Origin: Mycobacterium sp. DL440
GTDB lineage: Bacteria > Actinomycetota > Actinomycetes > Mycobacteriales > Mycobacteriaceae
Length of the DNA: 64,000 bases
Assembly (NCBI RefSeq): GCF_011745145.1
Contig: NZ_CP050191.1
Coordinates: 2,681,054 to 2,745,053, forward strand
Reading direction: 5' to 3'
Below the pieces are notes generated by a model. The model made no database searches. It was not told the DNA's origin and saw only the letters and a list, made by a program, of their open reading frames with translations. Positions 1-64,000 of this stretch are shown here, piece after piece (position 1 is the first letter of the stretch; each line of letters begins with the position of its first letter). The position numbers were made by a program, and so were the translations under genes.

Positions 1-168
1 CCGTGGGTCCAGCGCAACCACTTCGGCCGCGTCCGTACCGGTCGCCGGCAGCGTCAGTTCCAGCGGGACCGAGATGACCAGTTCGTTGTAGTCGTCGAGG
101 TTGAGCACCAGGCCATCACGAAATGCGATCCGCTGGACCAAGCACCCTTGAATCCATTGTTCGCTCAT
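1..168 (-). CDS. hypothetical protein, N-terminal part (runs off the left edge)
   Basis: A minus-strand reading frame opens at an ATG (166-168) and stays open for 56 codons to the window edge. The protein begins MSEQWIQGCLVQRIAFRDG and continues with alternating hydrophobic residues that suggest beta strands. It loosely resembles small actinobacterial proteins of the DUF6188 type, but that is recall and not tested. It is divergent from the F420 oxidoreductase at 255, with an 86-bp shared upstream region. Confidence 0.55.
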   Translation of the reverse strand, partial: MSEQWIQGCLVQRIAFRDGLVLNLDDYNELVISVPLELTLPATGTDAAEVVALDPR

Positions 169-254
169 TGTCTTACTCTGAACCGCCGGGCGACGGGGCA
201 CAAGAGGCGCTCGCACGGTGTTGGGTCAAATATGGATGACATGGGAAACGTCCG

Positions 255-1136
255 ATGAAGGTCCGATTCGGTGTGGGAGTCGGCGCCGACACCGCCCCGG
301 GCGAACTGGGCGGGATCGTCGATCACCTGGAGAATTCCGGGGTCGACTCACTGTGGTTCTCCGAACTGGTCTACACCCCGGCGGTGGATCCGTTCATCGG
401 CATGGCCTACGCGCTGGCACGCACCCGGCGGCTGAAGGTCGGCACCTCGGTCGCCATCCTGCCGGGGCGCCATCCGGTACTGGTGGCCAAACAACTGGCC
501 TCGCTGGCGGCGCTGGCACCCAAGCGGGTGTTGCCGGTATTCGGCCTGCATTCCGCCTTGCCTGCTGAGCGGGACATCTTCGTCGTCCCGGACCGCCGCC
601 GGGCCGCGGTCTTCGACGAATCGCTGCACCTGTTGCGGTTGGCCCTCAACGGCCGCGACGTGTCGTTCGAGGGTGAGTACTTCACCGTCCGCTCCGCGCA
701 GGTGCAGCCGGTGCCGGCCAAACCGATCGACATCTGGCTGGGCGGCTCGGCGCCGGCGGCGCTGACCCGCATCGGCAGACTCGGCGACGGATGGCTCGGC
801 AGCTTCCTCACTCCGGACGAGGCGGCCGCAGCACGCCGGCGCATCGAGGAGGAGGCGCAGGCCGCGGGCCGGACCATCGAGCCTGACCACTACGGCATCA
901 GCCTCGCGGTGGGCGATGGCGCCCTTCCGGCTGATCTGCTTGCCGCGGTGCGGCGTCGCAGGCCGGACGTCGACCCGGAGGACCTGGTGGCCGCGGACTG
1001 GTCCGACCTGCACCGGCAGATCGACGGCTACCTGGCGGCCGGTCTGACCAAGTTCGTGATCAGGGCAGCGGGCCCCACCGATCGCGCTGCGTTCCTGGAC
1101 CGGTTCACCGCCGAGTTGCTGCCCTGGCAGAACTGA
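255..1136 (+). CDS. LLM-class F420-dependent oxidoreductase (MSMEG_3544 family)
   Basis: This 293-aa protein has the bacterial luciferase-like TIM-barrel fold. It begins with MKVRFGVGVGAD and has the typical motifs LWFSELVY near residue 35, VGTSVAILPGRHP near 75 and IDIWLGGSAPAAL near 160. Enzymes of this class use reduced F420 to reduce or oxidise small substrates in the cytosol; the substrate here is unknown. The family resembles the TIGRFAM group named after MSMEG_3544, and its position next to mpt53 and the CcdA-like gene fits that. The start ATG follows GAAACGTCCG, a weak ribosome binding site. Confidence 0.85.
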   Translation: MKVRFGVGVGADTAPGELGGIVDHLENSGVDSLWFSELVYTPAVDPFIGMAYALARTRRLKVGTSVAILPGRHPVLVAKQLASLAALAPKRVLPVFGLHSALPAERDIFVVPDRRRAAVFDESLHLLRLALNGRDVSFEGEYFTVRSAQVQPVPAKPIDIWLGGSAPAALTRIGRLGDGWLGSFLTPDEAAAARRRIEEEAQAAGRTIEPDHYGISLAVGDGALPADLLAAVRRRRPDVDPEDLVAADWSDLHRQIDGYLAAGLTKFVIRAAGPTDRAAFLDRFTAELLPWQN

Positions 1137-1237
1137 GCCCGGCGAGATTCTGGCGTTGAACCCGGGAGCGTCGACTTCCGTGTTAGGGGGTATGCGCAGG
1201 CCGTGCGTGCGCCGCGCCCTGAGCGAAGGAGAAAGCC

Positions 1238-1756
1238 ATGAGGATGCGACTCCCGCGGTTGCGCCTATCGGCGATATCCGGCCTGGCCGGCGTGCTGTCG
1301 ACAGTTGCGATGGTGTTGGCGCTGGTCGTCGCACCGACCGCAGCCGCCGACGATCGGCTGCAGTTCACCGGCACCACCTTGTCCGGCGCGCCCTTCAACG
1401 GGGCCGGCTTGGCCGGACGGCCCGCAGTGCTGTGGTTCTGGACGCCGTGGTGCCCGTTCTGCAACGCCGAGGCGCCGTCGGTGAGCCAGGTTGCCGCAGC
1501 CAATCCGCAGGTCAGCTTCGTCGGTGTGGCGGCACACTCCGATGTCGGGGCCATGCAGGGATTCGTCGACAAGTACCACCTCAATTTCCCCAACCTCAAT
1601 GACGCCGACGGGTCGATCTGGGCCCGCTACAGCGTCCCGTGGCAGCCGGCGTACGTCTTCTACCGCTCCGACGGGTCGTCCACGTTCGTCAACAATCCCA
1701 CGTCGGCGATGCCCCAGCAGGAGCTGGCCGATCGGGTCGCGGCCCTGAAGAGCTAG
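1238..1756 (+). CDS. mpt53: secreted thiol-disulfide oxidoreductase MPT53 (DsbE/TlpA-like)
   Basis: This 172-aa exported thioredoxin-fold protein has a signal peptide at residues 1-37 (Arg-rich start, hydrophobic core, TAAADD cleavage region). The active site is WTPWCPFCN with Cys72 and Cys75. In M. tuberculosis the homologue (Rv2878c) oxidises unfolded exported proteins. AAGGAG lies just before the ATG. The next gene, 9 bp downstream, is a CcdA-like membrane protein that could exchange electrons with it across the membrane, as in M. tuberculosis (Rv2877c). Confidence 0.93.
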   Translation: MRMRLPRLRLSAISGLAGVLSTVAMVLALVVAPTAAADDRLQFTGTTLSGAPFNGAGLAGRPAVLWFWTPWCPFCNAEAPSVSQVAAANPQVSFVGVAAHSDVGAMQGFVDKYHLNFPNLNDADGSIWARYSVPWQPAYVFYRSDGSSTFVNNPTSAMPQQELADRVAALKS

Positions 1757-1765
1757 TCGGCGGGC

Positions 1766-2656
1766 GTGCCAGACAACCTGGTCGGGTTGGCGTTCGGCGC
1801 CGGACTCGTCGCGGCACTCAATCCCTGCGGTTTCGCGTTGCTGCCCGGGTACCTGGCGCTGGTGGTGCGGGGCACCTCGCCGCGCGGGCCGCTCAGCGCG
1901 TTGGGGCGAGCGCTCGTGGCCACCATGGTGATGACCGCCGGATTCGTTGCGGTGTTCGGCACCTTCGGATTGCTGACCGTCGCCGCCGCAAATACCGTGC
2001 AGCGTTACCTCCCCTACGTCACGTTGGTCATCGGGATCATCCTGGTCGTGCTGGGGGTCTGGTTGCTGGCCGGCCGCCGGCTCGGGTTTCTGGTGCCCGA
2101 CGCGGTCGCAGGCCGTGCCGGCTGGGCCCCCACTGCACGGCTGGGCTCGATGGCCGGCTACGGCGTCGGATATGCGCTGGCATCACTGTCGTGCACCGTG
2201 GGGCCGTTCCTGGCGGTCACCGGCGCAACCCTGGAATCGAACACCGCGCTGCACCGGGTGGCGGTGTTCGGCGCGTACGCCGGAGGTTTCGCCCTCGTCG
2301 TCGGGGTGCTGGCCGTGGCCACGGCGCTGGCCGGCACCGTCGTGATCGACCGGTTACGACGCATCGTCCCCTACATCAGCCGAATCAGCGGAGCCCTGCT
2401 GATCGCCGTGGGCGCCTATGTCGCCTACTACGGCTGGTATGAGATCCAATTATTCGGCGCCGCAGGAAATCCCGATGATCCGGTGATCGCCGCCGCCGGG
2501 CGCCTGCAGGGCACCTTGGCGGGATGGGTGCACCGGCACGGCGCCTGGCCGTGGGTGCTCGCCCTGCTCGTATTGGTGGCGCTCGGTGTGTGGCGGGTCA
2601 GATTCGCCGCGAGAACTCGCCACGCACATCCGGCCACGGTGGACGACGCACCATAG
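1766..2656 (+). CDS. CcdA/DsbD-like transmembrane electron carrier (Rv2877c type)
   Basis: This 296-aa polytopic membrane protein has about six hydrophobic segments. The two conserved intramembrane cysteines sit in NPCGFALLPGYL (Cys21) and SLSCTVGPFL (Cys143), the hallmark of CcdA proteins that pass electrons from cytosolic thioredoxin to an extracytoplasmic thioredoxin-fold partner. The partner is almost certainly the MPT53 protein encoded 9 bp upstream. A GTG start is used. The 3' end overlaps the convergent GerW-like gene by 59 bp. Confidence 0.9.
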   Translation: MPDNLVGLAFGAGLVAALNPCGFALLPGYLALVVRGTSPRGPLSALGRALVATMVMTAGFVAVFGTFGLLTVAAANTVQRYLPYVTLVIGIILVVLGVWLLAGRRLGFLVPDAVAGRAGWAPTARLGSMAGYGVGYALASLSCTVGPFLAVTGATLESNTALHRVAVFGAYAGGFALVVGVLAVATALAGTVVIDRLRRIVPYISRISGALLIAVGAYVAYYGWYEIQLFGAAGNPDDPVIAAAGRLQGTLAGWVHRHGAWPWVLALLVLVALGVWRVRFAARTRHAHPATVDDAP

Positions 2657-2939
2657 CGATCGTTGCCAGTGTCGCTGCCACCAACCCGATCAGTTCACCC
2701 ATCAACGCGATCCGCGTGGTGTCCACGGCAGGGACCCAGGTGGGTTTCCCATCCTTGACGACGAAAATCCCGAGCGGTCTGGAGTTGGATCGCCCGCTGT
2801 CGCGTCGGTGCCGGACCTTGCTAACCGGTATCACCGTCGCCCCGTCGGGCGTCACATACGGGTCACCGAATACCCGTGAGGTCGCCGCGGTATCAGCAGC
2901 GATGCTGTCGAGCGCATCGGGCACGTGCATGCCGGGCAT
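2598..2939 (-). CDS. GerW/YtfJ-like protein with a C-terminal membrane segment
   Basis: The first 75 residues of this 113-aa protein match the GerW (YtfJ) pattern: an N-terminal helix, then GDPYVTPDGATVIPVSKVR, then PLGIFVVKDGKPTWVP. A hydrophobic segment follows at about residues 82-97. The family was named from spore formers; mycobacteria do not make classical spores, so the role here is unknown. It lies 8 bp after the acidic 75-aa gene and is probably co-transcribed with it. Met4 is an alternative start. Confidence 0.75.
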   Translation of the reverse strand: MPGMHVPDALDSIAADTAATSRVFGDPYVTPDGATVIPVSKVRHRRDSGRSNSRPLGIFVVKDGKPTWVPAVDTTRIALMGELIGLVAATLATIAMVRRPPWPDVRGEFSRRI

Positions 2940-2947
2940 CCTTTCAT

Positions 2948-3175
2948 TCAGCGATCGAAGTCGGACTCGTCGTCCAGTGGCACCACGATCGCCTGGTCGA
3001 TCAGGTCGGCCTCGGTGGCTTCCAGGTCGGGTGAGATGCGCACCCGACGCAGATCCGACAACGCGTCGTCCTCGTCGTCGACGCCGACCGGAATCAGCTG
3101 TTCGACGACATCGGCTTCGGGGACGTCGTCGTCGAATCCGCGGTGGTCGAAGCCCCCGTCATCCACCTGCGCCAT
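2948..3175 (-). CDS. small acidic hypothetical protein, partner of the GerW-like gene
   Basis: This 75-aa protein is very rich in Asp and Glu with no membrane segment. It starts MAQVDDGGFDHRG. I do not recognise a domain. The tight 8-bp spacing to the GerW-like gene and the shared direction suggest that the two work together. Coding character is good: the third codon position is G/C-rich and the neighbouring frames are poor. Confidence 0.7.
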   Translation of the reverse strand: MAQVDDGGFDHRGFDDDVPEADVVEQLIPVGVDDEDDALSDLRRVRISPDLEATEADLIDQAIVVPLDDESDFDR

Positions 3176-3261
3176 GATTGCCCCTCACCGGCCGGCGTCG
3201 CTGATCGCCCATGAGCGGACATTACCGCCGCGGGCGCTGCGGCATGGCCGGGTCGGGAGAT

Positions 3262-3684
3262 TCATTGGTCGGCAACGGAACTGAGTGCGGCGCGAACGCT
3301 TTCGGGAACGGGTCGCTTGGACCAGTCGCCGGTCGAGACGACGACGTAGACGTTGCTGCCGCACACCCTGGGCTGCTCGTCGCCCGCCGCGTCGGTGCCC
3401 AGCACGGTGAAGCCCAGGGTGAAGCTGGTGGTGCCGATGTCCTCGCATCGCACGGCGACCCGCACCGGCTCCCGCCACCGGACCGGCGCCCGGAAATCGA
3501 TCTCGGTGTGTACCACCTGCATGTCGAAGCCGGCGGCGGCCAGATCGGTGAAGCTCACCCGCAGATGGTCGAACAGTCCGGTGGCCGCCTCGTCGAACCA
3601 GGTGAGGTAATGGCCGTTGAACACCACGCCCTGCTGGTCGATCTCGGCGTAACGCGGAACGATTCCGAAGCTGTACTGGGTCAC
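3262..3684 (-). CDS. 4-hydroxybenzoyl-CoA thioesterase family (hotdog) acyl-CoA thioesterase
   Basis: This is a 140-aa single-hotdog protein. The motif YAEIDQQGVVFNGHYLTWFDEA at residues 11-32 contains the Asp of the 4HBT active site and the helix start typical of acyl-CoA thioesterases. The GTG at 3682-3684 is the sensible start, because the open frame upstream runs antisense over the dehydratase gene. The substrate cannot be read from the sequence. It is divergent from the threonine dehydratase-like gene, with 69 bp between starts. Confidence 0.85.
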   Translation of the reverse strand: MTQYSFGIVPRYAEIDQQGVVFNGHYLTWFDEAATGLFDHLRVSFTDLAAAGFDMQVVHTEIDFRAPVRWREPVRVAVRCEDIGTTSFTLGFTVLGTDAAGDEQPRVCGSNVYVVVSTGDWSKRPVPESVRAALSSVADQ

Positions 3685-3753
3685 GTGAGCACGGTAGCGG
3701 GCGCGCCGCAGCCCGGGCTTTCGCAGGCTCCGTCGGCGGGAGAGACTTGTGCC

Positions 3754-4707
3754 GTGAAGCTGGTGACCCTCGACGACATCGACGCCGCCGCTGGGCGGAT
3801 CGCCTCCCACATTGTGCGGACCCCGCTGCTGGCCGCCGGATGGGGAGATCCGGACCGCCCGTTGTGGCTCAAACCGGAGAGTCTGCAGCCGATCGGCGCA
3901 TTCAAGATCCGCGGCGCGTTCAACGCGCTGGGCCGGCTCGAACCAAGCGTACGGGCCAGGGGAGTGGTGGCCTACTCCAGCGGCAATCACGCACAGGCGG
4001 TGGCGTATGCGGCTGCGGCCTTTCGCGTGGCCGCCCATATCGTGATGCCCGAGGAGACTCCGGCGGTGAAGGTGCGGGCCACCCGCGATCATGGCGCGCA
4101 GGTCGTGTTGTGTGGGGCGGGACAGCGTGAATCGGTCGCCGCCGAGCTGGTCGAGCGCACCGGTGGGGTGCTGGTGCCACCCTTCGACCATCCCGACGTG
4201 ATTGCCGGCCAGGGCACCATCGGATTGGAGATCGCGCAGGATCTGCCCGACGTTGCGACCGTCCTGATCCCGATCAGCGGCGGTGGTCTGGCCTCGGGCG
4301 TGGGCACCGCCATCCGGGCGTTATGCCCGCGGGCAAAGATATTCGGTGTCGAGCCCGAACTGGCCGCGGACACCGCAGAGAGCCTGGCTGCCGGCTACCT
4401 GGTGGACTGGCCTGTGGCACAACGTAACCGGACCATTGCCGACGGACTGCGCTCGACACCGTCGGAGTTGACATTCGCCCATCTGCGTCGGGTTCTCGAC
4501 GGTGTCATCACTGTGACCGAAGGTGAGATTCGCTCAGCGGTACGTGAACTGGCGCACCGCGCGCATCTGGTCGCCGAGCCCAGTGGGGCGGTGGCGCTGG
4601 CGGGCTACCACAAGGTGGCACCGCCACCCGGGCCCGCCGTCGTGATCGTCTCCGGCGGCAACATCGAGCCACCGTTGCTGTCCGACATCCTGTCCGGCGG
4701 TCAGTGA
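3754..4707 (+). CDS. threonine/serine dehydratase-like PLP enzyme
   Basis: This is a 317-aa fold-type II PLP enzyme. Lys51 in GAFKIRGAFNAL is the Schiff-base lysine, SSGNHAQ binds the substrate carboxylate, and ISGGGLASG is the phosphate-binding glycine loop. There is no C-terminal regulatory ACT-like domain, so this is a short catabolic-type enzyme (threonine or serine ammonia-lyase) rather than the long isoleucine-feedback form. Racemase activity is an alternative. The GTG start at 3754 was chosen because upstream codons are antisense to the thioesterase. It overlaps the convergent transporter gene by 7 bp. Confidence 0.88.
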   Translation: MKLVTLDDIDAAAGRIASHIVRTPLLAAGWGDPDRPLWLKPESLQPIGAFKIRGAFNALGRLEPSVRARGVVAYSSGNHAQAVAYAAAAFRVAAHIVMPEETPAVKVRATRDHGAQVVLCGAGQRESVAAELVERTGGVLVPPFDHPDVIAGQGTIGLEIAQDLPDVATVLIPISGGGLASGVGTAIRALCPRAKIFGVEPELAADTAESLAAGYLVDWPVAQRNRTIADGLRSTPSELTFAHLRRVLDGVITVTEGEIRSAVRELAHRAHLVAEPSGAVALAGYHKVAPPPGPAVVIVSGGNIEPPLLSDILSGGQ

Positions 4708-6176
4708 ACGCCTTCCATCAGCCTGCTGATCCGTGGTGACATCAGCAGCACCACGACACCGGTGAGGATCGCGACCGCCCCGAGAATCCCGAAGTACGCG
4801 AACTCGTTCGCAGGATCGTAGCGCTGCGCGAGCACACCCGACATCGCCGTACCCAGACCGACCGAGAAAAAGAACAGCGCCATCATCTGGGCCCGGAACG
4901 CTACTGGTGCAAGCTTTGTCGTCACCGAAAGGCCGATCGGCGACACCAGCAGCTCGGACACGGCGAACACCACCATGATGGCGGCCACCAGCAAGGCCGG
5001 CACCACTTTGCCGGTGGTCTGTGCCATCGGCAAGAACAGCAGGAATGCTGCGCCCATGCCGATCACGCCGTAGCCGAACTTGCGCGGTGTGGTGGGTGCC
5101 CGGTTGCCCAGCCGGGTCCACAGGATTGCGAACAGGGGCGAGAACAGGATGATCCAGACGGGCTCGATCGACCCGATCCAGTTCGACGGCGCGGTCCAAC
5201 CGAAGACGGACCAGTTGACCCGTTCGTCGGAGTAGACGGCGAGCACCGTGAAGGTCTGCTGGAACAGCGACCAGAACACCGCGTTGGCGACAAACAGCGG
5301 GATGAAGGCACGAACCCGGATGCGTTCGGCGTCGGACACCTTGGTGCTGGTCAGCATCACCACGAAGTACATGACCGAGGCGACGAGGATCACCGCGGTG
5401 GTGAACTGCGACAGGTTGGCCAGCTTGATCAGGTGCGCCGAGAACAGCACCGCCACGCCCACTGCCAGCGCTGCCACAACGACGATGACCTTGCCGATTG
5501 CCTGCGGCGGCAACGGATTCGCCACGACGCGTCCGTGGCTCCCGAGATTGCGCCGGAACATCACATACTGCGTGAGGCCCAGTGCCATACCGATGGCCGC
5601 GACGCCGAAGCCGTAGTGGAAGCCGATGCGCGTCTGCAACAGCCCCGTGGTCAGCGGCCCGACGAAGGCACCGAGATTGACACCGAGGTAGAAGAGGGTG
5701 AACCCGCCGTCGGCGCGCGGATCGTTCCTGTCGTAGAGCGTGCCCAGCAGTGAGGATGCGTTGGCCTTGAGTGCTCCGGATCCAAGTGCCACCAGCGCCA
5801 GACCGATACCGACGCCCGCCAGACCGGGAACGACGGCCAGTGCGATATGGCCGGTCATGACGACCACGCCACCGTAGAACACCGTCCGTTCCATGCCGAG
5901 GAGGCGATCGGCGACCCACCCACCGAGCACGGTGGACAGGTACACCAGCCCGCCGTAGGCGCCGACGATGCCCGTGGCGGTGCTCCTGGGTAGCCCGAGT
6001 CCGCCGTCGGCGGCCACGTAGTACAGGTAGTAGCCGAGAATCGTGAGCATCCCGTAGAAGGAGAAGCGCTCCCACAGTTCCACGCCGAACAGGTTGGCCA
6101 GCCCGATGGGATGGCCGAAGAACGTGCCGCGCCGCGATGAGTCCTGCGCTTCCTGCATGCGCCCCCACCTTGCCAT
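4701..6176 (-). CDS. POT-family proton-dependent oligopeptide transporter
   Basis: This 491-aa major facilitator protein has about 14 membrane segments. The helix-1 signature ELWERFSFYGM near residue 34 is the E-x-x-E-R-F-x-x-Y-G motif that couples protons in peptide transporters of the DtpT/PepT group. It should import di- and tripeptides. Met7 is an alternative start. No obvious partner is encoded nearby. Confidence 0.92.
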   Translation of the reverse strand: MARWGRMQEAQDSSRRGTFFGHPIGLANLFGVELWERFSFYGMLTILGYYLYYVAADGGLGLPRSTATGIVGAYGGLVYLSTVLGGWVADRLLGMERTVFYGGVVVMTGHIALAVVPGLAGVGIGLALVALGSGALKANASSLLGTLYDRNDPRADGGFTLFYLGVNLGAFVGPLTTGLLQTRIGFHYGFGVAAIGMALGLTQYVMFRRNLGSHGRVVANPLPPQAIGKVIVVVAALAVGVAVLFSAHLIKLANLSQFTTAVILVASVMYFVVMLTSTKVSDAERIRVRAFIPLFVANAVFWSLFQQTFTVLAVYSDERVNWSVFGWTAPSNWIGSIEPVWIILFSPLFAILWTRLGNRAPTTPRKFGYGVIGMGAAFLLFLPMAQTTGKVVPALLVAAIMVVFAVSELLVSPIGLSVTTKLAPVAFRAQMMALFFFSVGLGTAMSGVLAQRYDPANEFAYFGILGAVAILTGVVVLLMSPRISRLMEGVH

Positions 6177-6375
6177 GCGAACGGACCCGGCCGGTCAAAA
6201 TTGACGGCTTTGGCGGCAAACTAATACTGCCTTGTGTACTGGCGATTCTGCGGCACAGCACATTTCGGTGCAGGTGATGAATAGCGGCCGAAGGTGCAGG
6301 GGATGGGGAAGAAGCTGCCACCGGGTAATGTCACCGTGGAACGTTTGGACGACGGCCACACTTTCGGGGGTGTAT

Positions 6376-7803
6376 GTGGACGCGGTGCTCGGTGTGTCGT
6401 TGACACCGTCCACCGTCGGTCTGGTCCTGGTCGAGGGCAGCGAGGCTGACGGGGCGACCGTCGACCACGAATCGTTCGACATCCGCGGCCTTGCGCCCGC
6501 GCGAACCGATGACATCTGCGCCGATGTCGTGAAGGCGGCTCGGCGCGCCGAAAGGGTTGCGGCAGAACGTGATCTGCGGCTGGCGGCGATCGGTGTCACC
6601 TGGAGTTCCGGGGCGGCTGCCGAGGGTGCGGTGTTGTTGAAGAAGCTCGCCGATGCCGGGTTCGCCGATGTGGTTCCGGTGCGTCTGCCTCAAGCGACCG
6701 ATGCATTGGCGCGGCGGGTCGCCGGCATCGTCGGATTCGATACGACGGGCGTGTGCGTTCTGGAACCCGATGTCGTGCAGGCGATGACGGTGGGCGGCGA
6801 CAATCCGGTACAGACCGCGGTCAGCCGGGGCATTGAGACCGTGGCCGGCCTGAGCACCTGGCTGTCCGACATTCTCGGTGCGGCTGACCCGCGGCCCGAT
6901 GCGCTGGTGGTCGTGGGATCCGCCGTCGACCTGGACTCCGTGCTACCGAAATTGGAGCAGGTCCTGCGGGTGCCGGTGTTCACACCTGCCGAACCCGGAT
7001 TGCCGTTGGCCCGGGGCGCGGCGCTGGCCTCAGTACGACGGGGCCGGTGGGCATCCGACGACCGCGTGGCCCCGACTGGGTGGCGCTGGCCCGCTACACA
7101 ATTGACGCCGCTGGCGATACTGGTCGGTGGAATCCTGGCCTTCGGGGTCTCGCTGGCACTGGCCATCGGTCAGCAGCTGCTGCCCGGTTCAGAGCCGACT
7201 CCACACCGCAGCACACGTCCGGTGGTGAGCACGGCGGGCGACTCGGCCTCCGTACAACAGACCGCTGCGGTTCCGGTACCGCCCGCCCCGCCGGCCGAAC
7301 CCCCGCCCGTACTCGAACCCGTGGTCCAGGACGCCGCACCGGAGTACACCCTCGATCAAAGCGCCCCAGCCCCACCCGAGCACACCGCGATACCCGGCGA
7401 GCAGCTCGCTCCTGCCGGGTCCGAGACGGTACCGGTGACATCCGAGCTGCCACCGGCATTGCCCGAGCAAGTACCCGATGCGCCACCGCCCGATCCGGCA
7501 CAACAGTCTCTCCCGGCGGGCCAGACGCCGCCGGGAGAGACTGCCGTGTCGCAGGAACCATCCCCGACATCGGAGGTGCCGCCCCCACCTCCGCCGCCTC
7601 CAGCCCCCGAGGTTGCGCCGGCTCCGCCGAGTGCACCGCAAGAGGCGGCACCGATTCAACAGACGGCTGCGCAGGCTCCGGCGGTCGAACCGCCGCCACC
7701 CGCACCTGAAGAGGTCCCGGCCGTGCCCGAGCCGCCGGCGCCCGCACCTGAAGAGATCCCGGCCGTGCCCGAGTCGCCGGAGCCGGCTCCCGTCGTGCCC
7801 TGA
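6376..7803 (+). CDS. mycobacterial DUF7159-type protein with one membrane segment and a Pro-rich tail
   Basis: This protein has about 475 residues. The N-terminal domain begins VDAVLGVSLTPSTVGLVLVEG, a beginning shared by a family of mycobacterial proteins with an actin-like/ATPase-like fold. One membrane helix follows (LAILVGGILAFGVSLALAIG, about residue 245), then an exported-looking tail rich in Pro, Ala and Glu. The tail ends in two near-identical units APEE(V/I)PAVPE. The GTG at 6376 was chosen because it matches the family start; the GTG at 6370 is also possible. Function is unknown; a cell-envelope role is inferred from topology. Confidence 0.75.
   Translation: MDAVLGVSLTPSTVGLVLVEGSEADGATVDHESFDIRGLAPARTDDICADVVKAARRAERVAAERDLRLAAIGVTWSSGAAAEGAVLLKKLADAGFADVVPVRLPQATDALARRVAGIVGFDTTGVCVLEPDVVQAMTVGGDNPVQTAVSRGIETVAGLSTWLSDILGAADPRPDALVVVGSAVDLDSVLPKLEQVLRVPVFTPAEPGLPLARGAALASVRRGRWASDDRVAPTGWRWPATQLTPLAILVGGILAFGVSLALAIGQQLLPGSEPTPHRSTRPVVSTAGDSASVQQTAAVPVPPAPPAEPPPVLEPVVQDAAPEYTLDQSAPAPPEHTAIPGEQLAPAGSETVPVTSELPPALPEQVPDAPPPDPAQQSLPAGQTPPGETAVSQEPSPTSEVPPPPPPPPAPEVAPAPPSAPQEAAPIQQTAAQAPAVEPPPPAPEEVPAVPEPPAPAPEEIPAVPESPEPAPVVP
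7504..7543. repeat. perfect 16-bp inverted repeat inside the Pro-rich tail coding region
   Basis: CAGTCTCTCCCGGCGG (7504-7519) is followed, after an 8-base spacer, by its exact reverse complement (7528-7543). It would form a very stable hairpin in mRNA in the middle of the coding sequence. There is no U-tract, so it is not a normal terminator. Confidence 0.8.
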
Positions 7804-7981
7804 TCTCTCTGAGACGTTGCTGAGGCCTCCGCAACGGCGCCGATGCGCGCGGTGAAACGTTCTGAGTCGCCGAGCCGATGAGTTCACCATGGGCACCCCA
7901 CCGCGCTACCGCCGACCTCGAATTGCCGCCGCCACGCTGCGCCTAGAAGGGGCAGTGCCGGCGCTCACCTACACTGGTGGA

Positions 7982-8761
7982 ATGCTGAGCGCCCCATCGT
8001 CGTCATTCAGAACCGTTCGAGCGTCGGTACTGAAAGTGTTTGCGACGATTGGTGTCGCCACCTTGGCCGCCACGAGCACGGTCAATGTCGCATCTGCCGC
8101 AGTGAGCACGCCTGCACCCGGTGCGACCATCGAGCCCGCCGCGGGTTCGATGGTCGGTGTCGCCATGCCACTGACGGTGACGTTCGACAACCCGGTGACC
8201 GACCGGGATGCGGTGCAGAGCAGCCTGAAGATCAGCTCGCCGGAAACCCCAACAGGCACCTTCACCTGGCTCAGTGACGACGTGATGCAGTGGAAGCCCG
8301 ATCAGTTGTGGCCGGCTCATTCGAAGATCTCGGTCACCGCCGGTGGTGCCAAGACCAGCTTCGAGACCGGGGCAAAGGTGCTCGGTGTGGCCGATGTCGA
8401 TGCGCACACCTTCACGGTGAGCATCGATGGTGCGGTGGCCCGCACCATGCCTGCGTCGATGGGGAAGCCCAAGCACCCGACTCCGATCGGCACGTTCAGC
8501 GCTCTGGCCAAAGAGCCTGTCGTGGTGATGGATTCACGCACCATCGGGATTCCACTCAGCGACCCGGAGGGCTACAAGCTCACTGTGTACGACGCAGTCC
8601 GCGTGACCTGGGGCGGCGTCTACGTGCATGGGGCACCCTGGTCGGTGGGATCGCAGGGCTATTCCAACGTCAGTCACGGCTGCATCAACTTGAGTCCCGA
8701 CAATGCCGATTGGTACTTCAACACGGTGAGCCTGGGCGACCCCATTGTCGTGCAGGCATAG
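7982..8761 (+). CDS. ldtA: L,D-transpeptidase, LdtMt1/LdtA type
   Basis: This 259-aa exported enzyme forms 3-3 cross-links in peptidoglycan. It has a signal peptide (residues 1-37), an Ig-like domain (about 40-125) and a YkuD catalytic domain with the active-site motif SHGCINLSPDN, where Cys234 is the nucleophile and His232 precedes it. Length and motif string agree with M. tuberculosis LdtMt1 (Rv0116c) as I recall it. The ATG at 7982 gives a proper signal peptide; codons upstream do not look coding. Carbapenems inactivate this class. Confidence 0.93.
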   Translation: MLSAPSSSFRTVRASVLKVFATIGVATLAATSTVNVASAAVSTPAPGATIEPAAGSMVGVAMPLTVTFDNPVTDRDAVQSSLKISSPETPTGTFTWLSDDVMQWKPDQLWPAHSKISVTAGGAKTSFETGAKVLGVADVDAHTFTVSIDGAVARTMPASMGKPKHPTPIGTFSALAKEPVVVMDSRTIGIPLSDPEGYKLTVYDAVRVTWGGVYVHGAPWSVGSQGYSNVSHGCINLSPDNADWYFNTVSLGDPIVVQA

Positions 8762-9398
8762 CCGCGTGCAGGTTCTTCGACGTCGGTGAGGCGGACACCG
8801 TCGCCGGGTCCGGACACGTCCGCAGTACCCGGTCGGCGGTTCCGGCGGTGGTGACCGTGAACCAGTAGTGCTCATTCTTGTAGTGGTGTTGCCGATGATT
8901 CCGCCAAACCGCACGGTATGCACGGGTTTTCGGCTTGTAGTCGCTGTGGACCAGGTAGTGGCACCACTCGTAGGACAGGCCGAGCACTGTCAGCACCGAA
9001 AGAAACGTCAACCCCAGTCCGGTCCGCGAAAAGGCCAGGAATGCCACCGTCATTGCGACGGGCAGGATCCACAGCAGGGCCCGCCACGGTATGAAGATCA
9101 GCGGGATATCGCGCGGGTCGACATGGTGGAGCCGGTGATCGCGAGCCAGCAGAGAATCCAGTGTGAACGGGCCGAATTGCCTTGGCCGCCAGTGCAGTAC
9201 GAAGACGTGGATGATCCACTCGAAGAACGGGAACACCGCAAGCATCACCACAGGCACCAGCAGGTCGGTGAGTTGCCAGTCTCCGACGGCACACCGCGCG
9301 ACGACGCTGACGATCAGCGCGGTGCCGATCATCCAGGGGGAGAGGTGCCTGATGAATTCCCGTACCGCGTCACCCAAGGTGAAAGCGTTGCGCGTCAT
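8718..9398 (-). CDS. fatty acid hydroxylase / sterol desaturase superfamily membrane protein
   Basis: This 226-aa membrane protein carries the histidine clusters of the di-iron hydroxylase superfamily: HVFVLH (about residue 65), DHRLHH (about 86), HYLVH and [13 protein letters not shown] (about 168-180). It should hydroxylate or desaturate a lipid in the membrane. Its ATG overlaps the TGA of the GntR regulator gene (ATGA), so the two are translationally coupled. This suggests that the regulator senses a substrate or product. The convergent 3' end overlaps ldtA by 44 bp. Confidence 0.85.
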
Positions 9399-10117
9399 CG
9401 GTTTTCCTCCAATGCCTTGAGTGCGCCGATGAGCGCGTTGGTGGCCGGCTCCAGCAGGTCCTGGGCAGCGTGGCCGGAGGCTGCCGGATCACCCGCCTCG
9501 ATGGCCGCCACGATCCGCCGGTACGCGTCGGGACGGCCGACCTCAGCGGCCATCATGGTGGCCAACGCCGGAAGTGCGGGCTCGTAGGTTTGCCGAAGGG
9601 TGTTGTACATCAACCGGAACGCGATCGAATCCGCGCCGTCGACGATCAGGTCCCAGAAGGTGAGCGCGTGGCGCTGTTGCTCCACCGGATCGGATTCGGC
9701 CGCCAATGCGTCGACCGTGCGGGAGAGTTGTGTGACCACCTCCGACGGCGCCCGCTCGGCGGCCAGCTCGGCGACCCTGGGTCCGTTGTGCAGGCGGGTT
9801 TCCAGGATGCTGCGAACCACACTCACGTCGAGCTCGCCCGCGCGCAACAGGAGTCGGGGCAACAGGTCCAGGCCGGCATGCCTGCGGAAGTCCCGCACCG
9901 TGGTGGAGTCGCCTTGCCGGACCTCGACCAAGCCGGCCTCGGTGAGCCGCTTGATCGCCTCCCGTATGGCCGGGCGGGACACCCCGAGTACCTCGGCGAG
10001 GCGGCGTTCACTGGGCAGCGATTCGCCGGGCTGCATCTGACCGCTGAGTACCTCGGCGACGATCTGCTCGAACACGTCCTCGGGCACGGATCGGCGGTTC
10101 ACCGGTTGTAACGCCAT
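9395..10117 (-). CDS. FadR-subfamily GntR transcriptional regulator
   Basis: This 240-aa protein has an N-terminal winged helix (residues 10-75) with [22 protein letters not shown], the GntR signature, and a C-terminal all-helical FCD ligand domain. Members of this subfamily usually repress a neighbouring metabolic gene and themselves and respond to carboxylic acids or acyl-CoA. Here the coupled downstream gene is a membrane hydroxylase. A palindrome at 10152-10166, 35 bp upstream of the start, fits the subfamily's operator. Confidence 0.9.
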
Positions 10118-10151
10118 ATGGCCATGCTGCCCGGCCAGCGGTCAGAGGTCA

Positions 10152-10166
10152 AGTGGTCAGACCACT
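10152..10166. promoter_or_regulatory. probable GntR/FadR-type operator
   Basis: AGTGGTCAGACCACT is a perfect 7-bp inverted repeat with a 1-base centre. It contains TGGTCAGACCA, which fits the TGGT-N3-ACCA pattern of FadR-subfamily operators. It sits just upstream of the GntR gene, so autoregulation of the regulator-hydroxylase operon is likely. Confidence 0.7.
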
Positions 10167-10170
10167 AGGT

Positions 10171-10962
10171 TCAGCGCAGCGCGGCGGCCGTCTCGGCGTC
10201 GGCCGGGAGAAAGGCCTCGATACTGAGTTCCGCGGCGGTCAGGTCCAGCGCGGTGCCGAAGGTGGTGACAGTGCTGAGGAAAGTCAGGACGGCGCCGTCG
10301 GGTGCGGTCAATTCCAATGGGACGACGACTCCGCCGAGATCGCGGACCGGCTCCATCCCTCCCGGATAGGACTCGATCTCGGTGAGAAGGCCGGCCAACT
10401 CAGCCGATCCGCTCACCGTGACCTCGCGACGCAGCCGGCTGATCAGGTGGTGGCGCCATTCCGCCAGGTTGCGGATGCGGGGTGCCATGCCCTCGGGGTG
10501 CAAGGTGATACGCAGCGCGTTGGGTCGGGCCAGCAGGTGCGGTGCGACGCCGTCCAGCATCACCGCGGTACCCGCATTGGCCTGCAACAGGTTCCAGGTG
10601 CGGTCGACGACCACGCAGGGAAAGGGGTTGTAGGCGTCCAACACTCGGGTTACCCCGTCGCGCACCGCGGTCATCTCGGGATCCTCCAGTGTCCGCTCGG
10701 CATAAACCGGTGCCAGTCCCGCGGCGAGGAGCAGTTGGTTCTGGTCCCGCAGCGGCACCTCCAGCGCTTCGGCGAGCCGCAGAACCATGGCTCGGCTCGG
10801 TACCGACCGCCCGGTCTCGATGAAACTGAGATGGCGCGCCGAAACCTCGGCCTCGATGGCCAGGTCCAGCTGGCTGATGCGGCGCCGTAATCGCCAGTCG
10901 CGCATGAGCGATCCGATAGGTGTCTGGGTTGCCGCACTCGTCACCACCCGAGTCTCGCTCAC
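10171..10962 (-). CDS. XRE-family regulator with MmyB-like C-terminal ligand domain
   Basis: This is a protein of about 263 residues. The helix-turn-helix (about residues 15-70) includes LRRRISQLDLAIEAEVSARH and SFIETGRSVPSR. The rest matches the MmyB-like domain, a PAS-like pocket reported to bind fatty acids in this group (motifs VVDRTWNLLQANAG, LRITLHPEGM). A start at GTG 10962 was chosen over the longer frame, because the longer one would read through a palindrome that looks like the operator. The divergent target is probably the small membrane protein at 11053. Confidence 0.83.
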   Translation of the reverse strand: MSETRVVTSAATQTPIGSLMRDWRLRRRISQLDLAIEAEVSARHLSFIETGRSVPSRAMVLRLAEALEVPLRDQNQLLLAAGLAPVYAERTLEDPEMTAVRDGVTRVLDAYNPFPCVVVDRTWNLLQANAGTAVMLDGVAPHLLARPNALRITLHPEGMAPRIRNLAEWRHHLISRLRREVTVSGSAELAGLLTEIESYPGGMEPVRDLGGVVVPLELTAPDGAVLTFLSTVTTFGTALDLTAAELSIEAFLPADAETAAALR

Positions 10963-10988
10963 GCAGGTGGCGATAACCACTACCTGAG

Positions 10989-11009
10989 GGGTAATTGCGC
11001 TGATTACCC
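10989..11009. promoter_or_regulatory. palindromic operator candidate between the XRE gene and the membrane protein gene
   Basis: GGGTAAT (10989-10995) and ATTACCC (11003-11009) are perfect 7-bp arms with a 7-base spacer. They lie between two divergent starts (10962 minus, 11053 plus). Regulators of this class usually bind such a site to control themselves and the adjacent gene. Confidence 0.6.
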
Positions 11010-11052
11010 ACGCCACGTCATGGTTGGTCTCGTCCCCACGAAGGAGGCAGCA

Positions 11053-11376
11053 ATGAGCGAAAAAGCCCAGTCATACCAATCGATTCCGCGTTGGCTGCAC
11101 GCCGTCATGGCGGCGGACAGGGCGGGGTCGGCCGCCTACATCGGAGTCGGCTTCTTCTTCGCGCCGGCGCTCGCGGTGGTATCGCCGTGGCCCGCGCTGA
11201 CCACGGCGCTCTGGATTGCGATCGCGCTCGCGGGCCTCTGGCTCGGGCTTCTCGGCATCGCGATGGCAACCGGTCTGGCGTTCGTACTGCGGTCGAACAC
11301 CGAAATCCCGGAGGACTACTGGCGATCGATCATCGACTATCCGACCGGCCGCGGTAATCCACCTGCCAATGTTTGA
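11053..11376 (+). CDS. small two-helix membrane protein, likely target of the XRE regulator
   Basis: This 107-aa protein has an excellent ribosome binding site (AAGGAGGCAGCA before the ATG). Two or three hydrophobic stretches (about residues 23-45 and 50-82) indicate a membrane protein; the C-terminus EDYWRSIIDYPTGRG is cytosolic or external and polar. No family was recognised. It is divergent from the MmyB-like regulator. The 3' end overlaps the convergent P450 gene by 47 bp. Confidence 0.8.
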   Translation: MSEKAQSYQSIPRWLHAVMAADRAGSAAYIGVGFFFAPALAVVSPWPALTTALWIAIALAGLWLGLLGIAMATGLAFVLRSNTEIPEDYWRSIIDYPTGRGNPPANV

Positions 11377-12577
11377 TGCCGTTGAGCCAACCCGACCGGA
11401 GCCGTTCGGGCGCCGCCAGTGGCGTCAGGTCGGGCATCCCGTCGGCGATCGCGTTGAAGATCAGGTCGATCGTCATCCGGGCCAGGTTGGCGCCGACGCA
11501 GTAGTGCGCGCCTGTGCCGCCGAATCCCACGTGCGGGTTGGGATCCCGCAGGATGTCGAAGCGGTACGGGTCGTCGAACACGTCCTCGTCGAAGTTCGCC
11601 GAGCGGTAGAACATCACCACCCGTTGGCCCTTCTTGATCGGCACGCCGGCCAGCTCGGTGTCTTCCAGTGCGGTGCGCTGGAATGACGTGACGGGTGTCG
11701 CCCACCGGACGATCTCGTCAGCCGCGGTGCCCGGGCGCTCGCGTTTGAACAACTCCCACTGGTCAGGGTGATCGGCGAAGGCCATCATGCCCTGGGTGAT
11801 CGAGTTCCGGGTCGTCTCGTTGCCGGCCACCGCGAGCAGGATGACGAAGAAGCCGAACTCGTCGTCGGAGAGTTTGTGCCCCTCGACGTCAGCCTGCAGA
11901 AGCGTGGTGACCAGATCGTCGCCTGGGTTCTTCGTCCGCTCGGCCGCCATCTGCATCCCGTACATGATCAACTCGACCGAGGCGCTGATCGCATCGTTGG
12001 AGGCGAACTCCGGGTCCTGGTCGCCGACCATCTGATTGGACCAGTCGAACAACTTCATGCGGTCTTCCTGCGGCACGCCCATCAGCCCCGCGATCGCCTG
12101 AAGCGGCAATTCGCAGGAGACCTGCTCGACGAAATCCCCCGAGCCCTCGGCTGCGGCGGCCGCGACAATGGCTCGGGCCCGGTCGGCCAGGTCGGCGCGC
12201 AGGCGTTCGATCGCCCGGGGAGTGAAGGCCCGCGAGATGATTTTGCGCAGATGTGTGTGGTGCGGGGCGTCCATGTTGAGCATGACGAACTTGCCCTGTT
12301 CGATCTGCTGCTGGACGGTGCCGTCGCGATAGCGCGGGAGGGCGGTCTTCTCCTGGCTGGAGAACACGTCGCTGCGCAGTGAGACGTCTTTGACGTCCTT
12401 GTGCTTCGTGACGACCCAGAACCCGCCGTCGTCGAACCCTCCTTGGCCGAGCGGCTGTTCATTCCACCAGATCGGAGCCAGCTTGCGCATCTCCGCGAGT
12501 TCCTCGACAGGAAGTCGTTCGGCGTAGATGTCGGGATCGGTGAAGTCGAATCCGGGCGGGAGTCTGAGAGTCGGCAT
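11330..12577 (-). CDS. cyp125: cytochrome P450, CYP125 family (steroid C26/C27 oxidase-like)
   Basis: This 415-aa P450 has the I-helix AGNETTRNS, EIVR in the K helix, and the haem loop FGGTGAHYCVGANLARM with Cys360 as thiolate ligand. Long strings such as PPGFDFTDPDIYAERLPV, FVMLNMDAPHHT and SGWLNGIKHWQVDY match CYP125 (Rv3545c), which oxidises the terminal methyl of the cholesterol side chain. The cholesterol locus itself is not in this window, so this is probably a paralogue. The ATG at 12577 follows GAGGAG. A KstR-type palindrome lies 108 bp upstream. Confidence 0.88.
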   Translation of the reverse strand: MPTLRLPPGFDFTDPDIYAERLPVEELAEMRKLAPIWWNEQPLGQGGFDDGGFWVVTKHKDVKDVSLRSDVFSSQEKTALPRYRDGTVQQQIEQGKFVMLNMDAPHHTHLRKIISRAFTPRAIERLRADLADRARAIVAAAAAEGSGDFVEQVSCELPLQAIAGLMGVPQEDRMKLFDWSNQMVGDQDPEFASNDAISASVELIMYGMQMAAERTKNPGDDLVTTLLQADVEGHKLSDDEFGFFVILLAVAGNETTRNSITQGMMAFADHPDQWELFKRERPGTAADEIVRWATPVTSFQRTALEDTELAGVPIKKGQRVVMFYRSANFDEDVFDDPYRFDILRDPNPHVGFGGTGAHYCVGANLARMTIDLIFNAIADGMPDLTPLAAPERLRSGWLNGIKHWQVDYRGRSDSR

Positions 12578-12604
12578 GGCGTTGGCGCTCCTCGCGACGA
12601 CGTT

Positions 12605-12632
12605 GTGTAGTGGCGTAAAGCCATTGCTACAC
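12605..12632. repeat. interrupted inverted repeat in the leader of the CYP125-type gene
   Basis: GTGTAGTGGC (12605-12614) and GCCA-TTG-CTACAC (12620-12632) pair over a GTAAA loop with a 3-base bulge. It starts 28 bp before the P450 start codon. It may be an operator or an mRNA hairpin; no known regulator motif was recognised. Confidence 0.5.
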
Positions 12633-12684
12633 CACAGGTGGGGCCCCTTGGAGCAGGTTTCGGAAACTCCCACATCGTTGGTAT

Positions 12685-12698
12685 TGGAACGTGTTCCC
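12685..12698. promoter_or_regulatory. KstR-like operator candidate
   Basis: TGGAACGTGTTCCC fits the KstR core (T-N2-AAC-N2-GTT-N2-A) except for the last base, and it is palindromic over GGAACGTGTTCC. It lies between the divergent CYP125-type gene and the secreted Pro-rich protein gene. KstR represses cholesterol catabolism genes in mycobacteria. Confidence 0.55.
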
Positions 12699-12784
12699 GT
12701 GCTTGCGCTGTAACGGGTGGACGAGCGCAACGATGCACTCAGCGTTACCATCTGTCCCTGGAGCAACAGCAGGAGGAAATTGAG

Positions 12785-13369
12785 ATGCACGTCGACATCC
12801 GGAGGATTGCGTCGGTACTGGCGTGCGGTGTGTCGGGGCCCCTCCTTGCGCTGTCGGTGGCCGGCGCGGCCGCTGCCGAACCTGGAGCCCCGGTGGTCCC
12901 GCCCGCTCCCGTGCCGGTTCCCGCACCGGCATTGTCAGCGGCACCGGGATCGGCGCCCGGGCCGATAGCGCAGGCCGCCGGAGATCCGGGAGCAGCGCCG
13001 GTCGCACCCCCGGTGGGAACCCCGCATCTGGCGAGCCCGGACGCCCTGCCACCGGGGGCGACCATGGACCCCACCGGACAGGGAAATGAGGCCCCCAACA
13101 GGAGCTATCTCAAGGACCTGTGGCACGCCGTGCAGAACCAGGAGATCAGCGGCAAGGAAGCACTGATACTCGGGATCGCGCAACGCGGGATGAACACGCC
13201 GGTTCCGGGTCAGGCGCCCGGCCCGAACGTACCGATCTCACCGGGCGCGTCGGGTGAGATGGGCGGACCTGTTCCACCGGAAGCATCGATGCCAGCGGGC
13301 ACGCCGATGCCACCGGGAGCGCCCGTGCCCGCCGCGCCGGGCGGACCGCCGCCGGCGCCCCTGCCCTGA
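12785..13369 (+). CDS. secreted Pro/Ala-rich protein
   Basis: This 194-aa protein has a signal peptide (residues 1-32, cleavage after GAAAAEP) and is otherwise dominated by Pro, Ala and Gly. A short ordered island lies at about residues 103-135 (RSYLKDLWHAVQNQEISGKE), probably one or two helices. AGGAGG stands 7 bases before the ATG. The island is the only part likely to fold; the flanks would be extended in the cell envelope. Function is unknown. Confidence 0.8.
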   Translation: MHVDIRRIASVLACGVSGPLLALSVAGAAAAEPGAPVVPPAPVPVPAPALSAAPGSAPGPIAQAAGDPGAAPVAPPVGTPHLASPDALPPGATMDPTGQGNEAPNRSYLKDLWHAVQNQEISGKEALILGIAQRGMNTPVPGQAPGPNVPISPGASGEMGGPVPPEASMPAGTPMPPGAPVPAAPGGPPPAPLP

Positions 13370-13385
13370 GGTCCGGATAAATCGA

Positions 13386-15631
<2,246 letters not shown>

Positions 15632-15635
<4 letters not shown>

Positions 15636-16207
15636 GACGATGTTCCTTCCGGCAGGAGCTCATGCAATTGACCGTGGATCAGATCCAGCGGTTTGACGTC
15701 GCGGGTGGCGCGGGCGACGACGATCGCGCCCTCGATGGCGGTGAGAATCAGCATGGCCAGTTCGTCTGCCCGATCCGGGCCGGCGCCATCGCCGCGCAGT
15801 CGGTCGGCGATCAGCCCGGTCCACCGGGTGAACGCGGCCCCGGCGCGTTCCAGTACCGGGTCGGGAGCGTCGGCCTGCTGCGGGTCGCCCGCTTCCACCG
15901 CAACCGCGACGACAGGGCAACCGGCACGGAAGTCGGAACCGAGAAGTTGCTTGCGGTACATCGCGATCATGCCGTCGAGCAGAGCCGCCGCACTGTCGGC
16001 CTCGGCCAGGCGGGTCACCACGTAATCGCCAGCGTAATCGATTGCCTCGCACAGGATTTGGGTGCGGCCGCCGGGAAAGTAGTGGTAGGCCGATCCGCGA
16101 GGTGCACCGCTGTGGGCCAGTACGTCGGCGATCGCGGTCGGATGTGCTCCGCGCTCCCGAATCAGCAATGCGGCCGAGGCCACCATGCGCTCACGAGGAC
16201 CAGCCAT
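15632..16207 (-). CDS. TetR-family repressor of the molybdopterin enzyme operon
   Basis: This 191-aa protein has an N-terminal helix-turn-helix, ATAIADVLAHSGAPRGSAYHYFPGGR-like in layout (about residues 22-50), and a C-terminal ligand domain of the YxaF/LmrA type. The start at 16207 was preferred because the longer frame begins inside a perfect palindrome that must be its operator. It is translationally coupled to the molybdopterin oxidoreductase, so the repressor and enzyme form a self-regulated operon. Confidence 0.9.
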
Positions 16208-16225
16208 CGGACGCCCTTTCGCCGC

Positions 16226-16249
16226 ATTATGTATGCAACCATACATAAT
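16226..16249. promoter_or_regulatory. TetR operator: perfect 10-bp palindrome
   Basis: ATTATGTATG (16226-16235) and CATACATAAT (16240-16249) are exact inverted repeats around CAAC. The site is AT-rich in GC-rich surroundings and sits 19 bp upstream of the TetR start codon. It is a textbook TetR-type autoregulatory operator. Confidence 0.85.
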
Positions 16250-16290
16250 GGACGGGCACGGGTCTATCCCCGGCGCAGCACATATGACCT

Positions 16291-16333
16291 GCGCGGCGGA
16301 TTGCTGCTTGATAGTGGCTGCAATCCGCCGCGC
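16291..16333. terminator. strong hairpin downstream of the nitronate monooxygenase-like gene
   Basis: GCGCGGCGGATTGC (16291-16304) and its exact reverse complement (16320-16333) are separated by 15 bases. It lies 82 bp after the stop of the minus-strand gene. There is no U-tract, as is common for mycobacterial intrinsic terminators; the terminator role is inferred. Confidence 0.55.
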
Positions 16334-16414
16334 CGATGATCTAAGCGGCCGTGACGGTCCGTAGCAGGGCCGGCATTACGCGGCCGATCAGGAACCCGCT
16401 GCCGGCGGCCTCAA

Positions 16415-17545
16415 TCACACGCCGGCAGCCTCGTTCAGCGCATTGAGGTTGCCCGTCGCCTCCAGGTATTCCTGCACCCAGCGCTCGATCACCGCGGAGG
16501 TCTTCTCCACCTTCTCGAACTGGCCGACGACCTGGCCGACCGGGTTGAACGCCACGTCGACGCTCTCGTTCGGATACTTGTGCGTCGCGGCCACGGCCAT
16601 GCCGGACACCATGTACTGCAACGGCATGCCGAGCGGCTTGGGGTTCTCCGGGTTCTCCCAGGCCTCGGTCCAGTCGTTGCGCAGCATGCGGGCCGGCTTG
16701 CCGGTGAACGACCGGCTGCGCACGGTGTCCTTGCTGGTGGCCTTCGCGTAGGCGGCGTGCTGCTGCTCGGTGTGCTCGGACTCCTCGACCATGACCCACT
16801 GCGATCCGGTCCAGGCGCCCTGCGCGCCCAGCGCCAGCGCCGCGGCGATCTGCTGGCCACTGCCGATACCGCCGGCTGCCAGCACCGGCACCGGGGCGAC
16901 TTCCTTGACCACCTGGGGCCACAGCACGATCGAGCCGATTTCACCGCTGTGTCCGCCGGCCTCGCCGCCCTGGGCGATGATGATGTCGACCCCGGCATCG
17001 GCGTGCTTGCGGGCCTGCGACGGCGAGCCGCACAGCGCGGCGACCTTACGCCCCTCGGCGTGGATGCGGTCGATCATGTCTTTCGGCGGGGTGCCGAGTG
17101 CGTTGGCGATCAGCGTCATCTTGGGGTGCTTGAGTGCGATCTCGACCTGCGGGGTGGCAGTGGCCTCGGTCCAGCCCAGCAGTTGCAGCGCGTCGTCGCC
17201 GCTGTGCTCGACGGGCACGCCGTGGTCGGCGAGGATCTTGCGCGCGAAGTCCAGGTGCTCCTGGGGCACCAGGGACTGCAGCATGCCCTTGAGGTCGTCG
17301 GCTGACATGTTGGCGTCCATGCCCTCGTACTTGTTCGGGATCACGATGTCGACGCCGTACGGGTGGTCACCGATGTGCTCATCGATCCAGTTGAGCTCGA
17401 TCTCGAGCTGCTCGGGGGTGAATCCGACGGCGCCCAGCACGCCGAAACCACCGGCCTTGCTGACGGCGACCACGACGTCGCGACAGTGGGTAAATGCGAA
17501 GATCGGGACGTCGATCCCGAGCTCGTCGCAGAGTGCGGTGTGCAT
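16415..17545 (-). CDS. nitronate monooxygenase / NAD(P)H-dependent flavin oxidoreductase (Rv1533-like)
   Basis: This is a 376-aa FMN-dependent TIM-barrel enzyme. Signatures are HCRDVVVAVSKAGGFGVLGA (residues 20-39), IIIAQGGEAGGHSGE, AAGGIGSGQQIAAALALGA and TGKPARMLRN. Homologues include M. tuberculosis Rv1533. A related protein (Rv3553, IpdC) works in steroid ring breakdown, and a perfect KstR-type box 63 bp upstream supports a steroid link here. The ATG at 17545 was chosen because GAAGGAG stands 7 bases before it; the ATG 15 bases earlier would overlap that site. Confidence 0.87.
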   Translation of the reverse strand: MHTALCDELGIDVPIFAFTHCRDVVVAVSKAGGFGVLGAVGFTPEQLEIELNWIDEHIGDHPYGVDIVIPNKYEGMDANMSADDLKGMLQSLVPQEHLDFARKILADHGVPVEHSGDDALQLLGWTEATATPQVEIALKHPKMTLIANALGTPPKDMIDRIHAEGRKVAALCGSPSQARKHADAGVDIIIAQGGEAGGHSGEIGSIVLWPQVVKEVAPVPVLAAGGIGSGQQIAAALALGAQGAWTGSQWVMVEESEHTEQQHAAYAKATSKDTVRSRSFTGKPARMLRNDWTEAWENPENPKPLGMPLQYMVSGMAVAATHKYPNESVDVAFNPVGQVVGQFEKVEKTSAVIERWVQEYLEATGNLNALNEAAGV

Positions 17546-17607
17546 TCGGAGCTCCTTCAATGGCGGTGCGGTTTGCGAGTCCCCGGCCGATCCGACCCGG
17601 ACAGAAG

Positions 17608-17621
17608 TGAAACGTGTTCTA
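17608..17621. promoter_or_regulatory. KstR-type operator
   Basis: TGAAACGTGTTCTA matches the KstR consensus T-N2-AAC-N2-GTT-N2-A at every fixed position. It lies 63 bp upstream of the nitronate monooxygenase-like start, where a repressor would block transcription. Confidence 0.7.
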
Positions 17622-17665
17622 GTTTAGTACCACGACGGATTGTTTCGGGGCTCGACCCGGCAGAT

Positions 17666-17890
17666 TCAGGCAAGGTCGGCGACGAAAGACACTTCGTTGC
17701 CGACCGGGTCGGCGACGTCGGTCACGGCGACCGTGTCAGCGATGACCTGCGGCTCTCCGACTGTCACACCGTCGCCCCGCAGCCGGGCGACGGTGGCTTC
17801 GAGATCGTCGATCCCGAATCGCACGGCGGTCCGGCCTGCGCCGACGGGATCGGTGACGACCTGTAGCCACGTGTGCCGGTCAGCTGCCAT
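17666..17890 (-). CDS. VOC (glyoxalase-fold) protein, C-terminal half only
   Basis: This 74-aa ORF encodes what looks like the second beta-alpha-beta-beta-beta module of a vicinal oxygen chelate protein: AVRFGIDDLEATVARLRGDGV, then VTDVADPVGNEVSFV. Normal single-domain family members have about 120-130 residues, so the first module is missing. It may be a decayed remnant or a minimal one-module protein that dimerises. The sequence upstream of 17890 does not continue the fold. Confidence 0.6.
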   Translation of the reverse strand: MAADRHTWLQVVTDPVGAGRTAVRFGIDDLEATVARLRGDGVTVGEPQVIADTVAVTDVADPVGNEVSFVADLA

Positions 17891-17901
17891 TCAGCGACAC
17901 C

Positions 17902-17915
17902 TGGAACCGGTTCCC
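17902..17915. promoter_or_regulatory. weak KstR-like palindrome
   Basis: TGGAACCGGTTCCC fits the KstR pattern except at the last base. A half site GTGTTCTA follows at 17922-17929. It lies between the VOC fragment and the HAD gene, which diverge. Whether it is functional is uncertain. Confidence 0.35.
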
Positions 17916-17984
17916 GGTCGAGTGTTCTAGTCCTGATCCGGTCTCGATTGGCCGATTGTCGTGGCGGCTTGGTGTACTAGCCCC

Positions 17985-18749
17985 ATGGGCCGCACGTTGT
18001 CGCCACCCGCGTCACTCGATGAAATCGGGGACGGGCCGGGTGGCGCGCAGGTGGGGGCCTTCTTCGACCTGGACGGCACGTTGGTGGACGGATTCACCGC
18101 CACGGCGCACGCCGGTCATCGCATCCGCCGGCGGCAGGCCGCTGCCGGCGAGATTCTCGGAATCGTCGAAGCCTCGGTGCGGTACCGGATCGGCCGGATG
18201 CCGTTCGAGCGGCTGCTGGTGCGGGCGGCCGGATACCTACGTGGCGAATCCCTGCTCGAGCTCGACGAGCTGGGCGAGTACCTGTTCGAGAGTCGCATCA
18301 ACCAGCGGGTCTACCCGCACATGCGGGACGTCGTGCGTCGTCATCAGGACCGCGGCCATACCGTCGTGATGAGTTCCTCGGCTCTGACCATCCACGCCGA
18401 GCCGGTGGCCCGCCACCTCGGGATCGGCCACGTGCTGTGCAACCACTTCACGACAGACGGCCAGGGGCGGCTGACCGGGGGTATCGTCGAACCCATCATC
18501 TGGGGCGCGCGCAAAGCCGCTGCGGTGCAAGATTTCTGCCATGCCAGACAGGTCGACCTGGCCCACAGCTATTTCTATGCCGACGGCGACGAGGACGGCG
18601 CGCTGATGCGGTTGGTGGGCCGGCCTCGGCCGGTTAATCCGCGGCCGGGCCTGGCCGCGGCCGCCACCGATCACGATTGGCCGGTGCTGACGCTGCCCAG
18701 GCCCGGTGGCCGCCGCCGCGGCGAGGGCAGACTACGGCCGGGCGCCTAG
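17985..18749 (+). CDS. HAD-IB family phosphatase (SerB-like domain)
   Basis: This 254-aa protein has the HAD nucleophile motif FFDLDGTLVDG (about residues 23-33), motif II SSSALTIHAEP and motif III/IV YADGDEDGALM. It resembles the phosphoserine phosphatase-like half of the mycobacterial bifunctional protein Rv2483c (PlsC), but no acyltransferase domain follows, so it is stand-alone. The substrate could be a phospholipid head group or phosphoserine. The ATG at 17985 is chosen; a GTG at 17961 is the alternative. Confidence 0.8.
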   Translation: MGRTLSPPASLDEIGDGPGGAQVGAFFDLDGTLVDGFTATAHAGHRIRRRQAAAGEILGIVEASVRYRIGRMPFERLLVRAAGYLRGESLLELDELGEYLFESRINQRVYPHMRDVVRRHQDRGHTVVMSSSALTIHAEPVARHLGIGHVLCNHFTTDGQGRLTGGIVEPIIWGARKAAAVQDFCHARQVDLAHSYFYADGDEDGALMRLVGRPRPVNPRPGLAAAATDHDWPVLTLPRPGGRRRGEGRLRPGA

Positions 18750-19822
18750 CCGAGTCTGTACAGCCCCTTGCCGGTACCCAGCGGGAGGTCCAGGGTGGTT
18801 CGGATGCCGGCCGGGGCGGCCACCACATCGGGGATGGCGTTGACGATCCGGCCGGCCGCGGCCAGGATCGCCGCGTAGTTGTGGTCGCCGCGGCTGCTGG
18901 TCGGACAGATGTCCACGACGTAGGACGGCTCGCCGCTGATCTCGACCCGGTAGGAGCCACCCGGTTGGGCCGGCTGGGCCCAATCCGGGCGCAGGTCTTC
19001 ACGCACCCGGGTGATGTGCTCGACGACGATCAGCGGTTTGCCGTCGACCATGCCGTTGATCTCGAACCGCATCGCGGCCACCGTGCCCTTGGCGATCACG
19101 CCGGTGGCGACCTCGATGTCCTCCGGCGCGGGTGCCAGTTCGTAGCTCTCGTTGATCTCCTCGACCTCGACGCCCAGGCCGGCCGCCAGCATCTTGATCG
19201 CGGTGCCCCAGGCGGCGCTGAGGATGCCGGGGTAGAAGAGCATGCCCGGGCGGTCCATCGGATTGCCGAAGCCCATCACGACCGACATCACCTCGGCGCC
19301 GTCGTAGGTGGCGTAGTCGGCGATCTCCATGGTCTTGATCTGGTCGATGCGCTGGCAGGTACTGGCGATGGCGAACGGCACCAGATCGGTGGCGAAGCCG
19401 GGATCGACCCCGGTGATGTACACACTCGAATCCCCGCTTCGCGCAGCATCCTCCACGCGGTCGATGGCCTTCTGCGGCATGGCGCCCCAAGGGAATTGCA
19501 GACCGCCGGGGGCCGATCCCACCACGTTGATCCCGGCGGACAGCGCCGCCATCACATCGCGGGTTGCCTCGACCGGTCGGGTGTCGCCCATCGCGCAGTA
19601 CACCAGGCAGTCCGGCGCGGCCGCCAACACCGCCTCCATGCCCTTGGTCGCGATTACTCCGGTGGCCACGCCCAGCCCGGCCAGCTCGCCGGCGTCGGTG
19701 CCGACCTTGTCGTCGCTGGACACGCCGACGGCCACCAGTTCGAACCGAGGATCTTCGATGAGCTGGATCAGCGCCAGCGCGCCGCAGTTTCCGGTGCCGA
19801 ACAGTCCGACGCGGATGGCCAT
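18746..19822 (-). CDS. DapB-like NAD(P)-dependent dehydrogenase, KstR-linked
   Basis: This 358-aa protein has an N-terminal Rossmann motif (VGLFGTGNCGALALIQL, residues 5-21). The fold looks like dihydrodipicolinate reductase but it is about 100 residues longer, like 2,4-diaminopentanoate dehydrogenase-type enzymes. The usual DapB catalytic motif is not evident. AAGGAG stands before the ATG. It diverges from the hydroxysteroid dehydrogenase gene with a perfect KstR box between them, so a role in steroid metabolism is likely although no reaction is known to me. Confidence 0.78.
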   Translation of the reverse strand: MAIRVGLFGTGNCGALALIQLIEDPRFELVAVGVSSDDKVGTDAGELAGLGVATGVIATKGMEAVLAAAPDCLVYCAMGDTRPVEATRDVMAALSAGINVVGSAPGGLQFPWGAMPQKAIDRVEDAARSGDSSVYITGVDPGFATDLVPFAIASTCQRIDQIKTMEIADYATYDGAEVMSVVMGFGNPMDRPGMLFYPGILSAAWGTAIKMLAAGLGVEVEEINESYELAPAPEDIEVATGVIAKGTVAAMRFEINGMVDGKPLIVVEHITRVREDLRPDWAQPAQPGGSYRVEISGEPSYVVDICPTSSRGDHNYAAILAAAGRIVNAIPDVVAAPAGIRTTLDLPLGTGKGLYRLG

Positions 19823-19892
19823 GGTGCTCCTTGCGAAATCTTGTTACCGACGACTTCCCGACGACGTGAGTATGCGGCCTGAACGGCAAAAT

Positions 19893-19906
19893 TGGAACAT
19901 GTTCTA
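19893..19906. promoter_or_regulatory. KstR-type operator in a divergent promoter
   Basis: TGGAACATGTTCTA matches T-N2-AAC-N2-GTT-N2-A exactly. It is 71 bp upstream of the DapB-like gene and 34 bp upstream of the hydroxysteroid dehydrogenase gene. One bound KstR dimer could repress both. Confidence 0.75.
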
Positions 19907-19939
19907 TTTTTGCTTTGCGGTGCGGTAGCCTCACGCGTC

Positions 19940-20677
19940 ATGGGACGGGTAGACGGAAAAGTTGCACTCATCAGTGGCGGCGCACGGGGGATGGGCGCCG
20001 AGCATGCCCGGGCGCTGGTCGCCGAAGGCGCCAAGGTGGTGATCGGGGACATCCTCGACGACGAGGGCAAGGCGCTGGCCGTCGAACTCGGAGATTCGGT
20101 CCGCTATGTGCACCTCGATGTCACCGACGCCGATCAGTGGGCGGCCGCAGTGGAGACCGCCACCTCGGAGTTCGGGGTGCTCAATGTGTTGGTGAACAAC
20201 GCCGGGATCGTCGCCCTCGGCCAGATCGGCAAGTTCGATATGGCCCAGTGGCAGAAGGTGATCGACGTCAACTTGACCGGAACCTTCCTGGGGATGCAGG
20301 CCTGCGTCAAGGCGATGAAAGCCGCGGGCGGCGGGTCGATCATCAACGTCTCGTCCATCGAGGGACTGCGCGGCGCGGCCATGGTGCACCCCTACGTCGC
20401 CTCCAAGTGGGCGGTGCGCGGCCTGACCAAGTCCGCTGCGCTGGAATTGGGGCCCAAGCAGATTCGGGTCAACTCGATCCACCCCGGCTTCATCCGGACC
20501 CCGATGACCGAGCATTTCCCCGAGGACATGCTCACCATTCCGCTGGGCCGGTCCGGGCAACCCGAAGAGGTCTCCACTTTCGTGGTGTTCCTGGCCAGCG
20601 ATGAATCCCGCTACGCCACCGGCGCCGAGTTCGTCATGGACGGCGGCCTCGTCAACGACGTCCCCCACAAGCTCTGA
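19940..20677 (+). CDS. fabG3: 3alpha,20beta-hydroxysteroid dehydrogenase (FabG3/Rv2002-like SDR)
   Basis: This 245-aa classical short-chain dehydrogenase has the cofactor motif SGGARGMGAEHA (residues 12-23), NNAG, the active-site Ser in NVSSIEGL, and Tyr-x-x-x-Lys in PYVASKWAV. Runs such as VRYVHLDVTDA, VRGLTKSAALELGP and RVNSIHPGFIRTPMT match M. tuberculosis Rv2002, an NADH-dependent 20beta-hydroxysteroid dehydrogenase. The ATG at 19940 was chosen; the earlier in-frame ATG lies inside the KstR box. Confidence 0.88.
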   Translation: MGRVDGKVALISGGARGMGAEHARALVAEGAKVVIGDILDDEGKALAVELGDSVRYVHLDVTDADQWAAAVETATSEFGVLNVLVNNAGIVALGQIGKFDMAQWQKVIDVNLTGTFLGMQACVKAMKAAGGGSIINVSSIEGLRGAAMVHPYVASKWAVRGLTKSAALELGPKQIRVNSIHPGFIRTPMTEHFPEDMLTIPLGRSGQPEEVSTFVVFLASDESRYATGAEFVMDGGLVNDVPHKL

Positions 20678-20749
20678 GGGTGCACCGGCCGCACGGGGCG
20701 GCACTCACCACGGCAGAATGACCGGGCACGGCATCGACTCACGCGCCCG

Positions 20750-23587
20750 GTGCCGTACCGGTCACCCGAGGAGCTGCCCATTTCCGCCCGGAATCGCCGC
20801 GCCGGCCTGAGCGTCACGGGGCTCGTCGGCCTTGTCCTTGCCGCAGTGCTGCTGTTGTCGCTGTGCGCGGCCGATTTTCCGCCGTTCGCCAAGCCGGAGC
20901 CGCCGTCGGGACGGGTGGAGCTGGCCCAGGGCTGGCACCTGGCCTCGGCGCGCACCGTCACGGCCGACGGTGCCGCACTGTCCACGCCGGGCGAGGTCGA
21001 CGCCGACTGGCACGAGGTCCAGCACATGCCGTCGACGGTGCTGGCGGCGCTGCAGGACGACGGCACCTACCCGGACCTGTACGTCGGGGACAACCTGGCC
21101 GATGTGCCCGACGACCTTTTCCGCCAGGACTGGTGGTACCGCACGACCTTCACCGCACCCGCGGGCAGCTCCAGCTACCGGCTGGACTTCCCTGGCATCA
21201 ACTACCGCGCCGAGGTCTGGCTCAACGGCAAGCTCATCGCGGGCAGCTCGCTGCTGGTGGGGATGCATACGATCCACGAGATCGACGCGACGCCGTGGAT
21301 CAACGCCGGAGGACCGAACACGCTGGCGGTCAGGGTGACCCCCGAGCAGGCGCTGCAGGACATCGACGGGGTCGAGCTCGCCGACAGCTGGTGGGACTGG
21401 CTCAACTGGAACCGCATCGGCTACCAGGGCCCGGACAAGAACCCGCTGCGTGGCAATTCCTATGTGCCCGACCGTAATGCGGGCATCTTCAAACCCGTCT
21501 ATCTCAGCTACTCGGGCCAGGTCGTGCTCAGCGACCCACTGGTCACCACCGAGTTGCCGCTGCCCGACACGTCGCACGCGCGGCTCACCGTCTACTCCGA
21601 CATCCGCAACACCGCTGACGTTCCGATGCGAGGCGTGGTTCGGGCCCGGATCAGCCGGCCCGGAAAGCCGACCATCTCGGTGGACCAAGCGGTCAACCTG
21701 GCTCCCGGGGAGAAACGTGAGATCCGGTTCGATCCGGACACTTTCGCGGCGTTGCAGGTGGACAACCCCGACCTGTGGTGGCCCTACACGATGGGCAGGC
21801 CGGACCTGTACGACCTGCGGTTGGAGTTCGTGCGGTACGGCCGGGCGGCCGACACCGTGGATTCCCGCTTCGGTATCCGCACCGTCGCGCAGCACCGCGA
21901 CAACGACGAACAGTTTCCCGATCTGGGCCGCGGCGGCAGCTTCTACCTGACCGTCAACGGGCGTGACTTCCTGGTCCGGGGCGCGGCATACACGCCCGAT
22001 CTCCTCTTCCAGTACGACCCGCAGCGTGAGGACGCCATCCTCGGATATGTCCGGGATCTGGGGCTGAACATGGTGCGACTGGAGGGAAAGTTCCCGGGCG
22101 ACAACATCATCGAGCGCGCCGACGAGCTGGGCATCCCGCTGATGTACGGGTGGATGTGCTGCAACCAGTGGGAGAAGTGGTGGCAGTGGGACGACGAGGA
22201 TCGGCGAGTGGCCGACGAGAGCATGCGCTCGCAGATCCTTTCCCTGCGCGGGCACGCCTCGGCGTTCCTGTGGGCCAACGGCAGCGACGGCAAGCCCCCG
22301 GCGCCGGTGCTCGACGGCTACCGCCGCATCCTGGGTGAGCTGCACTGGCCCAACACCGTCGTCGACACGGTGTCGTCGCTGGCCCGCGATGCCGACGGCG
22401 AGCCGGACTGGGATGGCATCCACATGGCAGGCCCGTACACCTGGCGCCCGCCGAGCTACTGGTTCGATGGCCGCTATCAGGCCACCCGCGGCTCCAACGC
22501 CGAACAGGGCGACAACGAACACGTCCCGCCGTTCGCCAGCCTGCAGAAGTTCATCCCGCCGGACAAACTCTGGCCGATCAACGAGGCCTGGTACTTCCAC
22601 GCCGGGGCGAACCCGAGCAACGCCGCCCTGGAGAGCATCCGCACCGCGGTCATGCAGCGCTACGGATCATCGCGCGGCGCAGAGGAATTCGCTCGCAAAG
22701 CTCAGCTTGCCCACTACGAGTCCACCCGCGCACAGTTCGAGGCGTTCGCCGCAGGCGGGTGGGACAACCACAAGATGACCATCTACTGGATGCTCAACAA
22801 CCACTGGCCGTCGTTCTTCGGCCACCTCTTCGACTACTACCTGCGGCCCGGCGGCGCGTACTTCGGAGCCAAGAAGGGGCTGCGCCCGCTGTCGGTCGTG
22901 TTCGACTCCTATGCGACCGGCGACCATGACACGGCCAACGTCAAGGTGGTCAACCAATCGCCGCAGGAGCGGACCGGTCTGCGGGTACGCGTGCGCACCT
23001 ACGACCTGACCGGCCGAATGCGCGACGACCGCAGTTCCGAGGTGGCGGCCGTGCCGTCGAACGGTGTGGTGCCGGGGTTGACGCTGCCCCGGCTGGCCCT
23101 CGACTCGCCGGTGATATTCGTCCGCGCTGAACTGCTCGACGATTCCGGCGCCGTCGTCGCCGACAACACGTACTGGCAGTCGCAGAAACTCGACGATGTG
23201 GGGCCCCCGGTCAACGACCAGGCATTCGACCTGGTACAGACCAGCTGGGCCGACTTGACCCCGCTCAACACCATGGCGCCCGCACGGCTGGACGTGACCG
23301 CGCACCGCAGCGATGCGACCGACGGTGGTACCAGCGTGAAGATCCGTCTACACAATCCGGGCCGTCACATCGCATTCTTCGAACGCGCCGAGATCACCAC
23401 CACCCGTGATGGTGACGAGATCCTGCCGATCGAGTACTCCGACAACTACGTCACGGTGTATCCGGGGGAGACGGTCGAGGTGACCGGCAGCGTGACCGGA
23501 TCGGAGCCTGCCGCGAACTGGGTGCGGGTCGGCGGCTACAACAGCGCCCCGACGGTGGTGCCGATCGACCAGCGGGCACGGCGATAG
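20750..23587 (+). CDS. membrane-anchored GH2 exo-beta-glucosaminidase-like glycoside hydrolase
   Basis: This 945-aa enzyme has one N-terminal membrane segment (about residues 20-41, no cleavage motif), a GH2 sugar-binding domain, an Ig-like domain, a TIM barrel and a C-terminal beta domain. Asp513 in NGSDGKPP and Glu585 in SNAEQGDN lie 72 residues apart, as do the acid Asp469 and nucleophile Glu541 of Amycolatopsis CsxA, an exo-beta-D-glucosaminidase. So it probably trims glucosamine or a related sugar outside the membrane. The GTG start at 20750 is the only credible one giving the signal anchor. Confidence 0.85.
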   Translation: MPYRSPEELPISARNRRAGLSVTGLVGLVLAAVLLLSLCAADFPPFAKPEPPSGRVELAQGWHLASARTVTADGAALSTPGEVDADWHEVQHMPSTVLAALQDDGTYPDLYVGDNLADVPDDLFRQDWWYRTTFTAPAGSSSYRLDFPGINYRAEVWLNGKLIAGSSLLVGMHTIHEIDATPWINAGGPNTLAVRVTPEQALQDIDGVELADSWWDWLNWNRIGYQGPDKNPLRGNSYVPDRNAGIFKPVYLSYSGQVVLSDPLVTTELPLPDTSHARLTVYSDIRNTADVPMRGVVRARISRPGKPTISVDQAVNLAPGEKREIRFDPDTFAALQVDNPDLWWPYTMGRPDLYDLRLEFVRYGRAADTVDSRFGIRTVAQHRDNDEQFPDLGRGGSFYLTVNGRDFLVRGAAYTPDLLFQYDPQREDAILGYVRDLGLNMVRLEGKFPGDNIIERADELGIPLMYGWMCCNQWEKWWQWDDEDRRVADESMRSQILSLRGHASAFLWANGSDGKPPAPVLDGYRRILGELHWPNTVVDTVSSLARDADGEPDWDGIHMAGPYTWRPPSYWFDGRYQATRGSNAEQGDNEHVPPFASLQKFIPPDKLWPINEAWYFHAGANPSNAALESIRTAVMQRYGSSRGAEEFARKAQLAHYESTRAQFEAFAAGGWDNHKMTIYWMLNNHWPSFFGHLFDYYLRPGGAYFGAKKGLRPLSVVFDSYATGDHDTANVKVVNQSPQERTGLRVRVRTYDLTGRMRDDRSSEVAAVPSNGVVPGLTLPRLALDSPVIFVRAELLDDSGAVVADNTYWQSQKLDDVGPPVNDQAFDLVQTSWADLTPLNTMAPARLDVTAHRSDATDGGTSVKIRLHNPGRHIAFFERAEITTTRDGDEILPIEYSDNYVTVYPGETVEVTGSVTGSEPAANWVRVGGYNSAPTVVPIDQRARR

Positions 23588-23596
23588 GATCGGCAG

Positions 23597-23821
23597 ATGA
23601 CCACAACCGATGAGCGCCATGAAGTGGGCCAGCTGGCCGAGAGCGGCGGATGGCGGCACCGTGACCTCGAGCGGGTGGACGTCTACCAGCGCGGGACAAA
23701 CCGGATCAGGGTCGTGTGGCAGGGCTCCAGTGTGATCAGCGGGGCGACGCTGTACCAGGACGACGTCATGACCACCTACACCCGTGAACTGGCGACGCTG
23801 AACAACTGGCTCAAGCGCTGA
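23597..23821 (+). CDS. small conserved mycobacterial hypothetical protein
   Basis: This 74-aa protein starts MTTTDERHEVGQLAES and contains RGTNRIRVVWQGSSVISGATLYQ, a beta-rich core, then LNNWLKR. It begins 9 bp after the GH2 stop and is likely co-transcribed. Small proteins of this appearance are common in mycobacteria; no function is known to me. Confidence 0.72.
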   Translation: MTTTDERHEVGQLAESGGWRHRDLERVDVYQRGTNRIRVVWQGSSVISGATLYQDDVMTTYTRELATLNNWLKR

Positions 23822-23878
23822 CTGCCCAGCCGGCCCGCCAGGGCGGCCGGAAAATCCGTCGCCTTGGCCGGTGATGGT

Positions 23879-25123
23879 GTGGCACTGTCGGATTCTGTGA
23901 CCGACAACGTCGCTTCTTCGGCAACTGCCCTCACGCTGCACAGCGTCACCGACCCCGACTGGGCGGGAATGGCGCTGCTCGGCAACACCGCCTTCGGTGA
24001 GGTCAACCACCCCGATTCGATGTTGGCGTGGCAGCAGATGGTGCCCGCCGACGGCGGCGTGGTCATGCGCGACGGCGGCTTGGCCGACGGCATCGTCGGA
24101 CAGTCGATCTACCTCGATCTCAGTCTCACCGTTCCGGGTGGTGCCGCGCTGCCCGCGGCGGGTCTGAGTTACGTGGCCGTCGCCCCGACCCATCGACGCC
24201 GCGGGATCCTGCGTTCGATGTACACCGAGTTGCACCAGCGGATCGCCGAGGCGGGATATCCGATCGCCGCACTGACCGCCAGTGAAGGCGGCATCTATGG
24301 CAGGTTCGGCTACGGCCCGGCCACCACCGTGCAGCTGACATCGATCGACCGCAGGTTCGCCGAGTTCCACGCTTCGGTCCCCGATCCTGGCGGCGTCCGC
24401 CTGGTCAAACCTGCCGAGCACCGCGACACGTTCGCCGAGATTTACGACCGCTGGCGACAGCAGACTCCGGGTGGGCTGGTGTGCCCGACGCCCCTGTGGG
24501 ACGACGTGCTCGCCGACCGGGAGAACACTCGCGACGGCGGATCGGAACTGTTCGCCTTCCTGCATCCGGACGGCTATGCGATGTACCGCGTACACGGTGA
24601 AGAATCCCGGTCGATCCGCGTACGCGAACTCACGGCGGTCACTCCCGACGCCTATATCGCTTTGTGGCGGGCCCTGTTGGGCATGGACCTCATGGACAAG
24701 GTGACCAGCTGGGCGCCACCGGGCGACATCCTGCCCTACCTGCTGACCAATCCACGGCTGGCCCGGGTCACCTCGAGCAGTGACGACCTGTGGATCCGGA
24801 TCATGAACATTTCGTCCGCCCTCGAGGCCCGTCGGTATCAGGCCGACCTGGACACCGTGCTGGAGGTCACCGACGGCTTCCGCGGCGACGGCGGGCGATT
24901 CGCCCTGCAGATTCGCGACGGCCGAGCACAGTGTGCGCCCACCGATGCACCGGCCGACATCGAACTCGACCTGAACGTGCTCGGGAGCCTCTATCTGGGC
25001 AGCCACCGACCCGAAGCCTTCGTTGCCTCAAACCGGTTGCGCAGCAAGGATTCAGCCGTGGTGCAGCGGCTCGGTGCGGCCTTCGCGAGCGACGTCGCGG
25101 CCCGGTTGGGCTACGGCTTCTGA
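23879..25123 (+). CDS. eis: Eis-type GNAT N-acetyltransferase
   Basis: This 414-aa protein has the Eis architecture: an N-terminal GNAT domain with the acetyl-CoA motif [16 protein letters not shown] (about residue 100), a second degenerate GNAT domain and an SCP2-like C-terminal domain. Strings [16 protein letters not shown] and LWDDVLAD match M. tuberculosis Eis (Rv2416c). The C-terminal carboxylate (ending GYGF) acts as the general base in this family. Eis acetylates aminoglycosides and protein amines. No ATG is available; GTG 23879 was chosen over TTG 23864 or GTG 23897. Confidence 0.88.
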
Positions 25124-25157
25124 GCTGAGGCGACGCCTGCTGCGTAGTGTTCACGGG

Positions 25158-26426
25158 GTGAGCGCACGTGCAGGCATCGTCGTTACCGGAACAGAAGTAC
25201 TCACCGGCCGGGTTCAGGACCGCAACGGTCCGTGGCTCGCCGACCAGCTCCTCGAGCTGGGCGTCGAACTCGCCCACATCACCATCTGCGGCGACCGTCC
25301 CCGGGACATCGAGGCGCAGTTGCGGTTCCTGGCCGCAGAAGGCGTGGACCTGATCGTGACGAGCGGTGGGCTGGGGCCGACGGCCGACGATCTCACCGTG
25401 GCGACGGTCGCCGAGTTCTGCGGCCGTGAACTCGTCCTCGACGAGGCGATGGAGGAGCGGATCGCCGACATCCTGCGCAGGATGATCGGCGACCGGCCCG
25501 GCGTGGATTTCGGTGCGGTGCGCGCTGCCAACCGCAAGCAGGCCATGATGCCGGTCGGTGCCGAGGTCCTCACGCCCGTCGGCACCGCCCCCGGCGTCGT
25601 TGTCGGCGGTGGTCCGACGGTGGTGGTGCTGCCCGGCCCGCCGCGGGAGTTGCAGCCGATGTGGCGCACTGCCGTTGCGACCGAGGCTGTGCAACAGGCC
25701 ATCTCGGGCCGGACGAAGTACCGGCAGGAAATGGTGCGGATGTTCGGTCTGGCTGAATCCGGCCTGGCCGAGACCCTGCGCGAGGCCGAGGGTGACATCG
25801 CGGGTTTCGACGCACTGGAGATCACCACGTGCCTGCGTCGCGGCGAACTCGAGATCGTGACCCGCTACGAGCCCGACGCTGCCGGCGCCTACCAGGATCT
25901 CCTGACCCTGCTGCGCGACCGGCATGGTGCCGCGCTGTACTCGGAGGACGGCACCACCGTGGACGAGCAGGTGGCCACACTGCTGGCCGGGCACCGGATC
26001 GCCACGGCGGAGTCCTGCACCGCCGGACTGCTGGCCGCCCGGTTGGCCGATATTCCGGGCTGCTCGGACTACTTCCTGGGTGGGGTGGTCAGCTATTCGA
26101 ACGAGGCCAAGGCCGAACTGTTGAACGTGGATCCAGTTCTCATCGCCGAGTACGGCGCGGTGTCCGAACCGGTGGTCGAATCCATGGTCAACGGCGCGCT
26201 GCACCATTTCGGGGCCGATACCGCGGTGGCCATCAGCGGGATCGCCGGGCCTGACGGCGGCACTCCCGAAAAGCCCGTCGGCACCGTGTGTTTCGCGGTC
26301 CGGGCCGGATCGGTGGCCATCACGCGCACCCTCCGGCTCCCGGGCAACCGATCCGACATCCGGGAGCGCGCCACCACGGTCGCCATGCACCTGCTGCGTC
26401 GGGCGCTCACCGGGGTCGGCGACTGA
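25158..26426 (+). CDS. cinA: CinA-like protein
   Basis: This 422-aa protein has an N-terminal MoCF-like domain ([25 protein letters not shown]) and a C-terminal CinA/PncC domain ([32 protein letters not shown]). The family salvages NMN by deamidation and hydrolyses ADP-ribose. M. tuberculosis CinA (Rv1901) is the nearest named homologue. The GTG at 25158 is the start, 34 bp after eis in the same direction. Confidence 0.92.
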
Positions 26427-26567
26427 CCGCAGACTCTCAGGTGTGTGCCACGACCGTGGCCGCCGAGGGTGCGGCACGCACGCCGCGTCGTCGTCGCGGG
26501 GCACCGCGCGCCACCCGCGACACGATCGACGGGTGCGCCAGTCTGCTGGGTGGGTCGACCAGGTTCA

Positions 26568-27491
26568 TCACCCGGAAGAGTCGGTTTTCGCCTGGTCCCA
26601 CATCGAGATCATGGTGCCCATGATCTCCTCCGCGCAGCCCAGCCCGCCGAGGTGGCTCTCGTAGGGCAACTCGGTCATCACCGCATCGGGCAACCGGGAG
26701 ACCACATGCTGGCCGTGCGCGAACGGAACGATGTGGTCATGGTCGCCGTGCCACCAGCGCACCGGAACCTTGACCTCGTCGAGCCGGAAGCCCCAGTCCC
26801 GCTCGAATACCACGATGTCGTAGAACGGTGCGGCCAGCTGCTTGCGGCTGCCGTTGAGCAGATCGTCGAGGAACATGGCCTTGAACTCGGGCCGGCCGAG
26901 CATGCGCCGGTCGCCCTCGGGGGAGATCCGCGCGTAGATCTCCAGAGCGGGGGAGGCGACCGGACGGATCAGCCGGATCAGTCCGGAGGCGACCAACCGG
27001 ATCGGAGCGCCGGCCACCTCCAGGATCGGGGCGACTGCTGCGCCGAGTTGCATCAGCGGACTGCTGATCGCGTCGGGGCCGACCATCGGTGCCACGCCGC
27101 CGAGCACCCCGGCCGCCACCACCCGGTCGGGCATGGCGGCCGCGGTGGCCAGCGTGTAGGGACCGCCGCCGGACAACCCGATGACGGCCATCTTGTCGAT
27201 GCCGAGGGTATCGGCGATGGTGCGCAGATCGTCACCGAAATCCAGCACGCGGTCGTACTGGTGCGGCGTGGAGGAGCCGATGCCGGGCCGGTCGACCCCG
27301 ATCAACCGGATGTGGTTCCGCTCGGCGTAGATCCGGGCCTCGGTCGGGATCTGCCTGCGGGCGCCCGGCGTGCCGTGCAGCCAGAAGACCGCACGACCCT
27401 GCGGATCACCGAACTCGGCGAACCCGAGTTGACGGCCGTCGCCGACGGCGACATTGCCCTCCAGTTTGGGGCGATCGATCGGGATGACCAT
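26568..27491 (-). CDS. alpha/beta hydrolase
   Basis: This 307-aa cytosolic alpha/beta hydrolase has the oxyanion motif FWLHGTPG (residues 36-43), nucleophile Ser107 in GLSGGG, Asp in WWHGDHDHIVP and catalytic His in YESHLGG. It has a lid of about 60 residues between strands 6 and 7. The fold is shared by esterases, epoxide hydrolases and haloperoxidases; Ser as nucleophile excludes an epoxide hydrolase. The substrate is unknown. It lies 15 bp downstream of the aldolase gene and may be in its operon. Confidence 0.82.
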   Translation of the reverse strand: MVIPIDRPKLEGNVAVGDGRQLGFAEFGDPQGRAVFWLHGTPGARRQIPTEARIYAERNHIRLIGVDRPGIGSSTPHQYDRVLDFGDDLRTIADTLGIDKMAVIGLSGGGPYTLATAAAMPDRVVAAGVLGGVAPMVGPDAISSPLMQLGAAVAPILEVAGAPIRLVASGLIRLIRPVASPALEIYARISPEGDRRMLGRPEFKAMFLDDLLNGSRKQLAAPFYDIVVFERDWGFRLDEVKVPVRWWHGDHDHIVPFAHGQHVVSRLPDAVMTELPYESHLGGLGCAEEIMGTMISMWDQAKTDSSG

Positions 27492-27506
27492 CTGCGCGTT
27501 CCGTGA

Positions 27507-28400
27507 CTAGCCGGCGACAGAAGCGTCGAAGATCGACTGGATCGACTTGTCCAACGTGGCGTTGAACTCGTCGTCGCTCTGCTGGGCCGACAGGCCCTCG
27601 GTGAGCGCCCGGCTGAAGCTGGCGATCACGCCGGTGTTCTCGGCGAGCTTCTTGTTGGCCTCGTCGCGCGAGTAACCACCCGACAGTGCGACGACCCGCA
27701 TCACCTGGGGATGGTCGACCAGCGACTGGTAGTGGTTGGCAACGGTCGGCAGGGTCAACTTGAGCATGACCTTCTGGTCGGCCGGCAGCGCGTCCAGGTT
27801 CTTGGTGATCTCGTCGCGCAGCAGATCCTCGGCCTCGGCCTTGTCGGAGATCGAGATGGTGACCTCGGGCTCGATGATCGGGATCAGGCCGTGCGAGAGC
27901 ACCTGCTTGGCCACCTCAAACTGCTGGGCCACCACGGCGGCGATGCCGTCGGCGTTCGCCGCGCCGATCACCGAACGCTCCTTGGTGCCGAAGATGCCGT
28001 TCTTCGCCGCACGGGCCAGCAGGTCGTCGAGGCCGGGCATCGGCTTCATCACCTGCACGCCGCCAGCCACCTCGGCCAGACCCTTGTCGATCTTGAGCAG
28101 CGGCACCACGCCCTTGTCCTCCCAGAGGTAGGTCGCGGTGGACTTGCCCTCGATGGAGCGGTCCATGGTCTGCTCGAACAGGATTGCGGCCAGCACCCGA
28201 TCACCGTTGAACACCGGAGAGGTGATGATGCGTGAGCGCATCTGGTGGATCAGGTCGAACATCTGCTCTTCGGAGGAGTAGGCGCTCTCCTCGACCCCGT
28301 AGAGACGCAGGGCCTTGGGGGTCGACCCACCGCTCTGGTCGAGCGCGGCGATGAAACCCTTGCCCGTGGTCATCTTGTCGGCCTGCTGCTGGTTCACCAT
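27507..28400 (-). CDS. class I fructose-bisphosphate aldolase (bacterial Fda type)
   Basis: This 297-aa protein has [21 protein letters not shown] at its start and the Schiff-base lysine Lys214 in MLKLTLPTV, as in the staphylococcal class I enzyme. It cleaves fructose 1,6-bisphosphate in glycolysis and gluconeogenesis. Most mycobacteria rely on a class II enzyme, so this would be a second aldolase. The ATG at 28400 follows AAAGGAG; the longer frame starting at 28478 reads through that site and was rejected. Confidence 0.92.
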
Positions 28401-28518
28401 GAGGTTGTCTACTCCTTTGAAGACGCGTCCTGCTGTTGTCCTGCTTGTTGGCGTGGTGCGGGGGCGCGGCTCATTCACCGGGCCGGTGACGCACCGTTCG
28501 CCTCAGAGGATATGCGGG

Positions 28519-29994
28519 CTACGTCACGGTGGTGGAGGCCACCCATCGGGGCGGGATGCGGGTGGCCCAGGGGGCCGCCCGCTCGAGCTGACCGGCCAGG
28601 CTGAGCAGGATCGACTCGTCGGGCGCCATCAGCTGTACACCGATCGGCAGGCCGTCTCGCGTCCGGCCCAGTGGCAGGGAAATCGCGGCCCAGCCGGTCA
28701 CATTGGCCAGGGCCGTCCATCCGGTGGTGGCGAACTCGACGTCGAAGAAGGCCCGGGTGGTGCCCCGGGGCTGGTTCAGCAGCCCATACGGCGGCGGACC
28801 GGTCAGCAGCGTCGGCACCAGCAATACGTCGTGACCAGCCATTTCCCGGGCGAACCGACGGGTCTGGGCATGGATCGCCGAGATCGCGTTCGCGTACGCC
28901 AGTCCCGTCGTGGTGAAGCCCTCGCGCATCATCACCCAGGTGCTCGGCTCGAATTCGTCCTCGCGGGGCGCCCGCCCCAGGTGGTCGGCGGCCATGTCGT
29001 GTAGTTCAGCGTTGCTGACGGTGTGCAGCACTGCGATGGCGTCGGCGACCGCGTCCGCGTCGATGGTCGGAGCCCCCGGAGTGAGCCGATGTCCGAGGCT
29101 CTCCAAAAGCCGGCCGGTCGCCTCGACCGCTGCCACCACTTCCGGGTCGATCCGGTCGGTGGGAAACGGCGACGAGGTGGCGATCAGGATGCGTTGGGCC
29201 GATGGGGTCTGCGCGGCCGACTGGAGGAAAGGGACGGTCGGGGCCGCGGCGGTGTAGGGGTCTCCGGGGGCGGTGCCGGCGATGATGTCGAGCAGGGCCG
29301 CGCAATCGCGCACCGTGCGGGTGAGGGCGTGGCCGTTCACCAGGCCTTCGAGTCCGTGGCCACCGTCGGGGGCGAAGGACGACCGCCCGCGCCGCGGTTT
29401 GAGGCCGACGACGCCGCAGCATGAGGCAGGCACCCGGATGGAACCGGTGCCGTCGCCGCCCGAGGCCGCGGGCACCACGCCGGCGGCCACGGCCGCTGCC
29501 GAACCGCCGCTGGATCCGCCCGGGGTGACGACGGGGGACCACGGGTTCACCGTGGGCCCGAACAGCAACGGCTCGGTGGTGCAGTGGTTGCCCCACTCCG
29601 GGGTGTTGGTCTTGCCGAACACGACCAGGCCCGCGTCCAAGTAGCGGTCCACTGTCCACGCGGATTCTGTTGCGACATGGTCGCGCAACGCGCGAGAGCC
29701 CATGGCCTCGCGGGCACCGGCCAGCGCGGCACCGAGATCCTTGAGCAGGAACGGCACCCCGGCCAGCGGCCCGGCTTGTTCGGAGCGCAGCGCTCCGGAC
29801 TTGTCGAGGGCGGCGGCTTGTGCGCGGCCCCTGTCGAACAGATCGGTGATCACGGCGTTGAGGCCACGGGTCGCCTCGACCCGGGTGATCGCCGCGTCGA
29901 GTAGCTCGACCGCGGTCAGCTCACCGGCAGCGGCCAGCGCCGCCTGCCCGATCGCATCGGTGCGTGCCAGTTCGAATGCCGACGAGGAATCCAT
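28519..29994 (-). CDS. amidase signature enzyme
   Basis: This 491-aa enzyme carries the Ser-cisSer-Lys triad: Lys85 in PFLLKDLGA, Ser161 in GGSSGGSAAA and Ser185 in GTGSIRVPAS. The family hydrolyses amides to acids and ammonia; M. tuberculosis has four such amidases. The substrate pocket cannot be read. It is monocistronic, with 118 bp to the aldolase start and 107 bp to the upstream gene. Confidence 0.92.
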   Translation of the reverse strand: MDSSSAFELARTDAIGQAALAAAGELTAVELLDAAITRVEATRGLNAVITDLFDRGRAQAAALDKSGALRSEQAGPLAGVPFLLKDLGAALAGAREAMGSRALRDHVATESAWTVDRYLDAGLVVFGKTNTPEWGNHCTTEPLLFGPTVNPWSPVVTPGGSSGGSAAAVAAGVVPAASGGDGTGSIRVPASCCGVVGLKPRRGRSSFAPDGGHGLEGLVNGHALTRTVRDCAALLDIIAGTAPGDPYTAAAPTVPFLQSAAQTPSAQRILIATSSPFPTDRIDPEVVAAVEATGRLLESLGHRLTPGAPTIDADAVADAIAVLHTVSNAELHDMAADHLGRAPREDEFEPSTWVMMREGFTTTGLAYANAISAIHAQTRRFAREMAGHDVLLVPTLLTGPPPYGLLNQPRGTTRAFFDVEFATTGWTALANVTGWAAISLPLGRTRDGLPIGVQLMAPDESILLSLAGQLERAAPWATRIPPRWVASTTVT

Positions 29995-30101
29995 GCCACA
30001 TCACTCCGTGAGGTCACTGGTGGTGGTGTTCGGCGGTGCGGTGCCTGGATGTGGACATCGATCTCCCGCCGCATGGCCGATGAGCGGCCAGCTTAGCGCG
30101 G

Positions 30102-30797
30102 TTACCGCGGCGCCAGGACTACGGGCGTGGACAGGATCTCGCGGTATTCGACCATCGGTTCGCGTTTGAGGACCGCGCTTCCCGAGGTGACCAGCAACTC
30201 GGTCGGTGAGACCGCGTAGTTCGCCTGGAAGTTGCGCGCGACAAACTTGCGGCCCGGTGTGAGGTCCGCCGACGCCGCCAGGGCGGCCCGGTCGGAAAGC
30301 CGCACGCCGTGGTATTCCAGGCGACCGGTGCGGTCCAGGCAGATCACGACGAGTGAGCCTTCGGTGCGCCCGATGGCCCTGGCGGTCTGGGTGTCACGGC
30401 AGCGTGCCTGGGAATCGACGAACCCGGATCCGTCGAATGCGAACGTTGCGACGGCGGGTGCGACGGCCGGCTCGGTGAACCCAGACTGCTGCGGCCGGTT
30501 CGGTTTCACCTCATACGTCCGGGCCCCGACGGCGTACACCGAGTCCTTGGCGGAAAGTTTGGAAGCCAACGTGGTGATGATGACGAATGCGGTGAGCAAG
30601 GAGCTGACTACGGCCGCGGCCGCCACCCCGATTCCGACGGGCAGCCACTGTCGCTGCGGCGCCTTCCGGTGCCGTCCACGACGAACCGGCTGATACGGCG
30701 GATGCGGTGCGGAAACTGGGCAGGTGACCAAGCTTGCTCCCGGTGAATGGCGGTGTGATGGGCGTGGCACAGGCGACGGGCGCTGACGCGAGCTCAT
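30102..30797 (-). CDS. mycobacterial membrane-anchored protein with an extracytoplasmic domain
   Basis: This protein of about 231 residues has a basic, Pro-rich cytosolic N-terminus, one membrane helix (VGIGVAAAAVVSSLLTAFVIITTLA) at about residues 55-80, then a domain of about 150 residues outside. One region there (CRDTQTARAIGRTEGSLVVICL) has two cysteines that may form a disulfide. No family is recognised. The start is uncertain: ATG 30797 is chosen and 30833 is possible. Confidence 0.6.
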   Translation of the reverse strand: MSSRQRPSPVPRPSHRHSPGASLVTCPVSAPHPPYQPVRRGRHRKAPQRQWLPVGIGVAAAAVVSSLLTAFVIITTLASKLSAKDSVYAVGARTYEVKPNRPQQSGFTEPAVAPAVATFAFDGSGFVDSQARCRDTQTARAIGRTEGSLVVICLDRTGRLEYHGVRLSDRAALAASADLTPGRKFVARNFQANYAVSPTELLVTSGSAVLKREPMVEYREILSTPVVLAPR

Positions 30798-31119
30798 ATT
30801 GTGCACGACGAGGTGGGGCGCCGTGGGCAACACCCGAAAATTCGCCGAAGCCGACGTTCGGTGTGCGATGGTGGCGCAGTTGCGATGAAATTAGCTCGGC
30901 AACAGTGAGATTCATGCACATATCGCGTCGCTGAGCCAGTGCGCCGCAGGCAGAAGCGATTTGGGCGATCTGCTCTGGCCGCTACTGGCAACATCGCCTC
31001 GGTGTCGCGAGCGCCGAGCGCCATTCACGTCACGCCGATTCAAACCGGTAAGCCCAGCGGCCAACCTCGTTAGCGTCGAATGGTCGATGTATGCAGCCGC
31101 TTTCGAGGGGAGTGTGGCC
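30798..31119. other. intergenic region before the sulfonate operon
   Basis: About 320 bp lie between divergent genes. Base composition is lower in GC than the surroundings (for example around 30880-30920). It must hold the operon promoter; no clear sigma-factor box, palindrome or riboswitch was recognised. Confidence 0.5.
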
Positions 31120-32049
31120 ATGTCTCCTACTGGACTCACTATCAGTCCGCTGTCGGGATTTACCGGGGCATTGATCGAGGGGGCCGATCTATCGGTGCCG
31201 CTGTCGCACGAACAGGTAGCGACGATCCGCGAAGCCCTGCACCGGTGGAAGGTGGTGTTCTTCCGCGGGCAGGACCTCGACCACGCATCGCAGATTGCGT
31301 TCGGAGCGCAGTTCGGCGAGGTGACGCCCGGCCATCCGTACGAGGGCGACTCTGCCCCAGCCGGATTCCCGCAGATCCACACGGTTTCCCCGGGCGCCTA
31401 CGACCACAGGTACGGCACGAAATATCGCAAGCGGCAAAGTCCAAACGGTCCCGGGTGGCATGCCGATGTCACTCCGTTGATCAACCCGCCGTCGCAGTCG
31501 ATACTGCGAGCGGAGCGGGTTCCCGGCTATGGCGGCGATACCCAGTTCACCAATGTCGCTGCCGTATATGCGGGTCTGTCACCGTCGGTGCAGGCCCTTC
31601 TCGACGAACTGCGTGCCGAACATCGCTTCGGTTCGACGACATCAACTGAACGCAGCACCGAGAAGATCGGTGATCTGGTGCGCAGCAATCCGCTCGCGAC
31701 GATCCATCCGGTGGTCCGGGTGCACCCGGAGACCGGGGAGAAGGTTCTCTACGTCAACCCGTCCTTCACCCGCGAGATCGTCAATCTCTCGCCTCGGGAG
31801 AGCAGACACCTGCTGGATCTGTTGTTCGAGGAGATCGCCCGGCCCGAGTACTCGGTGCGGTTCAGGTGGGAGCCGGGCAGCGTGGCGTTCTGGGACAACC
31901 GGGCTGCCCTGCACCTGGCCCCGCGGGACTTCGAGCATGTCGAGGGTGATCGGGTGCTACACCGCATCACCCTGGTGGGCGACATTCCGGTGGGCTCCGA
32001 TGGTGTTGCATCGGAGTCGATTTCGGGTGACTACTTCGGGGCCGCCTGA
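31120..32049 (+). CDS. TauD/AtsK-type Fe(II)/2-oxoglutarate dioxygenase 1
   Basis: This 309-aa enzyme has the facial triad His114-x-Asp116 in GWHADVTP and distal His281 in VLHRITLVGD, so it should be active. It resembles Rv3406 and AtsK, which split alkyl sulfates to sulfate and aldehyde, and TauD, which acts on sulfonates. It releases sulfur for assimilation. GAGGGGAG precedes the ATG at 31120. It heads a tight five-gene operon with an Ssu-like importer. Confidence 0.9.
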   Translation: MSPTGLTISPLSGFTGALIEGADLSVPLSHEQVATIREALHRWKVVFFRGQDLDHASQIAFGAQFGEVTPGHPYEGDSAPAGFPQIHTVSPGAYDHRYGTKYRKRQSPNGPGWHADVTPLINPPSQSILRAERVPGYGGDTQFTNVAAVYAGLSPSVQALLDELRAEHRFGSTTSTERSTEKIGDLVRSNPLATIHPVVRVHPETGEKVLYVNPSFTREIVNLSPRESRHLLDLLFEEIARPEYSVRFRWEPGSVAFWDNRAALHLAPRDFEHVEGDRVLHRITLVGDIPVGSDGVASESISGDYFGAA

Positions 32050-32050
32050 G

Positions 32051-32914
32051 ATGTCCCTCCTGTTGTCGCGGCCGACCGGCGCTGCGCGTACCGATGCACC
32101 GATCGGGCTTGTCGATCCGCGGGCGGCGGTCCGGAAGGCACAGCGCAAGCCGGTGGTGCCGCGTTCGGTGCAGCGCCTGCTGGGTCCTGTCCTACTGGTC
32201 GGCCTGTGGCAACTGCTCTCCACCGTCGGCATCTTCGACGAGCGCACCGTGCCACCGCCGACCCGGGTTCTCGGTACCGCCTGGACGCTGATCGCCGACG
32301 GGACCTTCCAGGAACACCTGACCGCCAGCCTGTCGCGTGTCGGATACGGCCTGGTTTTCGGGATAGTGCTGGGGCTCGGTCTGGCGCTGATCTCCGGACT
32401 GTCCCGGATCGGCGAGAACTTCGTCGACGCCAACATGGAGGTACTGCGCGCCGTTCCGAACTTCGCGCTCGTGCCGTTGCTGATCGTGTGGTTCGGCATC
32501 AGTGAGGTGCCGAAGGTCCTGTTGATCACGCTTGCCGTTGCCGTCGCGATCTACATCAACACCTTCAGTGCGATCCGCAGCGTCGATGCCACGCTCGTGG
32601 AGGCCGCCCGATCGTTCGGTGCCGGCCGCGCCGAGATGATCTACCGGGTCATCATTCCCGGATCGCTGCCGGGATTTCTGGTCGGCCTGCGGCTGGCGCT
32701 GACGGCCTCCTGGTTGTCCTTGATCTTCGCTGAGACGATCAACGCCAAGAAGGGCCTTGGCCGGATGATGACCGACGCCCGCGAGTACTTCCAGATCGAC
32801 ATCGTCTTCGTATTGATCGCGGTGTACGCGATTCTCGGCCTGGTCTCGATTCTGGTGGTCCGGTTCCTCGAAGGCCGTTTGCTCACCTGGAGGCGGGCCT
32901 ATGACGGGGACTGA
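32051..32914 (+). CDS. SsuC/TauC-like ABC transporter permease
   Basis: This 287-aa inner-membrane permease has about six membrane helices and the EAA loop EAARSFGAGRAEMIYRVIIPG (about residue 185). It belongs to the sulfonate/nitrate/taurine importer family. It starts 2 bp after the dioxygenase stop and overlaps the ATPase gene by 14 bp, so a coupled operon is certain in layout. Confidence 0.92.
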   Translation: MSLLLSRPTGAARTDAPIGLVDPRAAVRKAQRKPVVPRSVQRLLGPVLLVGLWQLLSTVGIFDERTVPPPTRVLGTAWTLIADGTFQEHLTASLSRVGYGLVFGIVLGLGLALISGLSRIGENFVDANMEVLRAVPNFALVPLLIVWFGISEVPKVLLITLAVAVAIYINTFSAIRSVDATLVEAARSFGAGRAEMIYRVIIPGSLPGFLVGLRLALTASWLSLIFAETINAKKGLGRMMTDAREYFQIDIVFVLIAVYAILGLVSILVVRFLEGRLLTWRRAYDGD

Positions 32915-33659
32915 CACGTTGGCAACGACCGCCGGCGCCCCGCCGGTGGTGATCGCCCGCGACGTCCGGAAGCAGTTCGGGGACAACGTCATCATCGACG
33001 GACTCGATCTGGAGATCCGCGCCGGCGAGTTCGTTGCGCTGCTGGGGCGAAGTGGTTCCGGCAAGAGCACGTTTCTGCGGGCACTGGGCGCGCTCGACAG
33101 TGATGTGGACGGCTACCTCCGGGTACCCGGGCGGCGGGCGATCGTATTCCAGGATTCCCGGTTGCTGCCGTGGCAGCGGGTGCTCGCCAACGTCACGATC
33201 GGATTGCCTGGCACCGGAGAGGTGCAACAGCGGGCGCTGGCAGCGCTGGGCGAGGTCAATCTGGCGGACAAGGCAAAGGCGTGGCCGCGCACGTTGTCTG
33301 GTGGAGAGGCACAACGGGTCGCCCTGGCCCGGGCACTGGTGCGCGAACCGCAGCTGCTGCTGCTCGACGAACCCTTCGGCGCACTCGATGCGCTCACCAG
33401 GATCAAGATGCACGGTCTGCTGATGGACCTGTACCGCAGGCACACCCCGGCGGTGCTGTTGGTGACCCACGATGTCGATGAGGCGATCCTGCTCGCCGAC
33501 CGGGTGATCGTCCTGACCGACGGGGTCATCTCGCTCGACGTCAACGTCACGGTGCCCAAACCCCGGACCCGTGACACCCACGAATTCACCGCGCTGCGAA
33601 AGCGATTGCTTTCCGAACTCGGCGTGTCCGAAGACAAGGAATTATCAGATGCCATCTGA
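32901..33659 (+). CDS. SsuB/TauB-like ABC transporter ATPase
   Basis: This 252-aa ATPase has Walker A GRSGSGKST (about residues 49-57), signature LSGGEAQRVALARAL, Walker B LLLLDEPFGALDA and the H-loop VTHDVDEA. It energises the sulfonate importer encoded around it. The start overlaps the permease end and its own end overlaps the binding-protein start by 11 bp. Confidence 0.94.
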   Translation: MTGTDTLATTAGAPPVVIARDVRKQFGDNVIIDGLDLEIRAGEFVALLGRSGSGKSTFLRALGALDSDVDGYLRVPGRRAIVFQDSRLLPWQRVLANVTIGLPGTGEVQQRALAALGEVNLADKAKAWPRTLSGGEAQRVALARALVREPQLLLLDEPFGALDALTRIKMHGLLMDLYRRHTPAVLLVTHDVDEAILLADRVIVLTDGVISLDVNVTVPKPRTRDTHEFTALRKRLLSELGVSEDKELSDAI

Positions 33660-34719
33660 CCATCGAGTTCGGTTGCGGTCCGCCGCGTTGTTGCTGATCC
33701 CGCTGCTGCTCAGCGCATGTGGGTTGTCCGACAACGAGGCCGGCGGCGCCATCGACACGGTGAAGATCGCGGCAAAGACCGAGGTTCCGGCCGGCACCAA
33801 GCTTGTCATCGCCGAGCAGAACGGGACACAGTCCCTGCCGTGGAACCTGGCCAATGCCGGCCAGGGGACACCGTATGAGGTCGATTTCGCCGACTTCAGC
33901 GGAGGCGCCGCGGTCATCGAGGCGCTGCGGTCGGGGGCGGCCGACGTGGGAGCGATCGGCGAGGCGCCGGTGCCCATAGCGGTGGACAGTGGCGTCACCG
34001 ATCTGGTGACCATTGGGCTGCAGGCCAACCCGGGCACCAGCGGTGGCTACTACCTGGTGGCGCGCCCCGACAGCGGGGTGAAGACGATCGCGGATCTCCG
34101 CGGCAGGCGCGTGGCCTATCCGCCAGGATCGGGCCGCCACATGATCACCGCAGCGCTGCTCAAGCGCCAGGGTCTGGATCTGAGAACCGATGTGCAGCCC
34201 GTCGAACTGGCTGGGGCAGAGGTGGTTCCGACGTTTGCTGCCGGCGCGGTCGACGCAGCCATCGTGCTGGGCAACCAGTATTACCAACTGGGCGAGCCGC
34301 CGATCCTCGGCGACGGCAGAGGCATCAACACCGGCATTCAGACGCTGATCGTGCGTAAGGACGTCCTCGACGATCCCGCCAAGGTGGCGGCGATCGGCGA
34401 CTACGTCGGGCGGGCCGTTGCGGCCAACAACTGGAAGGACACCCACGCCGATCAGTGGATTGACCAGTACTACGTCAAGGAGCAGGGCATCACGTTCGAT
34501 CAGGGCAAGAAGCTGTACGAGGAAGACGGGATCGCCTCGTACTACCCGATCGACGAGCAGTCCACGGCGTTGTTCCAAACCGTCGCCGACGGCCTGCACG
34601 AGACCGGGACCATCAAGGGCCGCGTCGATGTGAAGCCGTATGTGGACGGTCGCTACAACGACATTGTCACGGCACAGAACGAACTCGACGGTGTCACACC
34701 GAAATCGCTGAAGTCGTAA
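33649..34719 (+). CDS. SsuA-like substrate-binding lipoprotein
   Basis: This 356-aa protein has a lipoprotein signal ending LLLSAC with the lipidated Cys24, then a periplasmic-binding fold of the SsuA/NMT1 kind (SGGAAVIEALRSGAADVGAIG, GSGRHMITAALLK). It would capture an aliphatic sulfonate or sulfate ester and hand it to the permease. The ATG at 33649 lies inside the end of the ATPase gene. Confidence 0.9.
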   Translation: MPSDHRVRLRSAALLLIPLLLSACGLSDNEAGGAIDTVKIAAKTEVPAGTKLVIAEQNGTQSLPWNLANAGQGTPYEVDFADFSGGAAVIEALRSGAADVGAIGEAPVPIAVDSGVTDLVTIGLQANPGTSGGYYLVARPDSGVKTIADLRGRRVAYPPGSGRHMITAALLKRQGLDLRTDVQPVELAGAEVVPTFAAGAVDAAIVLGNQYYQLGEPPILGDGRGINTGIQTLIVRKDVLDDPAKVAAIGDYVGRAVAANNWKDTHADQWIDQYYVKEQGITFDQGKKLYEEDGIASYYPIDEQSTALFQTVADGLHETGTIKGRVDVKPYVDGRYNDIVTAQNELDGVTPKSLKS

Positions 34720-34752
34720 CGACTCCAACACATAGAACCGAGAGGAACATCG

Positions 34753-35670
34753 ATGACACAATTGGCATCCGCACTGAGTATCCGGCCGCAATCCGGCTGG
34801 ATTGGCGCCGAGATCCACGGAATCGACCTCACCGCACCGTTACTCGATGAACACATCGCCGAAATCCGTGCGGCGCTGCTCAAATGGAAGGTGGTGTTCT
34901 TCCGCGACCAGTTCATCGGCCACGATGATCATCTCCGGTTGGCGCGGGCGTTCGGCTCTCCGACGCCAGCACATCCGCTGTTCGATTCCATCCCGGACCC
35001 GGACTATCCGACGATCTATCCGATCTTCGCCGACCGGTTCAAATCCCGATACGGCAGCAGCCGCGGCTACGACAAGGCGAACTGGCATGCCGACGTCACC
35101 GCGGCGGTGAACCCGCCTGCCGCGTCGATACTGCGGGCCGAGGTGATCCCGCCGTACGGCGGGGACACCCAGTGGGCGAACACCGTCGCGGCATACGCGG
35201 GATTGTCGGCCCCGCTGCAGCGGCTCGCAGACGGCCTGCGGGCGGTGCACCGGTTCGCGCCCCCGGACGGCACGACGGCAACCGAGGACTATCAGCGCCG
35301 GGTGGACCGCCGTCCGCTGCTGACCGAGCATCCGGTGGTGCGGGTCCATCCGGAGACCGGAGAGCGGGCGCTCTACGTCAACCCGGGATTCACCAGCCAC
35401 ATCGTCGATGTGTCGCCGCACGAGAGTCGCCGCCTGCTGGGTCTGTTCTACGACGAGTTGGTGCGACCGGAGTACACCGTGCGGTTCAAGTGGGAGCCGG
35501 GCAGCATCGCGTTCTGGGACAACCGCTCGACCGTTCACCTGGCACCGTCGGATCTCACCGGCGAGCACGACCGGCGGTTATATCGGGTGACGCTGGTGGG
35601 GGATGTGCCGAAGGGGCCGGACGGCCGACCCTCGGAGGCATTGAACGGCGAGCCGTTCGAGGCAGTCTGA
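34753..35670 (+). CDS. TauD/AtsK-type dioxygenase 2, with Tyr in place of the distal iron-binding His
   Basis: This 305-aa paralogue of the operon's first dioxygenase retains His112 and Asp114 in NWHADVTA. At the third ligand position the sequence reads RRLYRVTLVGD (Tyr277), where dioxygenase 1 has VLHRITLVGD. The 2-His-1-carboxylate triad is therefore altered. Either it binds iron in another way, it has lost activity, or it serves as a regulator or partner of dioxygenase 1. GAGAGGAAC precedes the ATG. Confidence 0.88.
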   Translation: MTQLASALSIRPQSGWIGAEIHGIDLTAPLLDEHIAEIRAALLKWKVVFFRDQFIGHDDHLRLARAFGSPTPAHPLFDSIPDPDYPTIYPIFADRFKSRYGSSRGYDKANWHADVTAAVNPPAASILRAEVIPPYGGDTQWANTVAAYAGLSAPLQRLADGLRAVHRFAPPDGTTATEDYQRRVDRRPLLTEHPVVRVHPETGERALYVNPGFTSHIVDVSPHESRRLLGLFYDELVRPEYTVRFKWEPGSIAFWDNRSTVHLAPSDLTGEHDRRLYRVTLVGDVPKGPDGRPSEALNGEPFEAV

Positions 35671-35695
35671 GTCGGCGAGCGGTTCGAGGCAGTCT
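35646..35695. repeat. 27-bp-period tandem duplication across the dioxygenase 2 stop codon
   Basis: CGGCGAGCCGTTCGAGGCAG and following bases (35646-35668) recur with one mismatch at 35673-35695. The first copy encodes the C-terminus and the second is non-coding. It is a recent slippage duplication. Confidence 0.75.
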
Positions 35696-35766
35696 CGGCA
35701 CCCCGTTTTCGACGCCTGGGTCGCGATCGCGACCTCGCGACAACCCTGCGGTGGAAACCGGCGGAG

Positions 35767-36516
35767 TCAACTGGCCGGCACCACGACCGTCAGTTCATCG
35801 CCGTCGCGCTCCACAGTCATCCCGGCTCGGCGGGCCACCGCCGCGACCCCGGCGGCGTTGTCGGGTTCGCTTCGGGAACTGACCAGCGCGCGGGCGAGGT
35901 GGCCTTTGTGGGCTTTGTTGAAGTGACTGACCACCGTGCGGCGGCCGTCGAGGTGCTCGGCCAGGACCTGGACCCGGACCGCGCCGGGAACGCGGCCCAG
36001 ACCGGCATAGGAGCCGGACCGTAGGTCGACGATCAGCTCACCGGCCGACAGGTCGGCCAGTACGGGCTCCAACAGTGGGCGCCATCGTTTGGCAAGGCCC
36101 GGTTGTCCGGGCAGCCTCGACGAGGCGGACAGCCGGTATGCGGGCACCGGATCGTCCGCGCGGAGCAGACCGAACAGCGCGGATCCGACGGCCAACCGGC
36201 TGCGGGCCCGCGCGGCGGCCGCGCCGCGCAGCGATCCGACGTCGAGGGCGTCGTAGAGCACCCCGGTGTATCGCTCGATGGCCGGCATCGTGGGCGCCTG
36301 TCGGAGTGCCGCGTTGCGTTCGATCTCGGCGTCCTGGCCGGCGGAGATCGCCAGCGCCTTACGGCACGCAGGCGTATCAGCGGCAAGCTCGATCAGTTCG
36401 TCGATCAGTGACTGGCGGAGCGGGGTGAGCTCTGGCGAGCTCAGAATGTCCAAACGCACCGGCGGGCCGTCCCCGCCGGTGCGTTTGGTCTCCGATGGTG
36501 GCAGGAGCACGATCAC
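35767..36516 (-). CDS. yaaA: YaaA/UPF0246 peroxide stress protein
   Basis: This 249-aa protein begins MIVLLPPSETKR, the YaaA hallmark, and continues with DALDVGSLR, ELIVDLRSGSYAGL and VVSHFNKAHKGHLARAL. In E. coli YaaA limits free iron and DNA damage during peroxide stress. It is monocistronic and lies next to a truncated gene. Confidence 0.9.
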   Translation of the reverse strand: MIVLLPPSETKRTGGDGPPVRLDILSSPELTPLRQSLIDELIELAADTPACRKALAISAGQDAEIERNAALRQAPTMPAIERYTGVLYDALDVGSLRGAAAARARSRLAVGSALFGLLRADDPVPAYRLSASSRLPGQPGLAKRWRPLLEPVLADLSAGELIVDLRSGSYAGLGRVPGAVRVQVLAEHLDGRRTVVSHFNKAHKGHLARALVSSRSEPDNAAGVAAVARRAGMTVERDGDELTVVVPAS

Positions 36517-36569
36517 ATCCAGACGCTATCCGAATGATCGTGGCTGGCTGACCACCGACCGGTGTGATC

Positions 36570-36815
36570 TCAGACGGCGATTGGCGCCGGCTCGTCGGGC
36601 GCAGGGGGCGCAGGCGGGGGCGGGACGTCCAACAGGATGGGTGCGGGACCGTCCATCGGGGGCGCCGGAGGCATCGCGTCGGCCGGGGGCGGCGGCGCGA
36701 AGGGGTCCATCGGCGCGGGAGCGGCCATGGGATCGGCCGGCGGCGGCGGTGCGAAGGGATCGTCTGCTGCATCCGCAGGTCCAGCAGCTGTTGCGGTCCC
36801 TATCCGAACGCCCTG
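36570..36815 (-). pseudogene. 3' remnant of a Pro-rich protein gene
   Basis: The minus-strand frame ends at a TGA (36570-36572) and reads ...DPFAPPPPADPMAAP, DPFAPPPPADAMPPAPP, ...PAPDEPAPIAV, a typical Pro-rich mycobacterial C-terminus with an internal repeat. Upstream the low-complexity character stops at about 36770, and the frame closes at a TAG (36816-36818), without a signal peptide or start. The esterase gene begins on the opposite strand in the same place. The gene therefore seems to have lost its 5' part at a rearrangement junction. Confidence 0.65.
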
Positions 36816-37690
36816 CTACGCAGCCGTGGGAGATGTCGATCGCGGCTTACCGGGAGGCCGGCGAGAATTTGATCGCGTTGGCGGGCGACGTCGACACGCG
36901 CTGCACAGTAAGCGATTTCACGATCCCCGTCCGCCAGGGGGTGGTGCCGGCACGGTGCTACCGCCCACCCGTAGCGGGACCGGCGCTGCCGGGTGTTGTT
37001 TATCTGCATGGCGGGGCCTTCGTACGCGGAAGCCTGGAAACCCACGATCGGCTCTGCCGAAAACTCTGCGTGCGGGGCGAACTCATCGTGATTTCCGTTG
37101 CCTACTGTCTGGCACCAGAAAATCGGTTTCCCCGTGCTCACCATGACGGTGCCGATGCCTTTGCTTGGGTGAGTGAGCATGCCGATGGGCTAGGCATCGC
37201 CGTCGAAGCCCTGGCGGTGGCGGGCGATTCCTCCGGGGGTGCACTTGCGGCAAGCATTGCGCTTGCCTCGCGTGAACAAGGTCCTCGGGTCAAGGCGCAA
37301 GGTCTGCTGTGTCCCGCACTCGACGCCACCATGAGCAGTGACTCGGTCGAACGGTACATGGACGGCCCATTCCTTACCCGGTCCGCGCTTGAATGGGCTT
37401 ACGACATGTACGTACCCGAGATCGACGACCGTCGTTCGAGCCTCGCCTCACCGTTGCTGACGCAGAATCTCGTAGGCGCCCCGCCTGCGGTGATCGTCAG
37501 TGCCCAGGTGGATCCAGTAGCCGACGACGCCCACCGCTACGGCGAAAGGCTTGCTGCGGCAGGAACCAGGGTCCAGACCCATGAGTACGAGGGCATGCCG
37601 CACAGCTTCCCGTTGCTGGCGGGCGTACTCGACGATGGCGATCACGCCATCACCGTATTCGCGAGGGAACTCGCTGCGTTGCTCAGCTAG
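36749..37690 (+). CDS. HSL-family (LipH-like) esterase
   Basis: This esterase of about 313 residues has the oxyanion motif YLHGGAFVRG, nucleophile Ser in GDSSGGALAA, Asp in DPVADDAHRY and His in MPHSFPL. The family N-terminus LLHPQVQQLLRSL is present but no ATG precedes it; GTG 36749 is the nearest in-frame start and lies inside the truncated Pro-rich gene. ATG 36833 would remove this helix. The original start may have been lost at the junction. Codon usage is less GC-rich than in neighbouring genes. Confidence 0.8.
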   Translation: MRRDRLLHPQVQQLLRSLSERPATQPWEMSIAAYREAGENLIALAGDVDTRCTVSDFTIPVRQGVVPARCYRPPVAGPALPGVVYLHGGAFVRGSLETHDRLCRKLCVRGELIVISVAYCLAPENRFPRAHHDGADAFAWVSEHADGLGIAVEALAVAGDSSGGALAASIALASREQGPRVKAQGLLCPALDATMSSDSVERYMDGPFLTRSALEWAYDMYVPEIDDRRSSLASPLLTQNLVGAPPAVIVSAQVDPVADDAHRYGERLAAAGTRVQTHEYEGMPHSFPLLAGVLDDGDHAITVFARELAALLS

Positions 37691-37833
37691 GTTTCCTGAT
37701 CTAACACCCTCCAGCACAACGGATTACCGGCCTGGGGCGGTTCCACCTTTTTGTGGACTCTCGTCCAATGCTGCCCTGACCCCGCCGTCGCACCCATCCC
37801 TCGTCAACCAGTCCAACCAAAAGGAAACCAACG

Positions 37834-39192
37834 ATGATTCCCCTTCCGGGCGACGATTACGCGCACTTCCGTCCCCGATCAGCGCGAGCCTGGGCCAGGA
37901 CGATGATGATCGTCCTGTGCGTCGTTGCGGCAGCGTTTATTTCGGTGAATGTGCCGGTCGCCCGGGCTGACGAATCACGGTACCTGGCGTTCTACACTCC
38001 GCCGAATCCCCTACCCCCAGGCGCATCCGGCGATCTGATCCGAACGGAGCCATCCAAGCTGGTTCTGGAGCCTTCCGGACAACTGGGCTCATTCGTGGGG
38101 ACCGGAACGCGAATCATGTATCGCAGCACCGATGCTCAAGGTCACCCCGTGGCGGTCACCGGTACCTATATCGAACCTGACGTGCCCTGGCCCGGCAGTG
38201 GACCGCGCCCGCTGCTTGCCTACGCCACAGCCCCGTACGGGATGGGAGAGCAGTGTGCTCCGTCTCGCCTGTTCAACCAAGGCATCCATGCCTCTTTGGA
38301 CACGGGTTTCGACCTGATGTTCAATCTCGAGGAAGGATTCATCGCGACTCTGCTGGCGCGTGGTTACGCCATAGTGGTCACCGACGGTGTCGGACTGGGA
38401 GTGCACGGTCAGATGGCGCCACAGTTCCTGAACCGAGTGGCAGGCGGGACGGCACTCAACGACGCCGCGCGGGCAGCGATGAAACTGCCCGGCACCACGT
38501 TGGATCCGCATGGGCCCGTCGCCTTCTGGGGCTGGCTGGCCGGCGGTGGGCATTCCGCGTTGGCAGCGGCCGAGCTGGCCGGCGCGTACGCACCCGAACT
38601 TCACGTTGTCGGAACCTATGCCAACGGCGCGACGACCGATCTTCCCAGCATGTTGCCGCCCCTTGACGGGAACCAGCTCGCTGGATCCATCGGGTGGGTG
38701 CTACGAGGGATTCAAGAGGCGTATCCCGATATGACACAACCGATTGCGGATTCCCTCACCCCGCGCGGTGTGGAGATGCTGGCCAACACCAGTCGGCAGT
38801 GCATGATACAAACAGGCATCAACTACGCGTTCCGGCATCTGCAGCCATGGTTCAAGAAGGACCTCTATCAGTCGGTGCGAGAGGAGCCGCTGAACTCGAT
38901 CCTGGCGATGCAGCGCATTGGCAACGTGAAACCCAGTGCGCCGGTGTACCTCTCACATAATCGGTGGGATTCCTTCGCACCCTATGAATCGGTGGTGGCC
39001 ACCGCGAGGGATTGGTGCGCGCTGGGAGCGGACGTCACGTTGTGGACCAACGAACAACCACCTTTCCTCAACAAGACGGATACCAATGCACTCTTGACGG
39101 CCTTCGTCGACGGCGAGCGGAGCATGGCGTGGATCGCCGACCGCTTCAACGGTGTGCCCACCACGCCCAACTGCGGGTTGATTGAGCCATGA
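37834..39192 (+). CDS. secreted LIP-family lipase homologue lacking catalytic Ser and His
   Basis: This 452-aa exported protein has a signal peptide of about 45 residues ending VARADES. It matches the secretory lipase family (YATAPYGMGEQCAPS, GYAIVVTDGVGLG, WIADRFNG). The nucleophile elbow, G-Y-S-x-G-G in active members, reads GWLAGGG with Ala236 in the Ser position. There is no His in the last 60 residues, where the catalytic His normally lies. It is thus probably a non-catalytic lipase-fold protein. AAAAGGAAA precedes the ATG. Its stop overlaps the next start (ATGA). Confidence 0.82.
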   Translation: MIPLPGDDYAHFRPRSARAWARTMMIVLCVVAAAFISVNVPVARADESRYLAFYTPPNPLPPGASGDLIRTEPSKLVLEPSGQLGSFVGTGTRIMYRSTDAQGHPVAVTGTYIEPDVPWPGSGPRPLLAYATAPYGMGEQCAPSRLFNQGIHASLDTGFDLMFNLEEGFIATLLARGYAIVVTDGVGLGVHGQMAPQFLNRVAGGTALNDAARAAMKLPGTTLDPHGPVAFWGWLAGGGHSALAAAELAGAYAPELHVVGTYANGATTDLPSMLPPLDGNQLAGSIGWVLRGIQEAYPDMTQPIADSLTPRGVEMLANTSRQCMIQTGINYAFRHLQPWFKKDLYQSVREEPLNSILAMQRIGNVKPSAPVYLSHNRWDSFAPYESVVATARDWCALGADVTLWTNEQPPFLNKTDTNALLTAFVDGERSMAWIADRFNGVPTTPNCGLIEP

Positions 39193-40064
39193 CTGGTCCG
39201 GCTCTGGGCACCTTCGGTGTTTTCGGCCTTTTCGAGCAGTGGAAGCAACTGACTACCGCGCAACTGAGGGACATCGAGGCGCTCGGCTACGGTGCCATCT
39301 GGGCAGGCGGCTCGCCGCCGGCCGAACTCGACTGGGTTGAATCGCTTCTGGAGCGAACCGAGACACTCCAGGTGGCAACGGGCATCGTCAACATCTGGTC
39401 GGCCGCCGCCGGGCCGGTCGCCGAGTCGTTCCACCGCGTCGAGGCGGCCCATCCCGGGCGGTTCCTGCTCGGGATCGGGGCCGGGCACCCTGAGCTGGTC
39501 GCCGAGTACAAGAAGCCCTACGACGCGCTCACCGGTTACCTGGACAAGCTGGACGAGTACGGCGTGCCCAAGTCCCGCCGCGTCCTCGCCGCGCTTGGTC
39601 CACAGGTGCTCAAACTGGCCGCACGGCGGAGCGCGGGAGCCCATGCCTACCTGGTCACCCCGGAGCACACTGCCCAGGCGCGTGCCCTGGTCGGACCAGA
39701 TGCGTTCCTCGCCCCGGAGCACAAGGTGGTGCTGACCACCGCCGACGAGCGCTCGCGCGAGGAGTATGTCACCGCGACGCAGGCAAGGGCCGTCGGGCGC
39801 AAGTCGCTCGGCATCTATCTCAACGGAACCAACTACGTGAACAACTGGAAGCGGTTGGGGTACACCGACGCGGACGTCGCCGCACCGGGAAGCGACGCCC
39901 TGATCGACGCCCTCGTCGCGTACGGCAGCACCGATGAGATCGCGGCCAGGCTCAAGGAACATCTGGCCGCCGGCGCGGACCACGTACCCGTACAGATCCT
40001 GACTGGACCTGACGACCTGGTTCCTGCCCTTGCCGAGCTGGCCGGAGCACTGGGCCTCCACTGA
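39189..40064 (+). CDS. LLM-class F420-dependent oxidoreductase (MSMEG_4141 family)
   Basis: This 291-aa luciferase-like TIM barrel protein has the motifs YGAIWAGGSPPAELDWVESLL, LQVATGIVNIW and HPGRFLLGIGAGHPE. It resembles the F420-dependent group named after MSMEG_4141. The substrate is unknown. It is translationally coupled to the lipase-like gene (4-bp overlap), which suggests a shared transcript though not an obvious shared reaction. Confidence 0.87.
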   Translation: MTGPALGTFGVFGLFEQWKQLTTAQLRDIEALGYGAIWAGGSPPAELDWVESLLERTETLQVATGIVNIWSAAAGPVAESFHRVEAAHPGRFLLGIGAGHPELVAEYKKPYDALTGYLDKLDEYGVPKSRRVLAALGPQVLKLAARRSAGAHAYLVTPEHTAQARALVGPDAFLAPEHKVVLTTADERSREEYVTATQARAVGRKSLGIYLNGTNYVNNWKRLGYTDADVAAPGSDALIDALVAYGSTDEIAARLKEHLAAGADHVPVQILTGPDDLVPALAELAGALGLH

Positions 40065-40126
40065 TCCCACAGTCATGGTCGGACGACAATTCTTGCGGCG
40101 TTTCGCTCGGGTCCCAGGCCGATTAT

Positions 40127-40148
40127 ATCTACTTGTGTCTATATAGAT
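40127..40148. promoter_or_regulatory. AT-rich imperfect palindrome upstream of the ArsR gene
   Basis: ATCTA (40127-40131) and TAGAT (40144-40148) frame an AT-rich stretch containing TATATAG in otherwise GC-rich DNA, 20 bp upstream of the ArsR start. It is a plausible promoter -10 region and autoregulatory operator. Confidence 0.5.
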
Positions 40149-40167
40149 GCAGTGCAATACTAAAACT

Positions 40168-40485
40168 ATGGACGTGTTCGAGGCAGTGGCAGAACCCAGT
40201 CGACGCGCATTGCTCGACGCTCTCGTCGATGGTGAACGCACCGCCGGCGAGTTGGTGGCCACGCTGCCGGAGCTGACCCAGCCCACCGTGTCGCGGCATC
40301 TACGGGTGCTGCGGGAAGTCGGACTGGTGGAGGTACGGCCCGACGCACAGCGCCGCATCTACGCGTTGCGCGCCGACGGCCTGGTGCAGATCGACGAGTG
40401 GATCGAACGGTACCGACGCTACTGGTCCGATCACCTCGACGCCCTGGAACGTCATCTCAAAGCGACGCACAAGGAGACGAAATGA
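40168..40485 (+). CDS. ArsR-family regulator
   Basis: This 105-aa winged-helix protein has ELVATLPELTQPTVSRHLRVLREVGLVEVRPDAQR as recognition helix and wing (about residues 27-60, shown in layout rather than as a unit). There is no cysteine metal site, as in the SRPBCC-linked subgroup, which responds to other cues. It overlaps the next gene by 4 bp (ATGA) and probably represses this three-gene operon. Confidence 0.88.
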   Translation: MDVFEAVAEPSRRALLDALVDGERTAGELVATLPELTQPTVSRHLRVLREVGLVEVRPDAQRRIYALRADGLVQIDEWIERYRRYWSDHLDALERHLKATHKETK

Positions 40486-40997
40486 CCAGCCGCGAAGGCA
40501 AGCTCACCGTCGAGGGCGATTGGGCCGCCCTGAACTTCGAGCGGCGGCTGCCCTATCCCGTCGACGCGGTATGGGCCGCCATCACCGATCCGAAGCAGCG
40601 CAATCAGTGGATGGGCGAAACGACCATCGACGCCCGAGAGGGCGGCACGATCGAGATGATTCCGCACTCTCCCCCGATTCCGCCGCAACAGAAGACGATG
40701 ACCGGTCGGATCCGGGTGTGGGACCCGCCAAGGGTTTTCGAGCATGAATGGAGCCAGGCCGTCCTGTCCGCTCCCGAACCCGGCGTCGTGCGCTACGAAC
40801 TCACCCCCGACGGCGACGGGACCCTGCTGAGGTTCAGCCACCGCGGCCTGACGGCCTCCGACGGCCAAGGCTTCCATCCCGGCACCCATGCCTATCTGGA
40901 CCGGCTCGAGGCGCACCTCGGCGGGCAGCCGCTGCCCGACTGGGCCCAGCGTTACCAGGAAGTCGCCACGGTGCTCGGCACCCAGTGGACTCGATAG
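40482..40997 (+). CDS. SRPBCC/AHSA1-domain protein
   Basis: This 171-aa protein has the Aha1-like fold: LPYPVDAVWAAITDPKQRNQWM at the start, then EMIPHSPPIPP, and W-x-E pattern FEHEWSQAV. Such domains bind hydrophobic ligands. ArsR-SRPBCC gene pairs are common in actinobacteria, where the pair probably senses and handles a small hydrophobic compound. It is coupled to the ArsR gene and followed 11 bp later by the flavodoxin gene. Confidence 0.85.
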   Translation: MTSREGKLTVEGDWAALNFERRLPYPVDAVWAAITDPKQRNQWMGETTIDAREGGTIEMIPHSPPIPPQQKTMTGRIRVWDPPRVFEHEWSQAVLSAPEPGVVRYELTPDGDGTLLRFSHRGLTASDGQGFHPGTHAYLDRLEAHLGGQPLPDWAQRYQEVATVLGTQWTR

Positions 40998-41008
40998 AAG
41001 GAAACAAC

Positions 41009-41641
41009 ATGCCACACAATGGAACTGATATCGCCGCACCCACCGTCGCGGTGGTCTACCACTCCGGGTTCGGTCACACTTCGACGTTGGCCCGAGCGGT
41101 CGCCACCGGCGCCGGTGAGGCCGGAGCCGATGCCACCGTCATCCACGTCGAGACCATGACCGACGAGGATTGGGACGTTCTGGACGACGTCGACGCCATG
41201 ATCTTCGGCTGCCCCACCTACATGGGCAACGTGTCGGCGGGATTTCAAACCTTCGCCGAGAAGACCGGCCGGCGGTGCATGGAGGGCAGCTGGCGCGACA
41301 AGGTCGCCGCCGGGTTCACGAACTCCGGAGCCAAGAGCGGCGACAAGCTGGCCACCTTGAACTCCTTGGCGATCTTCGCCGCCCAGCACCACATGCACTG
41401 GGTGAACCTGGGTTTGGGCGCCGGATGGAACTCGGCGTCCGGCAGCGAGCACGACCTGAACCGGCTTGGCTTCTGGCTGGGTGCGGCGGCCGCCACCGAT
41501 GTGGACGCCAACCCCGACCAGGTACACCCGGCTGACGTGCAGACCTGCCGCCATCTCGGGCAGCGTGTCGCGCTGGTGACGCGCCAGCTCAACATCGGCC
41601 GCACGTTCAGTCCAGCGGCTTCAGCTCCTGCAGCATCGTAG
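41009..41641 (+). CDS. flavodoxin-fold NAD(P)H:quinone oxidoreductase (WrbA-like)
   Basis: This 210-aa protein has the FMN phosphate loop VVYHSGFGHTSTLA (residues 15-28), PTYMGNVSAGFQTFAEKT and TNSGAKSGDK, which fit WrbA-type quinone reductases. It could detoxify quinones by two-electron reduction, in keeping with an ArsR/SRPBCC sensor upstream. AGAAGGAAA precedes the ATG. The 3' end overlaps the convergent flavoprotein gene by 35 bp. Confidence 0.86.
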   Translation: MPHNGTDIAAPTVAVVYHSGFGHTSTLARAVATGAGEAGADATVIHVETMTDEDWDVLDDVDAMIFGCPTYMGNVSAGFQTFAEKTGRRCMEGSWRDKVAAGFTNSGAKSGDKLATLNSLAIFAAQHHMHWVNLGLGAGWNSASGSEHDLNRLGFWLGAAAATDVDANPDQVHPADVQTCRHLGQRVALVTRQLNIGRTFSPAASAPAAS

Positions 41642-42983
41642 GAACCAACTCGCTGACGGTCGGGTGGATGTGCATGGTGCGCGATATCGCGGTGTAGGGC
41701 AGTTTCGCCGTCATGACGTCGAGAACGGAATGCACCACCTCGTCGCCGCCGACACCGAGGATCGCTACCCCCAGAATCTCCTCGGTCTCGGCATCCACCA
41801 CCACCTTCATGAAGCCCTGGGTCTCGCCCTTCTCCACCGCACGACCGACCCTGGTCATCGGGCGCTTGCCCACCAACGCTTTTCGACCAGATTTGCGTAC
41901 CTGATCGACGGTCAACCCGGCGCGGCCCAGCGGCGGATCGATGTAGAGCGCGTAGGTGGTGACCCGGTCGCTCACGCGACGCGGATCATCGTCGAGCAGA
42001 TTGGCGGCGACGATCTCGAAGTCGTTGTAGGACGTGTGGGTGAACGCGCCCTTGCCGTTGCAGTCCCCCATCGCCCAGATGTGCTCGGCCGTCGTGCGTA
42101 GTTGATCGTCGACCACGACGTAGCCCCGTCCGTCGAGGTCCACGCCGGCGTTCTCCAACCCGAGATCGTCGGTGTTCGGGACGCGCCCCACCGCCAGCAG
42201 CAGGTGCGTTCCCGCGATCGCATCTGCGCCGTCGCGGGGCGTCACCTCGAAACCGCTGTCCCTCTTGGTGAAGCGAATACCGGTGGCGTTCAGCACCACG
42301 TCGATACCCTCGGCCCGGAGAATCTCGGCGATGGTGGCTGAGACGTCCTCGTCCTCACGGGAGGTCAGCCGCGGCCCCTTCTCGATCACCGTGACTCGGG
42401 CACCGAACCGCCGGTACATCTGCGCGAACTCCAACGCGATGTAACTGCCGCCCACGATCACCAGGTGCTCCGGTACCTGGTCCAGATCCAGGATTCCGAC
42501 GTTGGTCAGATAGTCGATACCGTCCAGACCGGGAAACTCCGGAACCACCGCGCGGCCACCGACATTGAGAAAGATCCGATCGGCCCGCAGCAGTTCGCCG
42601 TCGACGTCGATGGTGTGCGGGTCCACGAAACGGGCATGGCCGCGGACAAGCGTCGCGCCGTTCATCCCTTCGAGCCAATCCTCGACTCCGTGGCGGTCGG
42701 CCAGCATGATCGCATCCTTGCGGGCCTTGACCTTGCCCATGTCGATGTCGATTTCGCCTGTGCCAACACCGAAATCAGCGCCGCGCCGCGCCAGATGAGC
42801 GGCATGCGCACTGGCCACAAGGGTTTTGGTGGGGATACAGCCGTAGTTGACGCAGGTGCCGCCGACCAGCTTGCGCTCGATCACCGCGACGGTCTGCCCC
42901 GCAGCGGTCAACCGGCCCGCCAGCGGTGGCCCGGCCTGCCCCGCGCCGATGACTATCGCATCGAAACTGCGCGCGGACGCCAT
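41607..42983 (-). CDS. pyridine nucleotide-disulfide oxidoreductase (mercuric reductase/RclA-like)
   Basis: This 458-aa flavoprotein has the FAD motif VIGAGQAGPPLAGRL, the redox pair GGTCVNYGCIPTK (Cys44, Cys49), an NAD domain VIVGGSYIALEFA and the dimer-interface motif HIHPTVSELVP. It lacks the N-terminal metal-binding domain and the C-terminal Cys pair of true mercuric reductase, so mercury is unlikely as substrate. RclA (copper reductase) or an unknown disulfide reductase is closer. It is followed 3 bp upstream in coordinate by the DUF4126 gene in the same direction. Confidence 0.88.
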   Translation of the reverse strand: MASARSFDAIVIGAGQAGPPLAGRLTAAGQTVAVIERKLVGGTCVNYGCIPTKTLVASAHAAHLARRGADFGVGTGEIDIDMGKVKARKDAIMLADRHGVEDWLEGMNGATLVRGHARFVDPHTIDVDGELLRADRIFLNVGGRAVVPEFPGLDGIDYLTNVGILDLDQVPEHLVIVGGSYIALEFAQMYRRFGARVTVIEKGPRLTSREDEDVSATIAEILRAEGIDVVLNATGIRFTKRDSGFEVTPRDGADAIAGTHLLLAVGRVPNTDDLGLENAGVDLDGRGYVVVDDQLRTTAEHIWAMGDCNGKGAFTHTSYNDFEIVAANLLDDDPRRVSDRVTTYALYIDPPLGRAGLTVDQVRKSGRKALVGKRPMTRVGRAVEKGETQGFMKVVVDAETEEILGVAILGVGGDEVVHSVLDVMTAKLPYTAISRTMHIHPTVSELVPTMLQELKPLD

Positions 42984-42986
42984 CGG

Positions 42987-43469
42987 CTAGACGATCGCGG
43001 TCAGGGCCGCGATCGCGAAACCACCGAGCACCGCGACCGCATCCTCGATGAGCGCGACCGGCAGATCGTGACCACCGTTGCCGGCCACCAGACGCTTACG
43101 GGCCTCGTAACCGCCGAGGGTTCCCAGCACGGCACCGACGAGACCCGCCCCCAGCCCACCGAACGTATAGCCCCACGCGGTGCCGATCACCGCACCGGCG
43201 AACGCGCCGGTGATCAGGCGGGCGACGAACTGCACCGGTGTCTTACGGCTCGGGGTGCGCGGGAGCTGATCGGTAACCAACTCCACCACGGCAAGAATCG
43301 TCAGCACGGTGACCGTGACCGGGTGCGCCAACCACTGAGCCCAGGTGCCGTCGAGGTTGATCCAACTCAAGGCCGCGGCCCAGGCCACCGCAGCCGGTGC
43401 GGTGAATGCCCGCAATCCGGCCACCACACCGATGAAAAGAGCCAACAAGAGAACCAGAAAATGCGTCAC
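42987..43469 (-). CDS. DUF4126 membrane protein
   Basis: This 160-aa protein has about four hydrophobic segments with Gly-rich stretches (GAFAGAVIGTAWGYTFGG, GAVLGTLGGYEARK). These match the DUF4126 family of unknown function. The GTG at 43469 follows GGAGG at a 5-base spacing, so it is preferred to the longer frame. It is the first gene of a probable pair with the flavoprotein. Confidence 0.8.
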   Translation of the reverse strand: MTHFLVLLLALFIGVVAGLRAFTAPAAVAWAAALSWINLDGTWAQWLAHPVTVTVLTILAVVELVTDQLPRTPSRKTPVQFVARLITGAFAGAVIGTAWGYTFGGLGAGLVGAVLGTLGGYEARKRLVAGNGGHDLPVALIEDAVAVLGGFAIAALTAIV

Positions 43470-43535
43470 GTCGACCTCCGAGGCCTGAAATTGTCCCCCG
43501 GACGCTAACACGCTCCAAAGCGTGGCACCTGCTGA

Positions 43536-44390
43536 TCAGAAACGGCAGAACCGAATATCTGATGCGAGTATCGCTTTGGCACCGATCGCGGCAATCTCAT
43601 CCATGATGGCGTTCACATCGCGGCGCGGCACCAGGGCACGCACCGCCACCCAGTCCGGATCCGCCAGCGGCGCAATGGTCGGTGACTCCAGCCCCGGCGT
43701 CACCTCGGTGGCCCGGTCCAAAACCGCACGGGGGCAGTCGTAATCCAGCATCAGGTACTGCTGGCCGAATACCACACCCTGCACCCGCGCGGTCAGTTGA
43801 TCACGTGCGGTCGCGTTGCCGTCGCCGTCGGCCCCGTCGCGTTCGATCAACACGGCCTCCGACTCACACAGCGGCGCGCCGAATGCCACCAGGCCGTGCA
43901 GTCCCAGGGTGCGACCCGAACCGACCACGTCGGCGATCACGTCGGCGACACCGAGCTGAATCGAGATCTCCACCGCGCCGTCCAAGCGGATGACCGAGGC
44001 CTCGACGCCCTGGTCCGCAAGGTCCTTGCGGACCAGGTTGGGAAACGAGGTGGCGATTCGCTTACCCGCCAGGTCCTTCGAGCTCCATTCCCGGCCGGCG
44101 GGTCCGGCGTAACGGAAGGTGGAGTTGCCGAAGCCGAGCGACAGGCGCTCACGCACCGGGGCGTCGGAATCGGCGGCCAGGTCCCGTCCGGTGATGCCCA
44201 GATCGAGCTGACCTGAACCCACGTAGATCGCGATGTCCTTCGGACGCAGGAAGAAGAACTCGACGTTGTTGACCGGATCGACGACGGTCAGGTCCTTGGG
44301 GTCACGCCGGCGCCGGTATCCGGCCTCGGCGAGGATCTCACCGGCCGCTTCGCTGAGCGAGCCCTTGTTGGGCACCGCGACGCGCAACAT
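43536..44390 (-). CDS. hisG: ATP phosphoribosyltransferase HisG (long form)
   Basis: This 284-aa enzyme catalyses the first step of histidine synthesis, ATP + PRPP to phosphoribosyl-ATP. Motifs: [13 protein letters not shown] at the start, [20 protein letters not shown] and [14 protein letters not shown]. The C-terminal ACT-like domain ([15 protein letters not shown] onward) mediates histidine feedback. The length equals M. tuberculosis HisG (284 aa) when starting at 44390. It lies 15 bp after hisE. Confidence 0.95.
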
Positions 44391-44405
44391 CTGATCGGCC
44401 ACGGC

Positions 44406-44687
44406 TCACAACTTCCGGTAGACGTCGTCGAGGGTCAGCCCCCGGGAGATCATCAGCACCTGGGTCCAGTACAGCAACTGGCTGACCTCTTCGGCGAGCG
44501 ACTCGTCGCTCTCGTGCTCGGCGGCGAGCCACACCTCGCCGGCCTCCTCCAGGATCTTCTTGCCGAGCCCATGGACGCCGGCGTCAAGGGCGGCGACCGT
44601 GCCGCTACCGGCAGGTCTGGTGCGCGCTTTGTCGCTGAGTTCGGCAAACAGGGCCTCGAAGGTCTTCACAGGCATGAATTGTTTCAT
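44406..44687 (-). CDS. hisE: phosphoribosyl-ATP pyrophosphatase HisE
   Basis: This 93-aa all-helical MazG-like enzyme carries out the second step of histidine synthesis. The metal-binding [14 protein letters not shown] and the end [11 protein letters not shown] match M. tuberculosis HisE (Rv2122c). It is in an operon with hisG, as in all mycobacteria I recall. Confidence 0.95.
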
Positions 44688-44724
44688 GCTCGGAGGGGGT
44701 CCATTTGTGGGGTTCCATAGAAGG

Positions 44725-45225
44725 GTGAGCGAATCCGTCGGCGACCAGCTGTCGACCTACACTGCCCGGGTCACGGCGATCCACGAGATCTTGGCCAAAC
44801 ACCTGCCGGTCGATGGTCTGATCCAGAACAACCGGGTCGCCAACCCGATCCTGCCACTCGATTGCCTGTCCGCATCCTGGGGCGCCGGCCTGGCTTCGCC
44901 CGCCACTCTCACCGTGGCGATCCATCCGGTACCGGATTTCGCGGCCGAGGTCGAACAGCTGCGATACGGCGCTGCCCCCGAGCCCGGGACCTACGAGGCA
45001 CCTCGTGTCGATCCCGACGAATTCGCCCTGGTGCAGGCGCACCTGTCCAGCGTCTGGGTGGTCGTCAGGCACTGTGAGGTCTACCTGGCCCACCGTGACA
45101 TCTCGCCGGACAAGCTGATCGCGGCAGCCGTCGAGATCGCCCACGCCATCGGTTGCGCGCCGTATGCCGACGACTACGAGCCTCCGCTGTTGCCGCCGAA
45201 CTGGGACCCGCCGGCTTACTGCTAG
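44725..45225 (+). CDS. conserved hypothetical protein
   Basis: This 166-aa soluble protein starts at a GTG, 37 bp from the divergent hisE start. It has no recognised domain. Visible features are an N-terminal helix [18 protein letters not shown], a central [21 protein letters not shown] and a Pro-rich end [11 protein letters not shown]. The convergent glucose permease gene overlaps by 4 bp. Confidence 0.7.
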
Positions 45226-46697
45226 GTGCTCAACGCGTTGGCGTGCATGTCCTCCAGGTTCTTACCCTTGGTCTCCTCGACCCAGCGCCACACGAACAGG
45301 AACGACAGCACCGCACAGATGGCATAGAAGCCGTACGCCGCACCCAGGAAGTTGCGCAGTTCCGGGAAGGACACGGTGATCAGCCAGTTCGCTGCCCACT
45401 GCCCAGCGGCGGCGAGGCCAAGGGCGGCCGCCCGGATGCGGTTGGGGAACATCTCGCCGAGCAGCACCCACACCACCGGGCCCCAGGACATGCCGAAGGC
45501 CACCACGAACAGGTTGGCCGCGACCAGGGCGATCGGGCCGGTGATCCCGCCGAGGAACGGTTGCTGCTCCATCAGACCGGTCGACTTGTTGAGCACCTCA
45601 TGCGTCTGGGCAGTCCCGAAGAGGACGGCCATCGTGCCCAGTGTCACCGCCATTCCCACCGAACCGATCAACAGCAGCGGCTTGCGACCGATCTTGTCGA
45701 TCAACGCGATCGCGATCAGCGTGGTCACGATATTGGTCACCGAGGTGATCACGGTGATGATGAACGACGAACTCTCGTCGAATCCGACGGCCTGCCACAA
45801 CACATTCGAGTAGTAGAAGATCACGTTGATGCCGACGAACTGCTGAAAGACCGACAGGCCGAGGCCCACCCACACGATGCCGTAGACGCCGCCGGCCGGC
45901 TTACGCAGATCGCGCCAGGCCGCCGGCTTCTCCTGCTGAAGGGTGTCCTGGATCCGGTGGAGGGTGATCTCCAGGTTCTTCTCCCCCAGCAGCCGCGACA
46001 GCACCTTGCGAGCCTCGGGAATGCGGTGTGTGGCAACCAGATACCGGGGCGATTCGGGAATCGTGAAGGTCAGCAGGCCGTACACGACGGCGGGAATCGT
46101 CATCAACAGGAACATCCACCGCCAGGCCTCCATGTTCAGCCACAGTTCCTGGGTGGCGTCCCCGGCGATATAGGCCAGCAGTGCGTCGATACTCAGGGCC
46201 AGGAAGATGCCCGAGACAATCGCCAGCTGTTGCAGGGATCCCAGCCGGCCCCGGATTCCCGGTGGAGAGGTCTCGGCGATGTAGGCCGGGGCAATCACCG
46301 AGGCGATACCGACGCCGATACCACCGACGATTCGGAAGAACACCACCACCCACACGCTGGGGGCCAGCCCGGTGCCGATCGCGCTGATGAAGAAGAGCAC
46401 CGCGGCGATCTTCATCACCGAGATACGACCGATCCGGTCGGCGATCCGGCCGGCCGTCAACGCACCGACGGCGGCACCGAGCAGCGCCGAGGCGACGGCG
46501 AAGCCCAGGACCTTGTTGTCGATGACGAAGTGCTTCTGGATGGCGTCCACCGCACCGTTGATCACTGCGCTGTCGTAGCCGAACAACAACCCGCCCAGGG
46601 CGGCGACCGCGGCGATGCGCACAGCACTGCGTCCGGACGAGTAATAGTCGTCGTCGTGAACCGCAGGAGTGCCGTCACCTACCGGACCGTGTGACAT
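45222..46697 (-). CDS. glcP: sugar porter-family MFS transporter, GlcP-like glucose permease
   Basis: This 491-aa protein has 12 membrane segments with the sugar porter signatures GRIADRIGRISVM (loop 2-3), RIVGGIGVGIASVIAPAYIAE, PESPRYLV (loop 6-7), QQFVGINVIFYYS and EMFPNRIRAAALG. Its position between hisE and metH matches M. smegmatis, where the gene MSMEG_4182 encodes a high-affinity glucose:H+ symporter (from memory). The ATG at 46697 has GGAGGGGA upstream. Confidence 0.88.
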   Translation of the reverse strand: MSHGPVGDGTPAVHDDDYYSSGRSAVRIAAVAALGGLLFGYDSAVINGAVDAIQKHFVIDNKVLGFAVASALLGAAVGALTAGRIADRIGRISVMKIAAVLFFISAIGTGLAPSVWVVVFFRIVGGIGVGIASVIAPAYIAETSPPGIRGRLGSLQQLAIVSGIFLALSIDALLAYIAGDATQELWLNMEAWRWMFLLMTIPAVVYGLLTFTIPESPRYLVATHRIPEARKVLSRLLGEKNLEITLHRIQDTLQQEKPAAWRDLRKPAGGVYGIVWVGLGLSVFQQFVGINVIFYYSNVLWQAVGFDESSSFIITVITSVTNIVTTLIAIALIDKIGRKPLLLIGSVGMAVTLGTMAVLFGTAQTHEVLNKSTGLMEQQPFLGGITGPIALVAANLFVVAFGMSWGPVVWVLLGEMFPNRIRAAALGLAAAGQWAANWLITVSFPELRNFLGAAYGFYAICAVLSFLFVWRWVEETKGKNLEDMHANALST

Positions 46698-46796
46698 ACC
46701 GTGTCCCCTCCGCACCATTTGCGTGACTGGTCACCCTCACCTTGGCACAGCGGACCCGCAGCTAGGGCCATATCCGGCAGCTGGATTCGACGTGTG

Positions 46797-47489
46797 TCAG
46801 GCGCTGCGTACGTCGGTGTCCGCCGCCAGCTCGGCGTGGATGGTCCGCAGGTCGGAAACATCGAGGGCACCGAGGGTTTCAACGTGCCTGCGCCGCGTCC
46901 CCGCGGGAACCTCGATATCGTTGGGTACCACCAACACCGGGCAACCCGCGGCTTCGGCCGCTACCGTTCCGGTGACCGAATCCTCTACGGCCAGGCAGTG
47001 CTCTACGGGCACCCCGAGCAGGTGTGCGGCCCGCAGGTAGGGATCCGGCGCCGGTTTGGCCCGGTCGACCTCGTCACCGCAGACGCTCACCGTGAAGTAG
47101 TGGCTACCAATGCTTTTCAGGGCCCGCTCAGTGAGCCCGCGGCGGGTGTTGGTCACCAATGCCATCGGAATCCCGGCGGCGGTGAGCCCGTCGAGCATCT
47201 CTTGGGCGCCCGGCCGCCACGGCAGTCCCTGCTCGAACAGCTCACCGGTGTAATCGTGCAGCCAGTCCGCCGTTTCGGCCATGGCAGCGGGGTCGGGTTC
47301 CAGCCCCAGATCGTCGTAGACGATGCGCATCACGCTCTCGGCCGAGCCACCGACGGTCGATTCCCGGACCTCGGGCGTGAGCACCCCGCCCATCTGCGCG
47401 TACAGCGCGTGCATGGCGATGTCCCACAGCTTTTCGGAGTCGACGAGCGTGCCGTCCATATCCCAGAGCACAGCACGCATGGCGCCCAT
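46797..47489 (-). CDS. HAD-superfamily phosphatase (subfamily IA)
   Basis: This 230-aa protein has nucleophile motif LWDMDGTLVDSEKLW, motif II VTNTRRGL, motif III Lys in KPAPDPYL and motif IV EDSVTG. The cap domain is helical, as in beta-phosphoglucomutase-like and phosphoglycolate phosphatases. The substrate is unknown; a sugar phosphate is plausible beside a glucose permease. Met4 is an alternative start. It diverges from the NmrA-like gene with 36 bp between starts. Confidence 0.88.
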   Translation of the reverse strand: MGAMRAVLWDMDGTLVDSEKLWDIAMHALYAQMGGVLTPEVRESTVGGSAESVMRIVYDDLGLEPDPAAMAETADWLHDYTGELFEQGLPWRPGAQEMLDGLTAAGIPMALVTNTRRGLTERALKSIGSHYFTVSVCGDEVDRAKPAPDPYLRAAHLLGVPVEHCLAVEDSVTGTVAAEAAGCPVLVVPNDIEVPAGTRRRHVETLGALDVSDLRTIHAELAADTDVRSA

Positions 47490-47525
47490 TCTCCCATTGT
47501 CGGACCGCGTCGATAACGTGGGAGC

Positions 47526-48332
47526 ATGACGGTATTGGTGACGGGAGCCACAGGAAACATCGGCAGGCGCGTCGTGGACGAACTAATTCGTTTGGGCGGC
47601 AGCGGTATCGGGGACATCCGCGCATTGACCACAAACCCGGCGAAGGCGGCGCTGCCCGAATCTGTGACAGCAATCACCGGATACCTGGGGAAACCGGAGA
47701 CGCTGCCGGCCGCGTTCGAAGGTGTCGAATGCGTGTATCTGGCCCCGTTCCCTGCGACCGTCGGCCCGACACTCGAGCTGATGGTGCAGGCGGGCGTGCA
47801 GTACGTGGTGGCGCTGTCCGGTGGGGCGCACTGGGCGGACCACGCCGATGCGGTCACCGCTTCCGGCCTGGCGCACACCCAGCTCGGGCCCGGCGAGTTC
47901 TGTGAGAACTTCGCGATGTGGGGTCCGCAGATCAAGACCGGCACGGTCCACGATGTCAGTCCGGAGCACGTCCAGTCACCGGTGTCGATGGATGACATCG
48001 CCCGGGTGGCGGCACACCTGTTGACGGCGCCGGCGGATGCTCACCTCGGCGCGATGTACGAGCTGACCGGTCCGGCCGCGCTGTCCCGCGCCGATATCGC
48101 CCGCCAGATCGGCGCGGGAATCGGCGTGCCCGTCGAGATGCGACGGTGTAGCCGTGCCGAGGCCGAAGAGCTGTTGCGCCCCGTCATGGGTGACGCTGCG
48201 CACTGGTATCTCGACCTGTTCGATGGCGACCTGGTACAACAGTCCGCCAACGACACCGTCGAGCGGCTGACGGGCACGCCGGCCGAATCGATGGCACAGT
48301 GGGCAGCCCGCAACCGCAGCCTCTTCACGTAG
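47526..48332 (+). CDS. NmrA/atypical SDR NAD(P)-binding protein
   Basis: This 268-aa protein has the cofactor motif VTGATGNIGRRVVDEL (residues 5-20) and lacks a classical Tyr-x3-Lys. It resembles NmrA-like and NAD(P)H:quinone oxidoreductase-like proteins that sense the redox cofactor or reduce quinones. It is alone and convergent with metH. Confidence 0.83.
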   Translation: MTVLVTGATGNIGRRVVDELIRLGGSGIGDIRALTTNPAKAALPESVTAITGYLGKPETLPAAFEGVECVYLAPFPATVGPTLELMVQAGVQYVVALSGGAHWADHADAVTASGLAHTQLGPGEFCENFAMWGPQIKTGTVHDVSPEHVQSPVSMDDIARVAAHLLTAPADAHLGAMYELTGPAALSRADIARQIGAGIGVPVEMRRCSRAEAEELLRPVMGDAAHWYLDLFDGDLVQQSANDTVERLTGTPAESMAQWAARNRSLFT

Positions 48333-48343
48333 CCACCCCCGGC

Positions 48344-48375
48344 TTGGACCGGAAACGGGAACTGTTCCGGTCCAA
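48344..48375. terminator. bidirectional hairpin terminator between convergent genes
   Basis: TTGGACCGGAA (48344-48354) and TTCCGGTCCAA (48365-48375) are perfect 11-bp arms with a 10-base loop. It lies between the stops of the NmrA-like gene (48332) and metH (48391), where a shared terminator is expected. Confidence 0.8.
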
Positions 48376-48390
48376 CCGGTTTCGACTCGA

Positions 48391-52137
<3,747 letters not shown>

Positions 52138-52142
52138 GTGCA

Positions 52143-52250
52143 CTCCTTCCGTAACGGAAGGCGTCCTTGACTCTGCCGAGCGTGGCGGATACCGAGGGGG
52201 ATCCAGTCCCCCCCAGACAACCGTTGCAACGCCTCTCGACCAGAAGAGTC
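52143..52250 (-). ncRNA. probable S-adenosylhomocysteine (SAH) riboswitch in the metH leader
   Basis: Read on the minus strand, P1 is GACTCT (52250-52245) with AGAGTC (52174-52169) plus CGAG with CTCG. The core CGAGAGGCGTTGCAACGG and later CCGCCACGCTCGG follow the SAH riboswitch consensus (GAGGAGCGCUGCRACGG ... CCGCCAGGCUCGG) with one change in CCAGG. Inside P2, GGGGGA and TCCCCC form a hairpin. The pseudoknot pairs AGGCGT (52234-52229) with ACGCCT (52164-52159). That second strand overlaps the hairpin CCTTCCG-TTA-CGGAAGG (52161-52145), which hides the Shine-Dalgarno site. Ligand binding would free it, so SAH should turn metH on. Confidence 0.82.
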
Positions 52251-52252
52251 TA

Positions 52253-52444
52253 CGTCGCCACCCGATCGACGTCTGGACGCCCAACGCGTCGCTGCGATCG
52301 ACCCGACCTGCTTGGCGACGCGTGCCCCTGACCAGATTGCAGCCGAACGTATTTCGTGTCGACTGCCCCGTCACCCACCACTACGCGCTGCGACCAGGTG
52401 TCCAGCAGGTCGGTGTCGTAGGCAGACTTGTCGGCGGCAGCCAT
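52253..52444 (-). pseudogene. 5' fossil of an M. tuberculosis-type metH
   Basis: The frame opens at ATG 52444 and reads MAAADKSAYDTDLLD, then [11 protein letters not shown]. The M. tuberculosis MetH start, from memory, is MTAADKHLYDTDLLD, SQRVMVGDGAM. Identity covers about the first 28 codons (52361-52444) and then stops abruptly; the rest of the frame is unrelated and ends at a TAG abutting the riboswitch. The intact metH downstream is of a different type. This therefore looks like the left-over beginning of a displaced native metH, in its native place next to the PAC2 gene. Confidence 0.75.
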
Positions 52445-52450
52445 ACAAAC

Positions 52451-52456
52451 AGGATA
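52451..52456 (-). promoter_or_regulatory. probable metH promoter -10 element
   Basis: TATCCT on the minus strand stands 6 bases upstream of the fossil ATG (52444), a spacing typical of leaderless or near-leaderless mycobacterial transcripts. It would be the original metH promoter. Transcription from it would now run through the fossil and the riboswitch into the new metH. No clear -35 element is seen. Confidence 0.45.
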
Positions 52457-52545
52457 GTCCGTCTATCAAATGCCGCTGTTCGGCGCCGCGGCGACCCGCA
52501 CGTACAACGGGCTCATCGGCACCATCCAAGGCTTAGGCTGAAGGT

Positions 52546-53424
52546 GTGACACCGTCGTATCCGAACGCCGGCCGGCGTATGAACCTGCCCGATTTGAAGG
52601 ACGCCACCGTCGTGGCGGCTTTCGAGGGCTGGAATGACGCCGGCGACGCGGCCAGTGACGCGCTGGACCACCTGGATGCGATCTGGGAAGCCCAACCGAT
52701 CGTCGAGATCGACGACGAGTCGTACTACGACTATCAGGTGAACCGCCCGGTGATTCGTCAGGTCGACGGCGTCACCCGCGAACTCGTGTGGCCCTCGATG
52801 CGGATCTCGCACTGCCGCCCCCCGGGCAGCAACCGCGACGTGGTGCTGATGCACGGCGTCGAACCCAACATGCGCTGGCGCACCTTCTGCGCCGAGTTGC
52901 TGGCCATCGCCGACAAACTGAACGTGCAGACCGTGGTGATCCTGGGCGCGCTGCTGGCCGACACCCCACACACCAGGCCGGTGCCGGTATCGGGCTCGGC
53001 GTATTCCGCCGAGTCGGCGAAGGTCTTCGGGCTGGAGGAAACCCGCTACGAAGGTCCGACCGGGATCGCCGGGGTGTTCCAGGACGCCTGCGTCCAGGCC
53101 GGTATCCCAGCGGTGACGTTCTGGGCGGCGGTTCCGCACTACGTGTCGCAGCCGCCCAGCCCCAAGGCGACGGTGGCCCTGTTGCGCCGGGTCGAGGACG
53201 TGCTGGACGTCGAGGTGCCATTGGCCGATCTGCCCGCCGCCGCCGAGGAGTGGGAGCAGGCCGTCTCCGAGATGACGGCCGAGGACGAGGAGATCGCCGA
53301 ATACGTCGCCTCCTTGGAGGAGCGCGGCGACGCCGAGGTCGACATGAACGAGGCACTCGGCAAGATCGACGGCGACGCGCTGGCCGCTGAGTTCGAGCGC
53401 TACCTGCGTAGGCGCGGACGTTAG
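52546..53424 (+). CDS. PAC2-family protein (Rv2125-like)
   Basis: This 292-aa protein has the PAC2 (proteasome assembly chaperone-like) fold: VVAAFEGWNDAGDAASDAL near the start, then VVLMHGVEPNMRW, GALLADTPHTRPVPV and AVPHYVSQPPSPKA. M. tuberculosis Rv2125 has the same length and position, divergent from metH. The function of the bacterial members is unsettled. The GTG at 52546 is the start. Confidence 0.9.
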   Translation: MTPSYPNAGRRMNLPDLKDATVVAAFEGWNDAGDAASDALDHLDAIWEAQPIVEIDDESYYDYQVNRPVIRQVDGVTRELVWPSMRISHCRPPGSNRDVVLMHGVEPNMRWRTFCAELLAIADKLNVQTVVILGALLADTPHTRPVPVSGSAYSAESAKVFGLEETRYEGPTGIAGVFQDACVQAGIPAVTFWAAVPHYVSQPPSPKATVALLRRVEDVLDVEVPLADLPAAAEEWEQAVSEMTAEDEEIAEYVASLEERGDAEVDMNEALGKIDGDALAAEFERYLRRRGR

Positions 53425-53458
53425 CACTCAAGAGGGGCGCCGTCGGCGCGGGTGATAG

Positions 53459-54892
53459 CTACACCCGCTCCGGCTTCGGCGCCTGCCACACCCCGTTGAC
53501 GGCGTCCGGCTTGGGCCAGTACAACCGCAGCACCACCACGAACGGCCCTTTCGGTGCGGGCAGCCAGTTGGCCTCCTTGCCTGCACCCGGGGATTGGTTC
53601 TGGATCGACAACGTGTAACCGCCGTCGGGATCAGCGACCAGGTCGGGCAGCATCTCGGAGTTGATCAGGTAGCGATTGATCGGGTTGGCCACCAGCAGGC
53701 TGGACGGCAGCTGATACATGGTCAGCGACCAGAACGCGTTGACCGGCGGCAGCTGGCCCTTGGCGAACCGATAGGTGTATTTCTGCGATCCGCTCAGCGG
53801 TTGCCCACTGGCATCGGCCGTCGCGCTCGGGTAGATCGCCTCGGCGGCCGTGTTGCCATAGATGCCCAGCACCGCGCCGGCCATCCGGTACAGGTAGTTG
53901 CCCTTCAGGTCCTCGGCGGTACCGAAGAACTGCGCCGAACCGACCTCACCGGTGTCGACCTTGTCCTTCTTGAGCGTGTTGAACTCGGCCCAGGCGTCGG
54001 CCATGCCGGCCTCGATCGCCTTGCGCCGCTCCGGCGCCAGCTTGTCGGCATCGAAGTCACCCTCGGGGCCGATGCCGATGCTGGCGAACCGGTCGCGCAG
54101 CTCCTTCTCCTGGGGCAGCACCGGGGCGAATCGCAATGCGAAGTTGAGGGTTTCGAAGAACTGCGGTGAGGTCTTCTGCTGGTCGGGAGTCAACGGCGGG
54201 GCGAAATCGATCGGGGCGGCGGCCGGCGGCGCGGGCTGATTGAGATACGCCGACAACGGCGTCACCTGGTAGCCGGACTGGATCTTCTCGACCGCGTCGA
54301 GATCGGACTCGCCGAACAACTGGGTGCGGTACAGCACCATCATCAGATCGGTGTCCGAGCGGATCACCTCGTTGATGCCCTCGGGTTTGTCGCCCTTCCA
54401 ATTCGGGCCGGCCAGCAGGAACTTCCCGCCGCCGTTACCTGTGGTGCGGCTGCCCACGTAGGCCTCGTTGTAGGTGTAACCGTCGACGAACTGCAATGAG
54501 TAGTAGCGGTCCTGCTCGATCGGCGGGACGGTGAGCACCAGCGGTTCGGTGCGCAGGTCGGCGCCGAGGCTGGAATATGGGGTGTCAGAGTTCGGTGTCT
54601 GGATCGCCCCGTCCTGCGGCCCGTACACCCGGGCGGTGCTGTGTACCTCGTTCCAGCCGCCCTTGTACTCGGGATCGGAGGTGTCGACGAAGTAGGAGTG
54701 CATCACCCGGTAGTTGTCGACCATCGGGAAGCCGTAGATGTAGGCCTCCTTGGCGATGGCCCGCACCTGTTCGAGGGGTACCTCGGCGGGCGGTGCCCCG
54801 CCCGGCGGCGCCGGGGTGGTCTCGGCGGCACGCTCGGTGCCGGCACACCCGGCCAGGACGGCGGTCAGCAGGAACACCGCGGCAAGGCGCAT
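53459..54892 (-). CDS. DUF1254/DUF1214 lipoprotein
   Basis: This 477-aa protein has a lipoprotein signal (LLTAVLAGC, Cys16), a DUF1254 domain (AYIYGFPMVDNYRVMH, then TPNSDTPYSSLGADLRTEPLVL) and a C-terminal DUF1214 domain (VNAFWSLTMYQLP, ..NRYLINSEMLP). The architecture is widespread but has no assigned reaction. The start at 54892 overlaps the SDR stop by one base (TGATG), so translation is coupled. M. tuberculosis has no such gene next to its Rv2129c, as far as I recall. Confidence 0.87.
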   Translation of the reverse strand: MRLAAVFLLTAVLAGCAGTERAAETTPAPPGGAPPAEVPLEQVRAIAKEAYIYGFPMVDNYRVMHSYFVDTSDPEYKGGWNEVHSTARVYGPQDGAIQTPNSDTPYSSLGADLRTEPLVLTVPPIEQDRYYSLQFVDGYTYNEAYVGSRTTGNGGGKFLLAGPNWKGDKPEGINEVIRSDTDLMMVLYRTQLFGESDLDAVEKIQSGYQVTPLSAYLNQPAPPAAAPIDFAPPLTPDQQKTSPQFFETLNFALRFAPVLPQEKELRDRFASIGIGPEGDFDADKLAPERRKAIEAGMADAWAEFNTLKKDKVDTGEVGSAQFFGTAEDLKGNYLYRMAGAVLGIYGNTAAEAIYPSATADASGQPLSGSQKYTYRFAKGQLPPVNAFWSLTMYQLPSSLLVANPINRYLINSEMLPDLVADPDGGYTLSIQNQSPGAGKEANWLPAPKGPFVVVLRLYWPKPDAVNGVWQAPKPERV

Positions 54893-55770
54893 CACGGCTT
54901 CTCCAGGGCCTCGATGCGGGCGCTGGTCGAGCGGCCCAGTGCGGCAGCCTCGGCGTCGAGTTTCGGCAGCAGCGTCGGAGTGAACTTGCGGATGTCGCGT
55001 TCGGCCAGCGGCGTGGTGACGAACGGCCGGATCCACCGGAACGCCCCGACCCATTCCGGGCTGTAGATGCGCTTCTTGCGTCCCTCGATGCCCTTGACGA
55101 AGGCCGCACCGCAGGCGTCGACGGTGGTGGTCCGGTTCAGGGGCGGCGGCAGCTTCGACAGCATTTCCTGGAAGGCCGACAGGTCCGACTTGGCGTCCTG
55201 CACCAGCGGGGTGTCGATCCAGCTCATGTGCGCCGAGCCGACGTCGACGCCGAGGTGGGCCACCTCGAGGCGCAGCGTGTTGGCGAAGTACTCGGCACCG
55301 GCCTTGGAGGCGTGATAGGCGGCCAGCCCGGGTGCCGAGGTGAAGGCCGCGAGCGAGGACACCACCAGCACGTACCCGCGGCGCTTGACGACGGACGGCA
55401 GCGTGGCCCGCACGGTGTTGAACACGCCGGTCACGTTGATGTCGATGACCCGCTTGAACGCCTCGGGGTCCACCTGCAGGACCGAACCGAAGCTGGCGAT
55501 GCCGGCGTTGGCCATCACGATGTCGATGCCGCCGAAACGCTCGACGGCGGCGTCAGCGGCCTTCTGCATGGCGGCCAGATCGCGCACGTCGGCCAGCGCC
55601 GTCAACACATGCTCCTCGCCGAGTTCGGCGGCCAGCGCGCTCAACGGCGCCTCATCGAGGTCGGTGAGCACCAGCTTGGCGCCCCTGCGTCGGAGTCGGC
55701 GGGCCACCTCGGCACCGATCCCGCGTGCACCGCCGGTGATGAAGACGACTTTCCCGTTCACTGAGCCCAT
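54892..55770 (-). CDS. short-chain dehydrogenase (Rv2129c-like)
   Basis: This 292-aa classical SDR has cofactor motif ITGGARGIGAEVA (residues 11-23), NAG in MANAGIASFG, the Ser of VVSSLAAF and Tyr-x3-Lys in AAYHASKAGAEYF. The C-terminal 40 residues are longer than in most SDRs and match the Rv2129c group. It follows mshC by 27 bp in the same direction, as in M. tuberculosis. The substrate is unknown. Confidence 0.9.
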   Translation of the reverse strand: MGSVNGKVVFITGGARGIGAEVARRLRRRGAKLVLTDLDEAPLSALAAELGEEHVLTALADVRDLAAMQKAADAAVERFGGIDIVMANAGIASFGSVLQVDPEAFKRVIDINVTGVFNTVRATLPSVVKRRGYVLVVSSLAAFTSAPGLAAYHASKAGAEYFANTLRLEVAHLGVDVGSAHMSWIDTPLVQDAKSDLSAFQEMLSKLPPPLNRTTTVDACGAAFVKGIEGRKKRIYSPEWVGAFRWIRPFVTTPLAERDIRKFTPTLLPKLDAEAAALGRSTSARIEALEKP

Positions 55771-55797
55771 GGTGGCTAAACCTACCCGCCGGGACCG

Positions 55798-57036
55798 TTA
55801 CAGATCCACACCCAGCAGTGCGTCGACAGTGGCGGCCACGGTACCCGGCGCTTCGGTGTCATGCCCGCCGTAGGCCAACGCATCGGTACACCAACCATCC
55901 AGTGCGGCAAGCGCTTTCGGGGTGTTCAGATCGTCGGCGAGGTATTGACGCACCCGGGCCACCACATCGGTGGCATCCGGACCGGCGGGCAGCGCCGTGG
56001 CGGTGCGCCACTGTTTCAGCCGGACGTTGGCCGCCTCCAGCACCGCGTCGCTCCAGAACCGGTCGGTGCGGTAATGCCCGGCGAACAGCCCGAGCCGAAT
56101 GGCCGACGTGTCGACGCCCTGCGCGCGCAGCCGGGACACCAACACCAGGTTGCCGCGGCTCTTGCTCATCTTGTGCCCGTCCCAGCCGATCATGCCGGCG
56201 TGCACGTAGTGGCGGGCGAATCTCCGCTCCCCCGTGACGGATTCGGCGTGCGCTGCGGAGAACTCGTGGTGCGGGAAGATCAGGTCGCTGCCGCCACCCT
56301 GGATGTCCAGTCCGGAGCCGATGCGGGTGAGCGCGATCGCCGAGCACTCCACGTGCCAGCCGGGCCGGCCCGCTCCGAACGGTGACGGCCAGCTGGGCTC
56401 ACCGGGCCGTTCGGCACGCCACAGCAGGGCGTCGAGCTCGTCGCTCTTGCCTGTGCGATCGGGATCACCGCCCCGCTCGCCGAACAGCCGAAGCATGGTC
56501 TCGCGGTCGTAGCCCGACTCGTAGCCGAACTGCGCAGTGGCGTCGGCGCGGTAGTACACGTCGGGGTATTGGGCGTCGTCGACGACATAGGCCGCACCCG
56601 AGGCAAGCATCTTCTCCACCAACTCGACCACCTCGGAGATGGTCTCGGTGGCGGCCACGTAGTCGCGCGGGGGCAGCACCCGCAGTGCCCCCATGTCCTC
56701 GCGGAAGAGCTGGGTTTCGCGGTCACCCAGGTCACGCCAGTCGATGCCGTCGCGGTCGGCCCGCTCGAACAGCGGATCGTCCACATCGGTGACGTTCTGC
56801 ACGTAGTGCACGGTGTGCCCGGCGTCCAGCCACAGCCGGTGCACCAGGTCGAAGGTCAGGTAGGTCGCGGCGTGGCCCAGATGGGTGGCGTCATAGGGGG
56901 TGATGCCGCACACGTACATGGTGGCCGTCGGTCCCGGCGTGACCGGACGTACCTGCCGGTCAGCGCTGTCGTACAGCCGCAGCTGCGGACCACGCCCTTC
57001 CAGCACCGGAATTGACGGTGCCGACCACGATTGCAT
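55798..57036 (-). CDS. mshC: mycothiol ligase MshC (cysteine:GlcN-Ins ligase)
   Basis: This 412-aa enzyme joins cysteine to glucosaminyl-inositol with ATP in mycothiol synthesis. It is a cysteinyl-tRNA synthetase relative without the anticodon domain. Zinc-site Cys43 is in [17 protein letters not shown] (HIGH-like), a second Cys in WHVECSAI and His in [17 protein letters not shown] is the ATP loop. The ATG at 57036 gives the family length. Gene order cysQ-mshC-SDR is that of M. tuberculosis Rv2131c-Rv2129c. Confidence 0.95.
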
Positions 57037-57152
57037 GGCTTCGACTCTAAGGTGCTCGCTCAGGACGGCCTCCCGCCGGTCGGTCCCGCACAGTTCTCCC
57101 AAGTCAGACAACGCCGCCGACGATTCCATTCCCGGACCGCTGCGGAGACCGC

Positions 57153-57914
57153 TCACCGGGCCACCCCGATCGCCTCCAACAGGATCGGCGCCAGCTCTTT
57201 GCGGCACATCACGAAATCCGGCAGGTACGGGTCGGCCCGGTTGTAGCGCAGCTCCGAGCCGTCGAGACGGGACGCGTGCAGTCCCGCGGCCAGGACCACG
57301 CCCGCGGGCGCCGCCGAATCCCATTCCCACTGCCCGCCGGCGTGGATGTAGGCGTCGACGTCACCGCGCACCACGGCCATCGCCTTGGCGCCGGCCGAGC
57401 CGATGCGCACCATCCGGAAATCGAGCTGCTCGCGCATCCGCCACAGCACCGCCGGAGGTCGATTCGAACTCGCGGTGATCAACAGCGGACCGTCGCGGCG
57501 CGGCGAGGGCGGACTGACGGTGTCGCTGCGGTACACCTCACCGCGCGCGGGCAGGGCCACCACGGCGTCCGACAGACCACCGTCGACGCCGACCGAGCGC
57601 TGCCACAGGGCGATGTGCACGGCCCAGTCCTCACGCCCTGGCAGGGAGAACTCATGCGTGCCGTCGACGGGGTCGACGATCCACACCCGATCGGCGTCGA
57701 CGCGGGACAGGTCGTCGACCGCCTCCTCGCTGAGCACGGAGTCGCCGGGACGGGCCTCCGCCAGCCGGTCCAGGATCAGTACGTTGGACCGCCGGTCCCC
57801 CTCGTCGCCGAGGTAGTAGGGGTCGTAGAAACCGACCTCCTCGCGTACGGCCAGCAACAGCTCGCCGGCCTCCTTGGCCACTGCGGCAGCCAGGTCGGCG
57901 TCGGTCGAGTGCAC
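57153..57914 (-). CDS. cysQ: 3'-phosphoadenosine 5'-phosphate phosphatase CysQ (inositol monophosphatase fold)
   Basis: This 253-aa enzyme has the metal-binding motif [15 protein letters not shown] (about residues 79-93), the LSEEAVDD acid cluster and the C-terminal [11 protein letters not shown]. In M. tuberculosis (Rv2131c) it removes the 3' phosphate from PAP/PAPS and tunes sulfur flux; it also acts on fructose bisphosphate and inositol phosphate. It lies upstream of mshC in the same direction. Confidence 0.92.
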
Positions 57915-57982
57915 CGGTCAAGTATCGGTGGCCCGCCGAATTGGTGTGCTGGCGGGGCCCGTTGTGCCATTAGGGTCGGGCC

Positions 57983-58390
57983 ATGAGCGAGCAGACCCCC
58001 GTAGAAAACTTGTCCGACTCGTGGCGCTGGAAGTTCGATTTCTTCAACACCTACGGCCTGCCGAGCGCGAGCCCCGAGGCCAAGGCCGCATACCGCAACC
58101 TCAGCTTGATGGCCAAGCTGCGGCTCACGTCGAACATCCTGGCGTTCCTGTTCGGGCCGCTCTACTACTTCGTCAAGGGCATGTGGCGCAAGGGTTTGAC
58201 GCTGTTGGCGTTGGTCATCGCGGTGGCCGTAGTCCTGGTGGTGCTCGATGTCAGCGACACGATCGGCCGGGCCGTCAGCTTCGGCGTCTTCGCGCTGGCG
58301 ATGTCCACCGCCAACTACGCCTACTACCTGCACGTGGTGCGCGGCAGCCAGTCGTGGAATCCGTTCGAGGGGTTCGGGCGCGCCCGCTAG
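57983..58390 (+). CDS. DUF2628 small membrane protein
   Basis: This 135-aa protein has an N-terminal amphipathic part (SWRWKFDFFNTYGLPS), then ILAFLFGPLYYFVKGMWRKGL, the DUF2628 motif, and two further hydrophobic helices. Function is unknown. It is divergent from cysQ with 68 bp between starts. Confidence 0.82.
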   Translation: MSEQTPVENLSDSWRWKFDFFNTYGLPSASPEAKAAYRNLSLMAKLRLTSNILAFLFGPLYYFVKGMWRKGLTLLALVIAVAVVLVVLDVSDTIGRAVSFGVFALAMSTANYAYYLHVVRGSQSWNPFEGFGRAR

Positions 58391-58397
58391 AGCCCGG

Positions 58398-59240
58398 CTA
58401 GAAGGCCGGCCACGGGATCGGCCGGTGCCGATCCGGCGTCGGCATCACCGGATTGCTCAGCAGCCCAACGATTCTGGACCGCAAGGCGGCGATCTCGGCG
58501 TCGGTGATGTGTGCGCACAACTGCTCGGCGACACCGCCGAACCCATCACGCAGGGCCACGATGTCAGCCAGGGTTTCGTCATCGACAGGCTTGCCGGCCC
58601 AGCCCCACAGCACGGTCCGCAGCTTGTCCTCCACGTGCAGGCTCACCCCGTGGTCCACGCCGAAGACCGCGCCGTCGAGGCCGGCCAGGATGTGCCCGCC
58701 CTTGCGGTCGGCGTTGTTGATGAGCACGTCGAACACTGCCATCCGGAACAGTCGGGGATCATCTGCGTGCACCAGCGTCACCTCGTCGCCGGCGTAGTCG
58801 TAGGCCTGCAGGATGGGCAGGAAACCCGGCGGGAGATGTCCGGCCGGCAGCAGGTCCACCAGATCGGGTCCTGAATCCGGCTCGTCCCCCACCTGATCAC
58901 CGGGCTGGTCCACCCACAGCTGCAGCATGCCCGGCCCCGCAGGTCCGTCACGAATAATGGTGTGGGGCACGACATTCCAACCCAATGCGGCCGAGACCAG
59001 GTGGGCGCCCAGCTCGCGGCCGGCCAGCGTGCCGTCGGGAAAATCCCACAGCGGGGCTTCACCCCGGATCGGCTTGTAGACGCAGTGCACCTGCCGCGCG
59101 CCCAGGTTGGCCTCGCACAGGAAGGTGGCGTTGCTCGCCGACCGGATGCGGCCGATCACCGTCAACTCGCCGTCGGCCAGGACCTCGCCATCGTCGGGGT
59201 CGGGGCCCGGGTCCGGCTCGGGGCTAGGACTCTGCGTCAT
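58398..59240 (-). CDS. SCO1664/Rv2133c-like protein with a PI3/4-kinase-like fold
   Basis: This protein of about 280 residues contains VHCVYKPIRGEAPLWDFPDGTLAGRE (Lys-containing nucleotide loop), then FDVLINNADRKGGHILAG and GVDHGVSLH, which resemble the catalytic and metal loops of phosphatidylinositol-kinase-like proteins. The substrate is unknown. The start at ATG 59240 overlaps the preceding DUF3090 gene by 17 bp. It is the last gene of the operon that starts near uppP. Confidence 0.83.
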   Translation of the reverse strand: MTQSPSPEPDPGPDPDDGEVLADGELTVIGRIRSASNATFLCEANLGARQVHCVYKPIRGEAPLWDFPDGTLAGRELGAHLVSAALGWNVVPHTIIRDGPAGPGMLQLWVDQPGDQVGDEPDSGPDLVDLLPAGHLPPGFLPILQAYDYAGDEVTLVHADDPRLFRMAVFDVLINNADRKGGHILAGLDGAVFGVDHGVSLHVEDKLRTVLWGWAGKPVDDETLADIVALRDGFGGVAEQLCAHITDAEIAALRSRIVGLLSNPVMPTPDRHRPIPWPAF

Positions 59241-59811
59241 CGTCGGATCCGGCCACCTCACCGCGCCGATAACCGTTGGTGCGCACGCAGATGTGCCCGT
59301 CGGGATCCAGCGGCTCATCGCACAGCGGGCAGGGCGGGCGTCCGGCCGAGATCACCCGGTTGGAGCGGGTGGCGAACTCCCGGGCCGACTCCGGGCTGAG
59401 AAACACCCGCACGGCGTCGGGGCCCTCCTCGGCGTCGTCCAGCACCACCGAGGCGTCGAACTCGCCCTCGGAAACCGCCAGCAGCTCCACCACGACGGTC
59501 TGCGCTTCCGAATCCCAGCCCAGGCCCATCGTCCCCACCCGAAACTCGGCATCGACCGGGGTGACCAGCGGCAGCAGGTCACTGACTTCACCGGTGTCCG
59601 GCGGGATCGGCGTGCCGAAACGGCGATTGATCTCGGTCAACAGGGCGGCGATGCGCTCGGCCAGCACCGCGACCTGCTGCTTCTCCAAGATCACCGAGAT
59701 CACCCGCTTGTCGTGGACAGCCTGCAAATAGAAAGTCCGGTTACCGGGTTGGCCGACGGTCCCGGCCACGAAACGGTCGGGAGTGCGAAAGACGTGAATT
59801 GCGCGGGACAT
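59224..59811 (-). CDS. DUF3090 family protein (Rv2134c-like)
   Basis: This 195-aa protein is beta-rich (QPGNRTFYLQAVHDKRVIS) and ends with a small zinc-ribbon-like motif PPCPLCDEPLDPDGHICVR. It equals Rv2134c in length and position. The family is confined to actinobacteria and always sits beside the Rv2133c-type protein, so the two probably act together. Confidence 0.88.
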   Translation of the reverse strand: MSRAIHVFRTPDRFVAGTVGQPGNRTFYLQAVHDKRVISVILEKQQVAVLAERIAALLTEINRRFGTPIPPDTGEVSDLLPLVTPVDAEFRVGTMGLGWDSEAQTVVVELLAVSEGEFDASVVLDDAEEGPDAVRVFLSPESAREFATRSNRVISAGRPPCPLCDEPLDPDGHICVRTNGYRRGEVAGSDDDAES

Positions 59812-59846
59812 GGCACCTTCCAAAATACCGGTATCGGTACCGCGGG

Positions 59847-60518
59847 TCAGTTGGTGGACCCACCCACCACGGCGTCGGTGGCCGGTTTGGCGGCCAGCCC
59901 GGCGCTCAACTGCGTGCCGGTGTGATTGATGTGCATCACGAATGGGCGCAGCTCGGTGTAGCGGATCACGCTCATCGACGCCGGGTCGGCGGTGATCCGC
60001 TGGAACCCGTCCAGGTGCACGCCCAACGCGTCGGCGAGCACCGCCTTGATCACGTCGCCGTGCGTGCACGCCAGCCACAACACGTCGGCACCGTGCTCAT
60101 CGGCCAGCGCACGGTCGCGTTCCCGCACCGCAGCGACCGCCCGGGCCTGGACCTGGGCCAGGCCCTCGCCCTCGGGGAACACCGCCGCACTGGGCTGCTG
60201 CTGGACCACTGACCACAGGGGTTCCTTCACCAGTTCGCCGATGGCGCGCCCGGTCCAACTGCCGTAATCCACCTCGGTGAGCCGTTCGTCAACGACCGGC
60301 TGCAGCGTCAGCGCCTCGGCCAGCGGCGCCACCGTGCGTGCGCAGCGCAACAACGGAGAGTGCACGATCGCGGTCACCGGCAGCTCGCCGATCCGCGCCA
60401 CCAGGCCGGCGGCTTGTTCGGCACCGCGTTCGTCGAGGTCGACGCCCTCGCTCCGGCCCGCCAGGGTGTGTGCGGTGTTCGAGGTCGAGCGGCCATGCCT
60501 CAGCAGGATCACGGTCAT
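59847..60518 (-). CDS. histidine phosphatase family protein (Rv2135c/MSMEG_4193 type)
   Basis: This 223-aa protein has the phosphoglycerate mutase-like catalytic motif LRHGRSTSN (residues 6-14, catalytic His8) and a second His in ACTHGDVI. It hydrolyses a phosphomonoester through a phosphohistidine. The substrate is not known. It is part of the conserved operon uppP to Rv2133c. Confidence 0.9.
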   Translation of the reverse strand: MTVILLRHGRSTSNTAHTLAGRSEGVDLDERGAEQAAGLVARIGELPVTAIVHSPLLRCARTVAPLAEALTLQPVVDERLTEVDYGSWTGRAIGELVKEPLWSVVQQQPSAAVFPEGEGLAQVQARAVAAVRERDRALADEHGADVLWLACTHGDVIKAVLADALGVHLDGFQRITADPASMSVIRYTELRPFVMHINHTGTQLSAGLAAKPATDAVVGGSTN

Positions 60519-60572
60519 ATGGGCTCCTCGCGCCGGCGCTCGTCGGTCATAGGTCAGCTTTCACGGTCTGGA

Positions 60573-61421
60573 TCATTGCGCCACAACCACCCCGGTACCC
60601 AGCAGTGCCAGCACCACCACGCCCAGCACCACCCGATAGCCGACAAACCAGTACATGCTGTGCGACACCAGGAATTTCAGGAACCAGGCGATCGCCGCGA
60701 GGCCGACGATGAACGCGATCACCGTGGCCACCAGCAGCTGGGCGCCGGTGGCGCTCATCCCCTCCCCGACCGGATGAAACGCATCGGGCAGCGAGAAGAT
60801 GCCGGAGGCGAACACCGCCGGAATCGCCAGCAGGAAACCGAACCGGGCGGCCAACTCGCGCTCCATCCCGAGGAACAGGCCGGCGCTGATGGTCGCACCG
60901 GAACGCGACACCCCCGGCACCAGTGCCAGGCACTGGGCCAGGCCGACGATGATGCTGTCGCGCCAGGTCAGCTGCTCGACGCGGCGAACCTGCCTGCCGT
61001 AATACTCAGCCGCGGCGATCACCGCCGAGAACACGATCAGCGCCGTGGCCACCAGCCACAGATTGCGTGCGCCGGTGCGGATTTCATCTTTGAACAGCAG
61101 GCCGAACACGCCGATCGGAACGCTGCCGATGATCACCCACCAGCCCAGCCAGTAGTCGGAGGACCGGTGTGGCGCATTGAACAGCCCGGCGAACCAGGCC
61201 TTGATGATCCGGCCGATATCGCGCGCGAAGTACACCAGCACGGCGAGCTCGGTGCCCAGCTGGGTGACCGCTGTGAACGAGGCGCCTGCGTCGTCGTCGA
61301 AGAACACCCGGGACGTGATCGCGAGGTGCCCCGACGACGAGACCGGCAGAAACTCGGTGAGCCCCTGGACAATCGACAACACAACCACTTGCAGCCAGGA
61401 CATGGCACCGACGTCAGTCAC
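60573..61421 (-). CDS. uppP: undecaprenyl-diphosphatase UppP (BacA)
   Basis: This 282-aa membrane phosphatase recycles the decaprenyl/undecaprenyl carrier for wall synthesis. The conserved loops are [14 protein letters not shown] (Glu, Ser and His region) and [16 protein letters not shown] (active Arg). About eight membrane segments are seen. GTG 61421 gives an N-terminus VTDVGAMSW aligned to the M. tuberculosis protein; ATG 61403 is also possible. Activity also gives bacitracin tolerance. Confidence 0.94.
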
Positions 61422-61458
61422 GACGACGACCGTACCGTGACGCCGGCAGTGAGATGCG

Positions 61459-61725
61459 TCAGCGAGCGGCGCGCGAAACCGGCTGCGCGTCGGCGACGGC
61501 GTCCCGGACCGTTGCCGACAGGCTGCGTTCATCAGACAGGTCGATATCGGTCAGTTTGCGGCTGGCCATGGCCACCACATCGTCCTCGACCGGAACGGGT
61601 CCGGACAGGCGCGGACGGTAGACCTCGATCACGAGTTGCTGACGTTCGATGTGGAAAGAAAAACTCCGGCCATCGCCAACTTGGCCAAACCCACTGGCGT
61701 GTACACCAGTGGAAATATCCTCCAT
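61459..61725 (-). CDS. small conserved hypothetical protein upstream of uppP
   Basis: This 88-aa protein starts [15 protein letters not shown] with GGGAG-like GGGAG spacing before the ATG; an ATG at 61770 would add 15 residues. It is beta-rich in the first half ([19 protein letters not shown]) and helical in the second. It lies 37 bp before uppP and probably opens the operon. Function is unknown. Confidence 0.65.
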
Positions 61726-61893
61726 AGCAAACTCCCGGTTACCCAGTTCCCGGTCTGCGGCGAGGGTCATGGTCGAACCATACCTCTACTTATGCCGCGA
61801 TGGTTGCAGACGCGACCATTTCCGATCGAGAGCCATGCCTAGACTGGATTCCTGCACGTCACCGACCATCCGTTCCCGACCGAGAGCCCTCCG

Positions 61894-62922
61894 TTGCGCC
61901 CAATCCTTGCAGGTCAGCCAGTTCGCGCCGGCCTCATTGCGCTGGCCCTGCTGCTCACCGCGGGCTGCACGTCCAACCCCGCCGACACCCCGCCGCCCAC
62001 CATCGAGCCCGCTCAGGCCGCAGTTTCGCCCCCGGTCACCACCACACCGGACGGCGAGATCCGACAATTACGCGGACACGCGGTGAGCGCGGTGTTCGAC
62101 TCAGCAACCGGCACACTGGCCGTTCTGACCCCCGCGTCCGAAGGCCAGTCGACCCTGAGCCTGCTGACGGGCAGCCGGCCGCCGCGCGAGGTGACGCTGA
62201 TGCCCGCGGCCACCGCGCTCAGCGTCGACGGCAAGGGTGGAGTCCTGGCGTCCACCCGGGGCGGATACTTCCGGGTCGACCTCGCCGACGCCAAGGCCAG
62301 CAAAGTCGACGTGGACGGCGCCCAGGGCGTCGACTTCACCGCGGTCGCCATGCGCGCCGACGGCAATCCGGTGCTGGGCAGTGCCGACGGAGCGGTCTAC
62401 ACATTGGGCAGCGACCACACCGTGGCCGCCCAGCTCAAGATCTTTGCCCGGGTGGATTCGCTTGTCACACAAGGAAACACCGCAGTGGTTCTGGACCGCG
62501 GGCAAACCTCGGTGACTGCCGTCAACCCCAGCGGCACCAAAGCCGCGCAGGCACTGCGGGCCGGCGAAGGCGCCACCACCATGGCCGCCGATGCGCGCGG
62601 CCGGGTCCTGGTCGCCGACACCCGCGGCGACGAGCTACTGGTGTTCGGCGCAGATCCCTTGATCATGCGCCAGCGTTACCCGGTACCCGCCGCCCCCTAC
62701 GGCCTGGCCGGGTCCGACAAGCTGGCCTGGGTGTCGCAGACCGCGGCCAATACCGTGATTGGTTACGATCTCTCCACCGGCATACCGGTGGAAAAGGTGC
62801 GTTATCGAACCGTGCAGCAACCGAACTCCCTGTCCTACGACGACAAGACCGACACCCTCTACGTGGTGTCGGGGTCCGGAGCGGGTATCCAGGTGATCGG
62901 CAGCGCGTCGGGTCGCCGATGA
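61894..62922 (+). CDS. lppL: LppL-like lipoprotein with a beta-propeller domain
   Basis: This 342-aa protein has lipoprotein signal LALLLTAGC (lipidated Cys25) and a repetitive beta-propeller-like body ([49 protein letters not shown]). It matches Rv2138 by position, just before pyrD. A TTG start is used. It probably binds a ligand or wall component outside the membrane; the role is unknown. Its stop overlaps the next gene's ATG. Confidence 0.88.
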
Positions 62923-63188
62923 CCACCATCCAACAGGGCCGCATGCCACCGGGGTGGGAAAAGGTCGTCGCCGAAGACCGTTCCGAGGAATACGACTGGA
63001 TACCGTTGCGGCTACCGCCCGATGTCACCAGGATCAGCGCCTCGATCCGCTTGTCCATCGAGGCCGAGTACCGCGGCTGGGAACTGACCCGCGTGCGGGC
63101 CTATACAGATGGGAGCCGACGGGTGCTGTTGCGCCGCAAGAAATCCGCGTCATCCATGCCGGGCACACCCCAGGCACCTTCGCTGTGA
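62919..63188 (+). CDS. DUF5703-like small protein
   Basis: This 89-aa basic protein contains [22 protein letters not shown] and [24 protein letters not shown], the pattern of the mycobacterial DUF5703 family. It overlaps lppL by 4 bp (ATGA) and pyrD by one base, so the three are coupled. Function is unknown. Confidence 0.83.
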
Positions 63189-64000
63189 TGTACGCGGCTC
63201 TGCGGCGGGCATTCTTCCTGGTGCCCCCGGAACGAATTCACCAGTGGGTGTTCGCCCTTCTGCGTGCCGTCACCGGTCCGGCGATCCCGCGGCGGGCACT
63301 CGCACGCCGGCTGGCGCCCGCCGATCCAGTGCTGGCCAGCACGGTGTTCGGGGTGCGGTTCCCCGGTCCCATGGGCCTGGCCGCCGGTTTCGACAAGGAC
63401 GGCCGCGGCGTGGAGACCTGGGGTGCGCTGGGCTTCGGCTATGCCGAGGTCGGCACCGTCACGGCGCAACCGCAACCGGGGAATCCCGAGCCCCGGCTGT
63501 TCCGGCTGCCCGAGGACCATGCGCTGCTCAACCGGATGGGTTTCAACAACGAGGGCGCCGGAGCGTTGGCGATCCGACTGGCCCGGCACACCCCCGACGT
63601 GCCGATCGGGGTGAACATCGGCAAGACCAAGCTGACCCCGGCCGAAGACGCCGTCGCCGACTACGCCGAGAGCACCCGATTGGTCAGTGCACTGGCCGCC
63701 TACATCGTCGTCAACGTCAGCTCACCCAACACCCCCGGACTGCGGGATCTGCAGGCAGTGGAATCACTGCGGCCGATCCTGGCCGCGGTCAAGGCCGAGA
63801 CGGACAAGCCGGTGCTGGTCAAGATCGCCCCCGACCTCTCCGATGCCGATGTCGACGAAATCGCGGACCTGGCAGTCGAATTGGGGCTGGCGGGAATCGT
63901 CGCCACCAACACCACCGTGTCGCGTGACGGGTTGGCCACAGCCGGTGTCACCGAACTGGGTGCCGGCGGGGTCTCCGGACGCCCGGTCGCACACCGGTCA
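63188..64000 (+). CDS. pyrD: class 2 (quinone-dependent) dihydroorotate dehydrogenase PyrD, partial at right edge
   Basis: The first 271 codons are present. The N-terminal membrane-association helices ([24 protein letters not shown]) identify class 2, and [27 protein letters not shown] and [16 protein letters not shown] (catalytic Ser region) follow. It oxidises dihydroorotate with FMN and passes electrons to menaquinone. The window ends before the C-terminal FMN-binding part. Confidence 0.95.

Follow-up and report, generated by a model that had tools for sequence, protein, structure and literature searches.

Organization of the metH leader

The window analyzed here, a stretch of 64,000 nucleotides from Mycobacterium sp. 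DL440, carries on its minus strand the gene for a conventional cobalamin-dependent methionine synthase (metH, 48391-52137, 1248 amino acids, GTG start), whose product scores 2132 bits against NCBIfam NF007024 and 1717 bits against TIGR02082, far over the cut-off, with Pfam domains in agreement. The metH leader lies between this start codon and a divergent PAC2-family gene on the plus strand (52546-53424; Pfam PAC2, 221.7 bits), which serves as a marker of the locus and adjoins metH in 45 of the 45 genus loci compared; by the description in PMC4428469, it is the ML1306/Rv2125-type neighbor.

Minus-strand positions 52240-52137 comprise, in succession, an aptamer resembling the SAH riboswitch, a hairpin opposing the Shine-Dalgarno site (anti-Shine-Dalgarno hairpin), and the start codon of metH; the coordinates were derived from the window sequence and an alignment of the genus leaders. 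Read 5' to 3' on this strand, the leader begins with a relic of the 5' end of a different, MetHa-type metH, detected by tblastn (52352-52444, 31 codons, ATG at 52444), followed by TAGACT (52247-52252), a -10 box of the TANNNT type that is near-invariant in 31 genus leaders and recurs in relatives and from whose spacing a transcription start is predicted at 52239-52241. The 5' strand of P1, GTCGAG (52235-52240), is followed by the 5' strand of the pseudoknot, AGGCGT (52229-52234), by TGCAA (52224-52228), in which T, G, and C are invariant in the diverse alignment described below, and by the P2 hairpin (52186-52223), the tip of which varies between species and 4 of whose 7 pairs have changed on both sides. 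Then come CCACG (52181-52185), the 3' strand of P1, CTCGGC (52175-52180), a short linker, GG (52165-52166, positions 46 and 47 of the aptamer), and the 3' strand of the pseudoknot, ACGCCT (52159-52164). The two P1 strands were placed from the alignment to RF01057 and from pair counts, CCACG and GG from the alignment to RF01057, and the pseudoknot strands from their pairing in 52 diverse sequences. The hairpin CCTTCCG-TTA-CGGAAGG (52145-52161) shares its first 3 letters with the pseudoknot and is followed by the Shine-Dalgarno region GGAAGGAG (52143-52150) and the start codon, the latter two features, like the hairpin, being read from the sequence.

Much of this had been proposed in an earlier note on the same DNA. 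The core CGAGAGGCGTTGCAACGG and the second strand CCGCCACGCTCGG that it described can be read on the minus strand, as can the pseudoknot AGGCGT/ACGCCT, in which 3 pairs differ from the Rfam consensus with pairing kept, the perfect 7-bp hairpin over the Shine-Dalgarno site, the CCT common to hairpin and pseudoknot, and metH directly downstream, with its GTG at 52137. However, the P1 that it gave, GACTCT/AGAGTC, was misassigned, since GACT is part of the TAGACT box, and the P1 of the aptamer is formed by 52240-52235 with 52180-52175. The outer pairing was rejected as an aptamer helix: none of its pairs has changed on both strands, 3 of the 6 vary solely through loss of pairing, and it overlaps the -10 box. 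The change of CCAGG to CCACG is present as stated but is not a lone difference, being paired with a second change, of AACG to AAGG.

Similarity to the Rfam SAH family and occurrence in Actinomycetes

Comparison of positions 51900-52500 with Rfam gave a match to RF01057 of 26.6 bits (E = 0.0072 for 601 bases and 4227 families), so that the covariance-model check proposed earlier came out favorably in E-value but below the gathering score of 37; no Rfam family reaches its gathering score anywhere in the whole window. The SAM/SAH riboswitch RF01727 has no match at E ≤ 1 in 51900-52500. In the complete 6.38-Mb genome, the metH element is the best RF01057 match (E = 0.018), the next scoring 21.2 and 20.3 bits, and these other sub-threshold matches were discarded, only the metH element being matched at E ≤ 0.1 by the genus model described below. 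Folding energy was likewise set aside as evidence, the stability of the single sequence not being unusual (z −0.66). Matches to RF01057 at E ≤ 1 occur in 226 of 248 genomes of the genus (Mycobacterium), none of the 248 reaching the gathering score, but such matches are unspecific taken alone because 4 of 14 control genomes have them too. The best 30 genus loci (L007-L036) lie directly upstream of metH in 30 of 30 cases. The genus is taken to include Mycolicibacterium; over 120 bases, five of its loci are the same as named records, among them M. setense, M. paraense, and M. iranicum. The gathering score is reached by 6 of 18 other actinobacterial loci, and the actinobacterial branch therefore touches the known family.

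A covariance model (R1) was built from an alignment (A2) of 30 of the 31 genus leaders, locus L016 being a repeat of L015. At E ≤ 0.01, this genus model detects the element in 222 of the 248 Mycobacterium genomes, the best E-values among the matches listed not exceeding about 6e-13, and at the level of the order it matches 92 of 298 genomes, in 26 of 76 genera, at E ≤ 0.1. There were 76 order-level matches outside the genus, 75 of which were fetched, the other (L066, before metH) being already in the set. Target genes were assigned by the highest-ranking tblastn match lying no more than ~1.6 kb away, with NCBIfam or Pfam applied to one member each; at L161 the distance to ahcY is ~1 kb, and the metH match of L078 is confined to a late piece. 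By these assignments, the 75 matches precede metH (34), ahcY (24), metK (2), adenosine deaminase (2), a gene for a MOSC-domain protein (3), or one for a methyltransferase (2), with none named at 8, among them L122, where a full element sits at the edge of a contig. The aptamer core is present in 68 of the 75.

A second model (R2), made from 52 diverse sequences, matches 67 of 345 genomes at class level, in 17 of 126 genera, and 22 of these genomes belong to the genus of the window; 29 class-level loci precede metH (27), ahcY (1), and a methyltransferase gene (1). In a draw across the phylum, 9 of 296 genomes match, 5 of them already known. The other 4, from other classes, were rejected, 3 having neither core nor target and the remaining one (L307) being a partial look-alike, which lies beside a methyltransferase-like frame and in which no pseudoknot strand was seen. 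A pattern scan of named genomes gave at least 120 loci; among the 120 matches listed, the targets are metH (83), ahcY (30), adenosine deaminase (2), methyltransferase (1), and MOSC (1), and 3 stretches end within 141 bases. By record titles, 119 of these 120 are from Actinomycetota, and they include Mycobacterium/Mycolicibacterium, Amycolatopsis, Actinoplanes, Micromonospora, Frankia, Kribbella, Nocardioides, Streptosporangium, and others. The three sets overlap (7 identical stretches between order and pattern, 5 between class and pattern, and 2 between order and class), and their counts are not additive. The earlier view of the class as mainly proteobacterial was thus too narrow, many Actinomycetes carrying the SAH element. 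One pattern match, L222, comes from a metagenome-assembled genome labeled Acidobacteria and has the actinobacterial form of the element, reflecting either mis-binning or transfer.

Several of the rarer targets merit individual mention. The adenosine deaminase loci are L086 (the same record as L171), L111, and L143; this enzyme removes the adenosine that is released by SAH hydrolysis. Elements stand before genes for SAM-dependent methyltransferases at L067 (identical with L193, from Nocardia carnea, and with L286) and L130, and before MOSC-domain protein genes at L114, L126, L131, and one of L222-L261 (Pfam was run on L131); the link of the MOSC-domain protein to SAH is not obvious. The metK loci are L102 and L105; for Proteobacteria, PMC4239095 states that SAH riboswitches do not control metK. 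At L285, L191, and L068-L072, a metH 73-89% identical to the mycobacterial gene occurs with the element in other families or orders, and the sequences make a joint horizontal transfer of element and conventional metH possible.

Covariation, putative expression platform, and predicted ligand pocket

Pairing was evaluated in an alignment of 52 sequences (A4), made from sequence only and comprising 45 of 67 order loci after removal of near-copies and 7 sequences from the genus and family; L129, L134, L136, and L138-L141, which have no target and no core (partial in L134), had been left out beforehand, as had L131. Over P1, P2, and the pseudoknot together, 98.3% of cells are paired, and sliding the partner strands lowers pairing to 28-44%. 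Cells changed on both sides number 62 as compared with a mean of 16.3 after shuffling, with none of 500 shuffles as high, although these counts come from related sequences that are not independent. P1 and P2 are paired in 97.1 and 98.5% of cells, respectively, both with double changes, and the pseudoknot in 99.4%, with a double change between C-G and U-A. This change is in its last pair, which is C-G in 42 rows, U-A in 9, and unpaired in 1. The same pair was followed in 184 metH loci: U-A (82) and U-G (1) are found where MetH is ≥84% identical to that of the window, U-A (9), C-G (4), and U-G (1) where it is 70-83% identical, and C-G (82) or a broken C with U (5 of 87) where it is <60% identical. 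Both states therefore occur within one identity class. The genus by itself says little about the pseudoknot, because 30 of the 31 leaders have it in identical form, the other having a U-G pair.

The expression platform is similarly recurrent. Of 250 elements, 244 have a hairpin of 5 or more pairs that begins within the last 3 letters of the 3' strand of the pseudoknot, and in 240 of these 244, exactly three letters are common to the two structures; with downstream letters shuffled (20 rounds), the platform appears in 41-66 of 250. Among the 244 hairpins, 235 have a purine-rich 3' arm resembling a Shine-Dalgarno sequence and 235 have a start codon close behind. After removal of near-copies, the platform is present in 47 of 52. 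For the window, the energies are −7.8 kcal/mol for the anti-Shine-Dalgarno hairpin, −1.0 kcal/mol for the hairpin deprived of the common letters, and −8.3 kcal/mol for the pseudoknot duplex. Since the two structures have letters in common, they are mutually exclusive, and binding of the ligand should turn translation on, which is the direction of response in known SAH riboswitches.

In the proposed mechanism, transcription would start at, or a few bases from, P1. At low SAH, CCUUCCG would pair with CGGAAGG and hide the Shine-Dalgarno sequence, keeping the rate of MetH synthesis low, whereas accumulating SAH would stabilize P1, P2, and the pseudoknot AGGCGU/ACGCCU. The pseudoknot would then take CCU from the hairpin, leaving a weak 3-bp stem and a free ribosome site, and the additional MetH would remethylate the homocysteine released from SAH, a compound that inhibits methyltransferases. 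The metH leader is very probably an actinobacterial variant of the SAH riboswitch that raises MetH by freeing the Shine-Dalgarno site; SAH as the ligand, activation as the response, and the position of the start site are what we infer from the sequences.

The letters expected to surround the ligand are largely those of the known class. In a crystal structure of the SAH riboswitch, SAH is stacked between C16 and A29, G15 binds its adenine, and C46 contacts its homocysteine tail (PMC7057144). The equivalents of G15 (52227), C16 (52226), and A29 (52183) are invariant in A4. The numbering of these contact letters was matched through the consensus and, presumably, corresponds to that of the crystal construct. 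The Rfam consensus has CCAGG with CAACGG, and the actinobacterial elements have CCACG with AAGG, so that position 30 (52182 in the window) is C where the consensus has G, and position 46 (52166) is G where it has C. C30 and G46 occur in 146 of 147 elements found by the models; the exception is L131, in which a second candidate strand has G46. Loci found by the pattern are informative for position 46, the promoter, the platform, and the targets, position 30 being demanded by the pattern itself. The only proteobacterial element obtained, from the leader of a plasmid-borne ahcY of Burkholderia glumae, has CCAGG with AACGG (G30/C46); a search of viral contigs for further elements for this comparison found none. 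Probably, G30 and C46 form a tertiary pair next to the ligand, which has been inverted to C30-G46 in actinobacteria. Because the swap is one event between phyla, viewed against the consensus and one named sequence, this proposal is based on conservation on both sides rather than on repeated covariation. The coupled change provides a directly testable prediction on the ligand pocket.

This swap is also a reason for considering a ligand other than SAH, such as SAM, adenosine, or another adenosyl compound, bound by the same fold with altered specificity. The near-universal C30/G46 of the model-found elements, as opposed to the G/C of the Rfam consensus and B. glumae, the contact that C46 makes with the tail of the ligand in the known structure (PMC7057144), and the presence of metK behind 2 of the 75 order-level matches are in keeping with such a change, but G15, C16, and A29 are unchanged and the recurrent targets include ahcY, the product of which makes adenosine from SAH, and adenosine deaminase, which removes adenosine, so that we consider another ligand decidedly unlikely. 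The hairpin, which is stable by itself and covers the Shine-Dalgarno site, could in principle control metH alone, as a thermosensor or as constitutive damping, with the upstream fold sensing nothing; this is very improbable given that the aptamer core upstream varies less than the tip of the hairpin, shows covariation, and is found again in front of ahcY, metK, and adenosine deaminase genes. That a GC-rich leader merely happens to fit the SAH model, as the sub-threshold Rfam score and the matches that 4 of the 14 controls also give at E ≤ 1 might indicate, has a negligible probability in view of the distribution, target genes, and covariation of the element and of the position of all of the best 30 genus loci before metH.

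The remaining alternative concerns the transcript rather than the sensor. A longer message driven from the promoter of the MetHa relic would place the element within a long leader, in which case translation of the relic frame might affect it; the length of the leader would change, but the aptamer would not. A -10-like TATCCT just upstream of 52444 and the relic start codon are visible in the window. However, no more than 18 of the 60 genus loci show such a relic, and a TANNNT box stands directly before the aptamer in relatives, 9-12 bases upstream of CGAG in 40 of 68 order loci and 8-13 bases upstream of it in 91 of the 120 pattern matches listed; a control window placed 30 bases farther upstream contains the box in none of these 120. 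These boxes indicate that the transcript probably begins at P1, and the long leader appears unlikely. The earlier note held that a start downstream of about 52250 would leave P1 out of the transcript; the predicted start is indeed there, at about 52241-52239, but this does not speak against the element, since that is also where the actual P1 begins. Scans for sigma-70 promoters and terminators found none and were given no weight, since the promoter scan misses some mycobacterial promoters and the lack of a terminator fits translational control. A riboswitch of the SAH type on metH that frees the Shine-Dalgarno site, as first proposed in that note, remains by far the best reading of the sequence, with ligand and direction expected from the comparisons above.

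Two types of MetH at one locus and relationship to known systems

Young et al. (2015, PMC4428469) have already described an exchange of metH type at the site of ML1306 (PAC2). According to that paper, M. tuberculosis, M. leprae, M. kansasii, and other species carry MetHa, most rapid growers and the M. avium complex carry the conventional enzyme, as does a laboratory strain of M. smegmatis, and fragments of MetHa are present in M. marinum and a Frankia; the main text of the paper contains no occurrence of SAH or adenosylhomocysteine. Our comparison included 14 of the 26 genus genomes that have no element, and in 14 of 14 there is a metH that is only 32-36% identical to that of the window (MetHa type) and adjoins the same PAC2 gene (78.8-90.2% identical). 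In these genomes, the MetHa start codon is very close to a -10-like box, for which reason MetHa looks near-leaderless, and their MetHa loci have no SAH match at gathering level. Conversely, 14 of 14 element-bearing genomes have a single metH match, of the window type, and both controls have only the other type. In the genomes compared, conventional MetH comes with the SAH element and MetHa comes without it; this association and the relics described below are what the present work adds to the published exchange. M. tuberculosis, a MetHa carrier by PMC4428469, should be without SAH control.

Traces of the exchange are present in the leaders. When a MetHa protein was compared by tblastn with the whole window, the relic at 52444-52352 was found with 61% identity over 31 amino acids (E = 1.3e-5). 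At E < 0.05, 18 of 60 genus loci (15 of 54 genomes once six duplicates are removed) show a decayed MetHa N terminus in the stretch that separates PAC2 from the element, the weakest of the 18 being individually uncertain; at the same threshold, a reversed query gave 1 and 20 shuffled queries gave 0-3. At these sites, a regulated metH seems to have displaced an unregulated MetHa. In a nucleotide tree of PAC2 (69 rows), well supported branches force at least 4 changes of metH type, although this is a tree of one gene, and PAC2 may itself move. A broader interpretation, in which Actinomycetes possess their own branch of the SAH riboswitch, marked by C30-G46 and a rewired pseudoknot, that travels with metH as a cassette and in mycobacteria has repeatedly traded places, at one site, with an unregulated MetHa that has no leader, seems to us evenly balanced between being right and wrong. 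If it is correct, species of one genus differ in whether their methionine synthase answers to SAH. Enzyme constants have been said to be what "might provide a functional rationale" for MetH switching (PMC4428469), and a swap that changes both enzyme and regulation would be another possible functional reason.

We judge the metH leader element to be a real SAH-type riboswitch and a new, widespread variant of the known class, the sequences pointing strongly to SAH as its ligand and to activation as its response. It would add an SAH-sensing RNA control point in a well studied genus, one missed by the Rfam cut-off in 248 of 248 genomes, and a broader Rfam model or a lower cut-off could take in the actinobacterial branch. 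The known class, RF01057, was reportedly described by Wang et al. in 2008 and Edwards et al. in 2010 (PDB 3NPQ). The element resembles RF01057 in P1, P2, the pseudoknot, the UGCAA and CCA letters, and the targets ahcY and metH, and the known class also has an anti-Shine-Dalgarno platform. It differs in the pseudoknot (AGGCGY/RCGCCU here as opposed to GAGCGC/GCGCUC), in C30/G46 in place of G30/C46, and in the P2 tip, which is often longer in mycobacteria.

A survey of 255 genomes that included nine Mycobacteriaceae places the SAH riboswitch among moderately spread motifs, and mycobacteria are not named in the part of it available to us (PMC3766115). In the open literature, to the extent that it was accessible, we found no SAH riboswitch named in Mycobacterium or on actinobacterial metH or ahcY, and an earlier mention is possible. 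PMC4239095 gives ahcY and metF as the proteobacterial targets, with metH in Comamonadaceae, and places the SAM/SAH riboswitch RF01727, which can bind SAH too (PMC2864571), only before metK in Rhodobacterales. The MetH switching of Young et al. (PMC4428469) involves the same locus and the same two MetH types as here. In the other mycobacterial methionine synthase, metE, RNA control is known from the cobalamin riboswitch before the gene (Warner et al. 2007, as cited in PMC4428469); there, B12 turns metE off, whereas the SAH-type element would turn metH on.
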